A stretch of DNA of 64,000 nucleotides from Sporolactobacillus kofuensis. Lineage in GTDB: Bacteria; Bacillota; Bacilli; Bacillales; Sporolactobacillaceae. Location of the stretch: positions 1-64,000 of the forward strand of contig NZ_JAMXWN010000012.1 of the NCBI RefSeq assembly GCF_024125425.1. Reading direction: 5' to 3'. Position 1 is the first letter of the stretch. Every line of letters starts with the position of its first letter. Below, piece by piece: positions 1 through 64,000 of this stretch. The position numbers were made by a program, and so were the translations under genes. The notes beneath the pieces were generated by a model, which saw only the letters and a list, made by a program, of their open reading frames with translations, did no database searches and was not told where the DNA came from.

Positions 1-2
1 AG

Positions 3-242
3 AAAATAGCTGCAGATAAAAAAACGTATGATTTTTTAACTAAGACTAAGGTTAAAAAATTATCTGGATTATCCGATGCGCAAGGAGTTATAAAGCCCGA
101 TAATGTGTATTATGCTGGAAGAATCAACAACCATGATTTGAATTTTAGAGTCTATAGAGATACTCACAATTTGTTTAGAAAGTATTTCCCAAAATATAAA
201 GTATTGAAAATGTCACTTGATGCCAATAAAGTAACGAAATAA
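3..242 (+). CDS. C-terminal fragment of an unrecognised protein (cut by window edge)
   Basis: An open frame runs in from the left edge and stops with TAA, giving the last 79 residues of a protein. The tail is basic, with many lysines and tyrosines; segments such as DNVYYAGRINNHDLNF and LFRKYFPKYKVLKMS look like a folded alpha/beta domain rather than random reading. No signal peptide or membrane segment is visible in the part present. I do not recognise the family. It lies directly upstream of another gene fragment and of insertion-sequence debris, so it may belong to an accessory or decayed locus. Its beginning is outside the window. Confidence 0.5.
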   Translation, partial: KIAADKKTYDFLTKTKVKKLSGLSDAQGVIKPDNVYYAGRINNHDLNFRVYRDTHNLFRKYFPKYKVLKMSLDANKVTK

Positions 243-289
243 AATGTTTTCTTTTTTTTATGCCCCACCATCACCTGCAAGAGATCTAA

Positions 290-457
290 GCTGTAAATTC
301 GGGAATTGTATATCAAGCGATTGGTGCTATACAAAATGTATATGGATTTGTTGATGAACATGCAGAAACAATTGGAATTGGTGCTGGTGCGGCAGCAGCA
401 ATAGCGGTTGTGATTACTGTACTTGTATCGGCTGCCGGAGCTGCAGTGGCTGCGTAA
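290..457 (+). pseudogene. Fragment encoding a small hydrophobic, Ala/Gly-rich C-terminus
   Basis: This frame lies between stops, has no ATG, GTG or TTG start before its hydrophobic part, and ends at TAA. It reads as an amphipathic stretch (IVYQAIGAIQNVYGFVDEH) followed by a roughly 25-residue membrane-like helix very rich in alanine, glycine, valine and isoleucine. Such tails occur in small membrane-active peptides, bacteriocins and holin-like proteins, but I do not recognise a family. The missing start suggests a 5' truncated or frameshifted gene. It sits 48 bases after the previous fragment and before insertion-sequence remnants. Confidence 0.3.
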
Positions 458-511
458 TGATGTAGTAAAGAATTGATAGTGTTTAAAAAAATATATTGTG
501 TAGAAATGAAT

Positions 512-600
512 TAGAGGCTATCCCAAAAGTCTCTAAAAATGAATGAGCTGAGAGAAAAGAGCGGATTTTTCAAAACTGGCCCCTATGTCAAGGACACTAT
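512..600. mobile_element. Insertion-sequence terminal remnants
   Basis: Two stretches look like insertion-sequence ends. GAGGCTATCCCAAAAGTC near 513 resembles the terminal repeat of common Firmicutes elements. GGCCCCTATGTCAAGGACA near 579-597 resembles the terminus of IS3-family elements, whose ends often read TGTCCTTGACATAGGGG. No intact transposase lies between them, so these are leftovers of past insertions. The family assignment is from memory of the motifs, not from a search. Confidence 0.4.
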
Positions 601-621
601 AAAAAAAGAGACTAAGCAACA

Positions 622-661
622 AGAAGATGATTCCTATATTGAATAGGGATCATCTTTTTTA
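622..661 (+). terminator. Rho-independent terminator-like hairpin
   Basis: AGATGAT and ATCATCT arms around a short AT-rich loop are followed by a run of T. Confidence 0.5.
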
Positions 662-684
662 AGTTTCACTGATATCGAACCAGG

Positions 685-983
685 GCACCTAAGATTCATC
701 ATTCTCCTAAAAAAGGAAGGCTATTTCCATTTCGTCAGTCTGAAACGTATGTATCGCTAGATGAAAAAGCAAATCTTCGATCCATCATTATTAAAAAAAT
801 CACACTAAGTTAAGTAAGCGACGTATAGTAAAGAGAGAAAATTTAATAGACTTTACAACATCAACACCGAACGAAAAATGGATCGCGGATATCACATATA
901 TCCACATATTAAAGGATGGATGGTGCCTATTTGGTTTTAATGATAAATCTCCAACAATCGCCGTAGAATACACATCTCTTTAG
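685..983 (+). pseudogene. Decayed IS3-family transposase OrfB (rve integrase) remnant
   Basis: Read across frames, this stretch resembles IS3-family OrfB. 'APKIHH' and 'KEGYFHFVSLKRMY' match the region before the catalytic core. A later frame gives NLIDFTTSTPNEKWIADITY and IHILKDGWC, where ADITYI holds the first catalytic Asp of the DDE motif. Frameshifts and stops (for example after 'KKITLS') separate these pieces. After GWC the reading departs from the usual YLA.V.DL sequence and stops at TAG. No second Asp or Glu of the triad is present, so the protein is dead. No OrfA or matched terminal repeats are intact. Confidence 0.6.
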
Positions 984-1037
984 ACTATCAAAACATCCCA
1001 AGAGGTAGAAGTATCATGGCTCAAGCACCGCTTGACA

Positions 1038-1091
1038 TTGAGATGGGGGTATTGTAGGCTAAATCCCCATCTCAAAAGGTGTTTTTCTTTT
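1038..1091 (+). terminator. Strong terminator hairpin after IS remnant
   Basis: A perfect 11-bp stem (TTGAGATGGGG with CCCCATCTCAA) encloses a 16-nt loop and is followed by AAGGTGTTTTTCTTTTT. Confidence 0.6.
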
Positions 1092-1241
1092 TCGTTCTTC
1101 AGAAAAGAAAACTGGCCGTCGAAGGTCCATATCAAATAATCCGGTATCAGAACAACTTAACGTACGAAATCAAAAAGCTACTAAACTATTTTGTATCCAA
1201 AATATTAGTTAAATCCATAGATGAGTTAAAAATGGCACTTA

Positions 1242-1739
1242 TTATCGATTTTTTTTTGAAAGATTTGTTGATATTAATCGTTTAAATAATTGGATGTCTT
1301 GAACTGAACTAAAATATCTTCTAGGAATAACAATTGCTTTGTTTTTTGAAACATACAATAAGAATAGTTCTTCTTTATACTGTTGAAAAGAAATAATATC
1401 ATTCCAATCATATTGAGTTATGGAATTTTCAATCAAAATATTTACACCATTGTCATGAACGACAAATTGAACTTCTTTTTTTAATACTCGGTCACTCTGA
1501 AATTCATTACGAACACGAAAAATTAAAAGAATCCTGACCAAAATAATTGCTAAGATTGTAATGATTAGAGAAATAACAAGCGCTGGAATCCATGACATGC
1601 TTATTAAATTAATTAGGAAACAGATTATCCATATAGCTACAAAAGTAATTTGAAATATTTTTTTTAAGTGATAGTGATTAAACTTTTTAAATTCCTTATA
1701 CGTTAATCTTCCGCCAAATTTCATAACTTCATTATCCAT
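1242..1739 (-). CDS. YcxB-like membrane protein
   Basis: The 165-residue product has two adjacent hydrophobic segments at about residues 35-75 and a basic C-terminal domain. It resembles the YcxB family: the N-terminal 'KFGGRLTYKEFKKFNHYHLKK' pattern and the C-terminal 'ITQYDWNDIIS...LFLLYVSKNKAIVIPRRYF' are typical, with two transmembrane helices followed by a cytosolic PH-like domain. The function of the family is not established. I place the start at the ATG at 1739, because AAGGAG lies 12 bases upstream; an upstream in-frame ATG at 1814 has no such site and would add 25 residues that do not fit. The gene stands alone on the minus strand. Confidence 0.65.
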   Translation of the reverse strand: MDNEVMKFGGRLTYKEFKKFNHYHLKKIFQITFVAIWIICFLINLISMSWIPALVISLIITILAIILVRILLIFRVRNEFQSDRVLKKEVQFVVHDNGVNILIENSITQYDWNDIISFQQYKEELFLLYVSKNKAIVIPRRYFSSVQDIQLFKRLISTNLSKKNR

Positions 1740-1814
1740 GAATTTAATATTCTCCTTATAATTACTTCTATCTACATTGAATGTACTGAATAGTATCCTT
1801 GAGTTAATGCCCAT

Positions 1815-2156
1815 TCAAAAATTAGTGTATCACTTTTACTTTTGTTTGGAAGAATTTACTCATAAAAATGTTTAATAATTTTAAGGCCAGTTGGAAAATC
1901 AAATTAGACAGCTAGGTTGGCATAATAAAACACCATTATAAAATCCGGTGTTATCATTAAAGTGACCAAACCCTAATGAAAGAAGCGAATTTATTAAGGC
2001 CCACACCAATCCTAGCACAAACTTTTACACATTTGGACGCATTTCAGCGAGGCCAAATTTAGGTTTTTTAAATGATTTGGTGCATATGTATCCTCTCCTC
2101 AGTGCATAAACCCCATTATTTTACAACGATATGAACCTAATAATCAGTGTACATGC
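1815..2156. other. Gene-free stretch
   Basis: I see no convincing gene or RNA here. A weak AACACC/GGTGTT hairpin lies at about 1930-1954. The rest is AT-rich with no open frame that has a ribosome binding site. Confidence 0.4.
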
Positions 2157-2196
2157 AAAAAAACCAAGTTGAAATGTTAGGTCAACTTGGTTTTTC
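2157..2196 (-). terminator. Terminator downstream of the yqzC-like gene
   Basis: AAACCAAGTTGA pairs with TCAACTTGGTTT, with T runs on both sides; on the minus strand it ends the yqzD-yqzC unit. Confidence 0.7.
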
Positions 2197-2210
2197 TAAC
2201 TTTTATTCGA

Positions 2211-2765
2211 TTAATTGCTGTGGTTTTTTGTAATCACTTGTGCGAGTTCTGGAATCGACATATCACTAGAAACTTTGAATGTGCCAAGCTGCACATATTT
2301 TTCAAGTTTGTGCTTATGCAGATATTGATCAAAATCAAATTTCTTATTTGATTTGAGAATTTTAGCACTTACCAAATCGCTTGAGATATCGCTCGGTGTC
2401 ATGCCGCTTTTAATATGCAGCTTATAAGTCTTTTTCTCACTTGACTTAGTTGAAGACTTACTGTCGCCACTGTTCTTCGTCTTATTGTCATCAGCTTTTG
2501 ATTTTTCCTTGCTCGCTTGATCAGTCGCTTTAGCTGTATCTTTCATCCACTGGTTATAGGCGTCAAGGTCAATCGCTTTTCGGTGATGGCTGGCAAGATA
2601 TTGAGTGACGGTCGCTTCTGTCAATGGTGTTTGCTTGACGACATTCTTCACTGGTTTCTGCTCACCTTGATTAAAAATCAAGTAGTAGAAGAAAGCAAAG
2701 ACTGCACACGCCAGCAAAATACCTGCGGCGAAACCGCGAATTTCATTTTTTGTCACTACATTCAC
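2211..2765 (-). CDS. yqzC: YqzC-like, membrane-anchored YceG-type domain protein
   Basis: The 184-residue protein has one N-terminal transmembrane segment at about residues 10-32, then a long low-complexity Lys/Ser/Asp linker (about 75-110), then a C-terminal domain of about 70 residues. That domain reads 'KLHIKSGMTPSDISSDLVSAKILKS...LGTFKVSSDMSIPELAQVITK', the pattern of the substrate-binding N-terminal part of YceG/MltG proteins. The catalytic transglycosylase domain is absent, so it is probably a peptidoglycan-binding or structural protein outside the membrane. It starts with GTG overlapping the stop of the upstream small gene (GTGA), which indicates translational coupling. The name rests on neighbourhood and domain, so it is tentative. 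Confidence 0.55.
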   Translation of the reverse strand: MNVVTKNEIRGFAAGILLACAVFAFFYYLIFNQGEQKPVKNVVKQTPLTEATVTQYLASHHRKAIDLDAYNQWMKDTAKATDQASKEKSKADDNKTKNSGDSKSSTKSSEKKTYKLHIKSGMTPSDISSDLVSAKILKSNKKFDFDQYLHKHKLEKYVQLGTFKVSSDMSIPELAQVITKNHSN

Positions 2766-2968
2766 CCTTTAGAATGATTACGGTCCCCGATCATGATTTC
2801 CTCTTCGAGCACGCGAATTTTTTTCTTGACCTTATACAGTTCCTGCATCATGGTTATCGAGTTTTCCTCAAGCTGACCTTCTACCTGTTTAATACTGTCT
2901 TGTTTGTAATAAGAAACAGCCAGAGCGGTTAATCCGATAATCATGAGTATTAAAATGACAAACCCCAA
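2762..2968 (-). CDS. YqzD-like small membrane coiled-coil protein
   Basis: This 68-residue protein has an N-terminal membrane helix (about residues 2-20) and a charged, heptad-patterned tail ('QVEGQLEENSITMMQELYKVKKKIRVLEEEI') likely to form a coiled coil. The start is TTG at 2968 with GAGGGGGG seven bases upstream; the nearby ATG is out of frame and stops quickly. It overlaps the next gene by four bases, so the two are made together. In Bacillus subtilis a similar pair, yqzD-yqzC, stands near the rpmG-yqgN region, and the same neighbourhood is seen here. No catalytic residues are visible and its job is unknown. Confidence 0.5.
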   Translation of the reverse strand: MGFVILILMIIGLTALAVSYYKQDSIKQVEGQLEENSITMMQELYKVKKKIRVLEEEIMIGDRNHSKG

Positions 2969-3205
2969 TTCATTACCCCCCTCGCCTTCGTCTGAGGTTC
3001 ATGTACTATGAACAAACACACGACAATCGCCATAATTATTTATATCATATCTCCCAAGGTTACGAAAGAAGAAGGGCGAAAAAGAAAGAAGAATGTAAAC
3101 TAAATAGAAAAAAATGGAGAAAATGAGCATGTAGACCAGGCTTAACGATTTAAAGTTCGAGAATGCCCTGGTTTAAAAACGAATGTTTTTTCTCATGGAG
3201 GGTTT

Positions 3206-3315
3206 AGGAAGGCGTGATGCGAGACGCCTGCGGCAAGAGAGCTGAAGCACAAGTTTGTTGAATTAAAGCCGCATAAAGATTGATAGCCAAGGAGCAGGCT
3301 TAGCCTGGTTTTTCT
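3206..3315 (+). repeat. Short (internally deleted) copy of the intergenic GC-rich repeat
   Basis: GATGCGAGACGCCTGCGGCA is joined directly to the 3' part of the family (GAGCTGAAGCACAAG). The core palindromes found in the other copies are missing. The tail GAGCAGGCTTAGCCTGGTTT is shared with the copy at 53104. Confidence 0.7.
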
Positions 3316-3372
3316 CACAAGTAAAGAAAGTATATAATTTTTGACGAAGCAAAGTAATGTGACCAAACGCGC

Positions 3373-3536
3373 AGATGCGAGACTCCTGCGGGAATCGCGA
3401 GCCAAGTGAGACCCCGCAGATTACTGGTTGTTTGAGGAGGCTCACGGATCGCCCGCGGAAAGCGAGCAATCGGAGCGTCATCAAAACCAGGCAGGGTTTA
3501 AAGACCGGGCGTATTTTGCACGGTTTTTCTCAAAAG
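3373..3536 (+). repeat. Intergenic GC-rich structured repeat, full copy
   Basis: It contains the family landmarks GATGCGAGACTCCTGCGGGA, GTGAGACCCCGCAG, GAGGAGGCTC and CCGCGGAAAGCGAGCAATCG. CTGCGGG and CCCGCAG can pair. A tail with GACCGGGCG and CGGTTTTTCT resembles a terminator. Confidence 0.8.
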
Positions 3537-3660
3537 GGGGCATTCCGAGAAAAGCTTGAAACATATCGTTGATGAAGAGGTTGAAGCTTTTCTTATTTTT
3601 TGTTAAGATAAGATGTATGTTTTTGAACATGGTGAATTCAAGTGTAATGGAGGGATAAAT

Positions 3661-3810
3661 ATGAGAGTTAAGGTTATTCTGGAAAATACCGAAACCGGCG
3701 ATCGTGATTACATCACATCAAAGAACAAACAAAAGAACCCTGAACGTCTTGAGCTGAAGAAGTACAGCCCGAAACTGAGAAAGCATGTACTATATCGCGA
3801 AACAAAGTAA
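3661..3810 (+). CDS. rpmG: 50S ribosomal protein L33 (zinc-free form)
   Basis: The 49-residue basic protein matches L33 throughout: [19 protein letters not shown], then [17 protein letters not shown] and [12 protein letters not shown]33 is a component of the large ribosomal subunit near the E site. The cysteine pairs of the zinc-binding form are missing: the usual C.xC positions read ENTETG, and no cysteine remains in the protein. This is therefore a C-minus paralog, a type that can support growth when zinc is short. The ATG at 3661 follows GGAGGGATAAAT. An upstream in-frame ATG at 3613 would add a non-family leader. A terminator follows, so the gene is transcribed alone. Confidence 0.93.
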
Positions 3811-3821
3811 GTACATCGAAT

Positions 3822-3865
3822 AAAAAGCCGTGAGAGACCTTTATGGGTTTTCTGCGGCTTTTTTT
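3822..3865 (+). terminator. Terminator after rpmG
   Basis: AAAAGCCG pairs with CGGCTTTT around an imperfect stem, followed by seven T. Confidence 0.7.
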
Positions 3866-3931
3866 CATGTACGGGTACATTGATGAATGAGAGTTATACT
3901 AGTGACATCAGCTTTCAATATGGAGGATAGA

Positions 3932-4525
3932 ATGAACTTACAAAAACAAAAAATACGCAACCAAATACTCCATGAGATGGAACAAATTGATGAAACTCTA
4001 TTTACGGAAAAATGTAAAAAAGTGAGAAATCGGTTGTTCGATTCAGATCTTTGGAAAAATACGAAAACCTTGGGGATCACACTTTCTATTGGCAGAGAGA
4101 TCGAAACAATGGCTATCATTACAAGAGCTTGGGCGGAAAAGAAACGAGTTGCAGTACCTAAGTGCGACCCATCTGATCGAAGCTTGCACTTTTATAAATT
4201 AGATTCTTTTCGTCAATTAGAATCTGGTTATTTCGGATTGATGGAACCGATTACAGAAAAGACGAGGGCTGTTGATAAGCACGCGATCGATTTGCTCATT
4301 GTTCCCGGTGTAGGATTTGACCTCAATGGTTACCGGATTGGGTATGGTGGCGGCTATTATGATCGATTCTTACAGCGATTTTCAGGATTAACTGTATCGC
4401 TCTTACTCCAAATGCAGCTTATTGATGCAGTTCCAGTGGAAGAGCATGATCAAAATGTCGATTGGCTGATCACAGAAGACAACAGCTATCAAGTGAAAAA
4501 AGCGATGAATGAAAAGGAAAAATAA
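3932..4525 (+). CDS. yqgN: 5-formyltetrahydrofolate cyclo-ligase
   Basis: This enzyme converts 5-formyl-THF to 5,10-methenyl-THF with ATP, salvaging a stalled folate in the cytosol. The 197-residue length fits the family. Family landmarks are the N-terminal 'KIRNQILHEM' with basic residues, the mid-protein 'VAVPKC' and 'LDLLIVPGVGFD'-like block (here DLLIVPGVGFDLNGYRIGYG), and the C-terminal loop GYGGGYYDRFL, which forms the ATP and substrate site. The ATG at 3932 has GGAGG five bases upstream; an earlier in-frame ATG at 3887 lacks one. Gene order rpmG-yqgN-yqgO is as in Bacillus subtilis. Confidence 0.9.
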   Translation: MNLQKQKIRNQILHEMEQIDETLFTEKCKKVRNRLFDSDLWKNTKTLGITLSIGREIETMAIITRAWAEKKRVAVPKCDPSDRSLHFYKLDSFRQLESGYFGLMEPITEKTRAVDKHAIDLLIVPGVGFDLNGYRIGYGGGYYDRFLQRFSGLTVSLLLQMQLIDAVPVEEHDQNVDWLITEDNSYQVKKAMNEKEK

Positions 4526-4558
4526 AGCCACACTATGCATTAACTGGGGGTGTATCAT

Positions 4559-4711
4559 GTGGCAAGAAATAGAGATATGATTCAAACGGTTTTGTTTTCA
4601 TTAACTGCTTTTTTCATCATTCGCAGACGCCGGGTACTCTTTGAACTTGTTGCATTGGTTTTAGGTCATTGGTGGTTATATGCTTGGATACGAAAAAAGG
4701 AACTCACTTGA
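4559..4711 (+). CDS. yqgO: YqgO-like small membrane protein
   Basis: A GTG start at 4559, preceded by GGGGG, opens a 50-residue frame: two hydrophobic stretches (VLFSLTAFFII, then FELVALVLGHWWLYAWI) flank a basic RRRR loop, and a charged tail ends it. The size, topology and position just after yqgN agree with the short YqgO protein of Bacillus. An ATG two bases earlier, in another frame, stops after seven codons. The function is unknown. A terminator begins three bases after the stop, supporting a real transcript end. Confidence 0.55.
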   Translation: MARNRDMIQTVLFSLTAFFIIRRRRVLFELVALVLGHWWLYAWIRKKELT

Positions 4712-4713
4712 TG

Positions 4714-4748
4714 AAGGACAAAGACATTCGTTTCTATGTCCTTTTTTT
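4714..4748 (+). terminator. Terminator after yqgO
   Basis: AAGGACA pairs with TGTCCTT, followed by a T run. Confidence 0.65.
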
Positions 4749-4791
4749 AAAAGATAAAAAAGTATAATTTTTTTCGTAAAAATGTTGCGGA

Positions 4792-4950
4792 GATGCGAGA
4801 CGCCTGTGGGATCAGCGTGCCAGCGAGACCCCGCAGACTTTTGCCTGTTCGAGGAGGCTCGCGGTGCGCCCCACTGCAAGCGAGCAATCGAAGCAAATTC
4901 GATGCAAGATTAAGGGCCAGGCGCTTTTTACCCGGTTTTCTTATTTTTAC
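4792..4950 (+). repeat. Intergenic GC-rich structured repeat, full copy
   Basis: It carries GATGCGAGACGCCTG, GCGAGACCCCGCAG, GAGGAGGCTCGCGG and AAGCGAGCAATCGAAGC, then a tail CCAGGCGCTTTTTACCCGG. The AT-rich upstream flank (AAAAGTATAATTTTTTTCG) resembles that before the copy at 3373. Confidence 0.8.
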
Positions 4951-4958
4951 CAGGTTCC

Positions 4959-5810
4959 TTATGAAAAATTTTGTTTTAGTAATACGATCTGGTGATCTGC
5001 ATTTTCGATAATAATAAGCATATGATCTGATGCAATCAATAGAAGAGGCATGCTGCTTCCAATGCCTGGTTGGCCTTGTTCTGACGTGATCTGGATGCCT
5101 CTAATATAGGCTTTATACAAGCCTTCCCATAATTGGCCGGTGATTCGTTCTGCTTTCTTTTCATCAAAGGGAAAGAGACGAGTTATCGATTTAGAAGTTA
5201 ATGCATCGAGCGGGACAATGTGATAGTGATCTAATTGAATCCCATATTGTTGCGAAGCTTTATGAAGCAGGGCTGCCCTTGCCATTTCTGTTTTTAATGA
5301 AGTGGTACTGAGAAGGGTGGCCTGTTGCGTAGTTATGGGCTCCCGAAATCCAGTGAATGCCCCATTTTTCCTTGTAACAAAAAGATAGTCTTGAGACAAT
5401 ACTTCTTTTCCGTAAATGGATTCACCAATATGTAATTCTGCCTGATGCACCGTTAGACTGATATAATGTCCGGGAGATAGGGGTAGAAATTTCTCGGAGT
5501 ACAGTTGAGCTACATTTTTCTGCCAATTGTTATTGACCGAAACCAATCGATTATCTCGATACAGTAAAGAAAAATCTTGCATCAGGTTATTTTTTTCGGC
5601 TGTTTGTGATGCAACCACCCATTTAAACGTCTGATCATCATTATTGATTGATAAGTTGGTTTTGGCATAGAGATAATGCAAGCGCTCATGAGCTGGAAAA
5701 TAGGTTATACTTGGACGCACGGACAAAAAAAGTGGCAAAATGACCAATGTGATCAGCGCTGTCGCTAAGACAAGCAGCAAGGAGATTAATTTGTCTTTTC
5801 TTAAGCGCAT
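4959..5810 (-). CDS. Unrecognised membrane-anchored exported protein
   Basis: The 283-residue product has a short basic start (MRLRKDK), one N-terminal membrane helix at about residues 8-28, and a long soluble extracytoplasmic part. That part has alternating beta-like segments and two conserved-looking blocks, 'ATLLSTTSLKTEMARAALLHKASQQYGI' (helical) and a C-terminal 'SSMPLLLIASDHMLIIIENADHQIVLL'. I do not recognise a family. The start at 5810 has GGAGG seven bases upstream. It is divergent from glcK, whose start lies 185 bases away. No lipobox or catalytic motif was seen. The position resembles where Bacillus subtilis carries uncharacterised yqg genes. Confidence 0.6.
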   Translation of the reverse strand: MRLRKDKLISLLLVLATALITLVILPLFLSVRPSITYFPAHERLHYLYAKTNLSINNDDQTFKWVVASQTAEKNNLMQDFSLLYRDNRLVSVNNNWQKNVAQLYSEKFLPLSPGHYISLTVHQAELHIGESIYGKEVLSQDYLFVTRKNGAFTGFREPITTQQATLLSTTSLKTEMARAALLHKASQQYGIQLDHYHIVPLDALTSKSITRLFPFDEKKAERITGQLWEGLYKAYIRGIQITSEQGQPGIGSSMPLLLIASDHMLIIIENADHQIVLLKQNFS

Positions 5811-5995
5811 GAGATGACCTCCGAACAAAACTATAGTACAACCTATTCGTCCTCTCTTATAATCATGACTGTGATTGAATGGATAATTAAATTTGAAAAA
5901 AAATTTTATGTTTGATTTTTGATCTTTATCATTGGCAAACTATTTAATATAGGCGAAAATAGAAGTATTACCTTACTGATAGGCGGTGGAATCTA

Positions 5996-6970
5996 ATGAT
6001 TAACATTGGTGTGGATGTAGGTGGAACAACAATCAAGATGGCCTTCATTGATGACGAGGGCAAAATGCTTGATAAGTGGGCAATTGCAACGAATACCATT
6101 GATAATGGTAAACATATCGCAGATGATATCAGTTCAAGTATATTGAAGAAAATGAAACAGCTAAGTCTTGATCCATCGACAGTCAGAGGTGTAGGCTTAG
6201 GAGCGCCTGGATTTATTAACATGGATACTGGTTTTATCTATCAGGCTGTGAATATCGGATGGAAGAATTACGCATTGAAAGACGCGTTGGAACAATCCAT
6301 AGGATTACCCGTTGTGATTGATAACGATGCGAACATTGCAGCACTTGGCGAAATGTGGCTCGGAGCAGGTCAAGGCGCAAAGAACCTCATTTGTGTCACA
6401 CTGGGAACAGGTGTTGGTGGCGGCATTATTTGTGATGGAGAGATTCTGCATGGCGTTAGCGGAATGGCAGGAGAGATCGGTCATATTACAGTAATGCCAA
6501 AGGATGGGGCACCATGTAATTGTGGAAAAAGTGGCTGTCTTGAAACCGTTTCCTCAGCCACGGGAATTCGCAGAATGGCGTTAGATGCGCTGGATTATAA
6601 TGACTCAGAAAGCATACTCCGTGATCTCTTTGAGGAAAAAGGAGATATTTCAGCGGAGGACGTCTTTAATTGTGCAGCCAAAAAAGATCCACTTTCCTCA
6701 ACCGTCGCTGAAAAGGCAGCGTATTACCTAGGCTTTGCACTTGGTGCTTTGGCAGTGACTATTAATCCAGAAAAGATTGTGATTGGTGGCGGTGTTTCTC
6801 ATGCTGGAGAAACACTAATCACACCGCTGACAAAGTATTTTAAGCGGTTTGCCTTACCGAGGGTGTTCGATGCTTGTACCATTGATATTGCTACATTAGG
6901 GAATAATGCTGGTGTCATTGGCGCAGCGTGGCTTTCTAAGACCAAATTAGAGCAGAAGCACACAGCATAA
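5996..6970 (+). CDS. glcK: Glucokinase (ROK family)
   Basis: The protein phosphorylates glucose with ATP in the cytosol, feeding free intracellular glucose into glycolysis. It has 324 residues, the usual length. The N-terminal ATP loop reads 'GVDVGGTTIKMAFI'. The sugar-binding and catalytic block is 'VVIDNDANIAALGEMWLGAG', where the Asp of NDAN is the base. The ROK signature 'GTGVGGGIICDGEILHG.....GEIGHITV' is followed by the zinc motif CNCGKSGCLET. The ATG at 5996 has AGGCGGTGG upstream. It sits 46 bases before the MBL-fold gene yqgX, as in the Bacillus glcK region, and the two are likely cotranscribed. The small yqgQ gene that precedes glcK in Bacillus subtilis was not seen. Confidence 0.93.
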   Translation: MINIGVDVGGTTIKMAFIDDEGKMLDKWAIATNTIDNGKHIADDISSSILKKMKQLSLDPSTVRGVGLGAPGFINMDTGFIYQAVNIGWKNYALKDALEQSIGLPVVIDNDANIAALGEMWLGAGQGAKNLICVTLGTGVGGGIICDGEILHGVSGMAGEIGHITVMPKDGAPCNCGKSGCLETVSSATGIRRMALDALDYNDSESILRDLFEEKGDISAEDVFNCAAKKDPLSSTVAEKAAYYLGFALGALAVTINPEKIVIGGGVSHAGETLITPLTKYFKRFALPRVFDACTIDIATLGNNAGVIGAAWLSKTKLEQKHTA

Positions 6971-7016
6971 ATCTATTAACCTCACATCTTGAGACAATTC
7001 GAAAGGAGAAGAGAAG

Positions 7017-7655
7017 ATGAAGTGGATGGTTTGTCCAGTTGGAGCGATCCAAGCGAATTGTTATCTTTTGATTGATGAAGCATCCAATCAATCACTAATC
7101 ATCGATCCTGGAGGAGAATTCGAAAAGATTGAAACGATCATCACGAAGGAACAGTTGAGTCCATTAGCGATTCTTTTAACTCATGCCCATTTTGATCATA
7201 TTGGCGCGTTGGATCAGGTGCGAGATACATGGAACATCCCTGCCTATTTGCATGAAAGTGAGGCAACATGGCTAAACGATCCATCTAAGAACGGTTCAGC
7301 TTTTTTTCCAATGATTTCGCCGGTGCATGCCAGACAAGCGGAATTTCTGATCTCAGATAAGGACAAAGGTCACTTATCGATCGGGCCATTTTCATGCGAA
7401 TTTCGCCATACACCAGGGCACTCTCCTGGAGGGGTCTCTTATTATTTTGAGAAAGAACGAACGCTTTTTTGTGGGGATACGCTCTTTCAGGGAAGTATTG
7501 GCCGTACGGATCAATATGGCGGGGATACGGAACAATTATTGATGAGCATTGATCGTCAAGTTCTTACACTTCCAGACGAGACTGTGGTATGTCCAGGACA
7601 CGGTTCCGTGACAACCATTGGCAAAGAGGAAGGATCAAACCCCTTTCTAATCTGA
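7017..7655 (+). CDS. yqgX: MBL-fold metallohydrolase, YqgX-type
   Basis: The 212-residue protein is a metallo-beta-lactamase-fold hydrolase of the glyoxalase II-like class. The metal-binding motif THAHFDH is at about residues 57-63, a later His is in 'FRHTPGHSPGG', an Asp in 'LFCGDTLF', and a last His in 'VVCPGHGS'. All ligands of a dinuclear metal site are present. Family members hydrolyse thioesters such as S-lactoylglutathione or bacillithiol conjugates, but the substrate here is unknown. A GGAGAAGAG ribosome site precedes the ATG. It lies directly downstream of glcK. Confidence 0.88.
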   Translation: MKWMVCPVGAIQANCYLLIDEASNQSLIIDPGGEFEKIETIITKEQLSPLAILLTHAHFDHIGALDQVRDTWNIPAYLHESEATWLNDPSKNGSAFFPMISPVHARQAEFLISDKDKGHLSIGPFSCEFRHTPGHSPGGVSYYFEKERTLFCGDTLFQGSIGRTDQYGGDTEQLLMSIDRQVLTLPDETVVCPGHGSVTTIGKEEGSNPFLI

Positions 7656-7725
7656 TCTATTGAAGCACTTTCATTGCCCTTTTTCATAGGATAGATAGAG
7701 ATCATTGAGAAAGGGCGTGCATCGT

Positions 7726-8445
7726 GTGCATAAGCACCGTTATTTAGATTTTCTTGCGAAATTGTCTGTTGACCATGCACACCCAGGAGGGCATGCACTG
7801 ACTGAAGCAATGGTCAGGCTTCTCCCCATTCAGCAGGGGAGTGACGTCCTTGATGTGGGATGTGGAACCGGCGCAACGGCTGCATATCTCAGCGAAACAT
7901 TAGCTGCACATGTTACAGGCATCGATCTTCATCCAATGATGGTTGAACGCGCGAAGCAACGCGTTCAAGACAGTAAGCTGCCCCCAAGGATCATCCAAGC
8001 ATCCGCGGAGGCTATTCCATTTGATCAGGATAGCTTTGATTGTCTGCTTTCTGAATCTGTAACGGCATTTACAAATGTTAAACGCTCAGTTCCTGAATAT
8101 TTCCGCGTTCTTCGTCCTGGCGGTCATCTTATGGCGATTGAAATGGCATTAGAGCAGCAAATTGATGAGAAGGATAAACAAGCGATAAAATCGGTGTATG
8201 GTGTCGACGCTTTATTCACAGAAGAGGATTGGTTAACGATTTGGCATGACTCAGGTTTTACCAATACTCGCGTTTTGCCTGTTGATAAGCTACAGAAGCG
8301 TTCACAAGATGTGTTACCAACTTATAATTTAACAAGTGAAATTGACGAAGAAGTGCTTGAAGTTTGGCTGGAACACATGCAAACCTTACAGACCTATCAA
8401 CATGTGCTGTCCTACCGTATCTTTCATGCGAGAAAACCTGACTAA
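7726..8445 (+). CDS. Class I SAM-dependent methyltransferase
   Basis: The 239-residue protein carries the Rossmann-type SAM fold. Motif I reads VLDVGCGTGATAAYL, followed by an acidic residue at the end of strand 2 in 'VTGIDLHPMMVERAKQRV', motif II 'FDCLLSESVTAF', and 'RVLRPGGHLMAIEM' at the next strand. This is the Methyltransf_11/25 pattern seen in UbiE-like and small-molecule methyltransferases. The C-terminal third is a helical cap. I choose the GTG at 7726, which has GAAAGGG upstream; the TTG at 7705 lacks one. It is convergent with the comG operon, sharing a terminator. The substrate is unknown. Confidence 0.8.
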   Translation: MHKHRYLDFLAKLSVDHAHPGGHALTEAMVRLLPIQQGSDVLDVGCGTGATAAYLSETLAAHVTGIDLHPMMVERAKQRVQDSKLPPRIIQASAEAIPFDQDSFDCLLSESVTAFTNVKRSVPEYFRVLRPGGHLMAIEMALEQQIDEKDKQAIKSVYGVDALFTEEDWLTIWHDSGFTNTRVLPVDKLQKRSQDVLPTYNLTSEIDEEVLEVWLEHMQTLQTYQHVLSYRIFHARKPD

Positions 8446-8451
8446 TCTGAC

Positions 8452-8496
8452 GCAAATAACCCGGCCGTGCAAATGCACGTTGCCGGGTTATTTGCG
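8452..8496. terminator. Bidirectional terminator between methyltransferase and yqzE
   Basis: A perfect 14-bp stem (GCAAATAACCCGGC with its complement) serves the converging transcripts and overlaps the end of yqzE. Confidence 0.75.
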
Positions 8497-8691
8497 ATGC
8501 TTTTTGACACGACTGATAATATCAGAGGTATAACTCTCGATTGCGTCAGGTATTTGACCAAAAAGTTGATTGCGTAAAGGTGGACGAGCAGCTTTGTGTT
8601 CCCTACGTACTTTTTTTCGCTCTTCGCGAGGGGTTTCCATATAGCGAACAAACTGCTCTGTGAGAAAGCGAACGTATTCTTCAGACTTCAT
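8488..8691 (-). CDS. yqzE: YqzE-family small protein
   Basis: This 67-residue basic protein begins MKSEEYVRFLTEQFVRYMETPREERK and continues with a run of Lys and Arg and 'PPLRNQLFGQIPDAIESY', the pattern of YqzE. In Bacillus the gene lies next to the comG operon and aroK, as here, and its function is unknown. The start at 8691 has AAGGAG nine bases upstream and overlaps the 3' end of aroK in position only slightly upstream of its stop at 8714, so translation is probably coupled with the operon. No membrane segment is seen. Confidence 0.8.
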   Translation of the reverse strand: MKSEEYVRFLTEQFVRYMETPREERKKVRREHKAARPPLRNQLFGQIPDAIESYTSDIISRVKKHRK

Positions 8692-8713
8692 TCGCAGGTT
8701 CTCCTTATCGCTT

Positions 8714-9238
8714 TTACAAACAATTTGCCCATTGAGGTGCATTTTGATACATCTTTGCGAGATATTCATCAACGATTGCATCGACAGATTTGCCGGTGGT
8801 ATTAATGACGTGGTCAGCATCCAAGTAATCCGGAAGCCTTTTCTGATAGAGTAAGTCCAATTCTGTTCCTTGATTTTTCTGAGCGAGTGGTCGTGTTTGA
8901 TCGTTCAAAAGCCTCTGATGAATCATTTTAATGTCACAGTAAAGGAAGACAATAGTCCCTTTCTCGTGCATCAATTGCCGATTCATCGGATTGCAAATCA
9001 TACCTCCACCAGTCGTTACGATCGTTCGACGATCCATTGGTAATAACTCTTGGAGCAGTTCGGTTTCGCATGCTCTGAAAAAGGGTTCACCTTTTTCCTC
9101 GAATAGCTTGCTGATCGTTGTTTGCTGCTTCTGTTCAATTAATTGATCCGTATCGAACACTTGAGCATTTATTTTTTCTTCAAGGGCGCGGCCAAGTGTT
9201 GTCTTTCCCGCACCCATAAATCCGGTTATGAAGATCAT
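8714..9238 (-). CDS. aroK: Shikimate kinase
   Basis: The enzyme phosphorylates shikimate at the 3-OH with ATP, the fifth step of the common aromatic amino acid pathway. The 174-residue length is typical. Walker A reads GFMGAGKTTLG at residues 7-17; the shikimate site shows 'FDTDQLIE' (Asp) , 'FRACETELL' (Arg) and 'VVTTGGGMI' (Gly triplet). The lid Arg lies in 'NDQTRPLAQ'. The ATG overlaps the stop of comGG by four bases, so aroK is the last enzyme gene of the competence operon, an arrangement known from other Bacillales. Confidence 0.92.
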   Translation of the reverse strand: MIFITGFMGAGKTTLGRALEEKINAQVFDTDQLIEQKQQTTISKLFEEKGEPFFRACETELLQELLPMDRRTIVTTGGGMICNPMNRQLMHEKGTIVFLYCDIKMIHQRLLNDQTRPLAQKNQGTELDLLYQKRLPDYLDADHVINTTGKSVDAIVDEYLAKMYQNAPQWANCL

Positions 9239-9630
9239 GGATCAATTCTCTCAAGCCAACTTAATGGCTTACCGCTTTCTTTAGAGTAGATGATTCGGTC
9301 TACTTCTTGACTGTGATCAACAGAGATCGTCAGTGTCAGAGATAGCTGGCTTCCGTTATCATTAACAGTATAGGTAACCGTTCCTTTATGATAAACGAAT
9401 GTCCCTTGGTTGGCCAATTTTTTTTCCTTCATTTGATTTTCAATGTCAACCAGTACACTTTCTCGAATTTGTTGAAGTTGATAACGGGTGTTTGTTTGTT
9501 GGAAGAATTGACGATCGCTATTCAGGAGCAGCACGGAGTGAATCACAAATGCCAGAAGGATGACAGAAAGCATGATCGTTAAGGGTAGAACAAAACCATT
9601 CTCATTTTGAAATCGATGAATGCTCACCAT
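9235..9630 (-). CDS. comGG: Minor pseudopilin-like competence protein ComGG
   Basis: The 131-residue protein has a hydrophobic N-terminal helix ('NGFVLPLTIMLSVILLAFVIHSVLLL') behind a short charged leader, and a soluble tail of mostly polar residues. This matches ComGG, a minor pseudopilin of the transformation pilus. The typical G-F cleavage context is present as ENGFVLPL, although the +5 Glu of classical prepilins is lacking, as is usual for ComGG. It overlaps comGF by 29 bases and aroK by four. Position, size and topology carry the call; sequence conservation in this family is weak. Confidence 0.75.
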   Translation of the reverse strand: MVSIHRFQNENGFVLPLTIMLSVILLAFVIHSVLLLNSDRQFFQQTNTRYQLQQIRESVLVDIENQMKEKKLANQGTFVYHKGTVTYTVNDNGSQLSLTLTISVDHSQEVDRIIYSKESGKPLSWLERIDP

Positions 9631-10057
9631 CCTCCTTCACGTAAAGATAATCATCCCAATAATAAGAGCGATTAGCCTGATCAGTGACATGAATAGAGAG
9701 CAATGAACCATCGCTGATGAATTCCGCTGCCTTAACAGATTGAAGCACAATTTCATAACCTTGGGCATTTACTTGGCGGATGATGCGGCCAGAGGACACA
9801 AATTGATAACTTATCGTGTCACTCCCCTTATTCAAGTATAGAGTGTGCTGATCCTCTGAACTGCGCACTGCTTGTGAAAGGTGTAATTCTGTTGTTGTCT
9901 GTGCAAAGAAGAGCTGCGTTTCTTTCTGCGTAATTAAAGAAGCGGTGAAGGAGTTCACCATAAATTGAGTGATGGCGACAGCTAAGCTGAGAATAATCAA
10001 TAAAATTGAAAGAGCAAGCATCATTGAGAGCAGTGTAAACCCGGATTGATTTTTCAT
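9602..10057 (-). CDS. comGF: Competence pseudopilin ComGF
   Basis: The protein of 151 residues starts with a prepilin-like leader, KNQSGFTLLSMMLALSILL, giving a GFTLL cleavage site and a hydrophobic helix to about residue 33. The tail ('YQFVSSGRIIRQVN', 'ISDGSLLSIHV') matches the ComGF pattern of a small beta-rich head. ComGF is a minor component of the DNA-uptake pseudopilus in the membrane and wall. It overlaps comGE by four bases (ATGA) and comGG by 29. The +5 residue after the cleaved Gly is Ser rather than Glu, common in ComGF proteins. Confidence 0.8.
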   Translation of the reverse strand: MKNQSGFTLLSMMLALSILLIILSLAVAITQFMVNSFTASLITQKETQLFFAQTTTELHLSQAVRSSEDQHTLYLNKGSDTISYQFVSSGRIIRQVNAQGYEIVLQSVKAAEFISDGSLLSIHVTDQANRSYYWDDYLYVKEDGEHSSISK

Positions 10058-10386
10058 CGCCGTGCCTCACCATAGAGTGAATGTGTTCGTCCTCCATAAA
10101 CCCAGTAGACTCGAAGATAAGCGGAGTGTTCCGTTTGCTCAATCCATTCCATTTGAAAATTAGTGGTTGACTGGGGTTGTACTTGCATGTCGTTATTGAA
10201 TTTCCACTGTAACAACTGATGACGAAGAAAAGTAATTGCTTCACTCTTTTGTTTAATCATTTGCCGTTCCTGATTGGTGTGCATGAGTATCGGAAAAGCT
10301 ATACTGACGACCAACGTTAGAATGCAAAGCGATACCATAGCTTCAGTGAGAAATATTCCTCGGTGATTAAGAAGCTTTCTCAACAT
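10054..10386 (-). CDS. comGE: Competence pseudopilin ComGE
   Basis: This 110-residue frame reads MLRKLLNHRGIFLTEAMVSL, a prepilin leader with Gly-Ile-Phe-Leu-Thr-Glu, including the conserved Glu at +5, and a following hydrophobic helix. The short polar tail ends 'YWVYGGRTHSLYGEARR'. ComGE is a minor pseudopilin. I set the start at the ATG at 10386, inside the 3' end of comGD; the longer reading from 10506 would have a non-family leader encoded by comGD sequence. It is coupled with comGF by a four-base overlap. Confidence 0.78.
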   Translation of the reverse strand: MLRKLLNHRGIFLTEAMVSLCILTLVVSIAFPILMHTNQERQMIKQKSEAITFLRHQLLQWKFNNDMQVQPQSTTNFQMEWIEQTEHSAYLRVYWVYGGRTHSLYGEARR

Positions 10387-10840
10387 AGAATCGTCCTTGC
10401 CCAAGAAGTAACACCAACTTATAACGAATCGTTCCCATTGAGATTGTATAGGTGCTCGATCGAGAAAAATGGCCGAGTCGGTTGATCGAAATCGCAGTTT
10501 CACCAAAACTGTTATAAACCATGATTCGTTTATTCATCTCTTTTCGTTCGATTTGATTGTTCCTGGATACATAGAAATAGTGGTCCTGGTTATTGAATAC
10601 GATGCGAACAGTTTTCGATTGCGTGATCGCTTCCATTTGCGCATCATGGATCGTTTCTTGTACGTCTTCGGCAAACTGTTTGATTGTCATTTTATCGGAA
10701 AAATTTGAGAAGGAGAGAAAGGAAAGGGGTGCAAGGATACAGGCTATAGAAACGACAATGAGGAGTTCAATGAGTGTAAATCCTGATTGAGTAAGAAATT
10801 TACATTTATGGCGCGCTGACAATACCTGTTTCTGCATCAT
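10367..10840 (-). CDS. comGD: Competence pseudopilin ComGD
   Basis: The 157-residue protein carries a clear type IV prepilin site, TQSGFTLIELLIVVSI, with cleavage after Gly and Glu at +5, followed by a hydrophobic helix to about residue 45. The head contains 'DVQETIHDAQMEAITQSKTVRIVFN' and 'HYFYVSR', typical of ComGD. It would be processed by the prepilin peptidase ComC. The start overlaps the end of comGC by about 35 bases, and its own end overlaps comGE by 20 bases. Confidence 0.85.
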   Translation of the reverse strand: MMQKQVLSARHKCKFLTQSGFTLIELLIVVSIACILAPLSFLSFSNFSDKMTIKQFAEDVQETIHDAQMEAITQSKTVRIVFNNQDHYFYVSRNNQIERKEMNKRIMVYNSFGETAISINRLGHFSRSSTYTISMGTIRYKLVLLLGQGRFYVEKAS

Positions 10841-11135
10841 AAGTCAGTTCCTTATTCTTAGAATCTGTAATACTGTTCACGTATTTTCCAGTAAGCAGAT
10901 CATTGAGTGTAGCTGGTAATTCACCATCGTGATCCATCTGATAGGCGGCCACTTGACTCTGCACCAACTTAACCGTTGCCTCAGTGCTTTTATCTGTGAC
11001 AACAGCGTTAGATTTTGTCATATTTGGTACCGCAATCAACAATAAAATGGAAATAATTAACAAAACGATCATCATTTCGATCAGCGTGAAACCGCGTTCT
11101 GAATAGAGGACGAATTTCCGAAAGGTTTTGAACAT
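10806..11135 (-). CDS. comGC: Major competence pseudopilin ComGC
   Basis: The protein has 109 residues with the prepilin signal SERGFTLIEMMIVLLIISILLLIAVPNM, the best conserved part of ComGC. The head 'VKLVQSQVAAYQMDHDGELPATLNDLL' fits the major pseudopilin. It polymerises into the filament that draws DNA through the wall. A GGAGTCC site lies upstream of the ATG. It is here the first gene of the operon: the ATPase gene comGA and the polytopic membrane gene comGB, which precede comGC in Bacillus, are absent between 11136 and the aldo/keto reductase gene. Confidence 0.9.
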   Translation of the reverse strand: MFKTFRKFVLYSERGFTLIEMMIVLLIISILLLIAVPNMTKSNAVVTDKSTEATVKLVQSQVAAYQMDHDGELPATLNDLLTGKYVNSITDSKNKELTYDAETGIVSAP

Positions 11136-11337
11136 GCGAAGGACTCCTTTTTCGTGGGATAAGATGTGGGTGATACAAAGAGATTCAAATGCTTCGGAGA
11201 TAAAATAGATGAGGAACTACAGAGAGATGCGACATAAGGTGATGGAAAAAAGATTTTTAGAAGACTTGATCGCCTCCTTATAAACAGGAATGATAGTGCT
11301 AATTACTTTATTCGACATTATTTGAGTATATCCTTCT
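11136..11337 (-). promoter_or_regulatory. Leader of the shortened comG operon with possible ComK-like box
   Basis: The region where comGB should end holds no recognisable pseudopilus protein in any minus-strand frame. A sequence AAAAATCTTTTTT (about 11247-11259) fits the AAAA-N5-TTTT half-site bound by ComK, but only one such box is clear. An orphan TAAGGAGG at about 11274-11281 is not followed by a start codon and may mark a lost gene. Confidence 0.25.
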
Positions 11338-11372
11338 AAAAAAAAACGACTGACAACGCGTGATGTCAGTCT
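11338..11372 (-). terminator. Terminator after the aldo/keto reductase
   Basis: GACTGACA and TGTCAGTC form a stem with a nine-base T run on the minus strand. Confidence 0.75.
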
Positions 11373-11388
11373 CCTTTATAATTATTAA

Positions 11389-12228
11389 TTAGAATTCTTC
11401 GTAATGTGCAGGATCTTGATCAAAAGTTCGTCCATCCGGGCGGCTCAATTTTCCAATTGTTTGCATCTCATCATCACTCAGTGAAAAATCAAATAAAGAC
11501 AGATTTTCAAGCTGACGGGTTGGTGCGGATGATTTTGGCAGCGGTAGTGCACCCAGTTGGATATGCCAACGCAAGATGATCTGAGGAATGGATTTTTGAT
11601 GCGCATCAGCGATCTTTTGAATGGTTGAATCCTGGAGCAGTTTGTTTGCGCGTCCTAGGGGGCTCCATGATTCGGTGACAATACCATGTTCCTTATCAAA
11701 TGCCCGTTGTTTCTCTTGTGAAAAGTATGGGTGCAATTCCACTTGGTTCACACTCGGCGTTACCCCTGTTTCTTGAATGAGACGCTCAAGGTGTTCAGGT
11801 AAGAAGTTACATACACCGATCGAACGAATTAATCCCCACTTCTGCGCATCAATCAGCGCCTGCCAAGCTTCAACATACAAATCTTTGCTCGGGTTAGGCC
11901 AGTGAATAAGATAGAGATCATAGTAATCAAGCCCTGCTCTAAACAATGATTCTTGAATGGTTGCTAATGCGTCATCATATTTATGATGACGTCCCGGTAG
12001 CTTTGATGTAATGATCAATTCTTCACGCGGTACGGAACTACGGCGTACAGCTTCACCAAGTGCTCCTTCATTTTCATAATTGAAAGCTGAATCAAGTAAA
12101 CGATAACCTGTGTCAATGGCACTTAATAGGGTGTTCACACCTGAAGCACCATTTAGCTGAAAGGTACCAAAGCCAACGGCTGGCAAAGTTAAGCCATCAT
12201 TGAGTGTTAATTCTGGAATGCTTGTCAC
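11389..12228 (-). CDS. Aldo/keto reductase
   Basis: The 279-residue protein is an NADPH-dependent reductase of the AKR5-like group acting on small aldehydes and ketones. The active-site tetrad is visible: Asp in 'LLDSAFNYENEGALG', Tyr in NYEN, Lys in 'IITSKLPG' and His in 'YLIHWPNP'. The cofactor-binding end has 'LPLPKSSAPTRQLENL'. A GGAGGAG site precedes the ATG at 12228. It has its own terminator and is separate from comGC. The physiological substrate cannot be told; 2,5-diketo-gluconate and methylglyoxal reductases are both in the family. Confidence 0.88.
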   Translation of the reverse strand: MTSIPELTLNDGLTLPAVGFGTFQLNGASGVNTLLSAIDTGYRLLDSAFNYENEGALGEAVRRSSVPREELIITSKLPGRHHKYDDALATIQESLFRAGLDYYDLYLIHWPNPSKDLYVEAWQALIDAQKWGLIRSIGVCNFLPEHLERLIQETGVTPSVNQVELHPYFSQEKQRAFDKEHGIVTESWSPLGRANKLLQDSTIQKIADAHQKSIPQIILRWHIQLGALPLPKSSAPTRQLENLSLFDFSLSDDEMQTIGKLSRPDGRTFDQDPAHYEEF

Positions 12229-12509
12229 TGAATTCTCCTCCTTCTTTATCGTCTTTAGTTTAGCATTCCAATTATTGGTCGTCTAATGAAGCGCATTCAT
12301 GAATGAGATGTGAAAGGCATAAATGTATCCTTTGTGGTAGGGTGACCAGTTTTAAAAAGGATCTATAAAACTGTCAGACAATTCGCTATTAATAAATTCT
12401 TGTTAAATTCTTCTTACTCGTATATCGTAGAGATAACGCATATCCAGTGAAACATTTTCATAACATGGAACGTTTATTGATAAATTGCTATTTTTTGAGG
12501 TGATCTATT

Positions 12510-13892
12510 ATTCGAAAGCGAAATGTATTGATTATAAGCAGTACGCTCGTTCTGGCAGCACTTATTTTAGGACTGATCAGTTATTTTCAAGCAACGCACT
12601 TTAATTCAACTGTTACGATTAATGGGATTAAGGTTGGTCATTTAAAGCCGGAGCAAGCATTGAAGCGTTTGTCTGCGTATACCCTTAAAAATGACGTGTA
12701 TATTGGCAAAAAATTGATCGTGGATGGGAAGGACACAGGAACAAAGTTCACGGAACATGATTTAGCGTCAATTCAAGAAATCTTGAAACAGCAGTGGACG
12801 TGGTTTCCTTCATTTAAGAGGAGAAATTATAACGTGAATCCCGCGCAGAATGATCGCTATCGTTCAGTGACACTCCGAAACGAAGTGGAGAAGAAGCTGA
12901 AGACGTTAAATAAACATCTGAAAGCACCTAAGAATGCTTATGCCTATCTTGAAGATGGCAAAATTAAAGTGGCCAAGAGTGTTAATGGGGAACAGTATAA
13001 TGTTAATTCGCTAATGAAGGCCTATGATCAACAAGAATATAACAGTGAGATCCACCTGAATGCGCATTTCCTGTTACCGATTAAAGAAAACAGTAAAACT
13101 GTGAAAAATGAAAAAGAAGCTTTACGTACACTAATACAGAGAAAAGTCGATTACAAAGTGCAAGATCAAACGTACACATTCAATGCGAAAGATCTCATAA
13201 AGAATGCCCAAGTTACCGAAAAACGAAAACTCAAGATTGATCCAAGTGTACTCAAGAATAAAGTTGCTGAAATTAATAAAAAGCAATCCACTCTAAATAA
13301 AAAATTTACGTTTAAGACGCATTCTGGTTCAATGATTTCGGTACAAGGGCAATCCTATGGCTGGGCATTGAATGTGAGTCAAGAAACGAAACGTATTGAA
13401 AAAGCTTTTGAAAAAGGGAAGAAGTCATTAAAGGCTTATAATGTCTACGGCGTTGGCTACAGTACTTATGGCATTGGCTATCATAATCCAACAAATCATG
13501 GGATTGGGAATACCTATGCGGAAGTATCGATCAAAGAGCAGAAGATCTGGATCTATAAGAACGGAAAGTTAGTCACTTCCACAAATGTAGTCACCGGACG
13601 TCACAATACTCATGAAGATACACCAAAAGGTCTATGGTACGTTATGTATAAAGAATCACCTTCGGTACTTGAGGGTAGTGAGGTGGGCAACCCGAACTAT
13701 TCTGTGAAAGTGAATTATTGGGCGCCGTTTACGATGAGCGGATGCGGGTTTCATGATGCAAGCTGGCGCCGAAACTGGAAAAGTGATGCGTATCTGACCC
13801 AAGGATCAGGTGGTTGTGTCAATACACCGCCTAAAGTGATGAAGACGGTTTACGATAACCTTGAGCAAAATGAACCGGTAGTCATTTATTAA
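12510..13892 (+). CDS. L,D-transpeptidase with peptidoglycan-binding domain
   Basis: The protein makes or edits 3-3 cross-links in peptidoglycan outside the membrane. It has an N-terminal membrane anchor (about residues 7-26), two PG_binding_4-like repeats (30-300), and a C-terminal YkuD domain (about 340-460) with 'VVTGRHNTHEDTPKGLWYV', His in 'GCGFHDASW' and the catalytic Cys in GSGGCVN, about residue 436 of 460. I choose ATT at 12510 as start: GAGGTGATC lies nine bases upstream and the product begins with a typical basic leader RKRNVLIISS. The alternative TTG at 12528 has no ribosome site and lacks the positive leader. Confidence 0.85.
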   Translation: MRKRNVLIISSTLVLAALILGLISYFQATHFNSTVTINGIKVGHLKPEQALKRLSAYTLKNDVYIGKKLIVDGKDTGTKFTEHDLASIQEILKQQWTWFPSFKRRNYNVNPAQNDRYRSVTLRNEVEKKLKTLNKHLKAPKNAYAYLEDGKIKVAKSVNGEQYNVNSLMKAYDQQEYNSEIHLNAHFLLPIKENSKTVKNEKEALRTLIQRKVDYKVQDQTYTFNAKDLIKNAQVTEKRKLKIDPSVLKNKVAEINKKQSTLNKKFTFKTHSGSMISVQGQSYGWALNVSQETKRIEKAFEKGKKSLKAYNVYGVGYSTYGIGYHNPTNHGIGNTYAEVSIKEQKIWIYKNGKLVTSTNVVTGRHNTHEDTPKGLWYVMYKESPSVLEGSEVGNPNYSVKVNYWAPFTMSGCGFHDASWRRNWKSDAYLTQGSGGCVNTPPKVMKTVYDNLEQNEPVVIY

Positions 13893-13938
13893 AAAAGTTC
13901 TGTTTAAATTTAATGTTGTTTTTCTGACCACAAGGAAA

Positions 13939-14035
13939 TGTGTGAGACGCCTGCGGGATCAGGTGCCAGCGAGACCCCGCAGATCTTAGCCTGTACGAGG
14001 CGGCTCGCGGTGCGCCCGCGGCAAGCGAACACATG
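13939..14035 (+). repeat. Intergenic GC-rich structured repeat, full copy
   Basis: It contains GAGACGCCTGCGGGATCAG, GCGAGACCCCGCAG, GAGGCGGCTCGCGG and CCCGCGGCAAGCGAAC. Confidence 0.8.
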
Positions 14036-14098
14036 GAAATAAACCATAAAAAAACAACAAATGATTTTAACAAAGCCATTAAAACAAATAGGATTGGA

Positions 14099-14134
14099 AG
14101 CGCTCATCTCAATTTTGATGAACGCTTTTTTATT
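14099..14134 (+). terminator. Terminator hairpin
   Basis: AGCGCTCATC pairs with GATGAACGCT, followed by six T; it probably ends the L,D-transpeptidase transcript. Confidence 0.6.
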
Positions 14135-14252
14135 GCGAAAATTCTCATGTTGAAAAGGGAGGAGGGTTCATCTCTGTGAGTGAACGAGAAAAAGAAATGT
14201 TTCTAAGTTATAAGTCGAGATTTCTACGTAATAGCAAGCAAGTAGAAACACA

Positions 14253-14325
14253 CAGATTTTATAGTTGTTCGAGGCGGCTCCCGGATCACCAGTGGCAAAT
14301 CAGCAATCGAAGCGCATTGAATGCA
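14253..14325 (+). repeat. 3' part of the intergenic GC-rich repeat
   Basis: Only the second half is present: TTCGAGGCGGCTCCCGG and AGTGGCAAATCAGCAATCGAAGCGCA. The first half is degenerate. Confidence 0.6.
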
Positions 14326-14459
14326 AAACTATGGACTTCTCATACGTTTACGTACATGCAAAAATTTTTTCAGCTAAAATTCAGTTTCTCATCGTAAAGT
14401 ATGATCATGAATTGACCCTTTACTAAAAAGTAGTTACGTATTGAATAGGAGGACTTTTG

Positions 14460-14972
14460 ATGAGCAAGATCAGTCCAAAATGGATGGCACTATGTTCAGC
14501 AGCGATCGGGTTAACCTATGCAGCAGGCTATGTGGTTACGGAACCAAAAACTGCACCAGTTTCAGCAGCAACACAGCAAGTTCAGCTCAAGGGATCAACA
14601 AGCAAAAATGATCAACAGAGTTCAAGCTCAAGTTCAAGTAGCCAGGCTAGTCAGAGCAATACAAAAAAGCAAGCGAACCAAAGTAGCAGCTCAAGCCAGA
14701 CTCAGTCCATTTATAAAGATGGGAGTTACTCCGGAGAAGGGATGAATCGAATCGGCTCAGTTGCGGTTAGCGTTACGATTCAGAAAGGAAAGATTGAACG
14801 TGTTCAAATTACCGACTGCACAACATCTTATCCTGAAAGATTAATAGATCAGCTACCACAGCAAGTTGTCTCGCGCCAAAGTTCCAATGTAGACAATGTA
14901 TCCGGAGCAACTGAAAGTACGGATAATTTTAAAACAGCAGTAATGGATGCCTTAAGCAAGGCAAAGGCATGA
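14460..14972 (+). CDS. Secreted FMN-binding-domain protein
   Basis: The 170-residue protein has an N-terminal signal or anchor (residues 8-27, then SAATQ), a Ser/Gln/Lys linker (about 45-82) that could cross the cell wall, and a single FMN-binding domain (85-170) of the NqrC/RnfG type. The domain holds 'YKDGSYSGEG', 'VSVTIQKGKIERVQI' and the flavinylation motif DNVSGATES. By analogy with known ApbE substrates, FMN would be linked to Thr151 of SGAT. AGGAGG lies seven bases before the ATG at 14460. The modifying enzyme is encoded next, so the pair is a self-contained extracytoplasmic flavoprotein. Confidence 0.88.
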   Translation: MSKISPKWMALCSAAIGLTYAAGYVVTEPKTAPVSAATQQVQLKGSTSKNDQQSSSSSSSSQASQSNTKKQANQSSSSSQTQSIYKDGSYSGEGMNRIGSVAVSVTIQKGKIERVQITDCTTSYPERLIDQLPQQVVSRQSSNVDNVSGATESTDNFKTAVMDALSKAKA

Positions 14973-15015
14973 TTCATTCTCATGAACAGTAGTGAGGAGG
15001 CATTAGGAATTTCAG

Positions 15016-15939
15016 ATGACATACACAAGAATGTTCCTTTGCATGGATACAACCGTATCGATAAAGGTTGTTTCGGATCAAGATGAACAGCTGATCGATG
15101 AGATCATTAAGGAAGCAGTCCATAATTTTTATCAAATCGAACGCGCGTGCAACCGATTTGATCCAAATAGTGAACTGATGCACCTTTGTCATCGTGCGGG
15201 CGAAGAGGTCAGCGTTTCTCCAATTTTATTTCAGGCGATTAATTTTGCTGTTGAGACGGCGATCGAAACAGGTGGTGCGTTTGATCCCACCATTGGTAGA
15301 GTCATGGAGCAGCGCGGATTCAATAGAAACTATTTGTCGGGAGAAAAATTATGTTCCACTTTTGCAGACGATTCGGACGTGACCTATAAAGACATTACAC
15401 TATTTGATAGACAAAGGATCATTTTGTTAAAAAAGCCTATGGTTATTGATCTTAATGCGGTCGTGAAGGGAATGGCCGTCGATCTTGCGGTGAAAAGCAT
15501 GCGCAATGCAGGTCTTGATCATTTTATCGTTAATGCAGGCGGAGATATCTATGCGAGTGGACGAAATGAGCAAAACGAACCTTGGAAAATCGGTATAAGA
15601 AATCCAGCAGATCGAAATGCGTCGGTTGGCTATGTTCGGATTTCGGATGGAGCAATTTGTACATCGGGTGATTATGAACGTCCGAGTATGCTTTCGCCTG
15701 GCGAGAGTCATTTGCTCAATCCCGGCATGAATGCGTCTCCCCGAGAACTTTCAAGCTGTACGGTTATTGCTCCGTTCACGATGCTTGCAGATGCTTTCTC
15801 AACGGCTGCATCTGTAATGGGAAGGGATCAAGGCATGAAAAAAATGGAGGAAATGAATTTGGACTGTATAATGATCACCCACTTATCAGAATGCTCGTTC
15901 ACAAAAAATTTTAAGGAGCGTTTATCATGGAACGATTAA
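15016..15939 (+). CDS. apbE: FAD:protein FMN transferase (ApbE)
   Basis: ApbE moves FMN from FAD to Thr or Ser of FMN-binding domains. The 307-residue protein shows the family blocks 'MDTTVSIKV', 'NRFDPNSELMHL', 'AFDPTIGRVM', 'VIDLNAVVKGMAVDLA', 'FIVNAGGDIYASG', 'GAICTSGDYER', 'HLLNPG' and 'TMLADAFSTAASVMG' , the latter with the Mg-binding Asp. No lipobox or clear signal peptide is seen, so it may act in the cytosol or lack the usual lipid anchor. It overlaps the downstream membrane gene by 13 bases and follows its likely substrate by 43 bases, which points to one operon. Confidence 0.92.
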   Translation: MTYTRMFLCMDTTVSIKVVSDQDEQLIDEIIKEAVHNFYQIERACNRFDPNSELMHLCHRAGEEVSVSPILFQAINFAVETAIETGGAFDPTIGRVMEQRGFNRNYLSGEKLCSTFADDSDVTYKDITLFDRQRIILLKKPMVIDLNAVVKGMAVDLAVKSMRNAGLDHFIVNAGGDIYASGRNEQNEPWKIGIRNPADRNASVGYVRISDGAICTSGDYERPSMLSPGESHLLNPGMNASPRELSSCTVIAPFTMLADAFSTAASVMGRDQGMKKMEEMNLDCIMITHLSECSFTKNFKERLSWND

Positions 15940-16835
15940 ATTCGACCATTCACCGAGAAATCAGAAACGAACCTGAAACACGAATGGGAAGAGCAAATCG
16001 CGTACCAAAGAAGCAGAAAAAGTCATCGTTCCAAAAGTTTATTAAATCACCAAAAGGGATTGTTTTTATTATCCTGGCTCTCTTATCTTACGCCGGAACA
16101 TTTTATCCAACTGGTCTTTCGGGTTTGAAGAACATCGTGTTGGCAATGGGAACAGGTGTCTTGCTTGATTATGTTGTTGCCTATGTGATGAATCGCCCTT
16201 TGCGTTTTTCTGATGGTGCCCTTATAACCGGTCTTATTATAGGGGGCGTGCTTAGTCCTGCAGTGTCTTGGTACTACGTGATGTTCACCACAATTGTTGC
16301 GTTATTATCAAAGCATATCCTGAAGGATAAGAGAAAGCCCTTGTTTAATCCTGCTGCGGTGGGGTTGTTTATCAGTGCTACTTTGTTTTCAACTGGGGAA
16401 AGTTGGTGGAGTGGCTTGTCTATGACACCAGTATGGATGACAGCCATACTCCTTGTCGGCGGTTTTATTATTGTTAATAGGATCAATAAGTTGCCACTTG
16501 TCTTTTCTTTTCTAGGGACTTATATGATTCTGTTCCTAATACTTGGAATACTCAATATCTCAGGTGCGGGAGACGCCCTTCGCTCGCCTTATATTAATGC
16601 AGCATTATTCATGTCTTTCTTTATGCTCTCTGATCCACCGACATCACCAGCAAAATATCGTGAACAAGTAATCTTCGGTTTTCTTGCAGCTTTAGCAAGC
16701 GGAGCAGCGTACCTCTACGTAAGTAAATTAACCTATTTACTTGTAGGCTTATTTGTTGCAAATAGCCTGAAAGCTCTGCATTCTAAACTCACTCAAAGGA
16801 ATGGAATCCGGCGTAATGCGCTGCATTCACGTTAA
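15927..16835 (+). CDS. RnfD/NqrB-like membrane electron-transfer protein (solitary)
   Basis: The 302-residue protein has a basic cytosolic leader of about 45 residues and about eight membrane helices. It belongs to the NqrB/RnfD/RSXD family: 'SDGALITGLIIGGVLSP', 'FNPAAVGLFIS' and 'MLSDPPTSP' match conserved membrane blocks. RnfD is a flavin-carrying subunit of ion-pumping complexes. Here no other rnf or nqr gene is nearby, and the SGAT flavinylation site usual for RnfD is not present. It may pass electrons from the quinone or NADH side to the secreted FMN protein two genes upstream. That role is inference. Confidence 0.8.
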   Translation: MERLNSTIHREIRNEPETRMGRANRVPKKQKKSSFQKFIKSPKGIVFIILALLSYAGTFYPTGLSGLKNIVLAMGTGVLLDYVVAYVMNRPLRFSDGALITGLIIGGVLSPAVSWYYVMFTTIVALLSKHILKDKRKPLFNPAAVGLFISATLFSTGESWWSGLSMTPVWMTAILLVGGFIIVNRINKLPLVFSFLGTYMILFLILGILNISGAGDALRSPYINAALFMSFFMLSDPPTSPAKYREQVIFGFLAALASGAAYLYVSKLTYLLVGLFVANSLKALHSKLTQRNGIRRNALHSR

Positions 16836-16905
16836 GCGCATCTCCGAAAGATCTGTTTTGGACTCCTGAAGAACGATAAGTACTGGACAAATAATAAAAA
16901 GAATA

Positions 16906-16950
16906 AAACGGCTGCCCATCAGTTGCTCTCTGATCATGGGCAGCCATTTT
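16906..16950 (+). terminator. Terminator after the flavin redox operon
   Basis: GGCTGCCCAT and ATGGGCAGCC form a 10-bp stem followed by ATTTTAC. Confidence 0.7.
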
Positions 16951-17006
16951 ACTTTTCCTAATCGAGTCATGGTTTTTCGGAACGTATGGCACGTCAAGAG
17001 AGTATG

Positions 17007-17474
17007 TCATTCGTTTTGCATGGATGACTTAGTATTAGGAGAATATAAGGAATCTACATGTTTTTGGATATAAACCATTTGTCCCCCATAATGTCCGGTT
17101 AATGCGAGTGTTATTGATCCGAAAATGCAAAAGATGAGCATCAATGGGATCAGAATCTTTTTCTGGAAAAAATGGAAGAGAATCCTCAAACCGATAGCAG
17201 TCCCAAAAAGAAGCAGTGTAACCGTTGCATAGAATTGATGAATCTCTACAGCTGTACGGTACGCGCTGCCCCAGTGTGCCGCTGCAAATTCTTCAGCACC
17301 ATCCCCAGATAAATAGGCAGCAATTCCTGAGATGAAGCCAACGGAAAGAAGAAACAAGGCAGCTTTGTCAAAAAAATCTTTCCTCCATAGCGCAACTACC
17401 TGTAGAATTGTACCCAAAATGAATAAAGCGATAGGAAAATGAACAAGTAGAGGATGAAGCGGTGTTCCGAACAC
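17007..17474 (-). CDS. DUF2231 four-helix membrane protein
   Basis: The 155-residue protein has four membrane helices. The first begins 'TPLHPLLVHFPIALFIL', the hallmark of DUF2231, with His7 and His12. Further histidines lie in or at the ends of helices (His79 in 'EIHQFYATV', His128 in 'LTGHYGGQMVY'), which could hold heme or take part in redox chemistry. The family role is not established. It is downstream of the response regulator and kinase on the same strand (58-base gap) and convergent with the flavin operon. A CCTTTC-type site (minus AGGAGACG) precedes the ATG. Confidence 0.8.
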   Translation of the reverse strand: MFGTPLHPLLVHFPIALFILGTILQVVALWRKDFFDKAALFLLSVGFISGIAAYLSGDGAEEFAAAHWGSAYRTAVEIHQFYATVTLLLFGTAIGLRILFHFFQKKILIPLMLIFCIFGSITLALTGHYGGQMVYIQKHVDSLYSPNTKSSMQNE

Positions 17475-17532
17475 GTCAATCGTCTCCTTTCACAAACCAC
17501 ATCTTAAAAAAGGAAACTGAAAGTAAACTGAA

Positions 17533-18807
17533 TTAATTAATATTCTTGAGTATTGGCAGCGTTATGTGAAAAGTGGTGCCTTTGTTTTGCAGGCTCTCAA
17601 GTACTATTGAACCTTTGTAGGCGTCAACGATTTCCCGTGCAATCGAAAGACCCAATCCGTTCCCGCCGCTCTTTCGTGCTCTTCCCTTTTCTATCCGATA
17701 AAAGCGTTCATAAATATGTTTCTGTTCGTTTTCGGGAATACCAATACCCGTGTCTTTAGTAGAGAAACAAAAATTGTGTCTTTTTTCATCTGCTCCTATG
17801 CGTAGAACGATCTGATCTGCATCTTTTGTATACTTAAATGCATTGTCTAAAAAAATCGTAAGAAGTTGCTTGATTTCAATCGGATTAGCATAAATAGTGA
17901 GTTCGTGTTGAGGCAAATCGAGAACAAATTTTTTCTTTTCAAGTAATGCTTTTTGATGATAGTACGAAGCAATGGACTGGATCATGTTAATCACTTTTAA
18001 ATCCGACCGTTGTACGCCTATCCCTTCACGATCTGATTTAGCAAGAGTAAGTAAGTGGCTAATCAGTGTATTCATCTCACTGACTTCCTCTTTTAGGTCG
18101 GCAAGTGTTTCTTTTGACGATTCGGACATGCGATCTTTTTCTTCTGCTTCAAAGTATTCAAGTCCAGCAGAAAACACGCTAAGGGGTGTCCGCATTTCAT
18201 GGCTGGCATCCGCAACAAATGTTCTTTGTTTTTCATAGTTACGTTTAACCGGAAGCACAGCCCGTCGCGCTAGAAAATGTGCAATCATAATCGATAGTGA
18301 CGCAGCAATTAGAGTAAGTACAAAGAGGAGCGTGAACCACCGTTCGATCAGTTCATGGGCGCCTCTAATGCCTTTAGCGATCACAATATAGCCAATTCGA
18401 TGACCATTCTCAATAACCGGCTCCATGGCATAGACCATGTAATTTTTTTCACCTTTTATGGATGTAACCTTGGTTAGACCCCAGTTCTCCTTTTTAGCCA
18501 CGCGCGCAATGAATTCGTGGCGAAGTGGGTCAGGCATAGTACCTCTATAGACAACATCTTCGCCATTTTCTGAAAGAAAAGCCGACAGGTAAAGAGAATG
18601 CTTGAAATGACTGCCTTCAAGGTGGTGCCGTTCAGCAAACTCTACCGCCTGGTCACGCGCAATATCCTCAACTTGCCAACTGACAGACTGATAAATCATA
18701 CTTTTAAATACAAAAAAGAGAACAATAAATAGCGCAGCAAGTGTAAGAAAAAACCACAGACTGTAGGTTAGTGTTAGTTTTCTTTGCAACGTTTTAAACA
18801 TGCTCAT
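17533..18807 (-). CDS. Sensor histidine kinase
   Basis: The 424-residue kinase has two membrane helices (about 14-36 and 160-182) with an extracytoplasmic sensor of about 120 residues between them. HisKA carries the phospho-accepting His in 'DASHEMRTPLSVFSAGLEYF'. The ATPase has the N box 'IFLDNAFKYTKD', G1 'DTGIGIPENEQ', F box 'YERFYR' and G2 'GNGLGLSIA'. It resembles the CiaH/ResE-like OmpR-partner group. No HAMP domain is clear. It overlaps the response regulator gene by 14 bases. The signal is unknown; a redox or envelope signal is suggested only by neighbours. Confidence 0.9.
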   Translation of the reverse strand: MSMFKTLQRKLTLTYSLWFFLTLAALFIVLFFVFKSMIYQSVSWQVEDIARDQAVEFAERHHLEGSHFKHSLYLSAFLSENGEDVVYRGTMPDPLRHEFIARVAKKENWGLTKVTSIKGEKNYMVYAMEPVIENGHRIGYIVIAKGIRGAHELIERWFTLLFVLTLIAASLSIMIAHFLARRAVLPVKRNYEKQRTFVADASHEMRTPLSVFSAGLEYFEAEEKDRMSESSKETLADLKEEVSEMNTLISHLLTLAKSDREGIGVQRSDLKVINMIQSIASYYHQKALLEKKKFVLDLPQHELTIYANPIEIKQLLTIFLDNAFKYTKDADQIVLRIGADEKRHNFCFSTKDTGIGIPENEQKHIYERFYRIEKGRARKSGGNGLGLSIAREIVDAYKGSIVLESLQNKGTTFHITLPILKNIN

Positions 18808-19474
18808 CCACCCACATATAGCCTAAACCGCGTATCGTTTTAATATAACTGTTTTGCTTGGACTGACCAAGTTTCTTTCTTAGAAGTTTCACAAAGGCTT
18901 CCATCGTATTGAAGGTGACCTCACTGCTTTCTTCCCAGACTCTGGCCATAATCATCTCCTTCGAAAGAATCCTGCCGGTATTTTTAACAAAATAAACTAG
19001 GAGCTGATATTCCCGTGATGTCAGGTTGAGCAGTTGGTCACCTTTTTTTATTAAATGATTACTCAGGTCAAGAGTAAGGTCTTGCGTTCGAATCACATTC
19101 TGATCAATGGGGAAAAAGTTTCTTCGATAAAGAGATCGGAGACGCGCAAAAAGTTCTTCGAATGCAAAGGGCTTCATCATATAGTCATCTGCTCCAGAAT
19201 CAAGTCCTTGAACGCGATCTTCAAGCGCATCGCGTGCTGTGAGCATAAGAATGGCTCCACTGTATCCTTCTTGTCTTAATGATTTACTGACTTCAATTCC
19301 GTCCTTATTTGGAAGCATCCAGTCGAGGATGATCACATCATAATCACCGGTTAGCGCCTGGTCGTATGCTGTTTCTCCATCGTCAACCCAGTCAGCAGTG
19401 AATTGTTCTTTCTTGAACATTTTCATGATTAATTTTCCAAGACGCAGGTCATCTTCAGCGAGCATCACTTTCAT
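18794..19474 (-). CDS. OmpR-family response regulator
   Basis: The 226-residue protein has a receiver domain (1-118) with acidic pocket 'LAEDDLRLG', phosphoacceptor Asp in 'VIILDWMLPNKDG', Thr in 'LMLTARDA' and Lys in 'MMKPFAFEEL', followed by a winged-helix DNA-binding domain (about 130-225) with 'LTSREYQLLVYF', 'RVWEE' and 'IKTIRGLGYMW'. It is the partner of the overlapping kinase. It is the first gene of a likely RR-HK-DUF2231 operon. Confidence 0.93.
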   Translation of the reverse strand: MKVMLAEDDLRLGKLIMKMFKKEQFTADWVDDGETAYDQALTGDYDVIILDWMLPNKDGIEVSKSLRQEGYSGAILMLTARDALEDRVQGLDSGADDYMMKPFAFEELFARLRSLYRRNFFPIDQNVIRTQDLTLDLSNHLIKKGDQLLNLTSREYQLLVYFVKNTGRILSKEMIMARVWEESSEVTFNTMEAFVKLLRKKLGQSKQNSYIKTIRGLGYMWVDEHV

Positions 19475-19534
19475 TAAACTCCCTCATTTCACAGTGAATC
19501 AGACATCGATTTAGTTCTTTAGCTAAATTCTACT

Positions 19535-19575
19535 ACAAAAAAGGACTTCACAGGAGTAAGGATCCCGTGAAGTCT
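19535..19575 (-). terminator. Terminator after the GH18 gene
   Basis: GACTTCACGGG and CCTGTGAAGTC pair; a T run follows on the minus strand. Confidence 0.75.
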
Positions 19576-20724
19576 TTAGGTTTGCCACTTGTGAACGGTA
19601 AAATTGTGTGGGAGTAGGCCCCAGTTTTGTGGATAGGGGTAGCCGAGGGCCCAATAACTGAGACCGCGGAGCTTGAATTCCTTAACCAATTCAAATTTTG
19701 CTTGTGCGCTTCTTGCGTCTTCAAACCAAACTTCATGACTGCGGCCATGATCATCACTATAGCGATAAAATGGGGATTGGGCTTGTTGATCATACTGAAT
19801 GGCAGCCCCGTATTTTATGGCGCGTTCGACCGCTTCCTGTGGACTAAATGTTTCAGCTTCCTGGCCTTCAACGTGAGGGAGCAGCCAGTCACGCGCATAC
19901 GTTTCAAAGCCCAATGAGATTTTATTTTCCGGTATTACGGTTAGAGCATAGTGAACGACCGCTCTCATTTTATCAACAGGTGAGATTGCCTGAGGCGGAC
20001 CGAGACGGAAGCCCCATTCATAGGTCATCAGTACAACAAAATCAACAAGTCGACCGTGCGCCTCGTAATCATAAGCCTCATACGATGCAAATGGCTGCGC
20101 AGCCCCCGTTTTCGGCATGACAGCAGTAGAGAGTAAGAAACCCAGAGGATGCAAGCGATCAGCGGCTTGTTGAAGGAATTGATTGTAGTTCTCACGGTCA
20201 GCTGGCAGGACATTTTCGAAATCAACATTTAATCCGCGATAGCCTTTCTCCTGCATGATTCGGACAATATCTGACAGTAAATTTTCACGATATTCCGGAG
20301 TGTTGAGTACGTGATGTAACAAGTCAGCACCGGATTCAGTTGCAGAAAAGTTATTGATCGCCATCGTAGGCAGGACGTTTTGTGCAAAAGCAGCAGATAA
20401 TCGGGACTGGTCATCCAACACATCCAAGGTTCCGTCTTGTTTTACATGGTAGGCAAATGGAATGGCAGAAGTCAGTAGGTAACCTAGTTGAAGGATCGTT
20501 AATGCGTCAATAGAGTCAGGTTGGTATGTATAGGCATTGACCTCAATTGTCTGCTTTGGTCCCCCATGGGGTACTTCTGGAACAGGAACAATTAATGTCT
20601 GGCCAATGGCAAGTCGGTTAGGATCGGTCAACCCATTGATTGCAGCAAGTACAATTGCAGATACGTTGTACTTTTTCGTAATTTGCCCTAGCGATTCTCC
20701 ACTTTGAACGACATGAATCAACAA
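19576..20724 (-). CDS. LysM-GH18 spore cortex/wall hydrolase (SleL/YaaH type)
   Basis: The 382-residue protein has one LysM module (residues 2-48: 'IHVVQSGESLGQITKKYNVSAIVLAAINGL') and a GH18 glycosidase domain (about 58-380). The catalytic motif reads 'YRGLNVDFENVLPADRENY', with the proton donor Glu at about residue 170, and 'VDFVVLMTYEWG' forms the substrate strand. Such enzymes (SleL, YaaH, YdhD) cut N-acetylglucosaminidic bonds in spore cortex during germination. Bacillus SleL has two LysM modules; here there is one. No signal peptide is present, as usual for spore-coat-associated members. It is strong evidence for a spore former. Confidence 0.87.
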   Translation of the reverse strand: MLIHVVQSGESLGQITKKYNVSAIVLAAINGLTDPNRLAIGQTLIVPVPEVPHGGPKQTIEVNAYTYQPDSIDALTILQLGYLLTSAIPFAYHVKQDGTLDVLDDQSRLSAAFAQNVLPTMAINNFSATESGADLLHHVLNTPEYRENLLSDIVRIMQEKGYRGLNVDFENVLPADRENYNQFLQQAADRLHPLGFLLSTAVMPKTGAAQPFASYEAYDYEAHGRLVDFVVLMTYEWGFRLGPPQAISPVDKMRAVVHYALTVIPENKISLGFETYARDWLLPHVEGQEAETFSPQEAVERAIKYGAAIQYDQQAQSPFYRYSDDHGRSHEVWFEDARSAQAKFELVKEFKLRGLSYWALGYPYPQNWGLLPHNFTVHKWQT

Positions 20725-20920
20725 TGCGATCGCTCCTTCTTCATCTGGACTTGTATTCTATAGATAAATTATTTTCGTTTGGAACGTAAGCTCACTGTAA
20801 TTGAATCCACGTTAACGAGTCATATCTTATCCTGAATCTAAAGATATGCATCGAGTGCTCAATTATACGCGCCACAAGTTTATATTTGGAACCGTATGTG
20901 TTAACCTTTTCTCAGCTGGG

Positions 20921-21045
20921 GCTTTCGGTGCTCGCTTGCCGAGGGTGATCCGTGCGCCTCCTCATACATTCGAGTAATCTGCGAAGGCTCATTTGGTTCG
21001 CGACCATTAGGAACGATCCCACAGATGCCTCGCACTAAGCCAGGC
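20921..21045 (-). repeat. Intergenic GC-rich structured repeat, diverged inverted copy
   Basis: On the minus strand it reads GATGCGAGGC..., with GTTCGAGG-type and GGCAAGCGAGCACCGAAAGC landmarks; several positions are diverged. The 420 bases between the flanking genes hold nothing else recognised. Confidence 0.65.
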
Positions 21046-21144
21046 TCAAACGATTATCTCTTCCAGCACATTGTCTAGAATTGTTAATTGAGTTGGAAGT
21101 ACGTTTACGATCATTGATTTGAGAGCAGAACAGGGGGCTAAATT

Positions 21145-21756
21145 TTGATAAGCATTGATCCAAACGAACTACCAGGGCGAGAAAATTATAAATTTTTAAC
21201 AGGAAGTATTATTCCGAGACCAGTTGCCTTCGTCACAACAGAGTCAGCAGAAGGTGTATTAAATGCAGCGCCATTTAGTTACTTTACGATTATTACCGAT
21301 CAACCGCCAATGATCTCTGTATCCGTGCAACGATTCAACGGAGCGATGAAAGATACATCGAGAAATGCGATTGAAAAAGGTGAGTTCGTTGTCCACATTT
21401 CTGATGAATCCTATATTGATCAAATAAATAACACGGCAAAGCCATTGTCATCAAACGAAAGTGAGGTTGAAGATTCGGGTCTAACCCCTGTCAACAGTAT
21501 CAAGGTCAGTGTTCAAGGGGTAAAAGAAGCGAACATTCGACTGGAATGTGTGCTTGAGCGAGCACTTGAACTCGGTGGAACAGATGGCAACCCTTCTTGT
21601 GATTTATTAATTGGGCGGGTCGTTTATTATCATATTAGAGAAGATCTATACGAGCATGGACGAATCAATGCTACAGGGTTAAAACCGATCAGCAGACTAG
21701 CAGGAAGTACCTATGCAAAATTAGGCGATACCTTTGACTTAATAAGACCAGTGTAA
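21145..21756 (+). CDS. Flavin reductase-like FMN-binding protein (YwrF type)
   Basis: The 203-residue protein belongs to the flavin reductase-like split-barrel family. The signature 'KFLTGSIIPRPVAFVTT' with 'LNAAPFSYFTIITDQPPMISVSV' forms the FMN site, and 'KDTSRNAIEKGEFVVHI' follows. It ends 'LKPISRLAGSTYAKLGDTFDL', typical of the DIM6/NTAB subgroup. It probably binds FMN and reduces flavin or acts on an unknown substrate. The start is TTG at 21145 with AGGGGG upstream. A GNAT gene follows at 59 bases, possibly in the same transcript. Confidence 0.85.
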   Translation: MISIDPNELPGRENYKFLTGSIIPRPVAFVTTESAEGVLNAAPFSYFTIITDQPPMISVSVQRFNGAMKDTSRNAIEKGEFVVHISDESYIDQINNTAKPLSSNESEVEDSGLTPVNSIKVSVQGVKEANIRLECVLERALELGGTDGNPSCDLLIGRVVYYHIREDLYEHGRINATGLKPISRLAGSTYAKLGDTFDLIRPV

Positions 21757-21815
21757 GTGTTTCGTCAGTCAGACCAATTCCAATTAAAAATATAGATTGT
21801 TTTCAGGAGGGACTC

Positions 21816-22286
21816 ATGATTCATTTTAGATGTGCAGATCGGACCGACTCAGAATTGATCCACAGTCTTATGGTTCAGGCATTTACGGAATATCAGAATT
21901 CAAAAGCGCCATCCAGCGCAATGCAGGAAACAACAGCCTCAATTGACGCTGCGTTCGAAAAAGGAGAACAAGCACTGATTGCTTGTGATGAAACAACTCC
22001 CGTCGGTATGGTACGGTTTAAGGTGAGGGAAGATGTTCTTTATTTTTTCCGCTTGTCCGTAATCCCTGAAAATCAGGGTCAGGGTGTTGCAAAAAGAATT
22101 TTGCAAGAACTTGAAGAAGTTGCAAAAAAGAAAAACAAACATTCTGTTACCTGTAGGGTACGCAAAAATGTAACCAGAAACGTACATCTCTATCAATCAA
22201 TGGGTTATCATCTATTTGATCAGGAAGTTGTTCATAAACCCGATGGTATTGACATTGCAGTCGTACATATGAAGAAAAAGTTGTAG
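21816..22286 (+). CDS. GNAT-family N-acetyltransferase
   Basis: The 156-residue protein has the GNAT fold. Motif A is 'YFFRLSVIPENQGQGVAKRILQEL', with the acetyl-CoA pyrophosphate loop Q-x-x-G-x-A (QGQGVAK). Motif B includes 'VTCRVRKNVTRNVHLYQSMGYHLFDQE', where Tyr of LYQSMGY is the usual general acid. The substrate is unknown. AGGAGG precedes the ATG at 21816. A striking repeat array starts about 50 bases after the stop. Confidence 0.85.
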   Translation: MIHFRCADRTDSELIHSLMVQAFTEYQNSKAPSSAMQETTASIDAAFEKGEQALIACDETTPVGMVRFKVREDVLYFFRLSVIPENQGQGVAKRILQELEEVAKKKNKHSVTCRVRKNVTRNVHLYQSMGYHLFDQEVVHKPDGIDIAVVHMKKKL

Positions 22287-22339
22287 AGAGAATCATGAAA
22301 CAAAAATTTGTCAAATGCTTCTTCAAAAATCGCTTAGTG

Positions 22340-22912
22340 CTGAATCCGAACCCGAATCCGGTGACCCGAACCGAATCCGGCGTAATCCGAACCGAATCCG
22401 GCCGAATCCGAACCGAATCTCGGCATATCCGAACCGAATCCGGTGACCCGAACCGAATGGATCCGAATCCGAACCGAATCTGGTGAACCGAACCGAATCC
22501 GGCGTGATCCGAACCGAATCCAGCGTAATCCGAACCGAATGGATCCGAATCCGAACCGAATCCGGCGTAATCCGAGCCGAATGGAGCTGAATCCGAACCG
22601 AATCCGACGCTACCCGAACCGAATCTCGGCATATCCGAGCCGAATGCGACGTGACCCGAACCGAATCTGGTGACCCGAGCCGAATGGAGCTGAATCCGAA
22701 CCGAATCCAGCGTAATCCGAACCGAATGGAGCTGAATCCGAACCGAATCCGGCGTAATCCGAGCCGAATCTGGTGACCCGAATCTGGTGACCCGACCCGA
22801 ATCCGGCGTGATCCGAACCGAATGGATCCGAATCCGAGCCGAATCTGGTGACCCGACCCGAATGGAGCTGAATCCGAACCGAATCCGGTGCTACCCGAAC
22901 CGAATCTGGACT
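22340..22912. repeat. Array of about 26 imperfect 21-bp repeats
   Basis: A conserved TCCGAACCGAAT half alternates with a variable nine-base half (CCGGCGTAA, GGATCCGAA, CTGGTGACC, GGAGCTGAA, CTCGGCATA and others), giving a 21-bp period over about 570 bases. Since 21 is a multiple of three, several frames stay open on both strands (NPNR.. on plus, GFGSDYA.. on minus), but none has a convincing start and product. It lies between two plus-strand genes and is compositionally unlike its surroundings. Confidence 0.9.
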
Positions 22913-23055
22913 ATCGGGATGAAGACTTCTCCTATGTTCCTCGGATATCGAAAGTAATCATTTGAAAATGAGTGGATAATTCTTTTACTTGATACACAAA
23001 AATATAATGAGTCAGAAGGTGAGGTGAAAATGAAGTAAAAGGGAGGGGGATCGTC

Positions 23056-23748
23056 ATGGCACAACCGTTATGCGTGATTATCCATGGATTCGCTGGAAGT
23101 CCGTGGGAAATAGAACCACTCGCACATGCTCTGAAACAAGCGGGTTATGAAGTAATCACTCCGCTTCTTCCTGGACACAGCATGGACAGGGGGAAGATGG
23201 AGAAAATCAAAGCTTTGGAATGGTTGAAAATGGTTGAAGCTATTTTGAAAAAGGCCATTGATGATAAAAGAACCGTTCATTTAATAGGATTTTCAATGGG
23301 GGGGATGATTGCCTCAATCATGGCTTGTCGTTATCAAATTGCTACTTTAGTGTTGCTTTCTCCGGCGGTTTATGTGATTACTCCTCACGTAGTAAAGATG
23401 AGACTGGGAATGTTTTTTCAGGTTACTCTTCAGCATTCCAAATTAGCTGACAAATCCATAATGAATCATCAGTTATTCACTCAATTTGTACCGATCCATA
23501 ATCTTTTTCAGTTCCGAAAGGTTGTCCGCCAAGCGAAAAGAATTTTCCAACATATTTCAGTCCCGGTATGCATTATTCATGGAAAAAAGGATGAAACCGT
23601 TGATCCGAAAAGTTCAGATCTCATCTATCGTACGGTCTCATCCCATATCAAAGAACTTCATTATCTCCCGCTCTCCGGCCATCACATCTGCCAGGGGCGT
23701 GAACGTGATCAAGTGATTCAAATGGTCCTGACATTTTTAGAGAACTAG
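23056..23748 (+). CDS. Alpha/beta hydrolase (carboxylesterase Est-like)
   Basis: The 230-residue protein is an alpha/beta hydrolase of the monoglyceride lipase/carboxylesterase group. Start block 'LCVIIHGFAGSPWEIEPLA' gives the oxyanion HGF, the nucleophile elbow is GFSMGG, the acid is likely Asp in 'GKKDETVDPKS', and the base is His in 'LPLSGHHICQGRERD'. Size and pattern match Bacillus/Geobacillus Est proteins that hydrolyse short acyl esters. GGGAGGGGG lies before the ATG. It is convergent with the frameshifted HesB-like gene with only five bases between the stops. Confidence 0.88.
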   Translation: MAQPLCVIIHGFAGSPWEIEPLAHALKQAGYEVITPLLPGHSMDRGKMEKIKALEWLKMVEAILKKAIDDKRTVHLIGFSMGGMIASIMACRYQIATLVLLSPAVYVITPHVVKMRLGMFFQVTLQHSKLADKSIMNHQLFTQFVPIHNLFQFRKVVRQAKRIFQHISVPVCIIHGKKDETVDPKSSDLIYRTVSSHIKELHYLPLSGHHICQGRERDQVIQMVLTFLEN

Positions 23749-23753
23749 TTTTC

Positions 23754-24063
23754 TCATGAATAATGGTTGTGATCACCTTTCGATGGATTCACAATTTCAA
23801 ATCCTGGTTCAGGCACGTAGAAAAATTGAATCCATACGCCATCGAGGAGTTCTTCCCGTTTATCGAGCAACACATCGATGCCTTTCTCTGTCTGCACAAT
23901 CTCATCATGCTCCGTTGGGGTACTTATACGTTAATGCATAGTGGGCGTGATCGCCATGATGTTCGGTCACAATGACACGCAGCATTTGCCCCTTTGCATC
24001 CTCATTTTCGAGCATTTCTTTCATAACTTTTGCCGCATTTCGGTTAATCCTGCATTTCATCAT
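23754..24063 (-). pseudogene. HesB/IscA-like iron-sulfur biosynthesis family gene with a frameshift
   Basis: An ATG at 24063 with AGGAG five bases upstream opens 'MMKCRINRNAAKVMKEMLENEDA' and continues through 'VIVTEHHGDHAHYALTYKYP', then stops early. The remainder, 'HDEIVQTEKGIDVLLDK' and 'GVWIQFFYVPEPGFEIVNP', lies in another frame. Removing one C from the CCCC run (plus strand GGGG at 23917-23920) joins the two into a 102-residue product that matches the HesB-like fold of small Bacillus iron-sulfur proteins. The cysteines of true A-type carriers are missing. The cause could be a real mutation or a base-calling error in the run. Confidence 0.6.
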
Positions 24064-24190
24064 CGATTCTCCTACCTCATTTTTTAATCCTGACTTAGTA
24101 TGACATAGTTTATTAAGAAAATCCCGTTTGTAGGTGAGCTTAGAGATCGTGGCTTGTATGCAGACGAAATAATTCTGATCATCTAAGTAC

Positions 24191-25093
24191 TTACCTCGTC
24201 TTATTTTTGGATAAGAAGATAGTTATTCCCGTTAAAATGACAAGGATGCCCAATCCTTGTTGCAGAGTAATTCCTTGATTCAAAATGAAATACGCAAGAA
24301 TGCAGGTCCAAATGGGCTCTCCCAAGATACTCATTGAAATGGTTGAAGTGCTCAGCCATTTCAATAACCAGTTAAAGATCGTCTGGCCTAATAGTGTTGA
24401 AATTAACGCCAGACAAAGGAACCACACCCAATTTTGCAAAGCGTAGTGGGTTAAGGAATAGCCATTGATGAACGAATAAGCAAGGAGAAAAATCGCACTG
24501 CTCCCGTAACCAATTATTGCGTAGGGGATGAGAGAGAGTTTTCTTCGAAGTCCTTGTCCAAGGAGAAAGTATCCGGTGATTAATCCAGCCGCAATAAATG
24601 CAAGGACGTCACCAAAGAGGGCAACACCACTCACTCTAAAATCTTGCCAACCGATAATCATGCTTCCCGCAAGAGCAAGGATTCCTCCGAGAATTGCGCG
24701 TACGGTTAACCGCTCACCGAAGAGTACATAACCACCGATAAATGCAAACAAAGGTTGCAGTGTAACAAGAACAGTTGAGCTGGCTACTGAAGTATAGCGT
24801 AAGGATTCAAACCAAAGGGCATAGTGTGCCGCAAGAAAAACTCCGGAAAGAAGACCAAGCAGCCATTGCTTCTGAGTTAACTTCCTTATCTCCACTCGAT
24901 TGGACTTTTTTATCAACGAAAATGGCAAGAGGATAAGCGCTGAGAAGAGCATTCGGTAACCGGCGATGATCGTAGAGGGGGCATCTGCAAGTTTGACGAA
25001 AATGGCAGATGTGGCCATTGAAAATGCAGCAAAAAATAGAAGAAAATAAGAAAATTTGCGATTCAACGTTTTCAGAATGATCACTCCAGGCAA
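24191..25093 (-). CDS. EamA-family (DMT) transporter
   Basis: This protein of about 300 residues has ten hydrophobic helices in two homologous EamA halves. Typical motifs are 'AFSMATSAIFVKLADAPSTIIAGYRMLFSALIL' at the start and 'QPLFAFIGGYVLFGERLTVRAILGGILALAGS' at the end of half one, repeated as 'EPIWTCILAYFILNQGITLQQGLGILVILTGI'. It exports or imports an unknown metabolite. The start is uncertain: TTG at 25093, GTG at 25084 or an unusual codon a little downstream are possible, with GGAG at about 25083-25086 as the only nearby ribosome-site-like sequence. Confidence 0.85.
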   Translation of the reverse strand: MPGVIILKTLNRKFSYFLLFFAAFSMATSAIFVKLADAPSTIIAGYRMLFSALILLPFSLIKKSNRVEIRKLTQKQWLLGLLSGVFLAAHYALWFESLRYTSVASSTVLVTLQPLFAFIGGYVLFGERLTVRAILGGILALAGSMIIGWQDFRVSGVALFGDVLAFIAAGLITGYFLLGQGLRRKLSLIPYAIIGYGSSAIFLLAYSFINGYSLTHYALQNWVWFLCLALISTLLGQTIFNWLLKWLSTSTISMSILGEPIWTCILAYFILNQGITLQQGLGILVILTGITIFLSKNKTR

Positions 25094-25293
25094 AGTAGGA
25101 ATCTAAAGTGTGACATGTTTTTAATTTTAACAGAGATATGCCACAAGTGATCTATTCTTTCAAGGTAAAATGTAACGTAAATGGCTATTTAATGGTATAC
25201 TAGGAGCTCTGATTGCGCTAAAGATGGTACGGTGGATTATAGATCTAGACAACTGTGGGTACATACATCTTTGTTTGAGAGAAGGAGTTCTAA

Positions 25294-26556
25294 TTGAGAT
25301 TTAGAGATTTTCACAAAAATATTAAAATACGGATCATTGAAACCTTTACCAGCCGTTTTATTGGTGGGATGATCTTTCCGTTTATGACAATCTATCTCGC
25401 TCAGCATTTTGGAGCGAAGACAACAGGACTGTTGCTGCTGATCACTATATTTATTGGTATTGCAAATTCATTTCTTGGTGGGTATATATCCGATCAGTTT
25501 GGCCGTAAAAAGGTGATGCTTTTTGCCGAGTGTGCGCGCTTTGTTGCTTTTTTCATGATGATGATCAGCAATTCTCCTTTCTTTGAATCAGCGATTATTA
25601 CATACTTGATGATGATTGTGAACAGTATTAGTTGGGGACTCGCCGGGCCTGCAAATGATGCGATGCTGATTGATGTTAGTACGCCGGAACAACGGAAATT
25701 AATGTATTCCATGACGTATTGGGCAAACAATCTATCTATTGCGATTGGCGGGATCTTAGGCGCGTTATTGTTCCAGCACTACCTGTTTGAATTATTCGTA
25801 GCCCTTTGTGTCGTTGAATTCGGCGTTGTTTTCCTCGTCGCTTTCTTTATCGAGGAAACTTATAAGGCACTGCATACGGATAAGATTGTATTTGCTAAAC
25901 ATCTTCACCATATTTTTACAAGCTATCATCGGGTTTTTCAGGATAAGCTCTTCATTGTTTTTGTGCTTGCCGGTGTTCTCGTATTCTCAATGGAATTGCA
26001 GCTAACGAATTACATCGGCATCCGATTAAGTGAAGAAATGCCGGCACAACGGTTTCTTTTTTGGCATGTGAATGGACTAACGATGCTCGGCTTTTTGCGT
26101 AGTGAAAATACAATTCTTGTTGCAGTGTTGATGTTATTTATCTCTCATTTTAGCCACTTACTGAAAGATCGGACGGCACTCGTAGGCAGTTGTGCACTCT
26201 TTTCGATCGGTTATGGTGTATTATCTTATACAAACAATATCTGGTTACTCGTCATTTTCATGGTCGTTCTTACGATCGGTGAAGTCTTTCGCGTGCCGGT
26301 TGAGCAATCTTATGCAGCGTCCATACCACCAGAAGACGCGAGAAGTATTTATATGGCGATTAATGGTTTAAAATATAATTTAGCCATGCTGATCGCTTCG
26401 TTGACAATTACTATCGGCACTTATCTGTCAACTCTAGCTACGGCTGTGTTCGTTACTTCGATCGGTCTTATTGGAACATTCATCTATGCGCTCATTATTC
26501 CACATGTTGATCGAAGGATTCTTTTAAGAAACGAAGGATCTGGAGCAACAAAATAA
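25294..26556 (+). CDS. MFS transporter (YfkF/MdtH-like group)
   Basis: The 420-residue protein has 12 helices. The A-motif between helices 2 and 3 reads 'GGYISDQFGRKKVM', and 'LAGPANDAMLIDVSTPEQRKLMYSMTYWANNLSIAIGG' is a block shared by this drug-efflux-like subgroup. It is a paralog of the transporter at 53848-55104, with matching N-termini ('SRFIGGMIFPFMTIYLA' against 'SRFVGNMVFPFMAIYFA'). The start is TTG at 25294 with AGGAG six bases upstream. The rhodanese gene follows 18 bases downstream, in the same operon. The substrate is not known. Confidence 0.88.
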   Translation: MRFRDFHKNIKIRIIETFTSRFIGGMIFPFMTIYLAQHFGAKTTGLLLLITIFIGIANSFLGGYISDQFGRKKVMLFAECARFVAFFMMMISNSPFFESAIITYLMMIVNSISWGLAGPANDAMLIDVSTPEQRKLMYSMTYWANNLSIAIGGILGALLFQHYLFELFVALCVVEFGVVFLVAFFIEETYKALHTDKIVFAKHLHHIFTSYHRVFQDKLFIVFVLAGVLVFSMELQLTNYIGIRLSEEMPAQRFLFWHVNGLTMLGFLRSENTILVAVLMLFISHFSHLLKDRTALVGSCALFSIGYGVLSYTNNIWLLVIFMVVLTIGEVFRVPVEQSYAASIPPEDARSIYMAINGLKYNLAMLIASLTITIGTYLSTLATAVFVTSIGLIGTFIYALIIPHVDRRILLRNEGSGATK

Positions 26557-26574
26557 TTAAATGGAGGCAATACA

Positions 26575-26877
26575 ATGTTTGAAGAAATTTTACCACAAGA
26601 AGTAGAAAGTCTGCGTCTACAAGGAAAGGTTGCAAGCATTATTGATGTACGGGAAGCTGATGAATATGAGAGTGGTCATATCCCTGGTGCCGTGAACATT
26701 TCGGTGAATCATATTGAGGAGAAGCTGAATCTCATTGATAAAGATAAAGAATACATTTTGGTTTGTCATTCAGGAGGCAGAAGCAGTTATGCTTCCGAAG
26801 TCATGGCCGATCACGGGTTTAAGGTGAAGAATATGACCGGTGGCATGTTAGCGTGGACCGGTGAAGTTGATTATTGA
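26575..26877 (+). CDS. Rhodanese-domain protein
   Basis: This 100-residue single-domain rhodanese has 'IIDVREADEYESGHIPGAVNI' and the active-site loop LVCHSGGRSSYASEVM, with the persulfide-forming Cys in VCHSGGRS. It ends 'NMTGGMLAWTGEV', the usual GG.xW block. Such proteins carry sulfane sulfur in the cytosol; similar Bacillus proteins are YtwF and YqhL. It follows the MFS gene by 18 bases with GGAGG at the start and has its own strong terminator. Confidence 0.9.
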   Translation: MFEEILPQEVESLRLQGKVASIIDVREADEYESGHIPGAVNISVNHIEEKLNLIDKDKEYILVCHSGGRSSYASEVMADHGFKVKNMTGGMLAWTGEVDY

Positions 26878-26891
26878 ATAAAGCTAAGAAA

Positions 26892-26929
26892 AAGAAGGAC
26901 AGGAGAAATTCCTGTTCTTCTTTTTTGAC
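26892..26929 (+). terminator. Terminator after rhodanese gene
   Basis: AGAAGGACAGGA pairs with TCCTGTTCTTCT, followed by six T. Confidence 0.8.
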
Positions 26930-26942
26930 ACGTAAAAATAGC

Positions 26943-27623
26943 TCATGCTTTTGATAATCGATCTAAATGCCAAATATATGGACAGAGTAATGCGGGATTG
27001 TCTGGAGATACAAAGTTGCAGATTTCATTTGCCTCACCCTTAGTGACTTTCTTGTTCAAAAGTTGAGTCAACCACTTTTCAAGATGAGCATCAAAGAGAA
27101 CAGCACTATTATCAACATGGTCAAATGCAAAGTGAAAATCAAGAGTCAGAATTAAAAATAAAAAATTGGCTTTCTTATCGCTAATTCCTGAAACGCTCTT
27201 TAGGTTATTGACAAAAACAAAATAGTCCAAAGAATTAGTTAGAAAGCGGTCTGGGGATTGATACTCATGCACAATAATTGTTGACAGAGAGGTAATATAT
27301 TCCGCCATTTTTCCCGGAAAGCGGTGAAGTGCTGGTTTCTGTGCGATGGCATCTCTAACGCGTTCACTATGATTCATCATCCATTCCGGATTAAAATGAT
27401 CTTTACCAATCCTATTCAGCAATGAATGTGGAAGATTCCAGGCGACTTCAGATTTGACAGATTGATCGACAATCACCGCGATCAATAAAGCAAAGCTGTT
27501 TTTCTCAACGAGAGCTCTACTCTCCCGTGACATCATGATCGCGTCTAACATAGACGTTGGCTTGGATTTCTGAAAGTCATTTTTTAATTCTTCTAATCTT
27601 GGTACTAAAGCTGTGTCGATCAT
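26943..27623 (-). CDS. Putative HhH-GPD-type DNA repair-like protein
   Basis: The 226-residue, mainly helical protein has 'FALLIAVIVDQSVKSEVAWNLPHSLLNRIG', which recalls the start of helix-hairpin-helix DNA glycosylases (...LLVATILDQ...), then 'RDAIAQKPALHRFPGKMAEY', 'SGISDKKANFLFLILTLDF', where the HhH Lys could lie, and a tail 'ICNFVSPDNPALLCPYIWHLDRL'. There is no Fe-S cysteine cluster. I am not sure of the catalytic Asp. An alternative is an uncharacterised helical protein of the same fold. The ATG at 27623 follows GGGGGCAG. It stands alone. Confidence 0.4.
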   Translation of the reverse strand: MIDTALVPRLEELKNDFQKSKPTSMLDAIMMSRESRALVEKNSFALLIAVIVDQSVKSEVAWNLPHSLLNRIGKDHFNPEWMMNHSERVRDAIAQKPALHRFPGKMAEYITSLSTIIVHEYQSPDRFLTNSLDYFVFVNNLKSVSGISDKKANFLFLILTLDFHFAFDHVDNSAVLFDAHLEKWLTQLLNKKVTKGEANEICNFVSPDNPALLCPYIWHLDRLSKA

Positions 27624-27783
27624 GAACTGCCCCCTATTTACTCCGTATTGTACTCCATTATAGAGTATTGAGGACGAGTAAAGAAATGAAAAGGTGAGAA
27701 AGAGCTATCATTGATTTAGAGAAAAAAGCATTTTCGTTTATAAAAATGAGTGGGTGTGTAACTAGCCAATATGTGAGTAAACG

Positions 27784-27966
27784 TTAGTACTCATTGAACT
27801 TTTTTCTAGAACGTAACCGTAAATGAACGGCTCGATACTCATCCTCTAGAACAATTAAGGGCAATTCAAAAAGCTGTTTTCCATTTATTTTATATACGTT
27901 AGCCTCGATGAGCTGATCGATGAGTTTCTGTCGTTTCCAGTCTTCATTAGTTAAGAGTGTATCCAT
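27784..27966 (-). CDS. Fbpa-domain (FbpA-like) small protein under SAM riboswitch
   Basis: The 60-residue protein reads 'RQKLIDQLIEANVYKI' and 'GKQLFELPLIVLEDEYR', the pattern of the Fbpa domain (Fur-regulated basic protein A), with a basic tail (RLRSRKKF). In Bacillus subtilis FbpA is a small helper of the iron-sparing RNA FsrA. Here no Fur box was recognised; instead a complete S-box riboswitch and terminator lie directly upstream on the same strand. The start at 27966 has AAGGAG seven bases upstream, just after the terminator hairpin. Its role may be linked to methionine or SAM status, which is inference. Confidence 0.7.
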   Translation of the reverse strand: MDTLLTNEDWKRQKLIDQLIEANVYKINGKQLFELPLIVLEDEYRAVHLRLRSRKKFNEY

Positions 27967-27984
27967 GGTAATACTCCTTTCTCG

Positions 27985-28028
27985 ATCAAAAAATAAAGCC
28001 CTCTCTTCTAAAATAAGAAGAGAAGGCA
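27985..28028 (-). terminator. Riboswitch-controlled terminator
   Basis: On the minus strand GCCTTCTCTTC pairs with GAAGAGAGGGC and TTTATTTTTT follows; it lies between the S-box aptamer and the Fbpa gene. Confidence 0.85.
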
Positions 28029-28040
28029 TCTTTTCAGACC

Positions 28041-28150
28041 ACTCAACTTATCTTCAAAGCAAATTGCTTATTGGAATTAGCACCGTGTCATTAATGACCG
28101 GTTGCTGAGGTTTCATAGGGCCAATCCCTCCACCTCTCTAGATAAGCGGA
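28041..28150 (-). ncRNA. SAM-I (S-box) riboswitch
   Basis: The minus strand contains all conserved S-box blocks in order: P1 CTTATC, then AGAGAGGTGGAGGGATTGGC, CCCTATGAAACC, CAGCAACC, GGTGCTAATTCC and the closing GATAAG. A terminator hairpin follows, so SAM binding should stop transcription. The P1 3' strand (GATAAGTTGAG) can pair alternatively downstream as an antiterminator. S-box elements normally precede methionine, cysteine or SAM genes. Confidence 0.95.
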
Positions 28151-28171
28151 AACACTTATTAAATTAGTGAC

Positions 28172-28202
28172 ATCATATACCTTATTAATCACAGTTGTCA
28201 AC
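28172..28202 (-). promoter_or_regulatory. Promoter of the riboswitch transcript
   Basis: On the minus strand TTGACA is followed 16-18 bases later by TATATG/TATGAT, a vegetative-type promoter about 25 bases before the aptamer. Confidence 0.6.
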
Positions 28203-28301
28203 TATGATTAATAATTTTCGTTGAAAAAGAACATGAACTTATGCGATAATGCAACAAGATTATCACGAAGAACGGTATCAATAAGGAGAGAACGAGAACG
28301 A

Positions 28302-28532
28302 ATGACTAAATTACTTGATGAAATCAATGCGCTTGCACGATTATCACGAGAACGTCCGTTAAATGATCAAGAAAAGAAAAGGCAAGCTGAACTTCGCGAG
28401 CAGTATCTCGCTAATTTTCGTAACCGATTTAAACAGCAACTCTCACAAATCAAGGTTGTCGATTCAAAGGGTAATGATGTAACACCGAAAAAAGCAAAAC
28501 TAATGAAGAAAGGGTTCAATCCGAAGCGATGA
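28302..28532 (+). CDS. ynzC: YnzC/UPF0291 (DUF896) family protein
   Basis: The 76-residue protein begins 'KLLDEINALARLSRERPLNDQEKKRQAELREQYL' and ends 'KKAKLMKKGFNPKR', the DUF896 pattern of a helical hairpin that binds nothing known. In Bacillus subtilis ynzC sits in the LexA-controlled yneAB-ynzC operon. Here it is alone and no LexA box was found upstream. The start at 28302 is the first codon of the family domain, and AAGGAG is 13 bases upstream, a little far. An earlier in-frame ATG would add a non-family leader. Confidence 0.85.
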   Translation: MTKLLDEINALARLSRERPLNDQEKKRQAELREQYLANFRNRFKQQLSQIKVVDSKGNDVTPKKAKLMKKGFNPKR

Positions 28533-28594
28533 CGCTCTTCGGTTATGAGCTTAAAGTCAGAATATATGATCTGAATGCAACCAGTGCAGATCAT

Positions 28595-28624
28595 TTGACT
28601 CTGCAAATTAAATTGTGCACAATG
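28595..28624 (+). promoter_or_regulatory. ohrR promoter with palindromic operator
   Basis: TTGACT is followed after 17 bases by CACAAT. The perfect palindrome ATTGTGCACAAT (28612-28623) overlaps the -10 site. The motif recurs before tpx. Confidence 0.5.
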
Positions 28625-28656
28625 TAATAAAGGCAATACGAAAAAGAGGGCTAGAT

Positions 28657-29112
28657 TTGGAAAAACATCTGAACTTACAGGATCACCTATGTTTCTCTTT
28701 GTACGCATGTTCTCGGGCAATCTCTCGAATGTATCGGCCACTCCTCGATCAATTAGGCATTACCTATCCACAGTATCTTGTCCTTCTTGTGCTGTGGGAA
28801 AGAGGAAAATGTTCGATCAAGGATCTCGGCCAAAGATTGGACTTGGATTCTGGTACGCTAACACCTTTGCTGAAAAGAATGGAGAGCAAGCAACTTATTC
28901 GGCGACAACGCCTCGAAGAAGACGAGCGTGTCGTTGTGGTGACTTTAACAGAAAAAGGTGAAACGCTTTGGCGAGAGGCGGTATGTATCCCGTCATCACT
29001 TGTTCGTTCAAGCGGATTGCAGGCTGAAGAATTAAAAGAGCTGAACGAGAAGATTCAACGATTGACTGAACATGTCTTACAATTCAGTGCGGAAAACCAA
29101 CATAGGTTGTAA
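28657..29112 (+). CDS. ohrR: OhrR-type MarR regulator (organic peroxide sensor)
   Basis: This 151-residue regulator has 'LQDHLCFSLYACSRAISRMYRPLLDQLGITYPQYLVLLVLWE', the OhrR signature with reactive Cys at residue 12 and a second Cys at 18. The winged helix holds 'IKDLGQRLDLDSGTLTPLLKRMESKQLIRR' and 'DERVVVVTLTEKG'. OhrR represses peroxide-defence genes until its Cys is oxidised. TTG at 28657 with GAGGG upstream fits best; an ATG at 28615 is possible. The usual partner ohrA is not here; a thiol peroxidase gene follows, preceded by a related operator. Confidence 0.85.
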   Translation: MEKHLNLQDHLCFSLYACSRAISRMYRPLLDQLGITYPQYLVLLVLWERGKCSIKDLGQRLDLDSGTLTPLLKRMESKQLIRRQRLEEDERVVVVTLTEKGETLWREAVCIPSSLVRSSGLQAEELKELNEKIQRLTEHVLQFSAENQHRL

Positions 29113-29150
29113 TTTGAACATGGATTTTGAACAAAAATTTTTTTCGCTAA

Positions 29151-29190
29151 TAAATTGTGCAAAATATAATTTTACACAATGCAATAAAGG
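29151..29190 (+). promoter_or_regulatory. Operator before tpx resembling the ohrR operator
   Basis: ATTGTG and CACAAT arms lie in inverted orientation, and ACACAATGCAATAAAGG repeats the sequence found before ohrR (CACAATGTAATAAAGG). Confidence 0.5.
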
Positions 29191-29291
29191 AGGTGATGAT
29201 CACACATAATAAGCGTTTATTGTGGCTAGAGTACTTATTATTTAGTTAATGATTTAATCCTGTATACCCTATTAAATTGGAGGAAGATAAA

Positions 29292-29813
29292 ATGAATGAA
29301 GAACGTACTGGCGTAGCAACTGTAGGCGGGAACCCGATTACTTTGATTGGTCCTGAATTGAAAGTTGGGGACAAAGCACCGGATTTTACAATTAATAAGG
29401 ATTTGACAACAGAAGCAAGTTTGTCAGACTATGATGGAAAAATTAAGCTGATCTCAGTTGTACCATCACTTGATACATCTGTATGTGAAGCACAGACGAG
29501 ACGGTTTAACGAAGCAGCTGCAAAATTAGGTGATCAAGTTAAAGTACTAACGATTTCAGTTGATTTGCCTTTTGCACAAAGTCGGTTTTGTTCAGTGGCA
29601 GGCATTGAAAATTTGGACACTTTAACGGATTATAAATATCGTTCTTTTGGTAAAAGTTATGGCGTGTTGATCAAAGAACTGCAACTCGATATGCGTTCGA
29701 TCTTTATTCTCGATGAAAAGAATACCATCCGCTATGTGGAGTACCTGAAAGAAATGACTAATCATCCGGATTATGATGCAGCGCTTGAGGCAGCCCAAGC
29801 ATTAATTAAATAA
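29292..29813 (+). CDS. tpx: Thiol peroxidase (Tpx)
   Basis: This atypical 2-Cys peroxiredoxin reduces hydroperoxides in the cytosol using thioredoxin. The 173 residues match Tpx throughout: 'VGGNPITLIGPELKVGDKAPDF', the peroxidatic block 'VPSLDTSVCEAQTRRF' (Cys65) and resolving Cys100 in 'DLPFAQSRFCSVAG'. It ends 'TNHPDYDAALEAAQALI', typical of the family. The ATG at 29292 has GGAGG upstream. A terminator follows. The ohrR gene upstream and shared operator-like motif suggest control by OhrR, rather than the Spx-type control known for Bacillus subtilis tpx. Confidence 0.95.
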   Translation: MNEERTGVATVGGNPITLIGPELKVGDKAPDFTINKDLTTEASLSDYDGKIKLISVVPSLDTSVCEAQTRRFNEAAAKLGDQVKVLTISVDLPFAQSRFCSVAGIENLDTLTDYKYRSFGKSYGVLIKELQLDMRSIFILDEKNTIRYVEYLKEMTNHPDYDAALEAAQALIK

Positions 29814-29822
29814 TGAATGTAC

Positions 29823-29862
29823 AAAAAAAGATCGCCGCATATACGCGACGATCTTTTTTTGT
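29823..29862. terminator. Bidirectional terminator after tpx
   Basis: AAAAAAAGATCG(C)CGC pairs with GCG(A)CGATCTTTTTTT between converging genes. Confidence 0.8.
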
Positions 29863-29872
29863 AGGACTGAAA

Positions 29873-30781
29873 TCAGCCGATGCCAATGAGTAACGGAAGA
29901 TAGATAAAGCTGAGAATCGTCGTTATGGTGACAATTAACGATGCAAGTTCTGAATCTCCATTAAATTTTTCGAGCAGCATCACAGAGTTAATCGCCGCAG
30001 GCATGCAGATTTCAACTAATAGGACAGTGGCAAGCATCCCGTCTATTCCGAGCACGAATAATACTGCTTTCGCAAGGATTGGGACAATAATTAATCGAAG
30101 GGAAACGCCAATCCAGACCTCAGGACGGTGGATACCAGAGAATTTTGTATTGGCCAGTTTTATACCAAGGATTAAGAGAACAAGTACTGGATAAGCTGTT
30201 CCAAGCATTTGAACGGCAGTAAAGATCCCACTGGGCAGACGTAAATGAGTTAATGTGAGCAGAACACCAACAAGACAAGCATAGATAATCGGTGATTTCA
30301 GAATATGCGTAAGGGATTGTTTGCCGCTCATTTCAGAGCGAGAAGCAATATACATTCCAAGGAGATTCATAAGAATAATTTGACCAATCACATAGACGGC
30401 GCCAAGAGAGAATCCGGGATGGCCGAAAGCGAGAAGTAATACAGGAAGGCCATAATTATTGGCATTGCTAAAGACTGTAGTCAGAGTTAACGCTCTGGTG
30501 CTGCGTTCCGGCAATTTGAGTATTTTTGATGTTAGAATTGCGACGAGCCATAGAACAGCAGTCATGATGATTGAGAAAGCGAAAATATGAAAGACGTTGC
30601 GACCTGTGAAATGAGATTCAGAGAGCGCAGATAAAATGAGTGCAGGTGCAAGTATGTATAAGCTGATATCTGCAAGAAGTTTTGTATCCACAGGGCGTTT
30701 TCTTTGCAATAGGGCACCGCAAATACAAATGATCAGGATTGGAACACTGATCGAAGTCAATAAATGAAAATACGCAAACAT
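29873..30781 (-). CDS. AEC-family permease (auxin efflux carrier type)
   Basis: The 302-residue protein has about ten membrane helices, with typical 'LADISLYILAPALILSAL' (conserved Pro in a broken helix) and 'FSNANNYGLPVLLLAFG' (Asn-Tyr-Gly motif) in the first half and 'EICMPAAINSVMLLEKFNGDSELASLIVTITTILS' in the second. The family carries organic anions such as malate or auxin-like acids. GGAGG precedes the ATG. It is a single gene. Confidence 0.88.
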   Translation of the reverse strand: MFAYFHLLTSISVPILIICICGALLQRKRPVDTKLLADISLYILAPALILSALSESHFTGRNVFHIFAFSIIMTAVLWLVAILTSKILKLPERSTRALTLTTVFSNANNYGLPVLLLAFGHPGFSLGAVYVIGQIILMNLLGMYIASRSEMSGKQSLTHILKSPIIYACLVGVLLTLTHLRLPSGIFTAVQMLGTAYPVLVLLILGIKLANTKFSGIHRPEVWIGVSLRLIIVPILAKAVLFVLGIDGMLATVLLVEICMPAAINSVMLLEKFNGDSELASLIVTITTILSFIYLPLLIGIG

Positions 30782-31096
30782 GAATAAACCTCCAAGATTA
30801 TGTTGAAAAGATTTACGAAATCCTCTTCAGGATTAAGTGATCTCTTAATGCATCAAAAGATCGAAATCATTTTTTCTATCATATCATGAGTAGAAATTTA
30901 ATTGATTTATTTTGATTATCAATAAACCTGGCGTATAGTTTAGTGAATGACAATTTCATCATTTTTGTGAACATGTGGTTCGGGCAATTGTTCTGTGGCA
31001 TGAAAGAGAAATCCTTCATATGCTAATATCAGATACTCAGATCCTTGGGAGTGTGATGATGGCCAGACAACTTGAATCAGAGTGAGGCGATCAGCC
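30782..31096. other. Gene-free stretch
   Basis: AT-rich intergenic sequence between divergent genes. I see no hairpin, repeat or open frame with a ribosome site that I can support. Confidence 0.4.
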
Positions 31097-31369
31097 ATGG
31101 AAGTTGGACAGTGGGTTCACACAAAGTACATGGGGAAACATGATTGTATTGGTTTTGTTACATCAGTCTATTCGGATTTTAAACGCTGTAAAATTCGAGT
31201 GACACGTTGTGAAAATCATCCTCGGATGAAATGGCTGGAAATTGCTTTTGATGATGTGATACCTGAACAAAATGATTTAACGCGTACTGAACTCAATTGC
31301 TTAATTGATCTTGCACTGGCTACGTATGATAGAGATTGGTTTGATAAGCTGACGATGTCAAATGAATAA
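31097..31369 (+). CDS. IDEAL-domain protein
   Basis: The 90-residue protein has a beta-rich N-terminal part ('EVGQWVHTKYMGKHDCIGFVTSV...CKIRVTRC...MKWLEIAFDDVIPEQ') and a C-terminal IDEAL motif 'LNCLIDLALATYDRDWFDKL'. IDEAL domains occur in small Bacillales proteins, some of which (for example ComK-adaptor-like and YpiB proteins) act through protein contacts; the function here is unknown. I choose the ATG at 31097, with GAGG nine bases upstream; a GTG 15 bases earlier is an alternative. Confidence 0.65.
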   Translation: MEVGQWVHTKYMGKHDCIGFVTSVYSDFKRCKIRVTRCENHPRMKWLEIAFDDVIPEQNDLTRTELNCLIDLALATYDRDWFDKLTMSNE

Positions 31370-31474
31370 GGAAAACACTTGAGCATTCCGTCTGTAAATG
31401 TAACCCCTTTCATTGAGGCTGCTAAAAAAGACAGGGTGCTTTTTTATGTTTTATGCATCGTTCAGTTGGGACCC

Positions 31475-32101
31475 TTAACGTAAAAGTGAAGAGAAGATAA
31501 GCCGCCAAACTAAATAAAGCGCAATGCCCCAAATCATTAATGCCGATAGCTTATTCACCCAAAAGATGTACCGGTTACCGGTTGAAACGCGACCTGTTAA
31601 ATAGCCTACATAAGCAAGGGAGAAAAACCATATCCAGGAAACAGAAATACATGCACTTGCAAAGATCCATTTTTCTGCTCCTGAATACTGAAGCGCATTT
31701 GTGCCAATAACGCCAACGGTATCTAGAATTGCATGTGGATTAAGTAAAGAAACAGATAATGCAAAACGAACTTGTTGCTTTGAGCTTAAAAGCATCCCAG
31801 CATCATTTTTTTGTGTTGATGAATCTGACCAAATTGTCCAGCCAATATAGGTCAGGAAAAGGATGCCGATAACAAACATAAGCGTCATGAGCCATGGAAA
31901 AGTCAGGACCAATAATGATACGCCGCTTATCGCAAGAATGATTAATAAGGTATCGGAAAGTGAAGCGGCCAATACCGCAGGGACTGCTCCACTCACCCTT
32001 GATGATCGGGCGCCTTGGCTAAAGATAAAAACATTTTGCGCACCAAGCGGCAAAATCAGACTGAAAGATAACAAGAAACCATGAATCCAAGCGGTGAGCA
32101 T
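31475..32101 (-). CDS. LysE-family amino acid exporter
   Basis: The 208-residue protein has five to six membrane helices and the LysE pattern: 'LSFSLILPLGAQNVFIFSQG' at the start (conserved P-x-GAQN), 'VLAASLSDTLLIILAI' with the conserved Asp, and 'ALSVSLLNPHAILDTVGVIG' , close to the ArgO/LysE signature NPH. These carriers export basic amino acids such as lysine and arginine. The ATG at 32101 follows GGTGGAG. No LysR-type regulator is adjacent. Confidence 0.85.
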   Translation of the reverse strand: MLTAWIHGFLLSFSLILPLGAQNVFIFSQGARSSRVSGAVPAVLAASLSDTLLIILAISGVSLLVLTFPWLMTLMFVIGILFLTYIGWTIWSDSSTQKNDAGMLLSSKQQVRFALSVSLLNPHAILDTVGVIGTNALQYSGAEKWIFASACISVSWIWFFSLAYVGYLTGRVSTGNRYIFWVNKLSALMIWGIALYLVWRLIFSSLLR

Positions 32102-32164
32102 GATAGTTTCTCCACCAATCACTTTTTCATTTAATTATTGCTCAAAAAGGGTACAATTTCACGA

Positions 32165-34066
32165 CTATTTTTTTGATTGTGCCAGGCTATCGATCACGAG
32201 CGATGCGTATTTTTTTGCACCGGTGATTGTCAAGTGAACCCCGTCCGTTGAAAAATAGTCATCATGCCCCTTACTCGCTTGATACCAGTCGATCATGGTC
32301 ACGTTGTGGTGGGTAGTTGCTGCTCTTTGAATCGTCTGGTTGACAATGGATTCCCAAGGACGAGGTACACGTGTATTCACAAAAATAATCTGTCGGTTGG
32401 GACCAATTAAATCAATTAAGTTATTGATTTGACTATCATCAAATGGTCCATTGGTACCCAGTTCAATTAAGACATTTGCCCCAAGTTTTCCTTCTTCTTT
32501 AAATTGAGAAATCCTGCCAAATGCTTCGCGAAATTGTCTACCCACCTTACTATCAATTTCAAGATTTGTTAAGGATTGCATTAAGTAAGGTTTTGCATCC
32601 AGCATGACAGAGTCGCCGATAGCTGTCACTTGTAAATTTAATTTTTGAACAGGAACTGATGCAGAATGAGCCTTCTTTTTCTTTTCATTTGCTTGCTTTG
32701 ATTTTTGTTCATTCTGGATTCTCTCTTGTGGTGTGCTACGCTTGTCCTTATTATTTGGAGAATCAGTGACTACCGCTCCTTTTAAATGATCTGAAGTGGT
32801 TTTTCTTCCCTCAGTATTTTTGTGATCTGAATTTCTAGAAATATGATTCGTTTGATCATGAGCGGTTAGCGTTTTCACTGAACGATGCTTTTCTATTTGT
32901 GGGTAAGCAGCTAATCCTGCAAAAATCAAAAATACGCAACCAAAGCCAAAACTTACCTTTTTCAACAAATGGAAGTCGTTAAGTTTTTCAAAATGTTTCC
33001 CCGATCTTCGAATCGGATTCTCAATAAAGCGAAGAGATAGTGAGGAAACAGTTAAGATCAAAATGAATTGCATCACGATCCGTAAAGGATGAACATCAGA
33101 AGCTTCAGATGCAGGGGTAGTAAGCAGCAGAATAGGATAATGCCACAAATACATACCATAGGATCGGACGCCGATCCATCGCAATGGTGCCACCCCCATC
33201 CATTTTCCAAGAAAGGTGGAAGGATGTGCCAGAACAGAAATTAAGATGACCGTGATGATCGAAAAAAGTGCCATTCCACCCTGATAAAGAAAATCTTCAT
33301 ATTCATTAACTGTATAAATAGAGTATAAGATTAGCACGAATGCTAATAAGCCAATACTGTCCAAAAATCGGCGAATGGGTTTTGAATCCGCTTGTGAAAG
33401 GTGCTGACTTGGCCATATGCAAGCTAGGGCAGCGCCGAAAAGTAAAGCAAAAGCACGTGTATCCGTACCAAAATAAACCCTGCTTGGATCCATTTCGGGT
33501 TGGTAGAGAAATCCCATCAGAATAATAGAACATCCTGAAAAAATTAACGTAAGAACATAGAGCCACTTGATGCTCCTGAATAATCGTAATGTAAGAATTA
33601 CACATAGTGGCCATAGCAAATAAAATTGTTCCTCAACAGCTAATGACCAAAAGTGTTTTAAAAGAGCCGGATGGGCAAAATTCTCAAAATAAGACTGATG
33701 ATGGAAGATCGACCACCAGTTACTATAGTAAAAGAGTGCAGCTATAGCATCCATACGAGTTGAGTGAACTAAGGATGGGTAGAAGAGAAAGAGACAGCCG
33801 AATAAAATCAGCAGTAAGCAGAGCACTGCAGGAAAAAGCCTTTTTGCACGCCTAATCCAGAACGTCTTCAAATTTATCGTACTTGTCTGTTCCCATTCCT
33901 GAATCAGCAAGTCAGTAATTAAATAGCCTGAAAGTACAAAGAAAATGCCAACGCCTAAAAATCCGCCTTTTGCCCAAGAAAGGTTCATGTGATAGGCAAT
34001 GACGGCAAGAACGGATAAGCCGCGCAGTCCGTCTAATCCGCCCATATAACGATGTTTCGATTCCAA
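32165..34066 (-). CDS. OafA/OatA-type acyltransferase with SGNH domain
   Basis: The 633-residue protein has an acyltransferase-3 membrane domain (about residues 5-360, ten helices) and a C-terminal extracytoplasmic SGNH esterase-like domain (about 475-630), separated by a Lys/Ser-rich linker. Visible motifs are the catalytic 'VIAYHMN' His, 'GVGIFFVLSGYLIT', 'WIRRAKRLFPAV', then 'AIGDSVMLDAK' (GDS), 'IELGTNGP' (Asn block) and 'DGVHLTITGAKKYA' (Asp and His). OatA/YrhL-like enzymes O-acetylate peptidoglycan or wall polymers, giving lysozyme resistance. The TTG at 34066 has GGAGGG nine bases upstream; a TTG at 34102 is less likely. Confidence 0.88.
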   Translation of the reverse strand: MESKHRYMGGLDGLRGLSVLAVIAYHMNLSWAKGGFLGVGIFFVLSGYLITDLLIQEWEQTSTINLKTFWIRRAKRLFPAVLCLLLILFGCLFLFYPSLVHSTRMDAIAALFYYSNWWSIFHHQSYFENFAHPALLKHFWSLAVEEQFYLLWPLCVILTLRLFRSIKWLYVLTLIFSGCSIILMGFLYQPEMDPSRVYFGTDTRAFALLFGAALACIWPSQHLSQADSKPIRRFLDSIGLLAFVLILYSIYTVNEYEDFLYQGGMALFSIITVILISVLAHPSTFLGKWMGVAPLRWIGVRSYGMYLWHYPILLLTTPASEASDVHPLRIVMQFILILTVSSLSLRFIENPIRRSGKHFEKLNDFHLLKKVSFGFGCVFLIFAGLAAYPQIEKHRSVKTLTAHDQTNHISRNSDHKNTEGRKTTSDHLKGAVVTDSPNNKDKRSTPQERIQNEQKSKQANEKKKKAHSASVPVQKLNLQVTAIGDSVMLDAKPYLMQSLTNLEIDSKVGRQFREAFGRISQFKEEGKLGANVLIELGTNGPFDDSQINNLIDLIGPNRQIIFVNTRVPRPWESIVNQTIQRAATTHHNVTMIDWYQASKGHDDYFSTDGVHLTITGAKKYASLVIDSLAQSKK

Positions 34067-34345
34067 TTGAACTCGCCCTCCATTAATGTTGTTTCGCTTC
34101 AAGATGCTGATTACTTGGCGAGTACTATGTATTCATAAATAATCGATGTAATCTTTGCCGGAAAGTGTTAATTTAATAGTAACAAATAAATACTGAATAA
34201 AAGTTTACAATCCGTTTAAAATCTGATAGAAAGTATTGCCAATACTAAAATAGAAAAGAAAAATACAGAATATATGCCTAACTCTTAAAGAAAGGCACAT
34301 TTATGATAAACTGATAGAATAGGGTTAAGAACGGGGGATGCCGCA

Positions 34346-34480
34346 ATGGCTAAAAAGGAATTGAGCAGTGAAGAAAAAAGAAAACGGGTCAGATTGATGC
34401 TGATCATTGGAGTGATCTGCGCCATCGATGTTATTGCCACATTAATCTATTACTATACTTCAGGCGCATTTAAATTTTAA
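34346..34480 (+). CDS. Small single-pass membrane protein
   Basis: The 44-residue frame begins MAKKELSSEEKRKRVRLMLI, a charged cytosolic head, followed by one membrane helix ('LMLIIGVICAIDVIATLIYYYT') and a short tail. It has GGGGG before the ATG, and a strong hairpin terminator follows 46 bases after the stop, so it looks like a complete transcription unit. I do not recognise a family. Its head with lysines and glutamates is like those of many unannotated small Bacillus membrane proteins. Confidence 0.6.
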   Translation: MAKKELSSEEKRKRVRLMLIIGVICAIDVIATLIYYYTSGAFKF

Positions 34481-34525
34481 CTCGAGAACGATCAAATCGG
34501 ATTAATAGAGACTTCTTGGAACGTG

Positions 34526-34566
34526 AAAAACCAAGCATCGGATTCATTCCGAATGCTTGGTTTTTG
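34526..34566. terminator. Bidirectional terminator
   Basis: AAAAACCAAGCAT pairs with ATGCTTGGTTTTT; it serves the small membrane protein gene and perhaps the converging MMPL gene. Confidence 0.8.
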
Positions 34567-34616
34567 TGCTTTAATCGACGTATTATTTAATTCATGGATG
34601 CTCTTTCCTAAGATCT

Positions 34617-37600
34617 CTACATTGTTTCATGATGCACTGACTTTCCCGGTGCTGCAGTTTCACGCATAAATGGCCACCAATTGCCTCGTCCAAAGATTTT
34701 AACCATAACCGGAACAAATAATGGAATCATGACCACTGCATAAAGGACCAGACCAATAATCACAACAGTTGAGATTTCAACAAGAGAGAGCATTCCTGAA
34801 GGGATCATCGCAGCAAAGGTTCCACTGAGAATTAAAACTGCTGAGAAAATGACACTGCCCATGTGCCAGAGCGTCAGTATCATGCGCTCACGAATCGCAA
34901 TCCGTGCATATTCATTAAAGCGAGTCATGACGAAGATTGAGTAATCAATCCCGAGGGCAACAAGGACAATGAACCCAAAGAACTGAGTGGTCCAAGTCAA
35001 CCCAGTGTAATGGAACAATTTCGTGAAAATCAGCTCTGCAACCCCCATCGATGAAAAGTAGGTTAAAAGCAACGAAGCCATCAAATAAATCGGCATACTT
35101 AAGGATCTCAAAACGATAACCAGTGCAATGAAGACACCGATAATCACAAAAGTTACCGCCTTGTTGTAATCCGAACCGGATAGCTGTTTTAAATCGCTGT
35201 TCATGCTGGCAATACCACTAATGCCGATATGCGCATTTTCTAGCTTCGTACCCTTGAGTATAGAAGGAATTTCTTTTTTCAAAGACTGGAAATTTGAAAT
35301 ACCTTTGTTCGAGTAGGGGTCATCTTTCATGGTGACTTGAATGGTTGTGATTTTACCGTCTTTACTCATATATTGGTCAAGTGCAGACGTGAAGTCACTG
35401 TTCGTGAAAATTTGAGCTGGAACATAGATACCTGATTGATCATAGGAAAGCTTTGTCCAGTGTCCAATAAAGTCATTCGCAGAATTGATTCCGCCGCGTA
35501 TCTTCTCGGTACCTTGTGCGCCTTTGGCTAATCCTCCGGATAATGTGTTCATCTGGTCTTGAACGTCACTAAATCCACTCTTGAGCTTATTTTGTCCGGA
35601 AGCGATTTTCGTCAGAGCATCAGCAATCTGTGGTGTACTCGTGATGACCTGATCCTGACCATTGCTTGCCTTATTTAAGCCATTTTCTAATGCACCAAGA
35701 CCACTCCCGAGCTGAGAGAGACCGGAATTGAAACTACTCATTCCCTGAGTCACTTTCGTCGATTGTTTGTTCAATTGATTCATTGCGTCTGCCAATTGTT
35801 GAATACCTTTGTTTAATTCATTCATTTGAGATTTGGCGCTGTCTGTTTGCTTTGTAATCTCTGCCTGAATGTTCGTTTGCAAATCATCCATAACCGAAGG
35901 CAACTGGTGCAAGCCTGCAGCTAATTGAGCAAAATTTGGATCATTCATCGCCTCAGGATGATTTTGCACATAGGCATTTAAACTCGTTTGAATCTGATCA
36001 AGCGTTTGCTTTAACTCACTTGTATCAATTGCCGGTTGTTTCACAGAACTGGTGGATGAAAAACGATCCAGTTGCGCTGAGATTTTTTGTAAATTATCGG
36101 CGACTTTTTGATAACCGTTCTGGATTTGTTCCTGCCCGCTGTACAATTTGTTAAGCTGAGTTTGAGCATCTTGGACATTCTTTCTTATTTTCTCAGTGCC
36201 AGCTGACCCAGACTTGATCCCATCTGAAATCTGGGAAAGTACATCCTGCATTTTTTGAACACCATTTTTGGTTTCAACCGTTCCACTTTGCAACTTATCT
36301 AATCCAGTTTGTGCATGACTCAGTTGTGGCGCAGATGCGTCAATCTTCTTGCTCGTGTTCTGAAGACTACTTTGTAGAGTGGCTAAGCCACTTGTAGCAT
36401 TAGATAAGCCTTGGTGGAGTGTATCGGCTTGTTTTGTCACATAGATATCCTCGAGTCGATTGCCTAAGGGGCGTGAGACACTCATGACCTTATCTACATT
36501 CGGATCCTTCTTCAAGGCTATCGAAATACGCTCAATGAGTGCAATATAATCGGTTGTGCGCATAGGATCATCATTTTGTAGATAGATGGTGGCTGGTGAA
36601 ATATTACCTGCACCAAAGTCTCTGGAGACGACATCAAAGCCTGCTTTTGCAGCGTAGTGATCAGGCAACTCTTCAGGTGAATTAAAGGAGAGCTGGCCTT
36701 TAAATGTAAGGATTGGCGGAATCGTAACGAGAGCAACGATCAGTAGAGCAATAATCGGTCTTGTAAAGGCGAGTTTACCGGCACCTGCCCATAAGTTGCT
36801 TTTCGGTTCTTTAATTTTTCCATTCATTGGCCAGAATAACTGTTTCCCTAATGTAACCATAAAGAGCGGAAGCAGGGTGAAAAGTGCGAGGAGCAAGAAA
36901 ATCACGCCAACACCTACAGCAATCGCGCTGCGATAAAGATTAAATTGAACAAAGGCAAGAGACAAGAAGGCAATGAAAACGGGTATGCCGCTGTGAAGTA
37001 CAGTGATCCCTGCCGTTTTAAAAGTCGCCAAAGTCGCCTCACTTTTATCTTTTCCTCTAGCAAGTTCTTCCTTAAATCGACTCAAAAGCAAGATGCAATA
37101 ATCCGTGCCGATCCCGAACAGGACGGCAACCATGAAAATTTGAGTGAAATTTGAAACAGGAAAGTTGGAAAATTTCACAAGAAAAGCAACCACAGTTTGA
37201 GCCACCATGTAGCTCATGCCAACGGTGAACAGTGGAATAAATGGTGCAATAAACGAACGAAAGACAAGAAAAAGGACAACAAGAATGAAGACAATGGTGA
37301 TTCCTTCGGTTTTTTTCAAACCATTCTCAGCTGATGTATTCATATCATCATTAATTAATTGTTGACCAGTTAAATAAGTTTTGATCCCTTGTGTCTTAAT
37401 TTCTGCATCCATCTTAGAACGAAGCTGATGAACAGATGCTTCATTTATATTCTTAACCTGGAAAATAGCCATGAGCGTTTTATTGTTTTTCGAGATTAAC
37501 TGGTTCTTTAAATCTTTGTGTTCGAAACTATCAATTACTTGTTCAATCTTGAGTTGTTTCTTATCTTTCTTTACTTTGTTTAAGGTTTGCTTAATGGTGT

Positions 37601-37844
37601 TCAGATTGTCAGGAGACAATTCTTGATTAGAGTGGAATACAGCAATGTATGGTGTTGTATCTTGATTGCTGCTGAATTTCTTTTCAAGTATTCCGGCTTT
37701 ACTGGTTGAGTAATCTTTGGGCATTGCGTAACCGCCTTTGTCGCGCACCAGCTGATTCATATTTGGTGCAGTAAGCATCAACACAACAAGTCCGATTACC
37801 CAAACGCCAAGCAATAGCCATCGTAATGAGATCATTTTTTTCAT
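34617..37844 (-). CDS. MMPL/RND-family exporter (YdfJ/YdgH-like)
   Basis: The 1075-residue protein has two RND halves, each with one helix, an extracytoplasmic loop and five more helices. Half one has TM1 (7-28) and helices at about 175-345 with 'FGIGTDYCILLLSRFKEEL'. Half two has 'VALGIDYSIFVMTRFNEYA'. Between them lies a loop of about 300 residues (about 490-800) full of heptad-like Gln/Ser/Asn/Leu repeats (for example 'GLSQLGSGLGALENGLNKASNG'), a coiled-coil stalk common in Firmicutes MMPLs. The GxD-Y motif is the proton path. It likely exports lipids or toxic hydrophobic compounds, with the MarR gene just upstream, overlapping by four bases, as the regulator. Confidence 0.9.
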   Translation of the reverse strand: MKKMISLRWLLLGVWVIGLVVLMLTAPNMNQLVRDKGGYAMPKDYSTSKAGILEKKFSSNQDTTPYIAVFHSNQELSPDNLNTIKQTLNKVKKDKKQLKIEQVIDSFEHKDLKNQLISKNNKTLMAIFQVKNINEASVHQLRSKMDAEIKTQGIKTYLTGQQLINDDMNTSAENGLKKTEGITIVFILVVLFLVFRSFIAPFIPLFTVGMSYMVAQTVVAFLVKFSNFPVSNFTQIFMVAVLFGIGTDYCILLLSRFKEELARGKDKSEATLATFKTAGITVLHSGIPVFIAFLSLAFVQFNLYRSAIAVGVGVIFLLLALFTLLPLFMVTLGKQLFWPMNGKIKEPKSNLWAGAGKLAFTRPIIALLIVALVTIPPILTFKGQLSFNSPEELPDHYAAKAGFDVVSRDFGAGNISPATIYLQNDDPMRTTDYIALIERISIALKKDPNVDKVMSVSRPLGNRLEDIYVTKQADTLHQGLSNATSGLATLQSSLQNTSKKIDASAPQLSHAQTGLDKLQSGTVETKNGVQKMQDVLSQISDGIKSGSAGTEKIRKNVQDAQTQLNKLYSGQEQIQNGYQKVADNLQKISAQLDRFSSTSSVKQPAIDTSELKQTLDQIQTSLNAYVQNHPEAMNDPNFAQLAAGLHQLPSVMDDLQTNIQAEITKQTDSAKSQMNELNKGIQQLADAMNQLNKQSTKVTQGMSSFNSGLSQLGSGLGALENGLNKASNGQDQVITSTPQIADALTKIASGQNKLKSGFSDVQDQMNTLSGGLAKGAQGTEKIRGGINSANDFIGHWTKLSYDQSGIYVPAQIFTNSDFTSALDQYMSKDGKITTIQVTMKDDPYSNKGISNFQSLKKEIPSILKGTKLENAHIGISGIASMNSDLKQLSGSDYNKAVTFVIIGVFIALVIVLRSLSMPIYLMASLLLTYFSSMGVAELIFTKLFHYTGLTWTTQFFGFIVLVALGIDYSIFVMTRFNEYARIAIRERMILTLWHMGSVIFSAVLILSGTFAAMIPSGMLSLVEISTVVIIGLVLYAVVMIPLFVPVMVKIFGRGNWWPFMRETAAPGKSVHHETM

Positions 37845-38290
37845 CGTTTCGCCTTCTGTCTCGAAAGAATTTCATTGATTTTCAAATAAATACGAATGAA
37901 TTCTTTGCTGTCTTTCTCGCCTAATTTCTCAATCCATGTGCCAACAAGTTTATGAATCTTTTGTTCTCCTTCAAGAAAGACTCTTTTTCCTTTAACGGTG
38001 TTATAAAGTCCGAAACTTCGGCGGTCAATCATCCTCTTTTCAATATAACCTTTATCAACGAGTCGATGAACACGAATGCTCACGCCACTCTTATTAATGT
38101 CGAGCAGTTGAGCAATCTGAATTGGACTGATCCCAGGATTATTTTCCAGCATCCGAAGCAAACAGAGTTGTTCAAATGTTATTCCATGCGATTTGATAAT
38201 GTCCGCAACTGCTTCATGGACCCTATTTGATGTAAAAAGTGACAATTCTTCATAAGCACTGATTAGTGATGTTACCAAATCTCGTTTCAC
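37841..38290 (-). CDS. MarR-family regulator
   Basis: The 149-residue protein has a winged helix: 'GITFEQLCLLRMLENNPGISPIQIAQLLDINKSGVSIRVHRLVDKGYIEKRMIDRRSFGLYNTVKGKRVF'. The usual DxR...T pattern of MarR wings is present as 'DRRSFGLYNTVKG'. It overlaps the MMPL gene by four bases (ATGA) and so is probably its local repressor. The start is uncertain: GTG at 38290 has GGAGG eight bases upstream, while ATG at 38305 is only two bases behind a GGAAG. Confidence 0.82.
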   Translation of the reverse strand: MKRDLVTSLISAYEELSLFTSNRVHEAVADIIKSHGITFEQLCLLRMLENNPGISPIQIAQLLDINKSGVSIRVHRLVDKGYIEKRMIDRRSFGLYNTVKGKRVFLEGEQKIHKLVGTWIEKLGEKDSKEFIRIYLKINEILSRQKAKR

Positions 38291-38584
38291 CAATGATACC
38301 TCCATAGCTTCCTGAGTAACTCATTTCAGCTTAACAAGAATTGGTTAACACAGTCAACTAAATGATCACGGAATGACTTTAATGAGGATTTAATTTAATA
38401 GGCTGCTTGAGGTTAATGCTTCCCAAATTGATTGATTTGATTTGGATTAGTGATAAACAACTCATGTAGGACTGGCCGATTCTTTTTCAGATGAAAGTTC
38501 TTAGATTTGATTCTGAAAAAGGCAAGTATCAGGTACTAATATCTGGTATAATTTTAATAGGAGTTGTCTAGGAGGTAGTTAGGA

Positions 38585-39565
38585 TTGGAATCAAGAGCGA
38601 AAATTACAGCGATTGGTGCTTATGTGCCTGAACGCAGAATGACAAATCAAGACTTGGAAAAACGTGTTGACACCTCAGATGAATGGATTGTACGACGGAC
38701 AGGGATGAGGGAACGGCGAATAGCAGGTCCTAATGAATTTGCCAGTGACTTGGCCTGTGGCGCTGTTCAAGATCTCGTTAAACGATACCCGGTAGATATA
38801 TCGGATGTTGACCTCGTTATTGTTTCTACCACCACACCGGACTATGGCTTTCCAAGTGTTTCTGCAAGAGTTCAGGCAAATTTCCATCTGGAACACGCAG
38901 GTATTTTTGACTTAAGTGCGGCTTGTTCTGGCTTTGAATATGCGTTGCATGTTGCTAATGGGCTGGTTTCAAGTGGCTTAAATAAAAAAGTATTAGTGAT
39001 TGCAGCGGAGACGATGTCTAAAGTGACTGATTATACTGATCGAACGACGTGTGTCTTACTTGGCGATGGAGCAGGAGCGGCATTGGTTGAATGTGATGAC
39101 ACACAAGGATGCTTCATTGGCTCATATATGGGTGCTGATGGCAGTTTGGGCAAAGCGCTCTATCGCACAGGCTTGTCGAACCAGATGGATGGTGAGAAGT
39201 TAGTCGACACGGGAAAAATGGTTCAAAATGGCCGAGAAGTCTATAAATGGGCTGTGAAGACAGTTACCTCAGGTATTCAAAAATTATTAGAGGAAAGCAG
39301 ACTGGATTTCACTGATATCGATTGGTTCATCCCGCATAGTGCCAATCTTCGATTGATTGAAGCGATCTTTGAGCGGTTGAATGTCCCTATGGATCACGTA
39401 TTATACAGTCTCGAATATTATGGAAACACATCATCCGCATCGATCGCATTGGCGCTTTCGGATGCTGTAAAAGCGGGAAAAATAAAAAAGAATGATCGGT
39501 TGCTCTTGTATGGTTTTGGTGGAGGGCTTTGTCATTGTGGCCAGGTCATCCGGTGGGACATATAA
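38585..39565 (+). CDS. fabH: 3-oxoacyl-ACP synthase III
   Basis: FabH starts fatty acid synthesis by condensing acetyl- or branched acyl-CoA with malonyl-ACP. The 326-residue protein has the active Cys in 'DLSAACSGFEYAL' (Cys114), His in 'WFIPHSANLRLIEA' and Asn in 'YGNTSSASIALAL'. The starter-specificity loop reads 'ETMSKVTDYTDRTTCVLLGDGAGAALVE'. It lacks neighbours of the fab cluster, so it may be a second copy, like FabHB of Bacillus. The start is TTG at 38585 with GGAGG upstream. A terminator follows. Confidence 0.93.
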   Translation: MESRAKITAIGAYVPERRMTNQDLEKRVDTSDEWIVRRTGMRERRIAGPNEFASDLACGAVQDLVKRYPVDISDVDLVIVSTTTPDYGFPSVSARVQANFHLEHAGIFDLSAACSGFEYALHVANGLVSSGLNKKVLVIAAETMSKVTDYTDRTTCVLLGDGAGAALVECDDTQGCFIGSYMGADGSLGKALYRTGLSNQMDGEKLVDTGKMVQNGREVYKWAVKTVTSGIQKLLEESRLDFTDIDWFIPHSANLRLIEAIFERLNVPMDHVLYSLEYYGNTSSASIALALSDAVKAGKIKKNDRLLLYGFGGGLCHCGQVIRWDI

Positions 39566-39588
39566 TTTACTGATCCACAACAATGGAC

Positions 39589-39629
39589 GAGAATGGGCAC
39601 TTTGCGGTGTGCCCATTCTATTTTTTTGA
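39589..39629 (+). terminator. Terminator after fabH
   Basis: AGAATGGGCAC pairs with GTGCCCATTCT, followed by seven T. Confidence 0.8.
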
Positions 39630-39771
39630 AAAGAACGATCCATAGGTAGTCATTATAGGGAGGGACAATGAAAAATCAAATCTTTTTTTCTGAACATCAA
39701 TTTCTTTCTGAGCGCAATTCGATGTATAATGATTGATAGTTCAGACTTTTTAAAATTAAGGCGGTGTCTAG

Positions 39772-41406
39772 GTGGGAAAATGGCAAACAATAAAACAATT
39801 AAGAGCGCTTTTGTGTGAACTTGTCAAAATTCCGAGCGTCTCCGGATCAGAAGCGGAGAACTATTTTCCAGAAGTTCTTCTACATAAATTGGCAGAATTA
39901 AAATACTTTCAGGAACATCCTGATTTGTTGAATCAAGTGCCGACCGGAGATGGTCGTTTCTTAATCTCGGCATTCGTGCGCGCACAACGTCCAACTTCTC
40001 GAACGGTCATTCTCTTCAGTCACTTCGACGTTGTCGATGTGCATGATTATGGAAAATGGAAGGACATTGCCTTTGATCCGGAACTTTTAACACAACGTTT
40101 CAACGAACAAAAGAAGAAACTGCCACAAGCAGTTCAGAAAGATTTAGATACCGGCAACTGGATCTTTGGCAGGGGAACGATGGATATGAAGAGCGGACTT
40201 ACGCTCCATATGTCGTTGATCGAAGCGGCGAGTGAAGGTAGATTTGAAGGAAACGTACTGCTGGTTTCCGTCCCTGATGAGGAAGTGAATTCTGTAGGGA
40301 TGAGAGCGGCAATTCCCCACTTACTTCAACTCAAGGAACGTAATCAGCTTGAGTTTGTAGCAGCAGTCAACTCGGAACCAATGTTCTCTTTATATCCAGG
40401 TGATCAGACGAATTATCTGTATACAGGATCAGTAGGTAAAGTCATGCCTGGTTTCCTGTGTTATGGAAAGGAAACACATGTTGGTGAACCCTATTCGGGG
40501 TTGAATGGGAATTTAATGGCTTCGTTTGTGACCGAAGCGATCGAATTAAATACCGATCTATGCGATCAAGACGAAGGAAGACTCGCACCACCTCCCACAA
40601 ATTTGATTCAAAAGGGGCTTAAGGATACTTATTCGGTGCAAATCCCGCATCGTGCAGTGACGCTGTTTAATCTATTTATGTTGGAACGCTCAATTGAAGA
40701 AGTCACCACGATTCTTCGTAAGCAAGCAGAGCAGGCGGCCGCTAAAATCGAATCATTCTACCACAAAGAAGCGGAACGCTATTCAGAGGCAATTGGGTCG
40801 ACAATTGTTGACCCAAAGGTCCGTGTGTTGTCTTATGAGGAATTGCTGAAGGAAGCGTGCAAATCTTACGGAGGAGAAAAAGTAGACAAGCTTATTGAAT
40901 CGCTAATTGCACAGCGTGGAGACAAAGACGATCGTGGTCTATCCATTGAGATTGTTGATCAATTAGCCATTCTGTGCAAGGCATTGGCACCGATGATTAT
41001 TCTTTTTTACACACCACCTTTTTATCCAGCTGTACACTCGCACCACCAACCCATGATTCGCCAAGTCGTAGACAAGATTCAGAGTCTAGCAAGCAAAGCT
41101 TACCATACAGAGCTTATTGAACAGCATTATTTCAGCGGAATTTCTGACCTCAGCTATATTGGAATGCCTGCAAAACACGGATCAATGAATGAATGGACGG
41201 CAAATATGCCAATCTGGGATCGTGGCTACTCTATTCCTTTTGCTGAAATGGAACAACTGGCAATGCCCGTATTAAATTTAGGACCAATTGGGCGGGACCC
41301 ACACCAATGGACAGAGCGGCTTGATGTGGATTTTTCATTTGTTTCACTCAAAGAACTGTTGTCTTACTGTATTAGTGAAATCCTCGCCGGAGACAATCAT
41401 AAATAG
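39772..41406 (+). CDS. M20-family metallopeptidase, RocB-like
   Basis: The 544-residue protein is a peptidase-M20 homolog. The metal ligands are in 'ILFSHFDVVDVHD' (His, Asp), 'FGRGTMDMKSGLTLHM' (Asp), 'VPDEEVNSVG' (catalytic Glu and ligand Glu) and 'KHGSMNEW' region. The long insertion and C-terminal part match RocB, a protein tied to arginine use in Bacillus whose reaction is not established. No roc genes lie nearby. The GTG start at 39772 has AAGGCGG upstream. It is followed after 50 bases by the converging regulator gene. Confidence 0.85.
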   Translation: MGKWQTIKQLRALLCELVKIPSVSGSEAENYFPEVLLHKLAELKYFQEHPDLLNQVPTGDGRFLISAFVRAQRPTSRTVILFSHFDVVDVHDYGKWKDIAFDPELLTQRFNEQKKKLPQAVQKDLDTGNWIFGRGTMDMKSGLTLHMSLIEAASEGRFEGNVLLVSVPDEEVNSVGMRAAIPHLLQLKERNQLEFVAAVNSEPMFSLYPGDQTNYLYTGSVGKVMPGFLCYGKETHVGEPYSGLNGNLMASFVTEAIELNTDLCDQDEGRLAPPPTNLIQKGLKDTYSVQIPHRAVTLFNLFMLERSIEEVTTILRKQAEQAAAKIESFYHKEAERYSEAIGSTIVDPKVRVLSYEELLKEACKSYGGEKVDKLIESLIAQRGDKDDRGLSIEIVDQLAILCKALAPMIILFYTPPFYPAVHSHHQPMIRQVVDKIQSLASKAYHTELIEQHYFSGISDLSYIGMPAKHGSMNEWTANMPIWDRGYSIPFAEMEQLAMPVLNLGPIGRDPHQWTERLDVDFSFVSLKELLSYCISEILAGDNHK

Positions 41407-41456
41407 TAAAACCATATATTTTATTGCTTCAATCAGATTTTGTAACTTAATATTTA

Positions 41457-42344
41457 TTATATATCAGTAGTGCTAAAAGTAATGTTTGTCAATTCATTCA
41501 CTTCCTGAATAATAGCCTCTGTCATAAAATCTAATTCGAGAACTTTGCAAATTGAAAGACCTTTTCTAATAAATTCAAGTCCTTCATCTAATTTATTCAT
41601 ATTAATAAGAGCAATTCCTTTTCGCCCATAAACAAGTGCTAATCGATCATATTGTTTGATTGCTTTGCATTCTTTTATAGATTGTTCTACGTAATTAAAA
41701 GCTTCTTCGTATTGCTTGTTTTTCATAAATAGTATTGACATGTTTAATAGGTATGCCGATTTTAGATCGACATTTTTAATTATGTACGAAAATCGATCAA
41801 TCTCGTGTAAAGCCCTCTTTGCAATTGAGATTGCTGTATCAAGAGGAAAGAAGAAGAAAATATTGTTTATCAGTTTTAACTCTAAAGAATACCAATTATC
41901 TAGTTTGGATAGACGATCCCAAACTTTTTTTGCATAAGGGAATGCGTATTCAAACGTATGGTCGGTATGAATAGATAGGAGAGCGTTACATACATAGGCG
42001 ATATCCTGAACTACATTATCTGAATTGTTGATTAAATAATGGTCGCATTTTTCACGCAATGAATGAATTTTCTCGTATTCTGTACTGAACGAAAGCTGAA
42101 AAAAATCATGTAAAATTTGATCTTTTCCATTCAAAGAAAATGAATTTTGTATATAAGTTAATTCCTCATAGGTAATATCAAGTTGCTTCAAAATATGCAT
42201 GAATTTACCTACAGTAGGTTGCATATCGCAAGCTTCTATTTTTGCATACGTTGCTCGTGACATTTCATTCCCCGCAACATACTTTTGTGTATAACGTTTT
42301 GATTGACGTACTCTTTTTAATACCTCACCCAACTGATAGACCAT
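41457..42344 (-). CDS. PlcR/Rgg-type peptide-sensing regulator (HTH + TPR)
   Basis: The 295-residue protein has an N-terminal Xre-type HTH ('LGEVLKRVRQSKRYTQKYVAGNEMSRATYAKIEACDMQPTVGKFMHILKQL', residues 4-55) and a C-terminal helical region of tetratricopeptide-like repeats ('YLLNMSILFMKNKQYEEAFNYVEQSIKECK', 'YGRKGIALINMNKLDEGLEFIRKGL'). This is the PlcR/Rgg/PrgX architecture, regulators that bind small secreted peptides. The start at 42344 has AGGAGG seven bases upstream. It has a good promoter and is divergent from a tiny ORF, which may encode its signal. The ligand and targets are unknown. Confidence 0.85.
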   Translation of the reverse strand: MVYQLGEVLKRVRQSKRYTQKYVAGNEMSRATYAKIEACDMQPTVGKFMHILKQLDITYEELTYIQNSFSLNGKDQILHDFFQLSFSTEYEKIHSLREKCDHYLINNSDNVVQDIAYVCNALLSIHTDHTFEYAFPYAKKVWDRLSKLDNWYSLELKLINNIFFFFPLDTAISIAKRALHEIDRFSYIIKNVDLKSAYLLNMSILFMKNKQYEEAFNYVEQSIKECKAIKQYDRLALVYGRKGIALINMNKLDEGLEFIRKGLSICKVLELDFMTEAIIQEVNELTNITFSTTDI

Positions 42345-42371
42345 AATATATCCTCCTAATGATGTGAGTAT

Positions 42372-42412
42372 ATTATACATTTTAATATATAATTGTCGAA
42401 TCATGCTACTAT
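42372..42412. promoter_or_regulatory. Overlapping divergent promoters for regulator and peptide locus
   Basis: On the minus strand TCGACA (42394-42399) and TATAAT (42372-42377) are spaced 16 bases. On the plus strand an extended -10, TGCTACTAT (42404-42412), lies 25 bases before the peptide's ATG. The AT-rich overlap would allow one regulator to affect both. Confidence 0.55.
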
Positions 42413-42437
42413 AAATATATCGAAGGAGGTGAGCGCC

Positions 42438-42482
42438 ATGTTCAGTCCTGATATTGTTTGGTGTGTTGGGCCAGCTTTGTGA
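42438..42482 (+). CDS. Candidate short signalling peptide gene
   Basis: An ideal AAGGAGGTGA site precedes the ATG at 42438, which opens a 14-residue frame, MFSPDIVWCVGPAL, closed by tandem stops TGATAA. In the same frame, after these stops, the reading continues as a hydrophobic run (LLLLMLPLTIAYNF) and 'WIGLTYKNGLRVGCS' to a stop at about 42614, with an ATG at 42498 that has no ribosome site. A hairpin terminator ends the unit at 42610-42665. The locus is divergent from a peptide-sensing regulator, so this could be its signal, but the peptide lacks a typical secretion leader. Alternatively it is a leader ORF or a decayed longer gene with in-frame stops. Confidence 0.4.
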   Translation: MFSPDIVWCVGPAL

Positions 42483-42609
42483 TAACTGCTATTGTTGATG
42501 CTCCCCTTAACGATAGCTTACAATTTTTCGACTGCGTTGCAGTCTACCAATCGCGTGTCCTCAATGTGGATCGGACTTACATACAAGAATGGATTGCGGG
42601 TTGGCTGTA

Positions 42610-42665
42610 GTTGAGAGTCATTATTGAGTGAATTTACCTCGATAGATTCTCAACTCATTTTTTCT
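42610..42665 (+). terminator. Terminator of the short-peptide transcript
   Basis: GTTGAGAGTC pairs with GATTCTCAAC (one G-T pair), then TCATTTTTTC. It follows about 190 bases after the promoter. Confidence 0.7.
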
Positions 42666-42804
42666 CTATATACTTACATAATCTGTAAAAAAATACATAA
42701 AAATACAAATATTAGGATTGTTTTTAAGCTATAACACTACCGGAAATCAATAAACGTTTGGAAACAATCGTTAAGCAATAGGAAAATTGAATAAAAGCAC
42801 GAGG

Positions 42805-42848
42805 GACAAGATTCTGTTGAGGCGTCGCCTTTTAGAGTCTTGTTTTTT
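42805..42848 (+). terminator. Second terminator-like hairpin downstream
   Basis: GACAAGATTCT pairs with AGAGTCTTGT, with an inner GGCGTCGCC, followed by TTTTTT. No gene lies between it and the previous terminator, so a small RNA may end here. Confidence 0.5.
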
Positions 42849-43061
42849 ATGCTTAAAATTATGAGCAGTTAAAAAGAAAGTTTATGTATCCTGCATAATA
42901 AATGGTGTATAGTAAGATTATGTTGTTTCCGTGTGTTTCCTCTTGAAGAATCTACGAATCACTCATGTCACCATCATTTGTTTCAGTACATCTTGCATAT
43001 ATTTAGAGCGTACCTTGTTTTTTCAATTTAAAATATATAGCTCTTGATAGGAGGTCTATCG

Positions 43062-43466
43062 TTGAAGCGAACTGGAGAACTTGCGATGTCGGTCATCGGC
43101 GGCTGTATCAACCTATTGTTTTTGCTCGTCGGTGTTCGATTACTCACCGTCGATTACTCAGCATTTCACATGCAATTAAAAGCGGCCGGAGCAGAACAAG
43201 AGTTAACGTCACAACAGGTGAGTGAAATCGTACATGCTGCTCAGGTTTTTGGAAATATTCTTTTACTCTTCACAATTATTATCCTTGTATTAACCGTAAT
43301 CGGGTTGTTTTTGCTCCTGAAGACGAAAAGTACAAAAACAGCAGGAATCCTATTGCTTATCGCCGGCATTCTTAGTTTGCCCGAACTATTAGTCCCTGGC
43401 ATTTTACTGATTATTTCAGGAATAATGGTGCTTGTGAGAAAACCGAAACAAACGGACGAATTTTAA
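43062..43466 (+). CDS. DUF4064-type small membrane protein
   Basis: The 134-residue protein has four membrane helices: residues 8-28, about 65-90, 95-115 and 115-130, with the DUF4064-like start 'LKRTGELAMSVIGGCINLLFLLVGVRLL' and an extracytoplasmic loop. The family is of unknown function and common in Firmicutes. TTG at 43062 with AGGAGG seven bases upstream is the start. It is a single gene and shares a terminator with the converging HxlR gene. Confidence 0.7.
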   Translation: MKRTGELAMSVIGGCINLLFLLVGVRLLTVDYSAFHMQLKAAGAEQELTSQQVSEIVHAAQVFGNILLLFTIIILVLTVIGLFLLLKTKSTKTAGILLLIAGILSLPELLVPGILLIISGIMVLVRKPKQTDEF

Positions 43467-43519
43467 AGAATGCTACACTTATTTTTATTTGAATAATGAA
43501 CGATAACTGCAAATCAAAG

Positions 43520-43555
43520 AAGACCGCCGGGACAATCATGTTCGGCGGTCTTTCG
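43520..43555. terminator. Bidirectional terminator
   Basis: AGACCGCCG pairs with CGGCGGTCT between converging genes. Confidence 0.75.
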
Positions 43556-43557
43556 TA

Positions 43558-43917
43558 TCATTGATTCAATACACTATCCTCTAAATAATCCTTTGAATTT
43601 CCATAGGTACGTTCAATATGATGTTCGCCCCATAGGCAAAGTGAATGAAGAATCTCTCGCAATGAATCTCCATACTCACTCAGCTCGTATTCCACTTTCG
43701 GAGGCACTTGATTATAGACAATTCGATTTATTATTCCATCATGCTCAAGCTCGCGTAATTGTTGCGTCAGCATTTTCTGCGTGATCTTAGGAATAAGACG
43801 TTTTAATTCTCCAGTACGTTTCTTTCCATGAATTAAATGGCAGAGAATCACCGGTTTCCATTTTCCTCCAATGACTTCTAAAGTTGCTTCCACTGAAATG
43901 TTATATTTTTTACTCAT
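43558..43917 (-). CDS. HxlR-family transcriptional regulator
   Basis: The 119-residue winged-helix protein has the HxlR pattern: 'VEATLEVIGGKWKPVILCHLIHGKKRTGELKRLIPKITQKMLTQQLRELEHDGIINRIVYNQVPPKVEYELSEYGDSL', with the conserved W-K-P and PPKVEY motif. It is divergent from the MFS gene 131 bases away and so is likely its local regulator. AAGGAG precedes the ATG. No conserved sensing cysteine is clear, but Cys residues are present in 'ILCHL' and 'LCLWGEHH'. Confidence 0.9.
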   Translation of the reverse strand: MSKKYNISVEATLEVIGGKWKPVILCHLIHGKKRTGELKRLIPKITQKMLTQQLRELEHDGIINRIVYNQVPPKVEYELSEYGDSLREILHSLCLWGEHHIERTYGNSKDYLEDSVLNQ

Positions 43918-44048
43918 AGGAGATCTCCTTTAGTTACTAAAAAGTACCTACATTACATAAAAGTGCGTACTTGTTGATATCGTATGCACCATACATAATA
44001 ACATGTGCGAGCAATCTTGAACATCACTTGGTGAAAGGAGTCAAGAAA

Positions 44049-45248
44049 TTGACATCAAAAAGAAGTTTATTTTCATTACTATCACTAGCCATTAGTGCAT
44101 TTGCCATAGGCACGACAGAATTTATCAGTGTGGGCCTGTTGCCTTTAATTATGAAAGAATTCCATGTATCGTATTCGCTGGCCGGATTGACGGTCACATT
44201 GTATGCGCTCGGTGTAACGATTGGTGCGCCGATTCTTACATCACTAACAGTGAAAATTCCCAAAAAGACATTATTGCTGCTCATCATGATTGTTTTTATT
44301 ATTGGTAATTCACTTGCGATTGGTGCGGTCAGTATTACCATGTTACTGATTGCCAGGATCATCTCATCTTTTTCACATGGCGTATTCATGTCAATTGGAT
44401 CGACAATTGCGGCTGATGTTGTTGCGCCCAATAAACGTGCGAGTGCAATTGCAATTATGTTTACCGGTGTGACGCTCGCTACAGTAACCGGCGTTCCTAT
44501 TGGTACATTTATTGGTCAAACCTTTGGCTGGAGAGCAGCGTTTATGATTATTGTCGCCATTGGTCTTCTCGCGCTCATCGCAAATAGTATTCTTGTTCCA
44601 TCCAATTTGAAGAAATCGGGAGAAATGAAATTTAGAGATCAACTTAAGTTAATCAAAACAGGTCCGCTCTTACTTGTTTTTGTCATTACAGCGCTTGGCT
44701 ATGGTGGAACATTTGTTGTCTTCACTTATTTATCTCCTCTTCTTGAGAAAGTCACCGGCTTCTCACCGAGTTCCGTCGCGCTTATTTTATTCATTTATGG
44801 TGTTGCGATCGCAGTAGGCAATACGTTTGGAGGTAAAGTTTCAAATAATAATCCGATGAAATCTTTGATCTATATGTTTCTTTTTCAAGCGGCAGCAATC
44901 TTTATGCTCTATTTTACGGCACCGAACAGGATATTAGGTGTGTTGACGGTTATTCTCATGGGGCTGTTTGCATTTATGAATGTGCCTGGTTTGCAATTAT
45001 ACGTGGTTGTCCTTGCTGAGCGTTTTGTGCCTGAAGGAGTAGATGTCGCATCAGCAGTAAATATATCGGCCTTTAATGGTGGAGTCGCTCTAGGATCGTT
45101 GATCGGTGGGCAGGTTGTTGCTTATCTTGGATTGATCAACACGACATGGATCGGAGCGTTGATGGTTCTTATTGCCGCTTTCTTGAGTATGTGGAGTTAT
45201 GCTCTTGAAAGCAAACCCATTTCTAAGAACCTGGTGGCCGGGAAGTAA
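44049..45248 (+). CDS. MFS transporter, AraJ/PbuE-type
   Basis: The 399-residue protein has 12 helices. Blocks such as 'FAIGTTEFISVGLLPLIMKEFHVSYSLAGLTVTLYALGVTIGAPIL', 'SSFSHGVFMSIGSTIAADVV' and 'GVTLATVTGVPIGTFIGQTFGWRAAF' are those of the AraJ/PbuE/YdhP efflux group, which exports sugars, purines or drugs. TTG at 44049 with GGAG eight bases upstream is the start; a longer reading from 43971 would pass through the divergent promoter region. The divergent HxlR gene suggests induction by an exported or toxic compound. Confidence 0.88.
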   Translation: MTSKRSLFSLLSLAISAFAIGTTEFISVGLLPLIMKEFHVSYSLAGLTVTLYALGVTIGAPILTSLTVKIPKKTLLLLIMIVFIIGNSLAIGAVSITMLLIARIISSFSHGVFMSIGSTIAADVVAPNKRASAIAIMFTGVTLATVTGVPIGTFIGQTFGWRAAFMIIVAIGLLALIANSILVPSNLKKSGEMKFRDQLKLIKTGPLLLVFVITALGYGGTFVVFTYLSPLLEKVTGFSPSSVALILFIYGVAIAVGNTFGGKVSNNNPMKSLIYMFLFQAAAIFMLYFTAPNRILGVLTVILMGLFAFMNVPGLQLYVVVLAERFVPEGVDVASAVNISAFNGGVALGSLIGGQVVAYLGLINTTWIGALMVLIAAFLSMWSYALESKPISKNLVAGK

Positions 45249-45283
45249 GGTGCATTAGTTAAATAATAATTATAAGATGATGA

Positions 45284-45321
45284 GAACCCCGAATGAGACA
45301 AAGGTTTCATTCGGGGTTTGT
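45284..45321. terminator. Strong bidirectional terminator
   Basis: AACCCCGAATGA pairs with TCATTCGGGGTT; it ends the MFS gene and lies seven bases after a minus-strand small ORF. Confidence 0.8.
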
Positions 45322-45327
45322 CGTACA

Positions 45328-45474
45328 TCAGTCCTGTAATACAGCGACCAAAAAATTTCGTGTCGCAGGGTTTTTATGCTTAAAAGGCATATCGGTAACA
45401 ACCATAGAACGGGTTTTCACAACTTGAAATTCAGAAATAGGATGAAATGATTGACAAATGTCACAAAACAGCAT
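45328..45474 (-). CDS. Possible 48-residue small protein with CxxC motif
   Basis: An ATG at 45474 opens a 48-codon frame reading LFCDICQSFHPISEFQVVK, then 'MPFKHKNPATRNFLVAVLQD', ending in TGA seven bases before a terminator on this strand. Its composition is protein-like and CDIC could bind a metal. A minus-strand TTGGAT/TATTAT promoter pair fits 17 bases apart upstream, across the MhqR operator. Against it: no strong ribosome site is seen (only GAG), and the frame overlaps the -35 of the mhqD promoter. It may be real, or a remnant. Confidence 0.3.
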   Translation of the reverse strand: MLFCDICQSFHPISEFQVVKTRSMVVTDMPFKHKNPATRNFLVAVLQD

Positions 45475-45502
45475 ATTATTATCTCGAATTCGAGATAATA
45501 AT
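45451..45502 (+). promoter_or_regulatory. mhqD promoter with MhqR-type operator
   Basis: TTGACA (45451-45456) and TATTAT (45474-45479) are 17 bases apart. The palindrome TATTATCTCGAATTCGAGAT continues to AATA (45478-45502), matching the known ATCTCGAATTCGAGAT-type MhqR site, and overlaps the -10. Confidence 0.85.
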
Positions 45503-45542
45503 ATGCGAAACTGTACAATCCAATTGATGAGGAGGTGAAAGA

Positions 45543-46172
45543 ATGGCTTATCATTATCTTTTTAACGAGGGAAAATCAGAGCGTGCACCGATTTTTATTC
45601 TCCTACATGGGACAGGAGGGGATGAGTATTCTCTGCTGCCACTCATGCAAATGATTGCACCAGATGCAGCCGTGCTTAGTTTACGCGGTAATCGAGTAGA
45701 AAATGGCATGAATCGTTTTTTTAACCGATTTCCGGATGGCCGTATTGATGTGGAAGATATGGTTGAAGAAACCGAACACCTCCATCAATTCCTTACTTCA
45801 TTTGGTGAGCGTCATGGTTTTCATGAACGCAAAGTCATTGCGATGGGTTACTCAAATGGTGCGAATATGATTGTCAGTACTCTGTATCACGTGAACCCTG
45901 TGTTTCACGGTGCTCTGTTATTCCGTGGTACTGATTATCGCCCGATGGATCATTTTCCTAAGCTCAAAGGTGTATCCATATTCATCTCAGCTGGATCCAA
46001 TGATCCCTTAGTTCCAAAAGAATCGACGGTAAAAATGATTCACAAGTTCAAGGAAAGTCAAGCAACTGTGCGTGATCATTGGACAGTTTCAGGGCATCAA
46101 TTGATCGAAAGTGAAATTCACGCAGCACAAAAATGGTTTGAATCACTGAACAATGAAAAATACTTTAAATAA
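45543..46172 (+). CDS. mhqD: Carboxylesterase/phospholipase-like hydrolase MhqD
   Basis: The 209-residue alpha/beta hydrolase has the oxyanion block 'ILLHGTGGDEYSLLPL', nucleophile in 'AMGYSNGANMIVS', acid Asp in 'GSNDPLVP' and base His in 'VSGHQLIESE'. It matches MhqD/YodD of Bacillus, induced by quinones and catechol. GAGGAGG precedes the ATG. It is followed by the dioxygenase gene at 38 bases and is preceded by an MhqR operator, so the two form an operon for detoxifying quinone-like electrophiles. Confidence 0.9.
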   Translation: MAYHYLFNEGKSERAPIFILLHGTGGDEYSLLPLMQMIAPDAAVLSLRGNRVENGMNRFFNRFPDGRIDVEDMVEETEHLHQFLTSFGERHGFHERKVIAMGYSNGANMIVSTLYHVNPVFHGALLFRGTDYRPMDHFPKLKGVSIFISAGSNDPLVPKESTVKMIHKFKESQATVRDHWTVSGHQLIESEIHAAQKWFESLNNEKYFK

Positions 46173-46210
46173 ATCATCGGTAAACTTATTTATATAAGGG
46201 AGGTTAAATC

Positions 46211-47155
46211 ATGAATCAGTTATTCGGTTTGCATCATGTTTCACTGGTCACGAGCAATGCGAAAAAGAATGCACAGTTTTATATGAATGTTTTGGGCATG
46301 CGGATGGTGAAAAAAACAGTGAATCAAGATGATGTGTCTGTGTATCATCTGTTTTATGCAGATCAAAAAGGTAGCCCTGGAACGGACCTTACATTTTTTG
46401 AATTTCCAGGTACAATGGCGACAGTAAAAGGCACAAATTCCATTTCCCGCGTGTCATTACGTGTACCGAGTGATCAGTCATTAACCTATTGGATCAATCG
46501 TTTTGATACACTAAACGTCCCTCACAAACAGGTAAGCAAATTGTTTGGACACAATGTACTTGAATTTGAAGATTTTGATGGTACACCATTACGTTTCGTT
46601 TCAGATGAGAAAAATAAGGGAGTGTCCGGCGGGATCCCCTGGAAAAATGGACCAATTCCCCTCGAGCACGCGATTTACGGACTTGGACCAGTATCGATCA
46701 CTGTTTCACGGCTTGCCTTAATCCGCAGTTTTCTCATCGATGTTCTTACTTTTAGAGAAATTGCTGAAGAAGAAGATCAAATCCTTTTTGAGGTTGGAGA
46801 AGGCGGGCATGGGGCACAAGTGATCGTACGCGAAGATACAACGCACTCACCAGAGCGACCAGGATATGGCAGTGTTCATCATGTTGCTTTCCGTGTTGCA
46901 GATCGTGATGCACTTAATGAATGGATCAAGCGCATGAACCAAACAGGACTGCCGAACTCAGGTTTTGTCGATCGCTTTTATTTTCAATCCCTATATGTTC
47001 GCGAATTCAACCACATTCTTTTTGAATTTGCGACGGATGGACCAGGATTTGCTACAGATGAGAATGAGGATGTTCTTGGGGAAAGATTGTCGCTCCCACC
47101 ATTTCTTGAAGGTCAACGCGCATTTATTGAACAGCAATTGGAACCGTTAAACTGA
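46211..47155 (+). CDS. mhqO: Ring-cleavage dioxygenase/glyoxalase-family protein MhqO
   Basis: The 314-residue protein contains two vicinal oxygen chelate domains (about residues 5-130 and 155-300). Metal ligand candidates are His in 'FGLHHVSLVT', Glu or His in 'HNVLEFEDFDG', His in 'GSVHHVAFRV' and Glu in 'ILFEFATDGPGF'. It matches MhqO/MhqE/MhqA-type dioxygenases that act on hydroquinones and thus remove quinone adducts. It is the second gene of the mhqDO operon, with AGGGAGG before its ATG. Confidence 0.9.
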   Translation: MNQLFGLHHVSLVTSNAKKNAQFYMNVLGMRMVKKTVNQDDVSVYHLFYADQKGSPGTDLTFFEFPGTMATVKGTNSISRVSLRVPSDQSLTYWINRFDTLNVPHKQVSKLFGHNVLEFEDFDGTPLRFVSDEKNKGVSGGIPWKNGPIPLEHAIYGLGPVSITVSRLALIRSFLIDVLTFREIAEEEDQILFEVGEGGHGAQVIVREDTTHSPERPGYGSVHHVAFRVADRDALNEWIKRMNQTGLPNSGFVDRFYFQSLYVREFNHILFEFATDGPGFATDENEDVLGERLSLPPFLEGQRAFIEQQLEPLN

Positions 47156-47232
47156 TCAATAGTACGATGAGAAAATGATTAAAGGATCAAACGCTCAAGG
47201 AGCAGACTTGACAAGTTTTTAATTGCGATCTA

Positions 47233-47256
47233 TAATTATCTCGAATTCGAGGTAAT
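47233..47256 (+). promoter_or_regulatory. MhqR-type operator before mhqR
   Basis: AATTATCTCGAATTCGAGGT continues to AATT, a near-perfect copy of the palindrome before mhqD, with one mismatch, 18 bases before the mhqR start. Confidence 0.85.
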
Positions 47257-47273
47257 TGGCGAGGAGTGAATGA

Positions 47274-47744
47274 GTGATGAAGGAATCACAGGAACGAATC
47301 GTTGACGATAAAGATAGTTCTCTTAAGTTGCTCGTTGTACTGACACGTGCATACCAATCCATTCGCAAAGGTATTGAAGAGGATATCAAAGAGCATGGAT
47401 TGAATCTGACGGAATTCGGTGTCCTTGAATTGCTATACCACAAAGGGGACCAGCCGATTCAGAAAATCGGCGGAAAGATTCTCATTGCGAGCAGCAGTAC
47501 AACCTATGTAATTGATCAGCTCGTCAAAAAACAATTACTGAAACGAAAACCGAGTCCAACTGATCGACGCATTACGTATGGATCATTGACAGCTAAGGGA
47601 CAAGAGCTAATGGAAAAAATTTTCCCGGATCACAGAGATGCTGTGCATGCATTGCTTGGTGGGTTGACAACTCCGCAAAAGCAAGATTTGATTGTGAAGC
47701 TTAAAGAATTAGGGTTATTCGCGGCATCAATCAATAAGCAGTAA
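47274..47744 (+). CDS. mhqR: MarR-type quinone-sensing repressor MhqR
   Basis: The 156-residue MarR protein matches MhqR: 'LKLLVVLTRAYQSIRKGIEEDIKEHGLNLTEFGVLELLYHKGDQPIQKIGGKILIASSSTTYVIDQLVKKQLLKRKPSPTDRRITYGSLTAKG'. MhqR represses quinone-detoxification genes through the ATCTCGAATTCGAGAT palindrome, present before this gene, before mhqD and partly before the doxX gene. GTG at 47274 or ATG at 47277 may serve as start, behind GAGGAG. Few cysteines are present. Confidence 0.9.
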   Translation: MMKESQERIVDDKDSSLKLLVVLTRAYQSIRKGIEEDIKEHGLNLTEFGVLELLYHKGDQPIQKIGGKILIASSSTTYVIDQLVKKQLLKRKPSPTDRRITYGSLTAKGQELMEKIFPDHRDAVHALLGGLTTPQKQDLIVKLKELGLFAASINKQ

Positions 47745-47772
47745 GTTTTTTAATAGGGTATTTAATCTCATA

Positions 47773-47792
47773 TATCTCGAATTAATAATATA
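47773..47792 (+). promoter_or_regulatory. Partial MhqR-type site before the DoxX gene
   Basis: ATATCTCGAATTAATAATAT keeps one half of the palindrome; the second arm is degenerate. It lies 35 bases before the start. Confidence 0.5.
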
Positions 47793-47827
47793 TGAATTAA
47801 AAATATTTGTTTTATGAGGTGTTTGGA

Positions 47828-48226
47828 ATGATGGGCTTAGGTTTATTAATTATTCGTGTTGTTTTAGGATTAACATTTGCTGGGCATGGAACGCAAAAAT
47901 TATTTGGCTGGTTTGGTGGAGGCGGCGTCAAAGCAACAGCGGGTTTCTTTGATTCCATTGGCATCAAGCCAGGTGTTGCAATGGCGACGATGGCAGGTTT
48001 GTCTGAACTTGTTGGTGGGCTTCTGTTTACCGTTGGGTTGCTCACGCCACTTGCTGGACTTTTGATTGCAGCGACGATGGTCATCGCAATTGCTACAGTT
48101 CATGGGAAAAATGGCTACTGGGCAACAGCTGGCGGTTTCGAATACAACTTACTGATCATTGGAGTCGTTGTTGGCGTTGCGTTCATTGGTGCCGGTACCT
48201 ATTCAATCGACGCGCTGATCTTTTAA
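47828..48226 (+). CDS. mhqP: DoxX-family membrane protein (MhqP/CatD-like)
   Basis: The 132-residue protein has four membrane helices and the DoxX pattern 'LLIIRVVLGLTFAGHGTQKLFGWFGGGGVKATAGFFDSIGIKPG' and 'LSELVGGLLFTVGLLTPLAGLLIAATMVIAI'. In Bacillus subtilis MhqP and CatD are DoxX proteins in the MhqR and CatR regulons and assist quinone and thiol resistance, with no defined reaction. The start is ATG at 47828 with GAGGTG six bases upstream. It is downstream of mhqR with its own half-operator and a strong terminator. Confidence 0.85.
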   Translation: MMGLGLLIIRVVLGLTFAGHGTQKLFGWFGGGGVKATAGFFDSIGIKPGVAMATMAGLSELVGGLLFTVGLLTPLAGLLIAATMVIAIATVHGKNGYWATAGGFEYNLLIIGVVVGVAFIGAGTYSIDALIF

Positions 48227-48252
48227 TCAAAGGTAGCGACTTCATGATATGA

Positions 48253-48296
48253 GAAAAGCCTTACTCGGTCTTGTCTAACGAGTAAGGCTTTTTTTG
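48253..48296 (+). terminator. Terminator after mhqP
   Basis: AAAGCCTTACTCG pairs with CGAGTAAGGCTTT, then seven T. Confidence 0.8.
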
Positions 48297-48329
48297 ATTG
48301 TGAAAAAGTATCAAGAGAAGCGTATCCAT

Positions 48330-49324
48330 TCAGATGTAATCGAGATCATGTGCAATAGGCGTCTGCATCCATCTTTTCACCTCTCTAAGGTCGGAGGTAT
48401 GCGCGAGTACCCACATCAGTTTGGCTAAAATTGCTTCTGTGTTCATATCACCAGCTGTAATCCCGCCGGCCTCAGCTACTTTCTTACCGACTTCATAGAG
48501 CTGCATATCTTGTCCTTCTTCAAGGCACTGCGTCGTGATGACCACAGGAATGCCGTGTTCAATTAAATCCCGAACACCATCGACTAAATTCCTCTGTTCA
48601 CACGGCAATCCACCGTTTCCAAAACTCTCAATAATTAATCCTTTAACATGATCTTTGAGATAATCGAAAAAATTTGGAGCTAACCCAGGAAATGCCTTTA
48701 GTAAAAAAACATCCGGGCATAAATCAAAACGATTTTGAAAACTAGATTTCTCGGGTTTTAGTTGATAGTCAATGTTGAGATGCCCCTTCTCAATAGCAGC
48801 AATATAAGGGAAGTTAATGCTCTCAAAGGCATCATAACTTTTCGTTCTCATTTTAACTGCTCGGGTTCCCAAAATTGCTTTACCGTCGAATACAACAAAT
48901 ACACCGGGAAGGTCAGATTTTTTGGCAAAAGTGACCGCGTCCTGAATGTTTTTTTAGCATCTGTCTTCTTGAAACTCACCGGAACTTGTGAGCCCGTAAT
49001 GACAATTGTTTTCTCGGTGCCATGAAGAAGGTAGGAAAGTGCAGCAGAAGTATAGGCCATTGTATCGGTACCATGTGTAATAATAAAGCTATCATAGTCA
49101 TGACTTTGTTCTTTAATCGTTCGTGCGATAGTTAGCCAGTCTTCAGGCTGCATGTTTGTACTATCTTTATTCATTAATATTTTAAAAGAAATTGCAGAAT
49201 CCATCTCATGGTCATTAAAATATTGTGCAAGCTGATCAAGTGTCAGTCCGGGAGCTAACCCATTTTTTTGTTGCGTCGAAACAATTGTGCCCCCTGTAGC
49301 TAAGACAAGAATCTTTTTCAACAA
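48330..49324 (-). pseudogene. ansA: L-asparaginase gene with a frameshift in a homopolymer
   Basis: Two frames together give a full type I asparaginase. The first has the catalytic Thr in 'VLATGGTIVST' and the second Thr and Asp in 'IITHGTDTMAYTSAAL', then 'ITGSQVPVSFKKTDAKK'. The second, in the next frame, resumes with 'GTRAVKMRTKSYDAFESIN', 'GLIIESFGNGGLP' and 'TTQCLEEG'. They are joined if the run of seven A (plus strand T at 48949-48955) is read as eight. No other break is seen. It may be an inactive gene, a slippage-controlled one, or a sequencing error. It would hydrolyse asparagine in the cytosol. Confidence 0.85.
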
Positions 49325-49423
49325 ACTATCCCCATTCCAATCAGTGTAAACCTATTATACTGGTTTTCATGATTTTCAGCGATGGAAATAGAGAAGAACG
49401 GATGCCGGTCCTGATCGTGACTA

Positions 49424-50233
49424 TTAACTTAGCACAAATTTTTCGACGGCATAAGCAACACCATCTTCCGAGTTGGCTCGCGTCACAAAGTGTGCAATTT
49501 CCTTTAAAGGCTCAATTGCATTCCCCATGGCGACACCGAGTCCGGCATATCTAATCATAGCCATATCATTTTCCTCATCGCCAAGCGTCATCATTTCTTC
49601 AGGAGCGATGTTAAGGTACTGGCCAAGTGCTTGGAGGCCCTTGCCTTTATCTACTTCTTTATTTAGAATTTCGAGTAAGAATGGTCTAGATTTCATGATC
49701 GTATAGTGATCATAATACGCTTTTGGTATCCTTTCAATCGCAGCATCAAGGGTCGGTTGGTCGACGCAGAATATTGCCTTATTTGCTTTAAAAGTATCCG
49801 ATAACTGATCCATTTCAATGTCGACAAAAGGTAGTGCCGTTAAAATTTGGCTATAATAGGACGGTTTATTCACGGGGGAAGGAGGGCAATAAACGCGTTC
49901 CAAATCAATGAAATTCATTGGTACCTTAAGATTTTGACTCAGCTGATAAATAGTAAGGATCTGATCTTTAGTTAATATTTTCTCGGAAATCACTTCACCA
50001 GTATCTGTCCGTTGTACAAGTCCGCCATTATAAGTAATCGCAAAATCCCCATTTTCCGTTAACCCCAGTAGTTCTAAATAACTTTTGATGCCAAGAAGTG
50101 GGCGTCCAGAACAAAGAACGACTTTAACACCACGTTTCTTAGCTTCCTTAAGCACGCTTTGCGTATGTTCTGAAATCTTTTTTTCTTCATTAAGAAGCGT
50201 TCCATCAAGATCAATAGCAATTAACTTAATCAT
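49424..50233 (-). CDS. HAD-family (Cof type) sugar-phosphate phosphatase
   Basis: The 269-residue enzyme has the HAD motif I 'LIAIDLDGTLLN' with Asp8 and Asp10, motif II Ser in 'VVLCSGRPLLG', a Cof-type C2 cap (about 85-190), motif III Lys in 'EVDKGKGLQALG' and motif IV 'MTLGDEENDMAMIRYAGLGVAMGNA'. It matches YidA-like phosphatases, which remove phosphate from small sugar phosphates. GGAGG precedes the ATG. Its exact substrate is unknown. Confidence 0.9.
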   Translation of the reverse strand: MIKLIAIDLDGTLLNEEKKISEHTQSVLKEAKKRGVKVVLCSGRPLLGIKSYLELLGLTENGDFAITYNGGLVQRTDTGEVISEKILTKDQILTIYQLSQNLKVPMNFIDLERVYCPPSPVNKPSYYSQILTALPFVDIEMDQLSDTFKANKAIFCVDQPTLDAAIERIPKAYYDHYTIMKSRPFLLEILNKEVDKGKGLQALGQYLNIAPEEMMTLGDEENDMAMIRYAGLGVAMGNAIEPLKEIAHFVTRANSEDGVAYAVEKFVLS

Positions 50234-50360
50234 ATTCTTCCCTCCTATTTCTCATCTTTTTTCAGTATACAGCGCTTACTCTTAGAAAAGAATAAAAATA
50301 CTCCTGCAGTTTTATTCAAAAGATAAGAAAATATAACGTTTTTTACTTAAACATGCAGCG

Positions 50361-50478
50361 CAGATGCGAGACGCCAGCGGGATCAGGTACCAGAGAGACC
50401 CCGCAGGTTACTGGTTGTACGAGGAGGCTCGCGGTGCGCCCGCGGCAAGCGAGCAATCGAAGCACAAGTGATACAAAT
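50361..50478 (+). repeat. Intergenic GC-rich structured repeat, full copy
   Basis: It has GATGCGAGACGCCAGCGGGA, GAGAGACCCCGCAGG, GAGGAGGCTCGCGG and CCCGCGGCAAGCGAGCAATC. The rest of the 383-base gap between genes holds only a terminator. Confidence 0.8.
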
Positions 50479-50551
50479 TACGGCCTGAATTTGTCCTAAT
50501 TTCTATTTATCAGATCTGAAAGGACATGGGACGAATACAAACCGATGATTA

Positions 50552-50592
50552 GAAAAAAATAAAGCTGATACCGCATGACGGTATCAGCCTTG
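50552..50592 (-). terminator. Terminator after the PAP2 gene
   Basis: GCTGATACCG pairs with CGGTATCAGC; a T-rich run follows on the minus strand. Confidence 0.75.
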
Positions 50593-50616
50593 AGAATCCT
50601 ATGCAATGGAACAAGT

Positions 50617-51150
50617 TTAAAAGGGAAGAACAATCTTCATGAAACTGATATAACCAGAAAGACATCCGAGAACCATACCGGCAAGTACATCTGAAGGATA
50701 GTGCAGACCAAGAAATATTCTGGAGATCGCAACACTAAATCCGATCGGTAATAAAATAATACTTAGTGAATGATGATACATGATAAGCGGCATAATGACT
50801 GAAAAAATAGCAGTAGTATGTCCCGATGGAAATGAATGATCTTGAAGTGCATTCATCGGGAAATTTGTTCCGTCTAAAATCAAATAAGGACGTTTTCTCG
50901 GGAAACATTTCTTAAAGATCTGAACGACAAGATGACTGATTGATAATGAAACTGCACAAGCAACGGCGGTTAAACGGAGTTGCCCACGCGCGAAAATCAA
51001 CAAGAAAAGAACAGTGAAAATCTCCAAAACGGCTCCGCCAATGTTGGTGATGGTACGGAAATATGCGTTCAACATTTTCTTCTCGAAATGTTGATTAATT
51101 TTCTTGAAAATACGACATTCCATCTCATATAAAGCATGAATGGGCATCAA
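50617..51150 (-). CDS. PAP2-family membrane phosphatase (BcrC/YodM-like)
   Basis: The 177-residue protein has about five membrane helices and the three phosphatase motifs: 'KKCFPRKRPYLI' (KxxxxxxRP), 'DHSFPSGHTTAIFS' (PSGH) and 'AISRIFLGLHYPSDVLAG' (SRxxxGxHxxxD). Members dephosphorylate undecaprenyl pyrophosphate or phosphatidylglycerol phosphate on the outer face of the membrane; which one applies is not clear. TTG at 51150 has GGAGG nine bases upstream; ATG at 51147 is an alternative. Confidence 0.88.
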   Translation of the reverse strand: MMPIHALYEMECRIFKKINQHFEKKMLNAYFRTITNIGGAVLEIFTVLFLLIFARGQLRLTAVACAVSLSISHLVVQIFKKCFPRKRPYLILDGTNFPMNALQDHSFPSGHTTAIFSVIMPLIMYHHSLSIILLPIGFSVAISRIFLGLHYPSDVLAGMVLGCLSGYISFMKIVLPF

Positions 51151-51502
51151 TGGTTTTCACCTCCCAATAATTCGAAAACATTTAAAACTGTAACATGATT
51201 GTCAATAAATGCAAAGGGCTTAAATTATTTCGACAGGAATTGGCGTTTTATGAACCAATTGTATGCTCAATTCAATTATATAGTAAAGAAAAGCCATTAA
51301 GAAAGAATAAACACATCGTAAAATGTTTGTTAAGTGTAAATGGATTAACCATGATGAGTGTAGCATGTGCATGAACGAGAATAAACAAACATGTATTTTG
51401 ACATTAAATGGTGGTACAGTTTACAAGATTGTGTGCCAATAGTATACTCGACTCAATGTATGCATTTGAACTACATACCGACACATTGGAGGAAACAAGA
51501 CA
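51151..51502 (+). promoter_or_regulatory. Upstream region of pncB
   Basis: TTGACA at 51398-51403 is followed after 17 bases by TTACAA, a possible promoter about 75 bases before pncB. Nothing else is recognised in this 352-base stretch. Confidence 0.4.
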
Positions 51503-52975
51503 ATGGAATCCAGGTTTGACGTGAGAAATGACCGAGATCTCACGATGCTGGTTGATTTCTATGAACTCACCATGGGAAATAGCTACCTTGCTGAAGGGGT
51601 AGGCGACCAAATTGTTTATTTTGATATGTATTTTCGCAGAGTTCCCGATGGTGGCGGCTATTGTATTATGGCCGGAGTGGAACAGCTAATTGAATATCTC
51701 GAAAATCTTCGGTTCACTGAAGACGATATTAATTATTTACGATCGACAAAGACGTTTTCGGAAAAGTTTCTTGATTACCTTTCAACTTTTGAATTTTCTT
51801 GTGATGTTTGGGCAGTTCCTGAAGGGTATCCGGTATTTCCAAATGAACCGCTGGTTACAGTCAGAGGACCTGCGATTCAAGCGCAATTGCTTGAGACAAT
51901 GATTTTGGTTACAATTAACCATCAGACCTTGATCGCAACGAAAGCCAGTCGCATTTGTCGCGTGGCAGGTCATCGCCCGGTTATGGAATTCGGATCGCGA
52001 CGAGCACAAGGTTATGACGGCGCAATCTATGGGGCACGTGCAGCGGTCATTGGGGGCTGTTCAGCAACAGCAAACACACTGGCCGGGATGATGTTTGATA
52101 TCCCTGTCTCAGGGACAATGGCACATAGTTGGGTGCAACTCTTTGATAGCGAACTTGAAGCATTTCGTGCATGGGCAAATGCATACCCTGACCAATGTCT
52201 TGTTCTTATTGATACTTTTAATGTACTAAAGTCCGGCTTGCCTAATGCAATTCAGGTTTTCAAAGAATTGCGTGCCCAGGGACATGAACCGCTCGGCATC
52301 CGAATTGATTCTGGGGATATCACTTATTTAACCACAAAAGTGAGAAAAGCTTTAGATGATGCGGGCTTTCCAAAAGCAGTTATTGTCATTTCAAACTCAC
52401 TGGATGAACATATTATCAAGGACGTACTCGCTGAAGGTGCACAGATTGATTCTTTTGGTGTCGGTGAGCGATTAATTACTGCGCGATCCGAACCGGTATT
52501 TGGTGGCGTGTACAAGTTGGTAGCCGTTGAAAAAAATGGTGAAATTGTTCCACGAATCAAGATTAGTGAAAATCAAGAAAAGATCACAAATCCAGGTTTC
52601 AAGAAAATATACAGAATTTACGATAAAGATGCTGACAAAGCAATTGCAGATCTTATTTGTGATCATGATGAAATGATTGATGAAAGCAAACCTTTAACAC
52701 TTTTTGATCCGGTTTTCACTTGGAAAAAGAAGAGACTGAAACGTTATAAAGCGGAATTATTGAGAGAACAAATTTTCGAAAAAGGTAAGTTATGCTATGA
52801 AAGTCCTTCTGTAGTGGCTATACGCAAATTTTCCCAAGAACAAGTGCAGCGTCAATGGGCTGAAGTTCTGCGCTTTGAGAATCCGCATAATTATTTTGTG
52901 GACCTTTCTCGGAAAGTATGGGATGCAAAGCATAATTTGTTGAACAGTTTCTCAGAAGAATTCAGTGGAAAATAA
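51503..52975 (+). CDS. pncB: Nicotinate phosphoribosyltransferase
   Basis: The enzyme makes nicotinate mononucleotide from nicotinate and PRPP, in the NAD salvage path. The 490-residue length fits the long bacterial form. Family blocks are 'LTMLVDFYELTMGNSYL', 'VYFDMYFRRVPDGGGYCIMAG', 'VMEFGSRRAQGYDGAIYGARAAVIGG', 'SGTMAHSWVQLF' (His) and 'GIRIDSGDITYL'. 'SFGVGERLITARSEPVFGGVYKLV' closes the PRPP site. GGAGG lies before the ATG. It is followed by a strong terminator, so it is monocistronic. Confidence 0.95.
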   Translation: MESRFDVRNDRDLTMLVDFYELTMGNSYLAEGVGDQIVYFDMYFRRVPDGGGYCIMAGVEQLIEYLENLRFTEDDINYLRSTKTFSEKFLDYLSTFEFSCDVWAVPEGYPVFPNEPLVTVRGPAIQAQLLETMILVTINHQTLIATKASRICRVAGHRPVMEFGSRRAQGYDGAIYGARAAVIGGCSATANTLAGMMFDIPVSGTMAHSWVQLFDSELEAFRAWANAYPDQCLVLIDTFNVLKSGLPNAIQVFKELRAQGHEPLGIRIDSGDITYLTTKVRKALDDAGFPKAVIVISNSLDEHIIKDVLAEGAQIDSFGVGERLITARSEPVFGGVYKLVAVEKNGEIVPRIKISENQEKITNPGFKKIYRIYDKDADKAIADLICDHDEMIDESKPLTLFDPVFTWKKKRLKRYKAELLREQIFEKGKLCYESPSVVAIRKFSQEQVQRQWAEVLRFENPHNYFVDLSRKVWDAKHNLLNSFSEEFSGK

Positions 52976-52983
52976 GTAATGAT

Positions 52984-53038
52984 TAAGAGAAGCTAGAGAA
53001 GTGACGATTGAGACACTTCTCTAGCTTCTCTTTTTTAA
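52984..53038 (+). terminator. Strong terminator after pncB
   Basis: AAGAGAAGCTAGAGAAGTG pairs with CACTTCTCTAGCTTCTCTT, followed by TTTT. Confidence 0.85.
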
Positions 53039-53103
53039 AATTTGAATGGGCTTAGGGTTCATATCAGCGGTGTAACATTGAAAAAAGTTCTGATTCAAAC
53101 ACC

Positions 53104-53283
53104 GAAGTGCGAGACGCCTGCGTGAGTGCAGACCAGTGGAAACCCCGCAAGTGCTAAGTTGAACGAGGAGGCTCCCGGACTGCCTGCGGCAAGCGAGCAG
53201 CTGAAGTGTCGATTAAGCACAAGATTGAAGATTCAAAGCTGCATAGGAGTAACACGAAAGGAACAGGCTTAGCCTGGTTTTTC
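53104..53283 (+). repeat. Intergenic GC-rich structured repeat with long tail
   Basis: It has GTGCGAGACGCCTGCGTGAG, GGAAACCCCGCAAG, GAGGAGGCTCCCGG and GCCTGCGGCAAGCGAGCAGC. The tail AACAGGCTTAGCCTGGTTTT is shared with the copy at 3206. Confidence 0.8.
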
Positions 53284-53293
53284 TACAAAGGGA

Positions 53294-53851
53294 TTATAAA
53301 TGGAAGGTATCTTTTATCATTTGAGCAACATCCTTCGCACTTAAATGGGTTGTGTCGATCCTTAGATAATGAGGTTCGGTAATCTCACCATCGATAGAAT
53401 TTAGTCGATCCTTTTCCATTGACTCCAACAAATTTTGTTCGGAGCATTCAATATTTCGCTTGGTCGGTTTTTCTTTTAAACGGTTTGGTGTTCTGTTCCG
53501 GATCAGTCGTTCATCTACACTTGCTTCCAATTCAACAAAGAAAATCTCTCCTCCCGCTGAACGGAAAATTTGGCACACTTTTTCAACAAACGCATGATCC
53601 TCAGGCCGATTAAATGCCCATACAGTCGTGAAGATGATCCCGCCCAGATCACTTTTCGCGACTGACTTAAAAACTTCTTCCCGAAACAAATGACAGAGGC
53701 GCCACATTTCCGGACTAAATCCAAATAAAGGAACAAGCAAATCAATGGTCATATGATTATGGAATAATTTTAAATTCGTAATTTTTGTAAGTTCCTGCCC
53801 TACCGTCATTTTTCCAACAGCTTGCGGTCCAAAAATCAGTACAAAGTTCAT
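53294..53851 (-). CDS. P-loop nucleotide kinase-like protein
   Basis: The 185-residue protein begins 'FVLIFGPQAVGKMTVGQEL', a Walker A loop (GPQAVGKM), followed by 'LFHNHMTIDLLVPLF', a typical AAA_33/shikimate-kinase-like nucleoside-binding region, 'GIIFTTVWAFNRPEDHAFVE', 'FFVELEASVDERLIRNRTPNRL' (lid Arg residues) and a C-terminal strand. It likely phosphorylates a small molecule. The ATG overlaps the stop of the upstream MFS gene by four bases, so both are made together: a transporter plus kinase. The substrate is unknown. Confidence 0.72.
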   Translation of the reverse strand: MNFVLIFGPQAVGKMTVGQELTKITNLKLFHNHMTIDLLVPLFGFSPEMWRLCHLFREEVFKSVAKSDLGGIIFTTVWAFNRPEDHAFVEKVCQIFRSAGGEIFFVELEASVDERLIRNRTPNRLKEKPTKRNIECSEQNLLESMEKDRLNSIDGEITEPHYLRIDTTHLSAKDVAQMIKDTFHL

Positions 53852-55104
53852 GACTCTACCCCCAGACGTTTCATTGGATCATGAACGATCCGAATTGAGC
53901 GATAAAAACAATAGATCCCTGTTATACCCAAAATGAGATACAGAGTTGCCATGCCGAGAGATGGAAGAAATGCCCCAATGATTACGCCGAGTGAACCCAT
54001 GATCTTGGCACCTTGGAACACCAGCCCATAAACGGCCATATATGAGCCGCGGACATTCTCTTGAGTCATTGAAGCCATCATTGTCTGGCAAATCGGTACG
54101 TACATTAATTCACCCAGAGATGACACAATGATCATGAAGGACAACAGATACCATAAATTACTGAATCCTAAGATCACATAACCGGAAATATAGAGTACAA
54201 GACCGATAAACAAAACATGGTTTGACTGATAGTGTTTCATCCATTGATTAATCAATAATGTAAAAAAGACAACAAGCACAGTATTTTCAACACGTAACCA
54301 GCTAAGCAGCTTAAGTCCATCTACAGAATAACCTAAGATCAGCGAATGAAAGTCTTGAGCAAGCCGGATCGCAATATAATTGTTCATCTGAAATTCTAAT
54401 GATAAAATCAGCAAATGTGCGAGGCAAAAGATAAGGAAGCGACGGTCAGTGACAACGATTTTATAACTTTTGCCCATGTCTCGAATGAGCTGTAATGCTG
54501 TTGTTGTTTTCATTCGTATGGTATGCTCGTTGCGGCTTTCTTTCATGAAAAAGGCAAGCAAAACAAAGACAAATACGGAGGCCAAAGCAAGAATAACAAA
54601 CAGTACGAAACGATAACTGTTAAAATAAAGCCCTCCAATGATGCTTCCAGCTGCAATCGATAAATTGACCGACCAGTAATTAACGCTGTACATAAATTGC
54701 CGATTTTCTTTAGTGCTCACATCAATCAGCATGGCTTCAGCAGCAGGGTTCATTAATCCACTGCTGACACTTTGCAGGAGCATCATAATAAAAGTGGTAA
54801 CAGAAGAAGTGAACCAAGGTGAATTTGCACTCGCCATTATTGAAAAGGCGATCATTTGGATTATTTGAGCAAGAATCATGACTCTTTTTCGACCAAAACG
54901 GTCGGAAATATAACCACCGAAAAAACTGGTGATTAACGATACGATTACATTAATTAATAGAAGAACGCCGGCAGTGGCTGTCCCGAATTCTTTTGCGAAA
55001 TAGATCGCCATAAATGGGAAGACCATATTGCCGACAAATCGCGAAATGAAAGAAGTCAAAAGGCGAATTCTTATGTTTGGGTGAAGTGCCATAAATGTAT
55101 TCAT
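53848..55104 (-). CDS. MFS transporter in SgrR-like locus
   Basis: The 418-residue protein has 12 helices and the A motif 'GGYISDRFGRKRVM'. It shares the block 'LMNPAAEAMLIDVSTKENRQFMYSVNYWSVNLSIAAGSIIGG' with the transporter at 25294, so the two are paralogs. The ATG at 55104 follows GGAGAG; a GTG 21 bases earlier is less likely. It is divergent from an SgrR-like regulator, and a kinase gene overlaps its end. In enterobacteria SgrR controls the sugar exporter setA, so a similar sugar or sugar-phosphate stress role is possible. Confidence 0.88.
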   Translation of the reverse strand: MNTFMALHPNIRIRLLTSFISRFVGNMVFPFMAIYFAKEFGTATAGVLLLINVIVSLITSFFGGYISDRFGRKRVMILAQIIQMIAFSIMASANSPWFTSSVTTFIMMLLQSVSSGLMNPAAEAMLIDVSTKENRQFMYSVNYWSVNLSIAAGSIIGGLYFNSYRFVLFVILALASVFVFVLLAFFMKESRNEHTIRMKTTTALQLIRDMGKSYKIVVTDRRFLIFCLAHLLILSLEFQMNNYIAIRLAQDFHSLILGYSVDGLKLLSWLRVENTVLVVFFTLLINQWMKHYQSNHVLFIGLVLYISGYVILGFSNLWYLLSFMIIVSSLGELMYVPICQTMMASMTQENVRGSYMAVYGLVFQGAKIMGSLGVIIGAFLPSLGMATLYLILGITGIYCFYRSIRIVHDPMKRLGVES

Positions 55105-55271
55105 AGGTTTGCTCTCCAATCTCACCTAAGAAGGTGTAAGCCTATTTTTCTATAAACTAAATGATGTAAAAAGTGTAGAATGGAATTAATTCTTTCCCCT
55201 TTTTGACATTCGGAACACTGTACAATAAAAGGGTACGGTCAAATTCATTCATCTGGAGAGAAGGTGACAAG

Positions 55272-57047
55272 GTGAATGCACTGGATTATTACACGGATTT
55301 GTATCTTGCGGTCGTTCACGAGCAAGAATTGCCTATTGAGATCAGCATAAAAGAGTGCGCAAAAGTCTTTTATTGCTCGGAACGTAATGCCAAGCTGATC
55401 ATACATAAAATGGAAGATTTGCACTGGATTCGTTGGACTAGTGGTCTTGGACGTGGAAATAAATCGCGTATTAATTTTCTGCAGACGCTTGATGCTTTGG
55501 TTGAGAAACAAATGAGTACATTCATCAATGCAGGCCAATTAGATAAAGCCCTTAATTATATTCAGTCCCACGCACTGCCTGAAGGTTTAAGTCATCAGTG
55601 TTATGCGCGTATGAAACAAGAGTTCGGCTACAAAATTGAAACGGAAAATCAGCTTGACTTGGATATTCTGCGCATTCCAATGAGGCGGGCATTGGCAACC
55701 CTGGATCCCGCTTATGCAGCCATCACAAGTGAAACCCATATCGCGCGTCAACTTTTTGATTGCCTCGTTAACTATAACGTTTCGACGAATAAGTTTGTGC
55801 CCCATCTCGCACATTCTTGGGAGGTTACTCCCGATAAAAAAGTGTGGACGTTCTATTTGAGGCGTGGCATTTTGTTCCATCACGGAAAAGAATTGACTGC
55901 ACAAGATGTACGCTATTCCTTTGGACGGATTTGTGATGCTGAAAATCAAATGCCATGCCGTTGGTATTTTCGCGCACTACAGAAAATGAATGTCGTTCAT
56001 CCCTATGCAATTACATTAACTTTTTCAGAGCCGACACCATTGCTGCTTTACTTGAGTTCTTTGAATCTTGCAATACTGCCTTCCGATATTGGCTTCAATC
56101 CTAAGCGGATTATTGGAACAGGCGCATTTAGAATAATAAAATACAAAAGCCAGCAATTGGTGCTTGAGCGATTTGCCGACTATTTTCGTGAACGGGCGCT
56201 TCTTGATCGTATTGAGCTTTATTACGCTCCGAATCTAATTAGTGGGCAGAAAGTATATGATGTGTCCAATACGCAACCGGGCGCGGAGAAGAAGGAACAG
56301 GAATTTGAAGAAAACGGCAGTGGTTATATCGTGTTTAATTTTAGAAAGAAAGGGCCACAGCGGGATCCTTGGTTGAGAAAAGCGATCAGTATGCTGATTG
56401 ATCGCAAAACCATGATTCAACACCTAGGAGGAAACCGCTATCAGCCTTCGAACAGTTTCCTTCCATCAGAGTCAAGAAAAAATCCGCCTGCGATCGAGAA
56501 AGAATCGCAGATCATTCAACTACTAAAAAAGAGTAGCTATGATGGTGAAAAGCTAAAATTTTATCATTTTAGCCATGATGCGGTGCTTCATGATGCATTA
56601 TGGATCAAGAATCGCGCACAGCGAGTCGGCATTTCTTTTGAACTGATTCCTCTGCCTTTGGAGCAGTTCTACGATGACTCTATTGTTCATGATGCGGATA
56701 TGGTTCTTGGTGGTGAAGTCCTTGAGGAAAACATAGAGCTTGGACTGATTCATTTATTCCGTGATCAGAGCAGTCTTGTGCGGCGAATGATGGATTCAGT
56801 GCAAACGAAAAAAATTGATCAATTTATAGATGAATTTATCCAGAAAGAGTGTTTGAAAGAAAGAATGTCCGTTTTCAGAGAAGTGGAGAACTATTTACGA
56901 GATGAAAATCTATTAATTTATTTGTACCATAGTAAACGAGAGATTACCTTTCACGCCGCTTTGGCGGGAATAAAATTGAATGCGTTTGGCTGGGCAGACT
57001 TTAGCAAGCTCTGGATCAAACCTAACTTGTCTACAGAGAAGAAATAA
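55272..57047 (+). CDS. SgrR-type regulator: HTH fused to extracellular-solute-binding domain
   Basis: The 591-residue protein starts with a winged-helix domain ('ISIKECAKVFYCSERNAKLIIHKMEDLHWIRWTSGLGRGNKSRINF', about residues 20-80), then a helical link, then an oligopeptide-binding-protein-like SBP_bac_5 domain (about 150-590) with 'LDPAYAAITSETHIARQLFDCLVNYN', 'PHLAHSWEVTPDKKVWTFYLRRGILFHHGKELTAQDVRYSF' and 'RKAISMLIDRKTM'. No signal peptide is present, so the domain senses a ligand in the cytosol, as in SgrR. GTG at 55272 with AAGGTGA upstream is the start. It is divergent from the MFS-kinase pair. Confidence 0.88.
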   Translation: MNALDYYTDLYLAVVHEQELPIEISIKECAKVFYCSERNAKLIIHKMEDLHWIRWTSGLGRGNKSRINFLQTLDALVEKQMSTFINAGQLDKALNYIQSHALPEGLSHQCYARMKQEFGYKIETENQLDLDILRIPMRRALATLDPAYAAITSETHIARQLFDCLVNYNVSTNKFVPHLAHSWEVTPDKKVWTFYLRRGILFHHGKELTAQDVRYSFGRICDAENQMPCRWYFRALQKMNVVHPYAITLTFSEPTPLLLYLSSLNLAILPSDIGFNPKRIIGTGAFRIIKYKSQQLVLERFADYFRERALLDRIELYYAPNLISGQKVYDVSNTQPGAEKKEQEFEENGSGYIVFNFRKKGPQRDPWLRKAISMLIDRKTMIQHLGGNRYQPSNSFLPSESRKNPPAIEKESQIIQLLKKSSYDGEKLKFYHFSHDAVLHDALWIKNRAQRVGISFELIPLPLEQFYDDSIVHDADMVLGGEVLEENIELGLIHLFRDQSSLVRRMMDSVQTKKIDQFIDEFIQKECLKERMSVFREVENYLRDENLLIYLYHSKREITFHAALAGIKLNAFGWADFSKLWIKPNLSTEKK

Positions 57048-57063
57048 AATTGAGGAGAATATA

Positions 57064-57831
57064 ATGAAACTGATTTCGTGGAATGTGAATGGATTTCGCG
57101 CCTTGCAGCGAAAAATGGATGTCTATCAATGGATGGAGGAAATGGGTGCAGATGCACTGTGCATACAAGAAACAAAGCTTCACCAGGATCAAGTGCAATT
57201 TGATAGCCCAGGTTATTTTCAATATTGGAATGATGCAGTGCGTAAAGGCTACTCAGGCACCGCCATCTTTACGAAACAGAAGCCAATAAATGTCACTTAT
57301 GGAATGGGTATTGAAGTGCATGATCAGGAAGGTCGTCTGATTACGCTTGAATACGAAAACTACTACTTAATAACGGTGTACACCCCAAATGCAAAACGAG
57401 ATTTGACCCGACTTGATTATCGGCTCGAATGGGGTGCGGCGTTTACCCAGTACATAAAAGGGCTTGATCAGCACAAGCCGGTCATCTTTTGCGGTGACTT
57501 GAACGTCGCCCATCAGGAAATAGATCTTACGTACCCGAAGAACAATAGAGAGAACTCTGGGTTTACCCTTCAAGAACGTAATGACTTTAGTAAATTGCTA
57601 GATGAAGGCTTTATTGATAGTTTTCGTTCCCTCTATCCGGATAAAAAAGGTGCCTATTCCTGGTGGTCCTTTCAATTTAACGCAAGGCAGCGGAATATTG
57701 GCTGGCGCATTGATTACTTTGTGCTCTCCAAGCGATTAGAAAAGTGCATCAGCGATGTTAAAATTCTTAAGGAAGTCGTGGGATCCGATCATTGTCCGGT
57801 TGAACTTGATCTTTCTTTACAAAATGCATGA
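57064..57831 (+). CDS. exoA: Exodeoxyribonuclease III / AP endonuclease
   Basis: The 255-residue enzyme incises DNA at abasic sites in base excision repair. Motifs are 'MKLISWNVNGFRA' (Asn), 'ADALCIQETKLHQDQ' (metal-binding Glu), 'YTPNAKRDLTRLDYR' (Tyr, Asp), 'VIFCGDLNVAHQEIDL' (Asp and Asn), 'RRIDYFVLS'-like 'WRIDYFVLSKRL' and the final 'VGSDHCPVELDL' (Asp-His). All catalytic residues are present. The ATG at 57064 follows GAGGAG, 16 bases after the SgrR-like stop, so it may be cotranscribed. Confidence 0.95.
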   Translation: MKLISWNVNGFRALQRKMDVYQWMEEMGADALCIQETKLHQDQVQFDSPGYFQYWNDAVRKGYSGTAIFTKQKPINVTYGMGIEVHDQEGRLITLEYENYYLITVYTPNAKRDLTRLDYRLEWGAAFTQYIKGLDQHKPVIFCGDLNVAHQEIDLTYPKNNRENSGFTLQERNDFSKLLDEGFIDSFRSLYPDKKGAYSWWSFQFNARQRNIGWRIDYFVLSKRLEKCISDVKILKEVVGSDHCPVELDLSLQNA

Positions 57832-57854
57832 GAGTCAAAATAGATGTGATTTTT

Positions 57855-57975
57855 AGATAAACCGGAAAAAGGAGTCCAGTCCTTATTTTGCATTCCTTGC
57901 GCTTCGTTCGCCGCGGGCATCTCGCATCCGCACACCGTGCGTGTGATCCACGTGGGCTCACAGACTCGCACTAAA
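57855..57975 (-). repeat. Diverged inverted partial copy of the intergenic GC-rich repeat
   Basis: On the minus strand GTGCGAGTCTGTGAGCCCAC, GGATGCGAGATGCCCGCGG and GCGAACGAAGCGCAAGG keep the family's spacing but are much altered. Confidence 0.5.
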
Positions 57976-57998
57976 TGATTACGACTCTTTCTTATCTG

Positions 57999-58036
57999 AA
58001 AAAAAAGCGCTGAAGCATTTGCTTCAGCGCTTTTTC
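57999..58036. terminator. Bidirectional terminator
   Basis: AAAAAGCGCTGAAGCA pairs with TGCTTCAGCGCTTTTT next to the end of the dehydrogenase gene. Confidence 0.8.
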
Positions 58037-58044
58037 TCTTACCG

Positions 58045-59154
58045 TTACCTGACTGTATTTTGTTTCGCCCATTCTTCCAGCCCGATGATCGCATCATAGA
58101 CCGTATCAACCGTACAGTTCATTGGATGCATTTGAATAAGTGAATTTGGTCGTGTTGCTACTTCGGCGATTTCTCTAATTTCGCCGTCTGAAATTCCTGA
58201 CAATGAGAGGTCTGCAAGGCATAGTGGAAGATGGAGTGCTCGATAAAAGGGTAACAATCGTTTCATTTCGTCTTCTTTTCCCTCAATAATGAGTTCAACC
58301 ATGATCCCATAGGATACTTTAATCCCATGCAATAAATGATGCGTTTCCGGCCTAATCGTCAACGCGTCATGAATGGCATGTGCAGCAGTGGCACGTCCAT
58401 ATTCGTCACCAAAACCTGCGACAAGACCACTCGCCATTACGTTTGTCTCCATAACTTGAGTCCAGTCATCGGTAAGCTGACCATTACGCATATCCTGAAT
58501 GGCTTTTTCGGCAGAATGAAGGGGTATTTCAAGACATTGTCGTGCAGCTTCCCGTGCAAAGTAAAGCGCTAAGCTTTTTCGATTCGCTTGCTGCAAAAGC
58601 AGATCGGATTCATACCACTTGGCAATGGTATCAGCGACACCAGCAATGAAATAATTAATTGGAGAATCGAGAATGACACGCGGATCAATCAAGACAAGAC
58701 TGGTTTGTTGTGGGTAGATTTGATGCCCAATACACTCGCCATTATCCTTATAAAGTACAGAAAGGTTGGACCAGGCAGCACAGTTGCTTGCCATAGTCGG
58801 AAGAAGAATAACTGGAACGGTGCCTGCCTTATATCCTGCAGCTTTGGCGGTGTCTAAGACTTTGCCGCCACCGAGTCCAATAATTGCGTCCAGCTTTTCA
58901 CTTTTCAATAAATCGATCATGCGCTGAATTTCTTTAGTCGAACATTCACCATTGAAGAGGACATCAACGACATCAATGCCCTGTTCTTTCAAATCAGGGA
59001 GAAAAGGAGCAGCCTTCATCATTGATTTCGTACCATGTAGAAAAAGTACGCGCTTGATGAAACGTGCTTTAAGCGCATCGGCTAGGCGGTCGTATGCCTT
59101 CACCTCTGAGACATATTCCTGTGGGGCGATTCGTGAAACGAGTTGCAGGGTCAT
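58045..59154 (-). CDS. Iron-containing (glycerol dehydrogenase-like) alcohol dehydrogenase
   Basis: The 369-residue protein is of the GldA/AraM/iron-ADH fold. The NAD loop reads 'DAIIGLGGGKVLDTAKAAGY', then 'VPVILLPTMASNCAAWSNLSVLY', and the metal ligands are in 'GVADTIAKWYESDLL' (Asp), 'AAHAIHDALT' (His) and 'HLLHGIKVSYGIMVELI' (His). Family members oxidise glycerol or reduce small ketones, or act as glycerol-1-phosphate dehydrogenases. GAAGGAG precedes the ATG. It is monocistronic. Confidence 0.87.
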   Translation of the reverse strand: MTLQLVSRIAPQEYVSEVKAYDRLADALKARFIKRVLFLHGTKSMMKAAPFLPDLKEQGIDVVDVLFNGECSTKEIQRMIDLLKSEKLDAIIGLGGGKVLDTAKAAGYKAGTVPVILLPTMASNCAAWSNLSVLYKDNGECIGHQIYPQQTSLVLIDPRVILDSPINYFIAGVADTIAKWYESDLLLQQANRKSLALYFAREAARQCLEIPLHSAEKAIQDMRNGQLTDDWTQVMETNVMASGLVAGFGDEYGRATAAHAIHDALTIRPETHHLLHGIKVSYGIMVELIIEGKEDEMKRLLPFYRALHLPLCLADLSLSGISDGEIREIAEVATRPNSLIQMHPMNCTVDTVYDAIIGLEEWAKQNTVR

Positions 59155-59448
59155 TTACATTCTCTCCTTCATAACGTACCGGTTCTCATGATTTAGATTG
59201 CTCAAAATCACCAGTTGTGGACTATATAGTAGTCGTTTTATCCATAACCTGTCAATAAAAAAAACTTGCAATCAAGCAAAAATTTGCGCATTGATTCATG
59301 AACAAGTATCCATTATGCACTTATTTTTCGTAAATGCCTTTTATTAGATACAATTATTCATTTTCACTATACTGAATATATGCAACAGTTTTGGGATGGA
59401 CGGATCGGCATTCAAACAATTATTCATTTTAAAGGGTTGGTGAAATCA

Positions 59449-60408
59449 ATGGAGAAAATCGTATTTGGATTTGAAGATGAATTTTTTTCGAAGACAGAAA
59501 TTGAGCAGCTTGTTGAAAAATATAAAGACATCTTTACTTTTGTCTTCGTGAATAACAACGATTTGCCTAGTGAAGAGTCTTTAGAAGATGCCGTAGCATA
59601 TATAGGAGAGCCGTCTGATGTGTTACTAAGAGCAATGCCTCATTTGCGTTGGTTGCAACTGCCAAGTGCCGGGGCGAATCATTTCGTAAAACATCCCGAC
59701 CTTTCTCAAAATGTTGTCTTGACAAATTCAAGCGGCGTTTTCGGAACTTTAGGTGCTGAGCACACATTGGCACTTCTTCTTGCACTTACCCGAGAGATTC
59801 CTTTACACGTGCGCCAAACTGACCAGCATTTATGGAAAGAAAGTAGCCATTGCCGCCAACTTGATGAGGCGACAGCCGCCATTATTGGTTATGGAGATAT
59901 TGGATCTGAAATCGCACATCGCTTAAAAGCTTTTGGGACACGAGTTTTAGCAGTGAAACGAACGGTTCGTCAAGTACCAGAAGATGCCGATGCAGTCTTT
60001 GATCTGAATGATCTGGATGAAGTGCTCAGTAAATCTGATTTTGTGATTAATGTGCTTCCTTTAACTGAAGAAACCCAAAATTTGTTCGATAGCGACAGAT
60101 TTCATGCGATGAAACAAGAGGCTTTGTTCATCAATGTTGGCCGAGGAGGAACGGTCGATGAAAATGCCCTGATTCATGCACTTGAGTCAGGAAAGCTCGA
60201 TGGTGCTGGCCTCGATGTTACGGCAGAAGAACCATTGCCTCACTCGAGTAGACTTTGGGATCTTCCCAATGTCTTGATTACGTCTCACTCATTAGGTGTT
60301 GGTCCGGGAAAGTCGAAGAAAAGAACTGCGCTGATTAAGAGAAATCTGGAAAACTTTTATTTAAATCGAAAACTTGAAAATAGTGTAGACCGAAAACTTG
60401 GCTATTAA
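59449..60408 (+). CDS. D-2-hydroxyacid dehydrogenase family protein
   Basis: The 319-residue protein has the two-domain fold of 2-hydroxyacid dehydrogenases. The NAD loop is 'AAIIGYGDIGSEIAHRLKAFG', the substrate side has 'LPSAGANHF' and the catalytic Arg lies in 'FINVGRGGTVDENALI', Glu in 'DVTAEEPLPHSSRLWDLPN', and His in 'VLITSHSLGVG'. The adenine-pocket residue before 'VKRTV' is basic rather than acidic, which would suit NADP. The substrate is unknown (glyoxylate or hydroxypyruvate-like). I choose ATG at 59449; a longer reading from 59380 has a non-family leader. Confidence 0.87.
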   Translation: MEKIVFGFEDEFFSKTEIEQLVEKYKDIFTFVFVNNNDLPSEESLEDAVAYIGEPSDVLLRAMPHLRWLQLPSAGANHFVKHPDLSQNVVLTNSSGVFGTLGAEHTLALLLALTREIPLHVRQTDQHLWKESSHCRQLDEATAAIIGYGDIGSEIAHRLKAFGTRVLAVKRTVRQVPEDADAVFDLNDLDEVLSKSDFVINVLPLTEETQNLFDSDRFHAMKQEALFINVGRGGTVDENALIHALESGKLDGAGLDVTAEEPLPHSSRLWDLPNVLITSHSLGVGPGKSKKRTALIKRNLENFYLNRKLENSVDRKLGY

Positions 60409-60456
60409 TCGTAATCTTTGATTTTCATAGTTAAAGCTTTTCATAAAGGGATAAAT

Positions 60457-60490
60457 CATGTCTCCGTTCGTTCGGAGGCATTTTTTTATA
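60457..60490 (+). terminator. Terminator hairpin
   Basis: ATGTCTCCG pairs with CGGAGGCAT, followed by seven T. Confidence 0.7.
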
Positions 60491-60672
60491 TCATCCATGC
60501 GAAATTTCATTCATTTCATTTCATTTCATCCGCAACAAACTTGTAATCTAAATTTGTCAAAAGAACGCAGAAAATGTTGGTATAATAGTTACATTAAGTT
60601 TCATTGAAAATGGAACCCCCAAAGCATGGAGAAGAAAGAGATTGATTGATAACGATAAGGAGTCTGGTAGAA

Positions 60673-62028
60673 TTGATAAGAAAAATGAAAGTGATGGTCG
60701 CAACATGCCTCTCATGCTCCTTGATTTTAGGAATAGATGGTGGGACAGTGCTGGCGCAATCCCAGTCTCAACTCAAAGAAAAATTAAATACGATTCAGAA
60801 GAAGCAACAAGAGAATAAGAATGATTTGGCCTCCTCGAAAAAAAAGCTGTCGAAGAATAAAGATAAACAAGATGTAGTAATTAGTAATCTTAAAGAATCA
60901 GAGAAAAAAATCGCAACGATGAATCAAAGCATTAATCAGACAAAACAAAGAGTTGATCAAAATCAACAAGACATGGCTACACTGAAGAAAGAGATTAAGA
61001 AGATCGATGGACGTATTAAAGTAAGAGGAGCGCTTTTAAGAGGTAGGATTCGTTCTATATATATCAGTGGCGGAGCAGTCAGTTATTTGGATGTGCTCAT
61101 GGGTTCAAAAAGTTTCGGAAATTTTCTTGACCGGTTACTTGCGCTTAAAATGATTACCGACCAAGACAATAAGATCATAAACGATCAGAAAAATGATCGA
61201 CATACTCAATTGACAAAGCAGAAGAAGCTTCAGACAGTTTTGGTCCAAACAACGGATGCGTTACATAATCTTCAAACGATGAAGACTGGACTTGCTCAGG
61301 AACATGCACATAAAAAAGATTTACTCGCACAACTTAAGGATCAAGCGTCTGATATTGAAAAGACGGTCATGTCTTCTGGAGAACAATCCGATATCTTAAG
61401 TGCTCAAGCATCAATAATCAAGCAACAATTGGCTGACCTTGCAGATAGAGAAGCGAAAAAGAAAGCAGAGGCACGGTCACAGGCAAAGGCTGATATTGAA
61501 CAAGTTTCCGCAACAGTGAAATCGAACAGTGAATCTACTCAAAAAAGTGTCTCCGTTCAAAATGAACAGCAGACCTCAGCTGAAACGGTTTCATCAAACA
61601 ACGACACATCAACAGAGCATTCCAATGCAAGTTTCATCATGCCGGCTGCAGGATATATATCATCAGGATTTGGTTATCGATCATTCGACAATGGATTTCA
61701 CCCGGGAATTGATATTGCAAATAGTACAGGAACACCAATACATGCCGCTGCGGACGGTGTTGTATTCCGTGCCTACCAGTCTTCGAGTTATGGAAATGTT
61801 GTGATGATCTCACATTCGATTGGTGGGAAGATCTATACGACGGTTTATGCGCACATGAGCTCGTATTCTGTATCTTCCGGTCAGAGTGTCTCTCAGGGTC
61901 AGGTTATTGGCTCAATGGGAAGCACTGGTGAATCTACGGGCTCACATTTGCACTTTGAACTCTATGTTGGTCCATGGACGCCGCCACCGCATAATGGCGC
62001 TGTGAATCCATTAAACTATATTCACTAA
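60673..62028 (+). CDS. M23 peptidoglycan hydrolase with coiled-coil (EnvC/NlpD-like)
   Basis: The 451-residue protein has a signal peptide (residues 1-29, 'VMVATCLSCSLILGIDGGTVLAQS'), then a long coiled coil (about 35-270), a linker, and a C-terminal M23 domain (about 325-445). Zinc ligands are 'FHPGIDIANSTG' (His, Asp) and 'HLHFELY' (second His), with a catalytic His in 'VYAHMSSYS'. This is the plan of murein hydrolase activators and PcsB/CwlO-like separation proteins. It would cut cross-links at division or elongation. TTG at 60673 has AAGGAG ten bases upstream. Confidence 0.88.
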   Translation: MIRKMKVMVATCLSCSLILGIDGGTVLAQSQSQLKEKLNTIQKKQQENKNDLASSKKKLSKNKDKQDVVISNLKESEKKIATMNQSINQTKQRVDQNQQDMATLKKEIKKIDGRIKVRGALLRGRIRSIYISGGAVSYLDVLMGSKSFGNFLDRLLALKMITDQDNKIINDQKNDRHTQLTKQKKLQTVLVQTTDALHNLQTMKTGLAQEHAHKKDLLAQLKDQASDIEKTVMSSGEQSDILSAQASIIKQQLADLADREAKKKAEARSQAKADIEQVSATVKSNSESTQKSVSVQNEQQTSAETVSSNNDTSTEHSNASFIMPAAGYISSGFGYRSFDNGFHPGIDIANSTGTPIHAAADGVVFRAYQSSSYGNVVMISHSIGGKIYTTVYAHMSSYSVSSGQSVSQGQVIGSMGSTGESTGSHLHFELYVGPWTPPPHNGAVNPLNYIH

Positions 62029-62049
62029 TCTAAGAGCGGTGAGATGAAG

Positions 62050-62078
62050 AGCCAGAGACACTGGCTCTTTTTTTAGTA
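62050..62078 (+). terminator. Terminator after the M23 gene
   Basis: GAGCCAG pairs with CTGGCTC, followed by seven T. Confidence 0.7.
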
Positions 62079-62098
62079 TTAAACTATTCGCTTAGTAA

Positions 62099-62165
62099 TA
62101 AAGCGAGCAATCGCAGCGCAAGTGATGCAAAATCAAAGAATGGACGGTTTTTGCCCAATTTTTCT
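62099..62165 (+). repeat. 3' part of the intergenic GC-rich repeat
   Basis: AAAGCGAGCAATCGCAGCGC and a tail ATGGACGGTTTTTGCCC match the 3' end of the other copies. Confidence 0.55.
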
Positions 62166-62330
62166 TGTTATAAATGTAAATTGATTTGGAATAGAGAAAT
62201 GAATTTAAGCGAAAAAACCAACCTTTTTAAAGAGCTCCTGACTGTTCTGTTTCATTGCCTCAGGCATACAGATAGAATGAATGCAAAAATATGGGATTTT
62301 TTGGATTCGGACAGAAAGGGGCAACTTATC

Positions 62331-63497
62331 ATGAAACATCAGCAAATTTGTGGCATCATTAACTTGAATGAATCAATGCACCACATTTCCCCCATTACTG
62401 CACATCGACCTATTGCAAGTTTGCCCTTTTGTGGCAGATATCGACTGATTGACTTTCCATTATCAAATCTTACGCATGCAGGTATCGCATCCATCGGTGT
62501 TTTTACGAATAAACACTATCGTTCGCTCTATAATCATGTACGTAGCGGCAGTGACTGGGATATCGAGGGGACCAGTGGTGGGCTGTTCTTCTTTGGACCG
62601 GATACGTATCCGAGTATGTCCGAAATGACAGTAGGAGATCTCCCAATCTACTATAATAATCTCGAGTTTATTGAAAAGTCAGGCGCTGAGTACGTGATTG
62701 TAATGGGTTCTCGAACGTTATGCAATCTCGATGTACATGCCATTCTCCGTCATCATGAGGAACAGAATGCTGAATTGACTGTCGTTTATAAAACGGTAAA
62801 GAGTAGCAGGATTCATTCTTTGTCAAAAACATGTTTTCGGGTTAATCGTTACGGCGAAATATATGCTCTCTCACCATGTTCTTCTCAGAATGATCAGCCG
62901 ATCTTAGCAAATATGGAAATATATTTTATGCGTTGTTCCCTTTTTACAAAATTAGTGCGCCATTTCATGGCAAGCAATGAACTTTACAATTTGAGAGATG
63001 CTTTACATCAGTTTGTTTCCGATGTCGAAACAAATGGATTTGAATATACAGGTTACATGCGAACGATACATTCTGTTCAGGATTACTATGAAGCGAATAT
63101 GGATATGCTCAGTGAATCGAATCGGAATGCTCTGATATGTGGAAATCACCCAATTGAGACAAGAATCAAAAATGAAGCCCCTACCTATTATGGAAACTAT
63201 GCTACACAGGCGCAATCGCTTGTCGCAAATGGCTGCATCATTGACGGAGTGATCAGGGAATCAATTTTTGGTCGAAAGAGTAAGGTGATGCGCGATGCAG
63301 AAATTGAATCAAGTATCCTAATGGATGGGTGTATCATTGGTTCAGGCGCATATCTCAAGCACGTCATTCTGGATAATGGTACTTATATTGCGCCACATAC
63401 TCAATTGATTGGTTCTGAAAAGCATCCCATTGTCCTTGATAAAAAAGTTAACGCGGGGTATGGACATTTTAAGGACGAGTTTTCGACAAGATCTTAA
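62331..63497 (+). CDS. glgD: GlgD-type glucose-1-phosphate adenylyltransferase subunit, standing alone
   Basis: The 388-residue protein matches GlgD. The N-terminal nucleotidyltransferase fold has 'RPIASLPFCGRYRLIDFPLSNLTHAGI' and 'YVIVMGSRTLCNLD', and the C-terminal left-handed beta-helix has 'NGCIIDGVIRESIFGRKSKVMRDAEIESSILMDGCIIG'. The GxGxRL loop and catalytic residues of GlgC are altered, as in GlgD, which regulates GlgC. No glgB, glgC, glgA or glgP gene is near. The start at 62331 has AAAGGGG nine bases upstream; an upstream frame would add a non-family leader overlapping a repeat. Confidence 0.87.
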   Translation: MKHQQICGIINLNESMHHISPITAHRPIASLPFCGRYRLIDFPLSNLTHAGIASIGVFTNKHYRSLYNHVRSGSDWDIEGTSGGLFFFGPDTYPSMSEMTVGDLPIYYNNLEFIEKSGAEYVIVMGSRTLCNLDVHAILRHHEEQNAELTVVYKTVKSSRIHSLSKTCFRVNRYGEIYALSPCSSQNDQPILANMEIYFMRCSLFTKLVRHFMASNELYNLRDALHQFVSDVETNGFEYTGYMRTIHSVQDYYEANMDMLSESNRNALICGNHPIETRIKNEAPTYYGNYATQAQSLVANGCIIDGVIRESIFGRKSKVMRDAEIESSILMDGCIIGSGAYLKHVILDNGTYIAPHTQLIGSEKHPIVLDKKVNAGYGHFKDEFSTRS

Positions 63498-63580
63498 CTT
63501 TTTTCAACAAAAAAAGTTTTAAAATACAGATTCAAGGGAATTAACCAATTGAAAAGCTAAAAAATTGAGGAGGGAAGCTG

Positions 63581-63964
63581 ATGAGAAAGTTAATTTTTTA
63601 CACGTACCCGAGTTGTACATCATGCCGGAAAACAAAGGGCTGGCTGAAAGATCATGATGTAACCTATGAGGAGAGACATTTATTCCGTAATCGGCCGGAT
63701 GCTAAGGAATTACTTGAAATGATTAAGTTATCGAAATCAGGCATCGAGGATTTACTTGCAACACGAAGTGCAACATATAAACAGTTAGATGTGAACCTCA
63801 ATGAATTACCATTGAGCAAAGCTCTTCAGCTTCTTTCCGATGAGCCTAAATTGTTGAAGAGACCAATTATCACAGATGGACAACAACTTATTGTCGGTTT
63901 TCATCAGGAAGACTTACAGAGACTGATGAATACGAAAAGAAGAGAACAACAATCAATCAGTTAA
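63581..63964 (+). CDS. mgsR: MgsR/Spx-family regulator
   Basis: The 127-residue protein belongs to the ArsC/Spx fold: 'LIFYTYPSCTSCRKTKGWLKDHDVTYEERHLFR', with redox CxxC at residues 12 and 15, and 'LATRSATYKQLDVNLNELPLSKALQLLSDEPKLLKRPIITDGQQLIVGF'. ERHLFR and the pattern around RPI fit MgsR (YqgZ) better than Spx. Such proteins bind RNA polymerase alpha and switch on stress genes when the disulfide forms. In Bacillus subtilis mgsR lies beside yqgX; here it is displaced. A terminator follows. Spx itself is an alternative. Confidence 0.8.
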   Translation: MRKLIFYTYPSCTSCRKTKGWLKDHDVTYEERHLFRNRPDAKELLEMIKLSKSGIEDLLATRSATYKQLDVNLNELPLSKALQLLSDEPKLLKRPIITDGQQLIVGFHQEDLQRLMNTKRREQQSIS

Positions 63965-63967
63965 CCG

Positions 63968-64000
63968 ACAACAGGTATCCGATCCGGATGCCTGTTTTCT
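63968..64000 (+). terminator. Terminator after mgsR-like gene
   Basis: ACAGGTATCCG pairs with CGGATGCCTGT, followed by a T run that reaches the window edge. Confidence 0.7.

Follow-up and report, generated by a model that had tools for sequence, protein, structure and literature searches.

A SAM-I riboswitch and a CymR-type promoter site upstream of a lone Fbp-family small protein in Sporolactobacillus kofuensis: probable control by two sulfur signals

The DNA analyzed here (the window) comprises 64,000 nucleotides of a Sporolactobacillus kofuensis contig (NZ_JAMXWN010000012.1, positions 1 to 64,000 of the forward strand, assembly GCF_024125425.1). The source genome measures 2.96 Mb in 43 contigs, is 99.75% complete, and contains eight SAM riboswitches and three Fbp matches, one of each lying together on the minus strand of the window. 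In the direction of transcription, the features of this locus are the following:

28182..28214, minus strand: 33-nt dyad TTATTAATCATAGTTG-A-CAACTGTGATTAATAA over the -35 region, almost perfect, equaled by 0 of 60 shuffles
28203-28184, minus strand: CymR-type box AGTTGACAACTGTGATTAAT, an exact pattern match with a matrix score of 15.3, equaled by 0 of 1000 shuffles
28172..28201, minus strand: sigma-70-type promoter TTGACA-18-TATGAT, 11 of 12 consensus positions
28045..28148, minus strand: SAM-I (S-box) riboswitch aptamer, RF00162, 91.1 bits, E 1.9e-20
27989..28027, minus strand: intrinsic terminator, a 12-pair stem (28027-27998) followed by the T-run TTTATTTTTT
27974..27980, minus strand: ribosome-binding site AAAGGAG, read directly, 7 nt 5' of the ATG
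27784..27966, minus strand: 60-aa small protein of the Fur_reg_FbpA family, PF13076, 42.8 bits (cut-off 22), E 4.1e-11
26943..27623, minus strand: HhH-GPD-type DNA glycosylase-like gene, beginning 160 nt past the Fbp stop

An earlier note on this DNA had described a canonical SAM-I element, a promoter, a terminator and an Fbp-type ORF in this order on the minus strand, and all of these elements are present. The match of the Rfam SAM model is significant (gathering score 44.4) and its alignment is untruncated, spanning model positions 1-108 of 108; RF00162 is the sole Rfam family reported across the window at gathering thresholds. The promoter ranks first among 11 promoter-like sites in a scan of a 3-kb stretch, a scan that is not significant alone because 8.2 such sites are expected in shuffles, and the terminator scan of this stretch returned three terminator-like sites against 1.9 expected. 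The terminator hairpin has a computed energy of -19.3 kcal/mol, and the 3' strand of P1 can pair with the 5' arm of the terminator in an alternative duplex computed at -13.4 kcal/mol, which 6 of 200 shuffles equal; these energies are computed only. This terminator/antiterminator arrangement via the 3' strand of P1 follows the usual S-box logic. We judge right the earlier reading that low SAM would turn the small protein on.

SAM riboswitches normally regulate sulfur-amino-acid genes. The seven other S-box elements of the genome stand before genes assigned, by eye from their translations, as metQ/metN, metI/C-like, metE, metE-like, GAF-protein, sulfhydrylase-like and metK. The locus studied here resembles other SAM-I (S-box) RF00162 loci in its complete aptamer and its transcription-terminator platform, but differs from them in controlling a 60-aa Fbp-family protein instead of a methionine or cysteine enzyme or transporter, as well as in the CymR-type box added at the promoter of the unit. 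The chance expectation of an aptamer lying within 300 nt upstream of some Fbp gene of this genome, on the same strand, is about 0.001.

The Pfam match of the 60-aa ORF to the Fbpa domain, also anticipated by the earlier note, is significant, whereas NCBIfam offers no credible family for it (the single match reaches 13.3 bits against a cut-off of 300). The domain, named for FbpA, is shared with FbpA, FbpB and FbpC of Bacillus subtilis, which the protein further resembles in size class and in being expressed singly under a regulator of nutrient limitation. It differs from them in that Fur is replaced by a SAM riboswitch and a CymR-type box, and in that it is barely basic (pI 8.0, net charge of about +0.3 at pH 7.4); the median pI of 28 Fbp relatives that have the CymR-type box only is 9.6. 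An AlphaFold2 model (pLDDT 80.7) shows two helices flanking a short pair of strands. A PDB sequence search found no relative at E values up to 1, and a fold search with the model returned nothing usable (best match E 2.5).

The pairing of a SAM aptamer with an Fbp gene was found in at least 29 genomes belonging to at least eight family-level groups (f1, f11, f19, f21, f27, f41, f43 and f47), i.e., it recurs in 28 genomes besides the one in which the earlier note had pointed it out. The family survey applied PF13076 and RF00162 to 26 genomes and scanned 42 loci (L009-L050) of the 59 Fbp matches listed. A same-strand aptamer lies directly upstream of Fbp in at least 10 of the 15 Sporolactobacillus genomes and in at least three of the 11 other genomes of the family, and five of the 15 genus genomes have no adjacent pair among the Fbp loci scanned. 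The wider sets consisted of 80 named loci and the 30 best order-level loci (both from alignment A1) and the 30 best class-level loci (alignment A5); the two sets of 30 are best-scoring ones and not random samples. A covariance model derived from 20 aptamers served to search all three sets. The pair occurs at 10 of the 80 named loci (eight from Sporolactobacillus), at 19 of the 30 best order-level loci and at three of the 28 class-level loci scanned, two others (L204 and L209, from already known genomes) having been left out of the rescan. These counts overlap, as the order-level set shares loci with the genus and family sets and one of the three class-level pairs had already been counted. No SAM match at E values up to 0.1 was obtained at the other 70 named loci (Neobacillus, Sporosarcina, Planococcus, Bhargavaea and others). 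Besides Sporolactobacillus, the pair-bearing genomes include one recorded as Bacillus haikouensis and a Bacillus coagulans MAG, whose contig and aptamer positions match those of the f21 genome G247 and which was counted once with it.

Across the 29 loci, the aptamer is separated from the Fbp start codon by 57-175 nt. All 27 leaders examined gave a hairpin call ahead of a T-rich stretch, some of these calls being doubtful (for example L155, at -3.0 kcal/mol, L045, and several f27 leaders for which the script took a later hairpin). The antiterminator duplex was reached by at most 5% of shuffles in 14 of the 27 leaders; the other 13 did not outdo 95% of shuffles in this crude test, in part because the script chose the wrong hairpin.

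These intervals bear on whether the Fbp gene is what the riboswitch controls. As no terminator was found by the terminator scan between the Fbp ORF and the HhH-GPD-type gene, read-through into the latter is possible, and the riboswitch might serve this gene, or a methionine gene since lost, with Fbp as a by-stander. The downstream gene itself is only tentatively assigned, with both of its matches below their cut-offs (PF00730, 18.7 bits against 26.2; TIGR03252, 58.5 bits against 136.5). However, inspection by eye revealed no other gene between aptamer and Fbp at any of the 29 loci; specifically, the methionine gene that the earlier note had named as the observation that would make the ORF a by-stander is seen at none of them. 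Moreover, the gene downstream varies among lineages while the SAM-Fbp pair stays. We thus reject the by-stander reading, which we consider very improbable, and take Fbp as the controlled gene, with the HhH-GPD-type gene probably outside its unit.

A conserved operon was likewise rejected as a general feature, since the neighbors of the pair vary among lineages. Within lineages, some neighbors are shared (all by eye): a peptidase-like gene upstream at L012, L015 and L018, a hemY-like gene at six of seven f27 loci and at L097, and a mutL-like gene at L134 and L139. In one genome a gene of the TauE sulfite-exporter family begins about 30 nt past Fbp (L047), and in G065 a further SAM riboswitch lies after the SAM-Fbp unit, ahead of a gene that by eye resembles CysJ. 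In Sporolactobacillus vineae, a boxed SAM riboswitch (L175, 1501-1659) is followed by what looks by eye like an IS110-type element reaching the contig end, and the contig that carries Fbp (L052, 1-1302) starts within apparently the same element, which therefore probably sits between riboswitch and Fbp.

The promoter of the unit carries a second candidate control element. Among the first 13 SAM-Fbp promoters, nine share by eye a motif like AGTTGACA-nn-TnkGAnTAAT. The perfect dyad was rejected as a general feature, being confined to the window; most other promoters share an asymmetric box. A pattern search of 13 Sporolactobacillus genomes allowing at most one mismatch gave 13 matches, compared with four for the reversed pattern. 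Eight of the 13 lie at SAM-Fbp units, two of these being both strands of the window dyad and one belonging to the split S. vineae unit; the remainder precede luxS (in two genomes, the second by eye), a GAF-domain gene, a SAM-riboswitch-bearing gene of oligopeptide-binding type and, by eye, a leucyl-tRNA synthetase-like leader in the window's genome (G000), which we take as a chance match. Closely similar sequences (ACTTTACAnATAGGAATTAT or ACTTGACAnnTnGGnATTAT) precede SAM-free Fbp genes of Neobacillus, Niallia and Metabacillus, and a related pattern run over eight genomes (seven of the SAM-free type and that of L097) gave 23 matches against seven for the control. Of the 23, seven stand before Fbp and eight before other genes; six lie inside ORFs and two are unconvincing. 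The eight other genes comprise two SsuA-type genes, CysJ, TauE/SafE, a CitMHS-type transporter, a TcyP-looking DAACS symporter (cystine-type by eye) and two alpha/beta hydrolases.

The box was thus defined de novo from the genes that it precedes and not from the published CymR consensus. We call it CymR-type because several boxed genes belong to sulfur assimilation, because luxS and tcyP figure as putative CymR targets in Bacillus cereus (PMC3519770), and because cymR is encoded in the source genome (NF047409 equivalog, 214.1 bits, cut-off 195). The position of the box over the -35 region, the presence of cymR, and the occurrence of the box before LuxS, CysJ, SsuA-type and DAACS-symporter genes recall the CymR regulon of Bacillales, of which we found no Fbp protein named as a member in the open-access literature covered by our searches. 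Motifs of the IscR type are similar to the box (PMC3828012). As a side observation, the GAF-domain gene, by eye possibly a free-methionine-sulfoxide reductase, has a SAM riboswitch in the window's genome and a CymR-type box without riboswitch in G008 (loci L006 and L172), another swap between the two sulfur controls.

The association of the box with Fbp genes was quantified with a matrix built from 11 non-Fbp sites and run over 400-nt upstream stretches of 125 distinct Fbp genes (152 loci reduced to 125 distinct proteins, duplicate copies being counted once), with a box called where no more than 2 of 200 block shuffles did as well. It was called for 23 of 27 SAM-linked Fbps, for 28 of 29 SAM-free Fbps with the C-terminal HPH tail described below, and for none of the 69 others, two of which are near misses (L157, 3/200 shuffles; L160, 4/200). 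L012, L015, L018 and L045 have the aptamer and no box; L137 has the HPH tail and neither box nor aptamer. Two SAM-linked Fbps found later, outside the 27, are boxed (L206, 0/200) and unboxed (L216, 55/200), so that five of 29 SAM-linked Fbps lack the box in total (L012, L015, L018, L045 and L216). Sporolactobacillus laevolacticus and Sporolactobacillus putidus are among the species with box and riboswitch alike. The matrix also finds no box at any of the seven other SAM-riboswitch promoters of the window's genome.

The training sites were eight of the 16 non-Fbp matches of the related pattern and three of the five non-Fbp matches of the first pattern. Those left out were L181, L190, L192, L200, L201 and L202 (inside ORFs) and the unconvincing L189 and L195 from the former, and L178 and L179, together with L175 of the split Fbp unit, from the latter. 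For four of the 11, the gene that follows shows no clear tie to sulfur (two alpha/beta hydrolases, a GAF protein and a CitMHS-type transporter). As these sites came from Fbp-derived patterns and were picked by eye, the independence of the matrix is incomplete; this limit does not touch the contrast to the other 69 Fbps or to the other seven SAM promoters.

Since the promoter appears to bear a CymR-type site in addition to the SAM riboswitch downstream of it, the unit is probably controlled by two sulfur signals. The sulfur-control reading of the earlier note hence stands as regards the riboswitch and was incomplete in that the promoter site had been overlooked. We favor, as the likely explanation, that the locus is a one-protein Fbp transcription unit controlled by sulfur at two steps, with Fbp as an effector of sulfur limitation. 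This proposal starts from the observed order of aptamer, terminator and ORF, its conservation, its association with the box and the presence of a cymR gene, from which we infer the switching itself, binding by CymR and the role of the protein. When cysteine is plentiful, CymR at the operator over the -35 region would keep the promoter shut. If SAM is bound, P1 would keep its 3' strand, the terminator would form and the RNA would stop before the ORF; when SAM is missing, that strand would instead pair with the terminator's 5' arm, allowing Fbp to be made. The two steps would form an AND gate in which the promoter opens at low cysteine, with CymR off, and the terminator is passed at low SAM; given these two control steps, production of Fbp would require low cysteine and low SAM together. 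The riboswitch step has good support, and the CymR step is deduced from motifs. Sulfur would accordingly govern Fbp as iron governs FbpA, FbpB and FbpC in B. subtilis.

Fur controls the synthesis of those three proteins when iron is limiting, and part of the targets of the FsrA sRNA depend on them (PMC7430163; PMC8464778). This precedent and the family name raise the question of whether the Fbp of the window is still an iron-sparing protein, the sulfur control serving to tune an iron-sulfur economy through the supply of Fe-S clusters or the chelation of Fe(II) by cysteine. Excess cysteine was reported to lower available Fe(II) in Staphylococcus aureus (preprint PMC12822559). Additionally, within the same family, an Fbp gene of G016 (L040) lies behind a perfect Fur box (TGATAATCATTATCA) and has neither SAM aptamer nor CymR-type box, so that iron and sulfur versions of Fbp coexist in one family. 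Under a lenient criterion (up to 3 mismatches, with no more than 3 of 60 shuffles as good), Fur-like sites, the one of L040 included, precede two of the 29 HPH-tailed SAM-free Fbps (L089 and L128, both boxed) and three of the 69 others. However, the search for a Fur box at the window was negative: its best site has 5 mismatches in 14 positions to the Fur consensus and is equaled by 53 of 60 shuffles. The iron/Fur link that the earlier note had brought in is not supported at this locus. Furthermore, the clearest boxed genes are those of sulfur uptake and assimilation. A retained iron-sparing role is consequently a contender that we rate as unlikely, and an effector of sulfur limitation remains the reading that we prefer.

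Many sulfur-linked relatives differ from FbpA, FbpB and FbpC in a C-terminal HPHxxxxSIxW tail. It is present in 15 of 17 SAM-linked Fbps of the matrix set that come from outside Sporolactobacillus (L043 and L045 being without it) and is also missing from the later-found SAM-linked L206 and L216. The Sporolactobacillus copies have no HPH tail, a few of them ending in His-rich stretches. In a tail alignment of 20 sequences, 19 of which were chosen for having the tail, the first H is invariant and the P and second H are nearly so. The Fbp gene tree, which rests on 64 usable columns, is poorly resolved, and a single clade of sulfur-linked Fbps, considered as a candidate, does not emerge from it. 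The three regulatory labels require eight changes on this tree compared with a shuffled mean of 48.8, i.e., they are strongly clustered.

The sRNA-helper role suggested in the earlier note draws by analogy on B. subtilis, whose Fbp proteins act with the sRNA FsrA on some targets (PMC7430163 and PMC8464778), these reviews describing RNA binding as unproven for any of the three. Sulfur-linked Fbps could in this way assist an sRNA or redirect mRNA decay, which we hold to be rather unlikely because the window protein is barely basic, the searches gave no fold relative and we know of no partner sRNA. The terminated SAM-I leader of Listeria, SreA, has been reported to act as an sRNA.

Such a precedent suggests a further alternative, namely that the functional product of the window locus is the terminated leader of about 150 nt acting in trans, with the Fbp ORF as a helper or secondary product. 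The strong terminator is predicted to yield a discrete short RNA, no metabolic gene is seen between aptamer and Fbp, and the FsrA precedent would also fit. Nevertheless, the leader looks like an ordinary aptamer and terminator in which no extra conserved segment is apparent by eye, and the relatives with only a CymR-type box keep Fbp without any riboswitch, which argues that the protein is the retained part. We therefore regard a trans-acting RNA as improbable, and the Fbp protein as the more plausible effector.

Riboswitch class, protein family and regulator are all known already, and as far as our searches go the wiring is new within the open-access literature covered: no report of a SAM- or CymR-controlled Fbp was found there, the broader searches reaching titles and the starts of abstracts. 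A regulatory small protein would hereby join the outputs of SAM riboswitches, and a large Fbp subfamily under two independent sulfur signals, present in many genomes and mostly without a metabolic gene, would separate Fbp function from iron. The unit also offers a clean inducible system for asking what Fbp does, by adding or removing methionine and cysteine. More speculatively, Bacillales might spare sulfur by a response organized as the one that spares iron, in which Fbps would be general small helpers that re-rank mRNAs under nutrient limitation. A subfamily would have exchanged Fur for CymR boxes, for SAM-I riboswitches and for an unnamed third type of sulfur leader, in lineage-specific combinations, and where the riboswitch is present the terminated leader could itself be the partner sRNA; taken as a whole we think this rather unlikely.

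The unnamed leader is a candidate regulatory element with the pattern GCTGATYGG-N3-5-CCRAAGGC that runs into an intrinsic terminator. It was seen at L180, L191, L194, L197, L199, L206, L234-L262 (not L236, L243, L252 and L259) and twice at L263 (253-272 and 905-924), with small departures from the pattern at L180, L197 and L206. It lies upstream of sulfur genes (SsuA-type, TauE and CitMHS transporter genes and, by eye, genes for a sulfate-binding protein, an SsuD-like protein and an Rrf2 regulator), often just 3' of a CymR-type box, and at L206 between the box and the SAM-riboswitch-Fbp unit. The exact pattern occurs in 38 of 199 genomes of the order compared with one control match; matches that resemble chance include L233, L236, L243, L252 and L259. 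The Y and R positions correspond to each other, C with G or T with A, a few matches excepted. No Rfam family covers the leader at its gathering score in the loci scanned, and a search of eight loci up to E 0.5 likewise gave nothing that reached a family gathering score there.

Another arrangement was observed in group f44, where four Fbp loci (L263-L266) follow a gene of the DUF2292 type (PF10055; one scanned with Pfam, the rest assigned by eye). Each set consists of a CymR-type box (0/200 shuffles in three loci, 1/200 in one), a CTGAT leader with terminator, a short ORF, the DUF2292-type gene and Fbp, so that another attenuator-like leader accompanies the box. The short ORF ends near Tyr-Arg-Cys-Cys and resembles a cysteine attenuation peptide. 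At L265 the DUF2292-like frame has an internal stop.

Two other regions of the window deserve mention. On the plus strand, 28600-29200 holds the gene of a MarR-family regulator that by eye is OhrR-like, along with one for an AhpC/TSA redoxin, each preceded by one of the similar sites TTGTGCACAA / TTTTGCACAA; they are probably a peroxide-response pair. At 22295-22957, the ORF list shows a tandem-repeat-like stretch in which several frames are open on both strands, with repeats such as RIRRNPNRM / FGSDYAGFGSDS.
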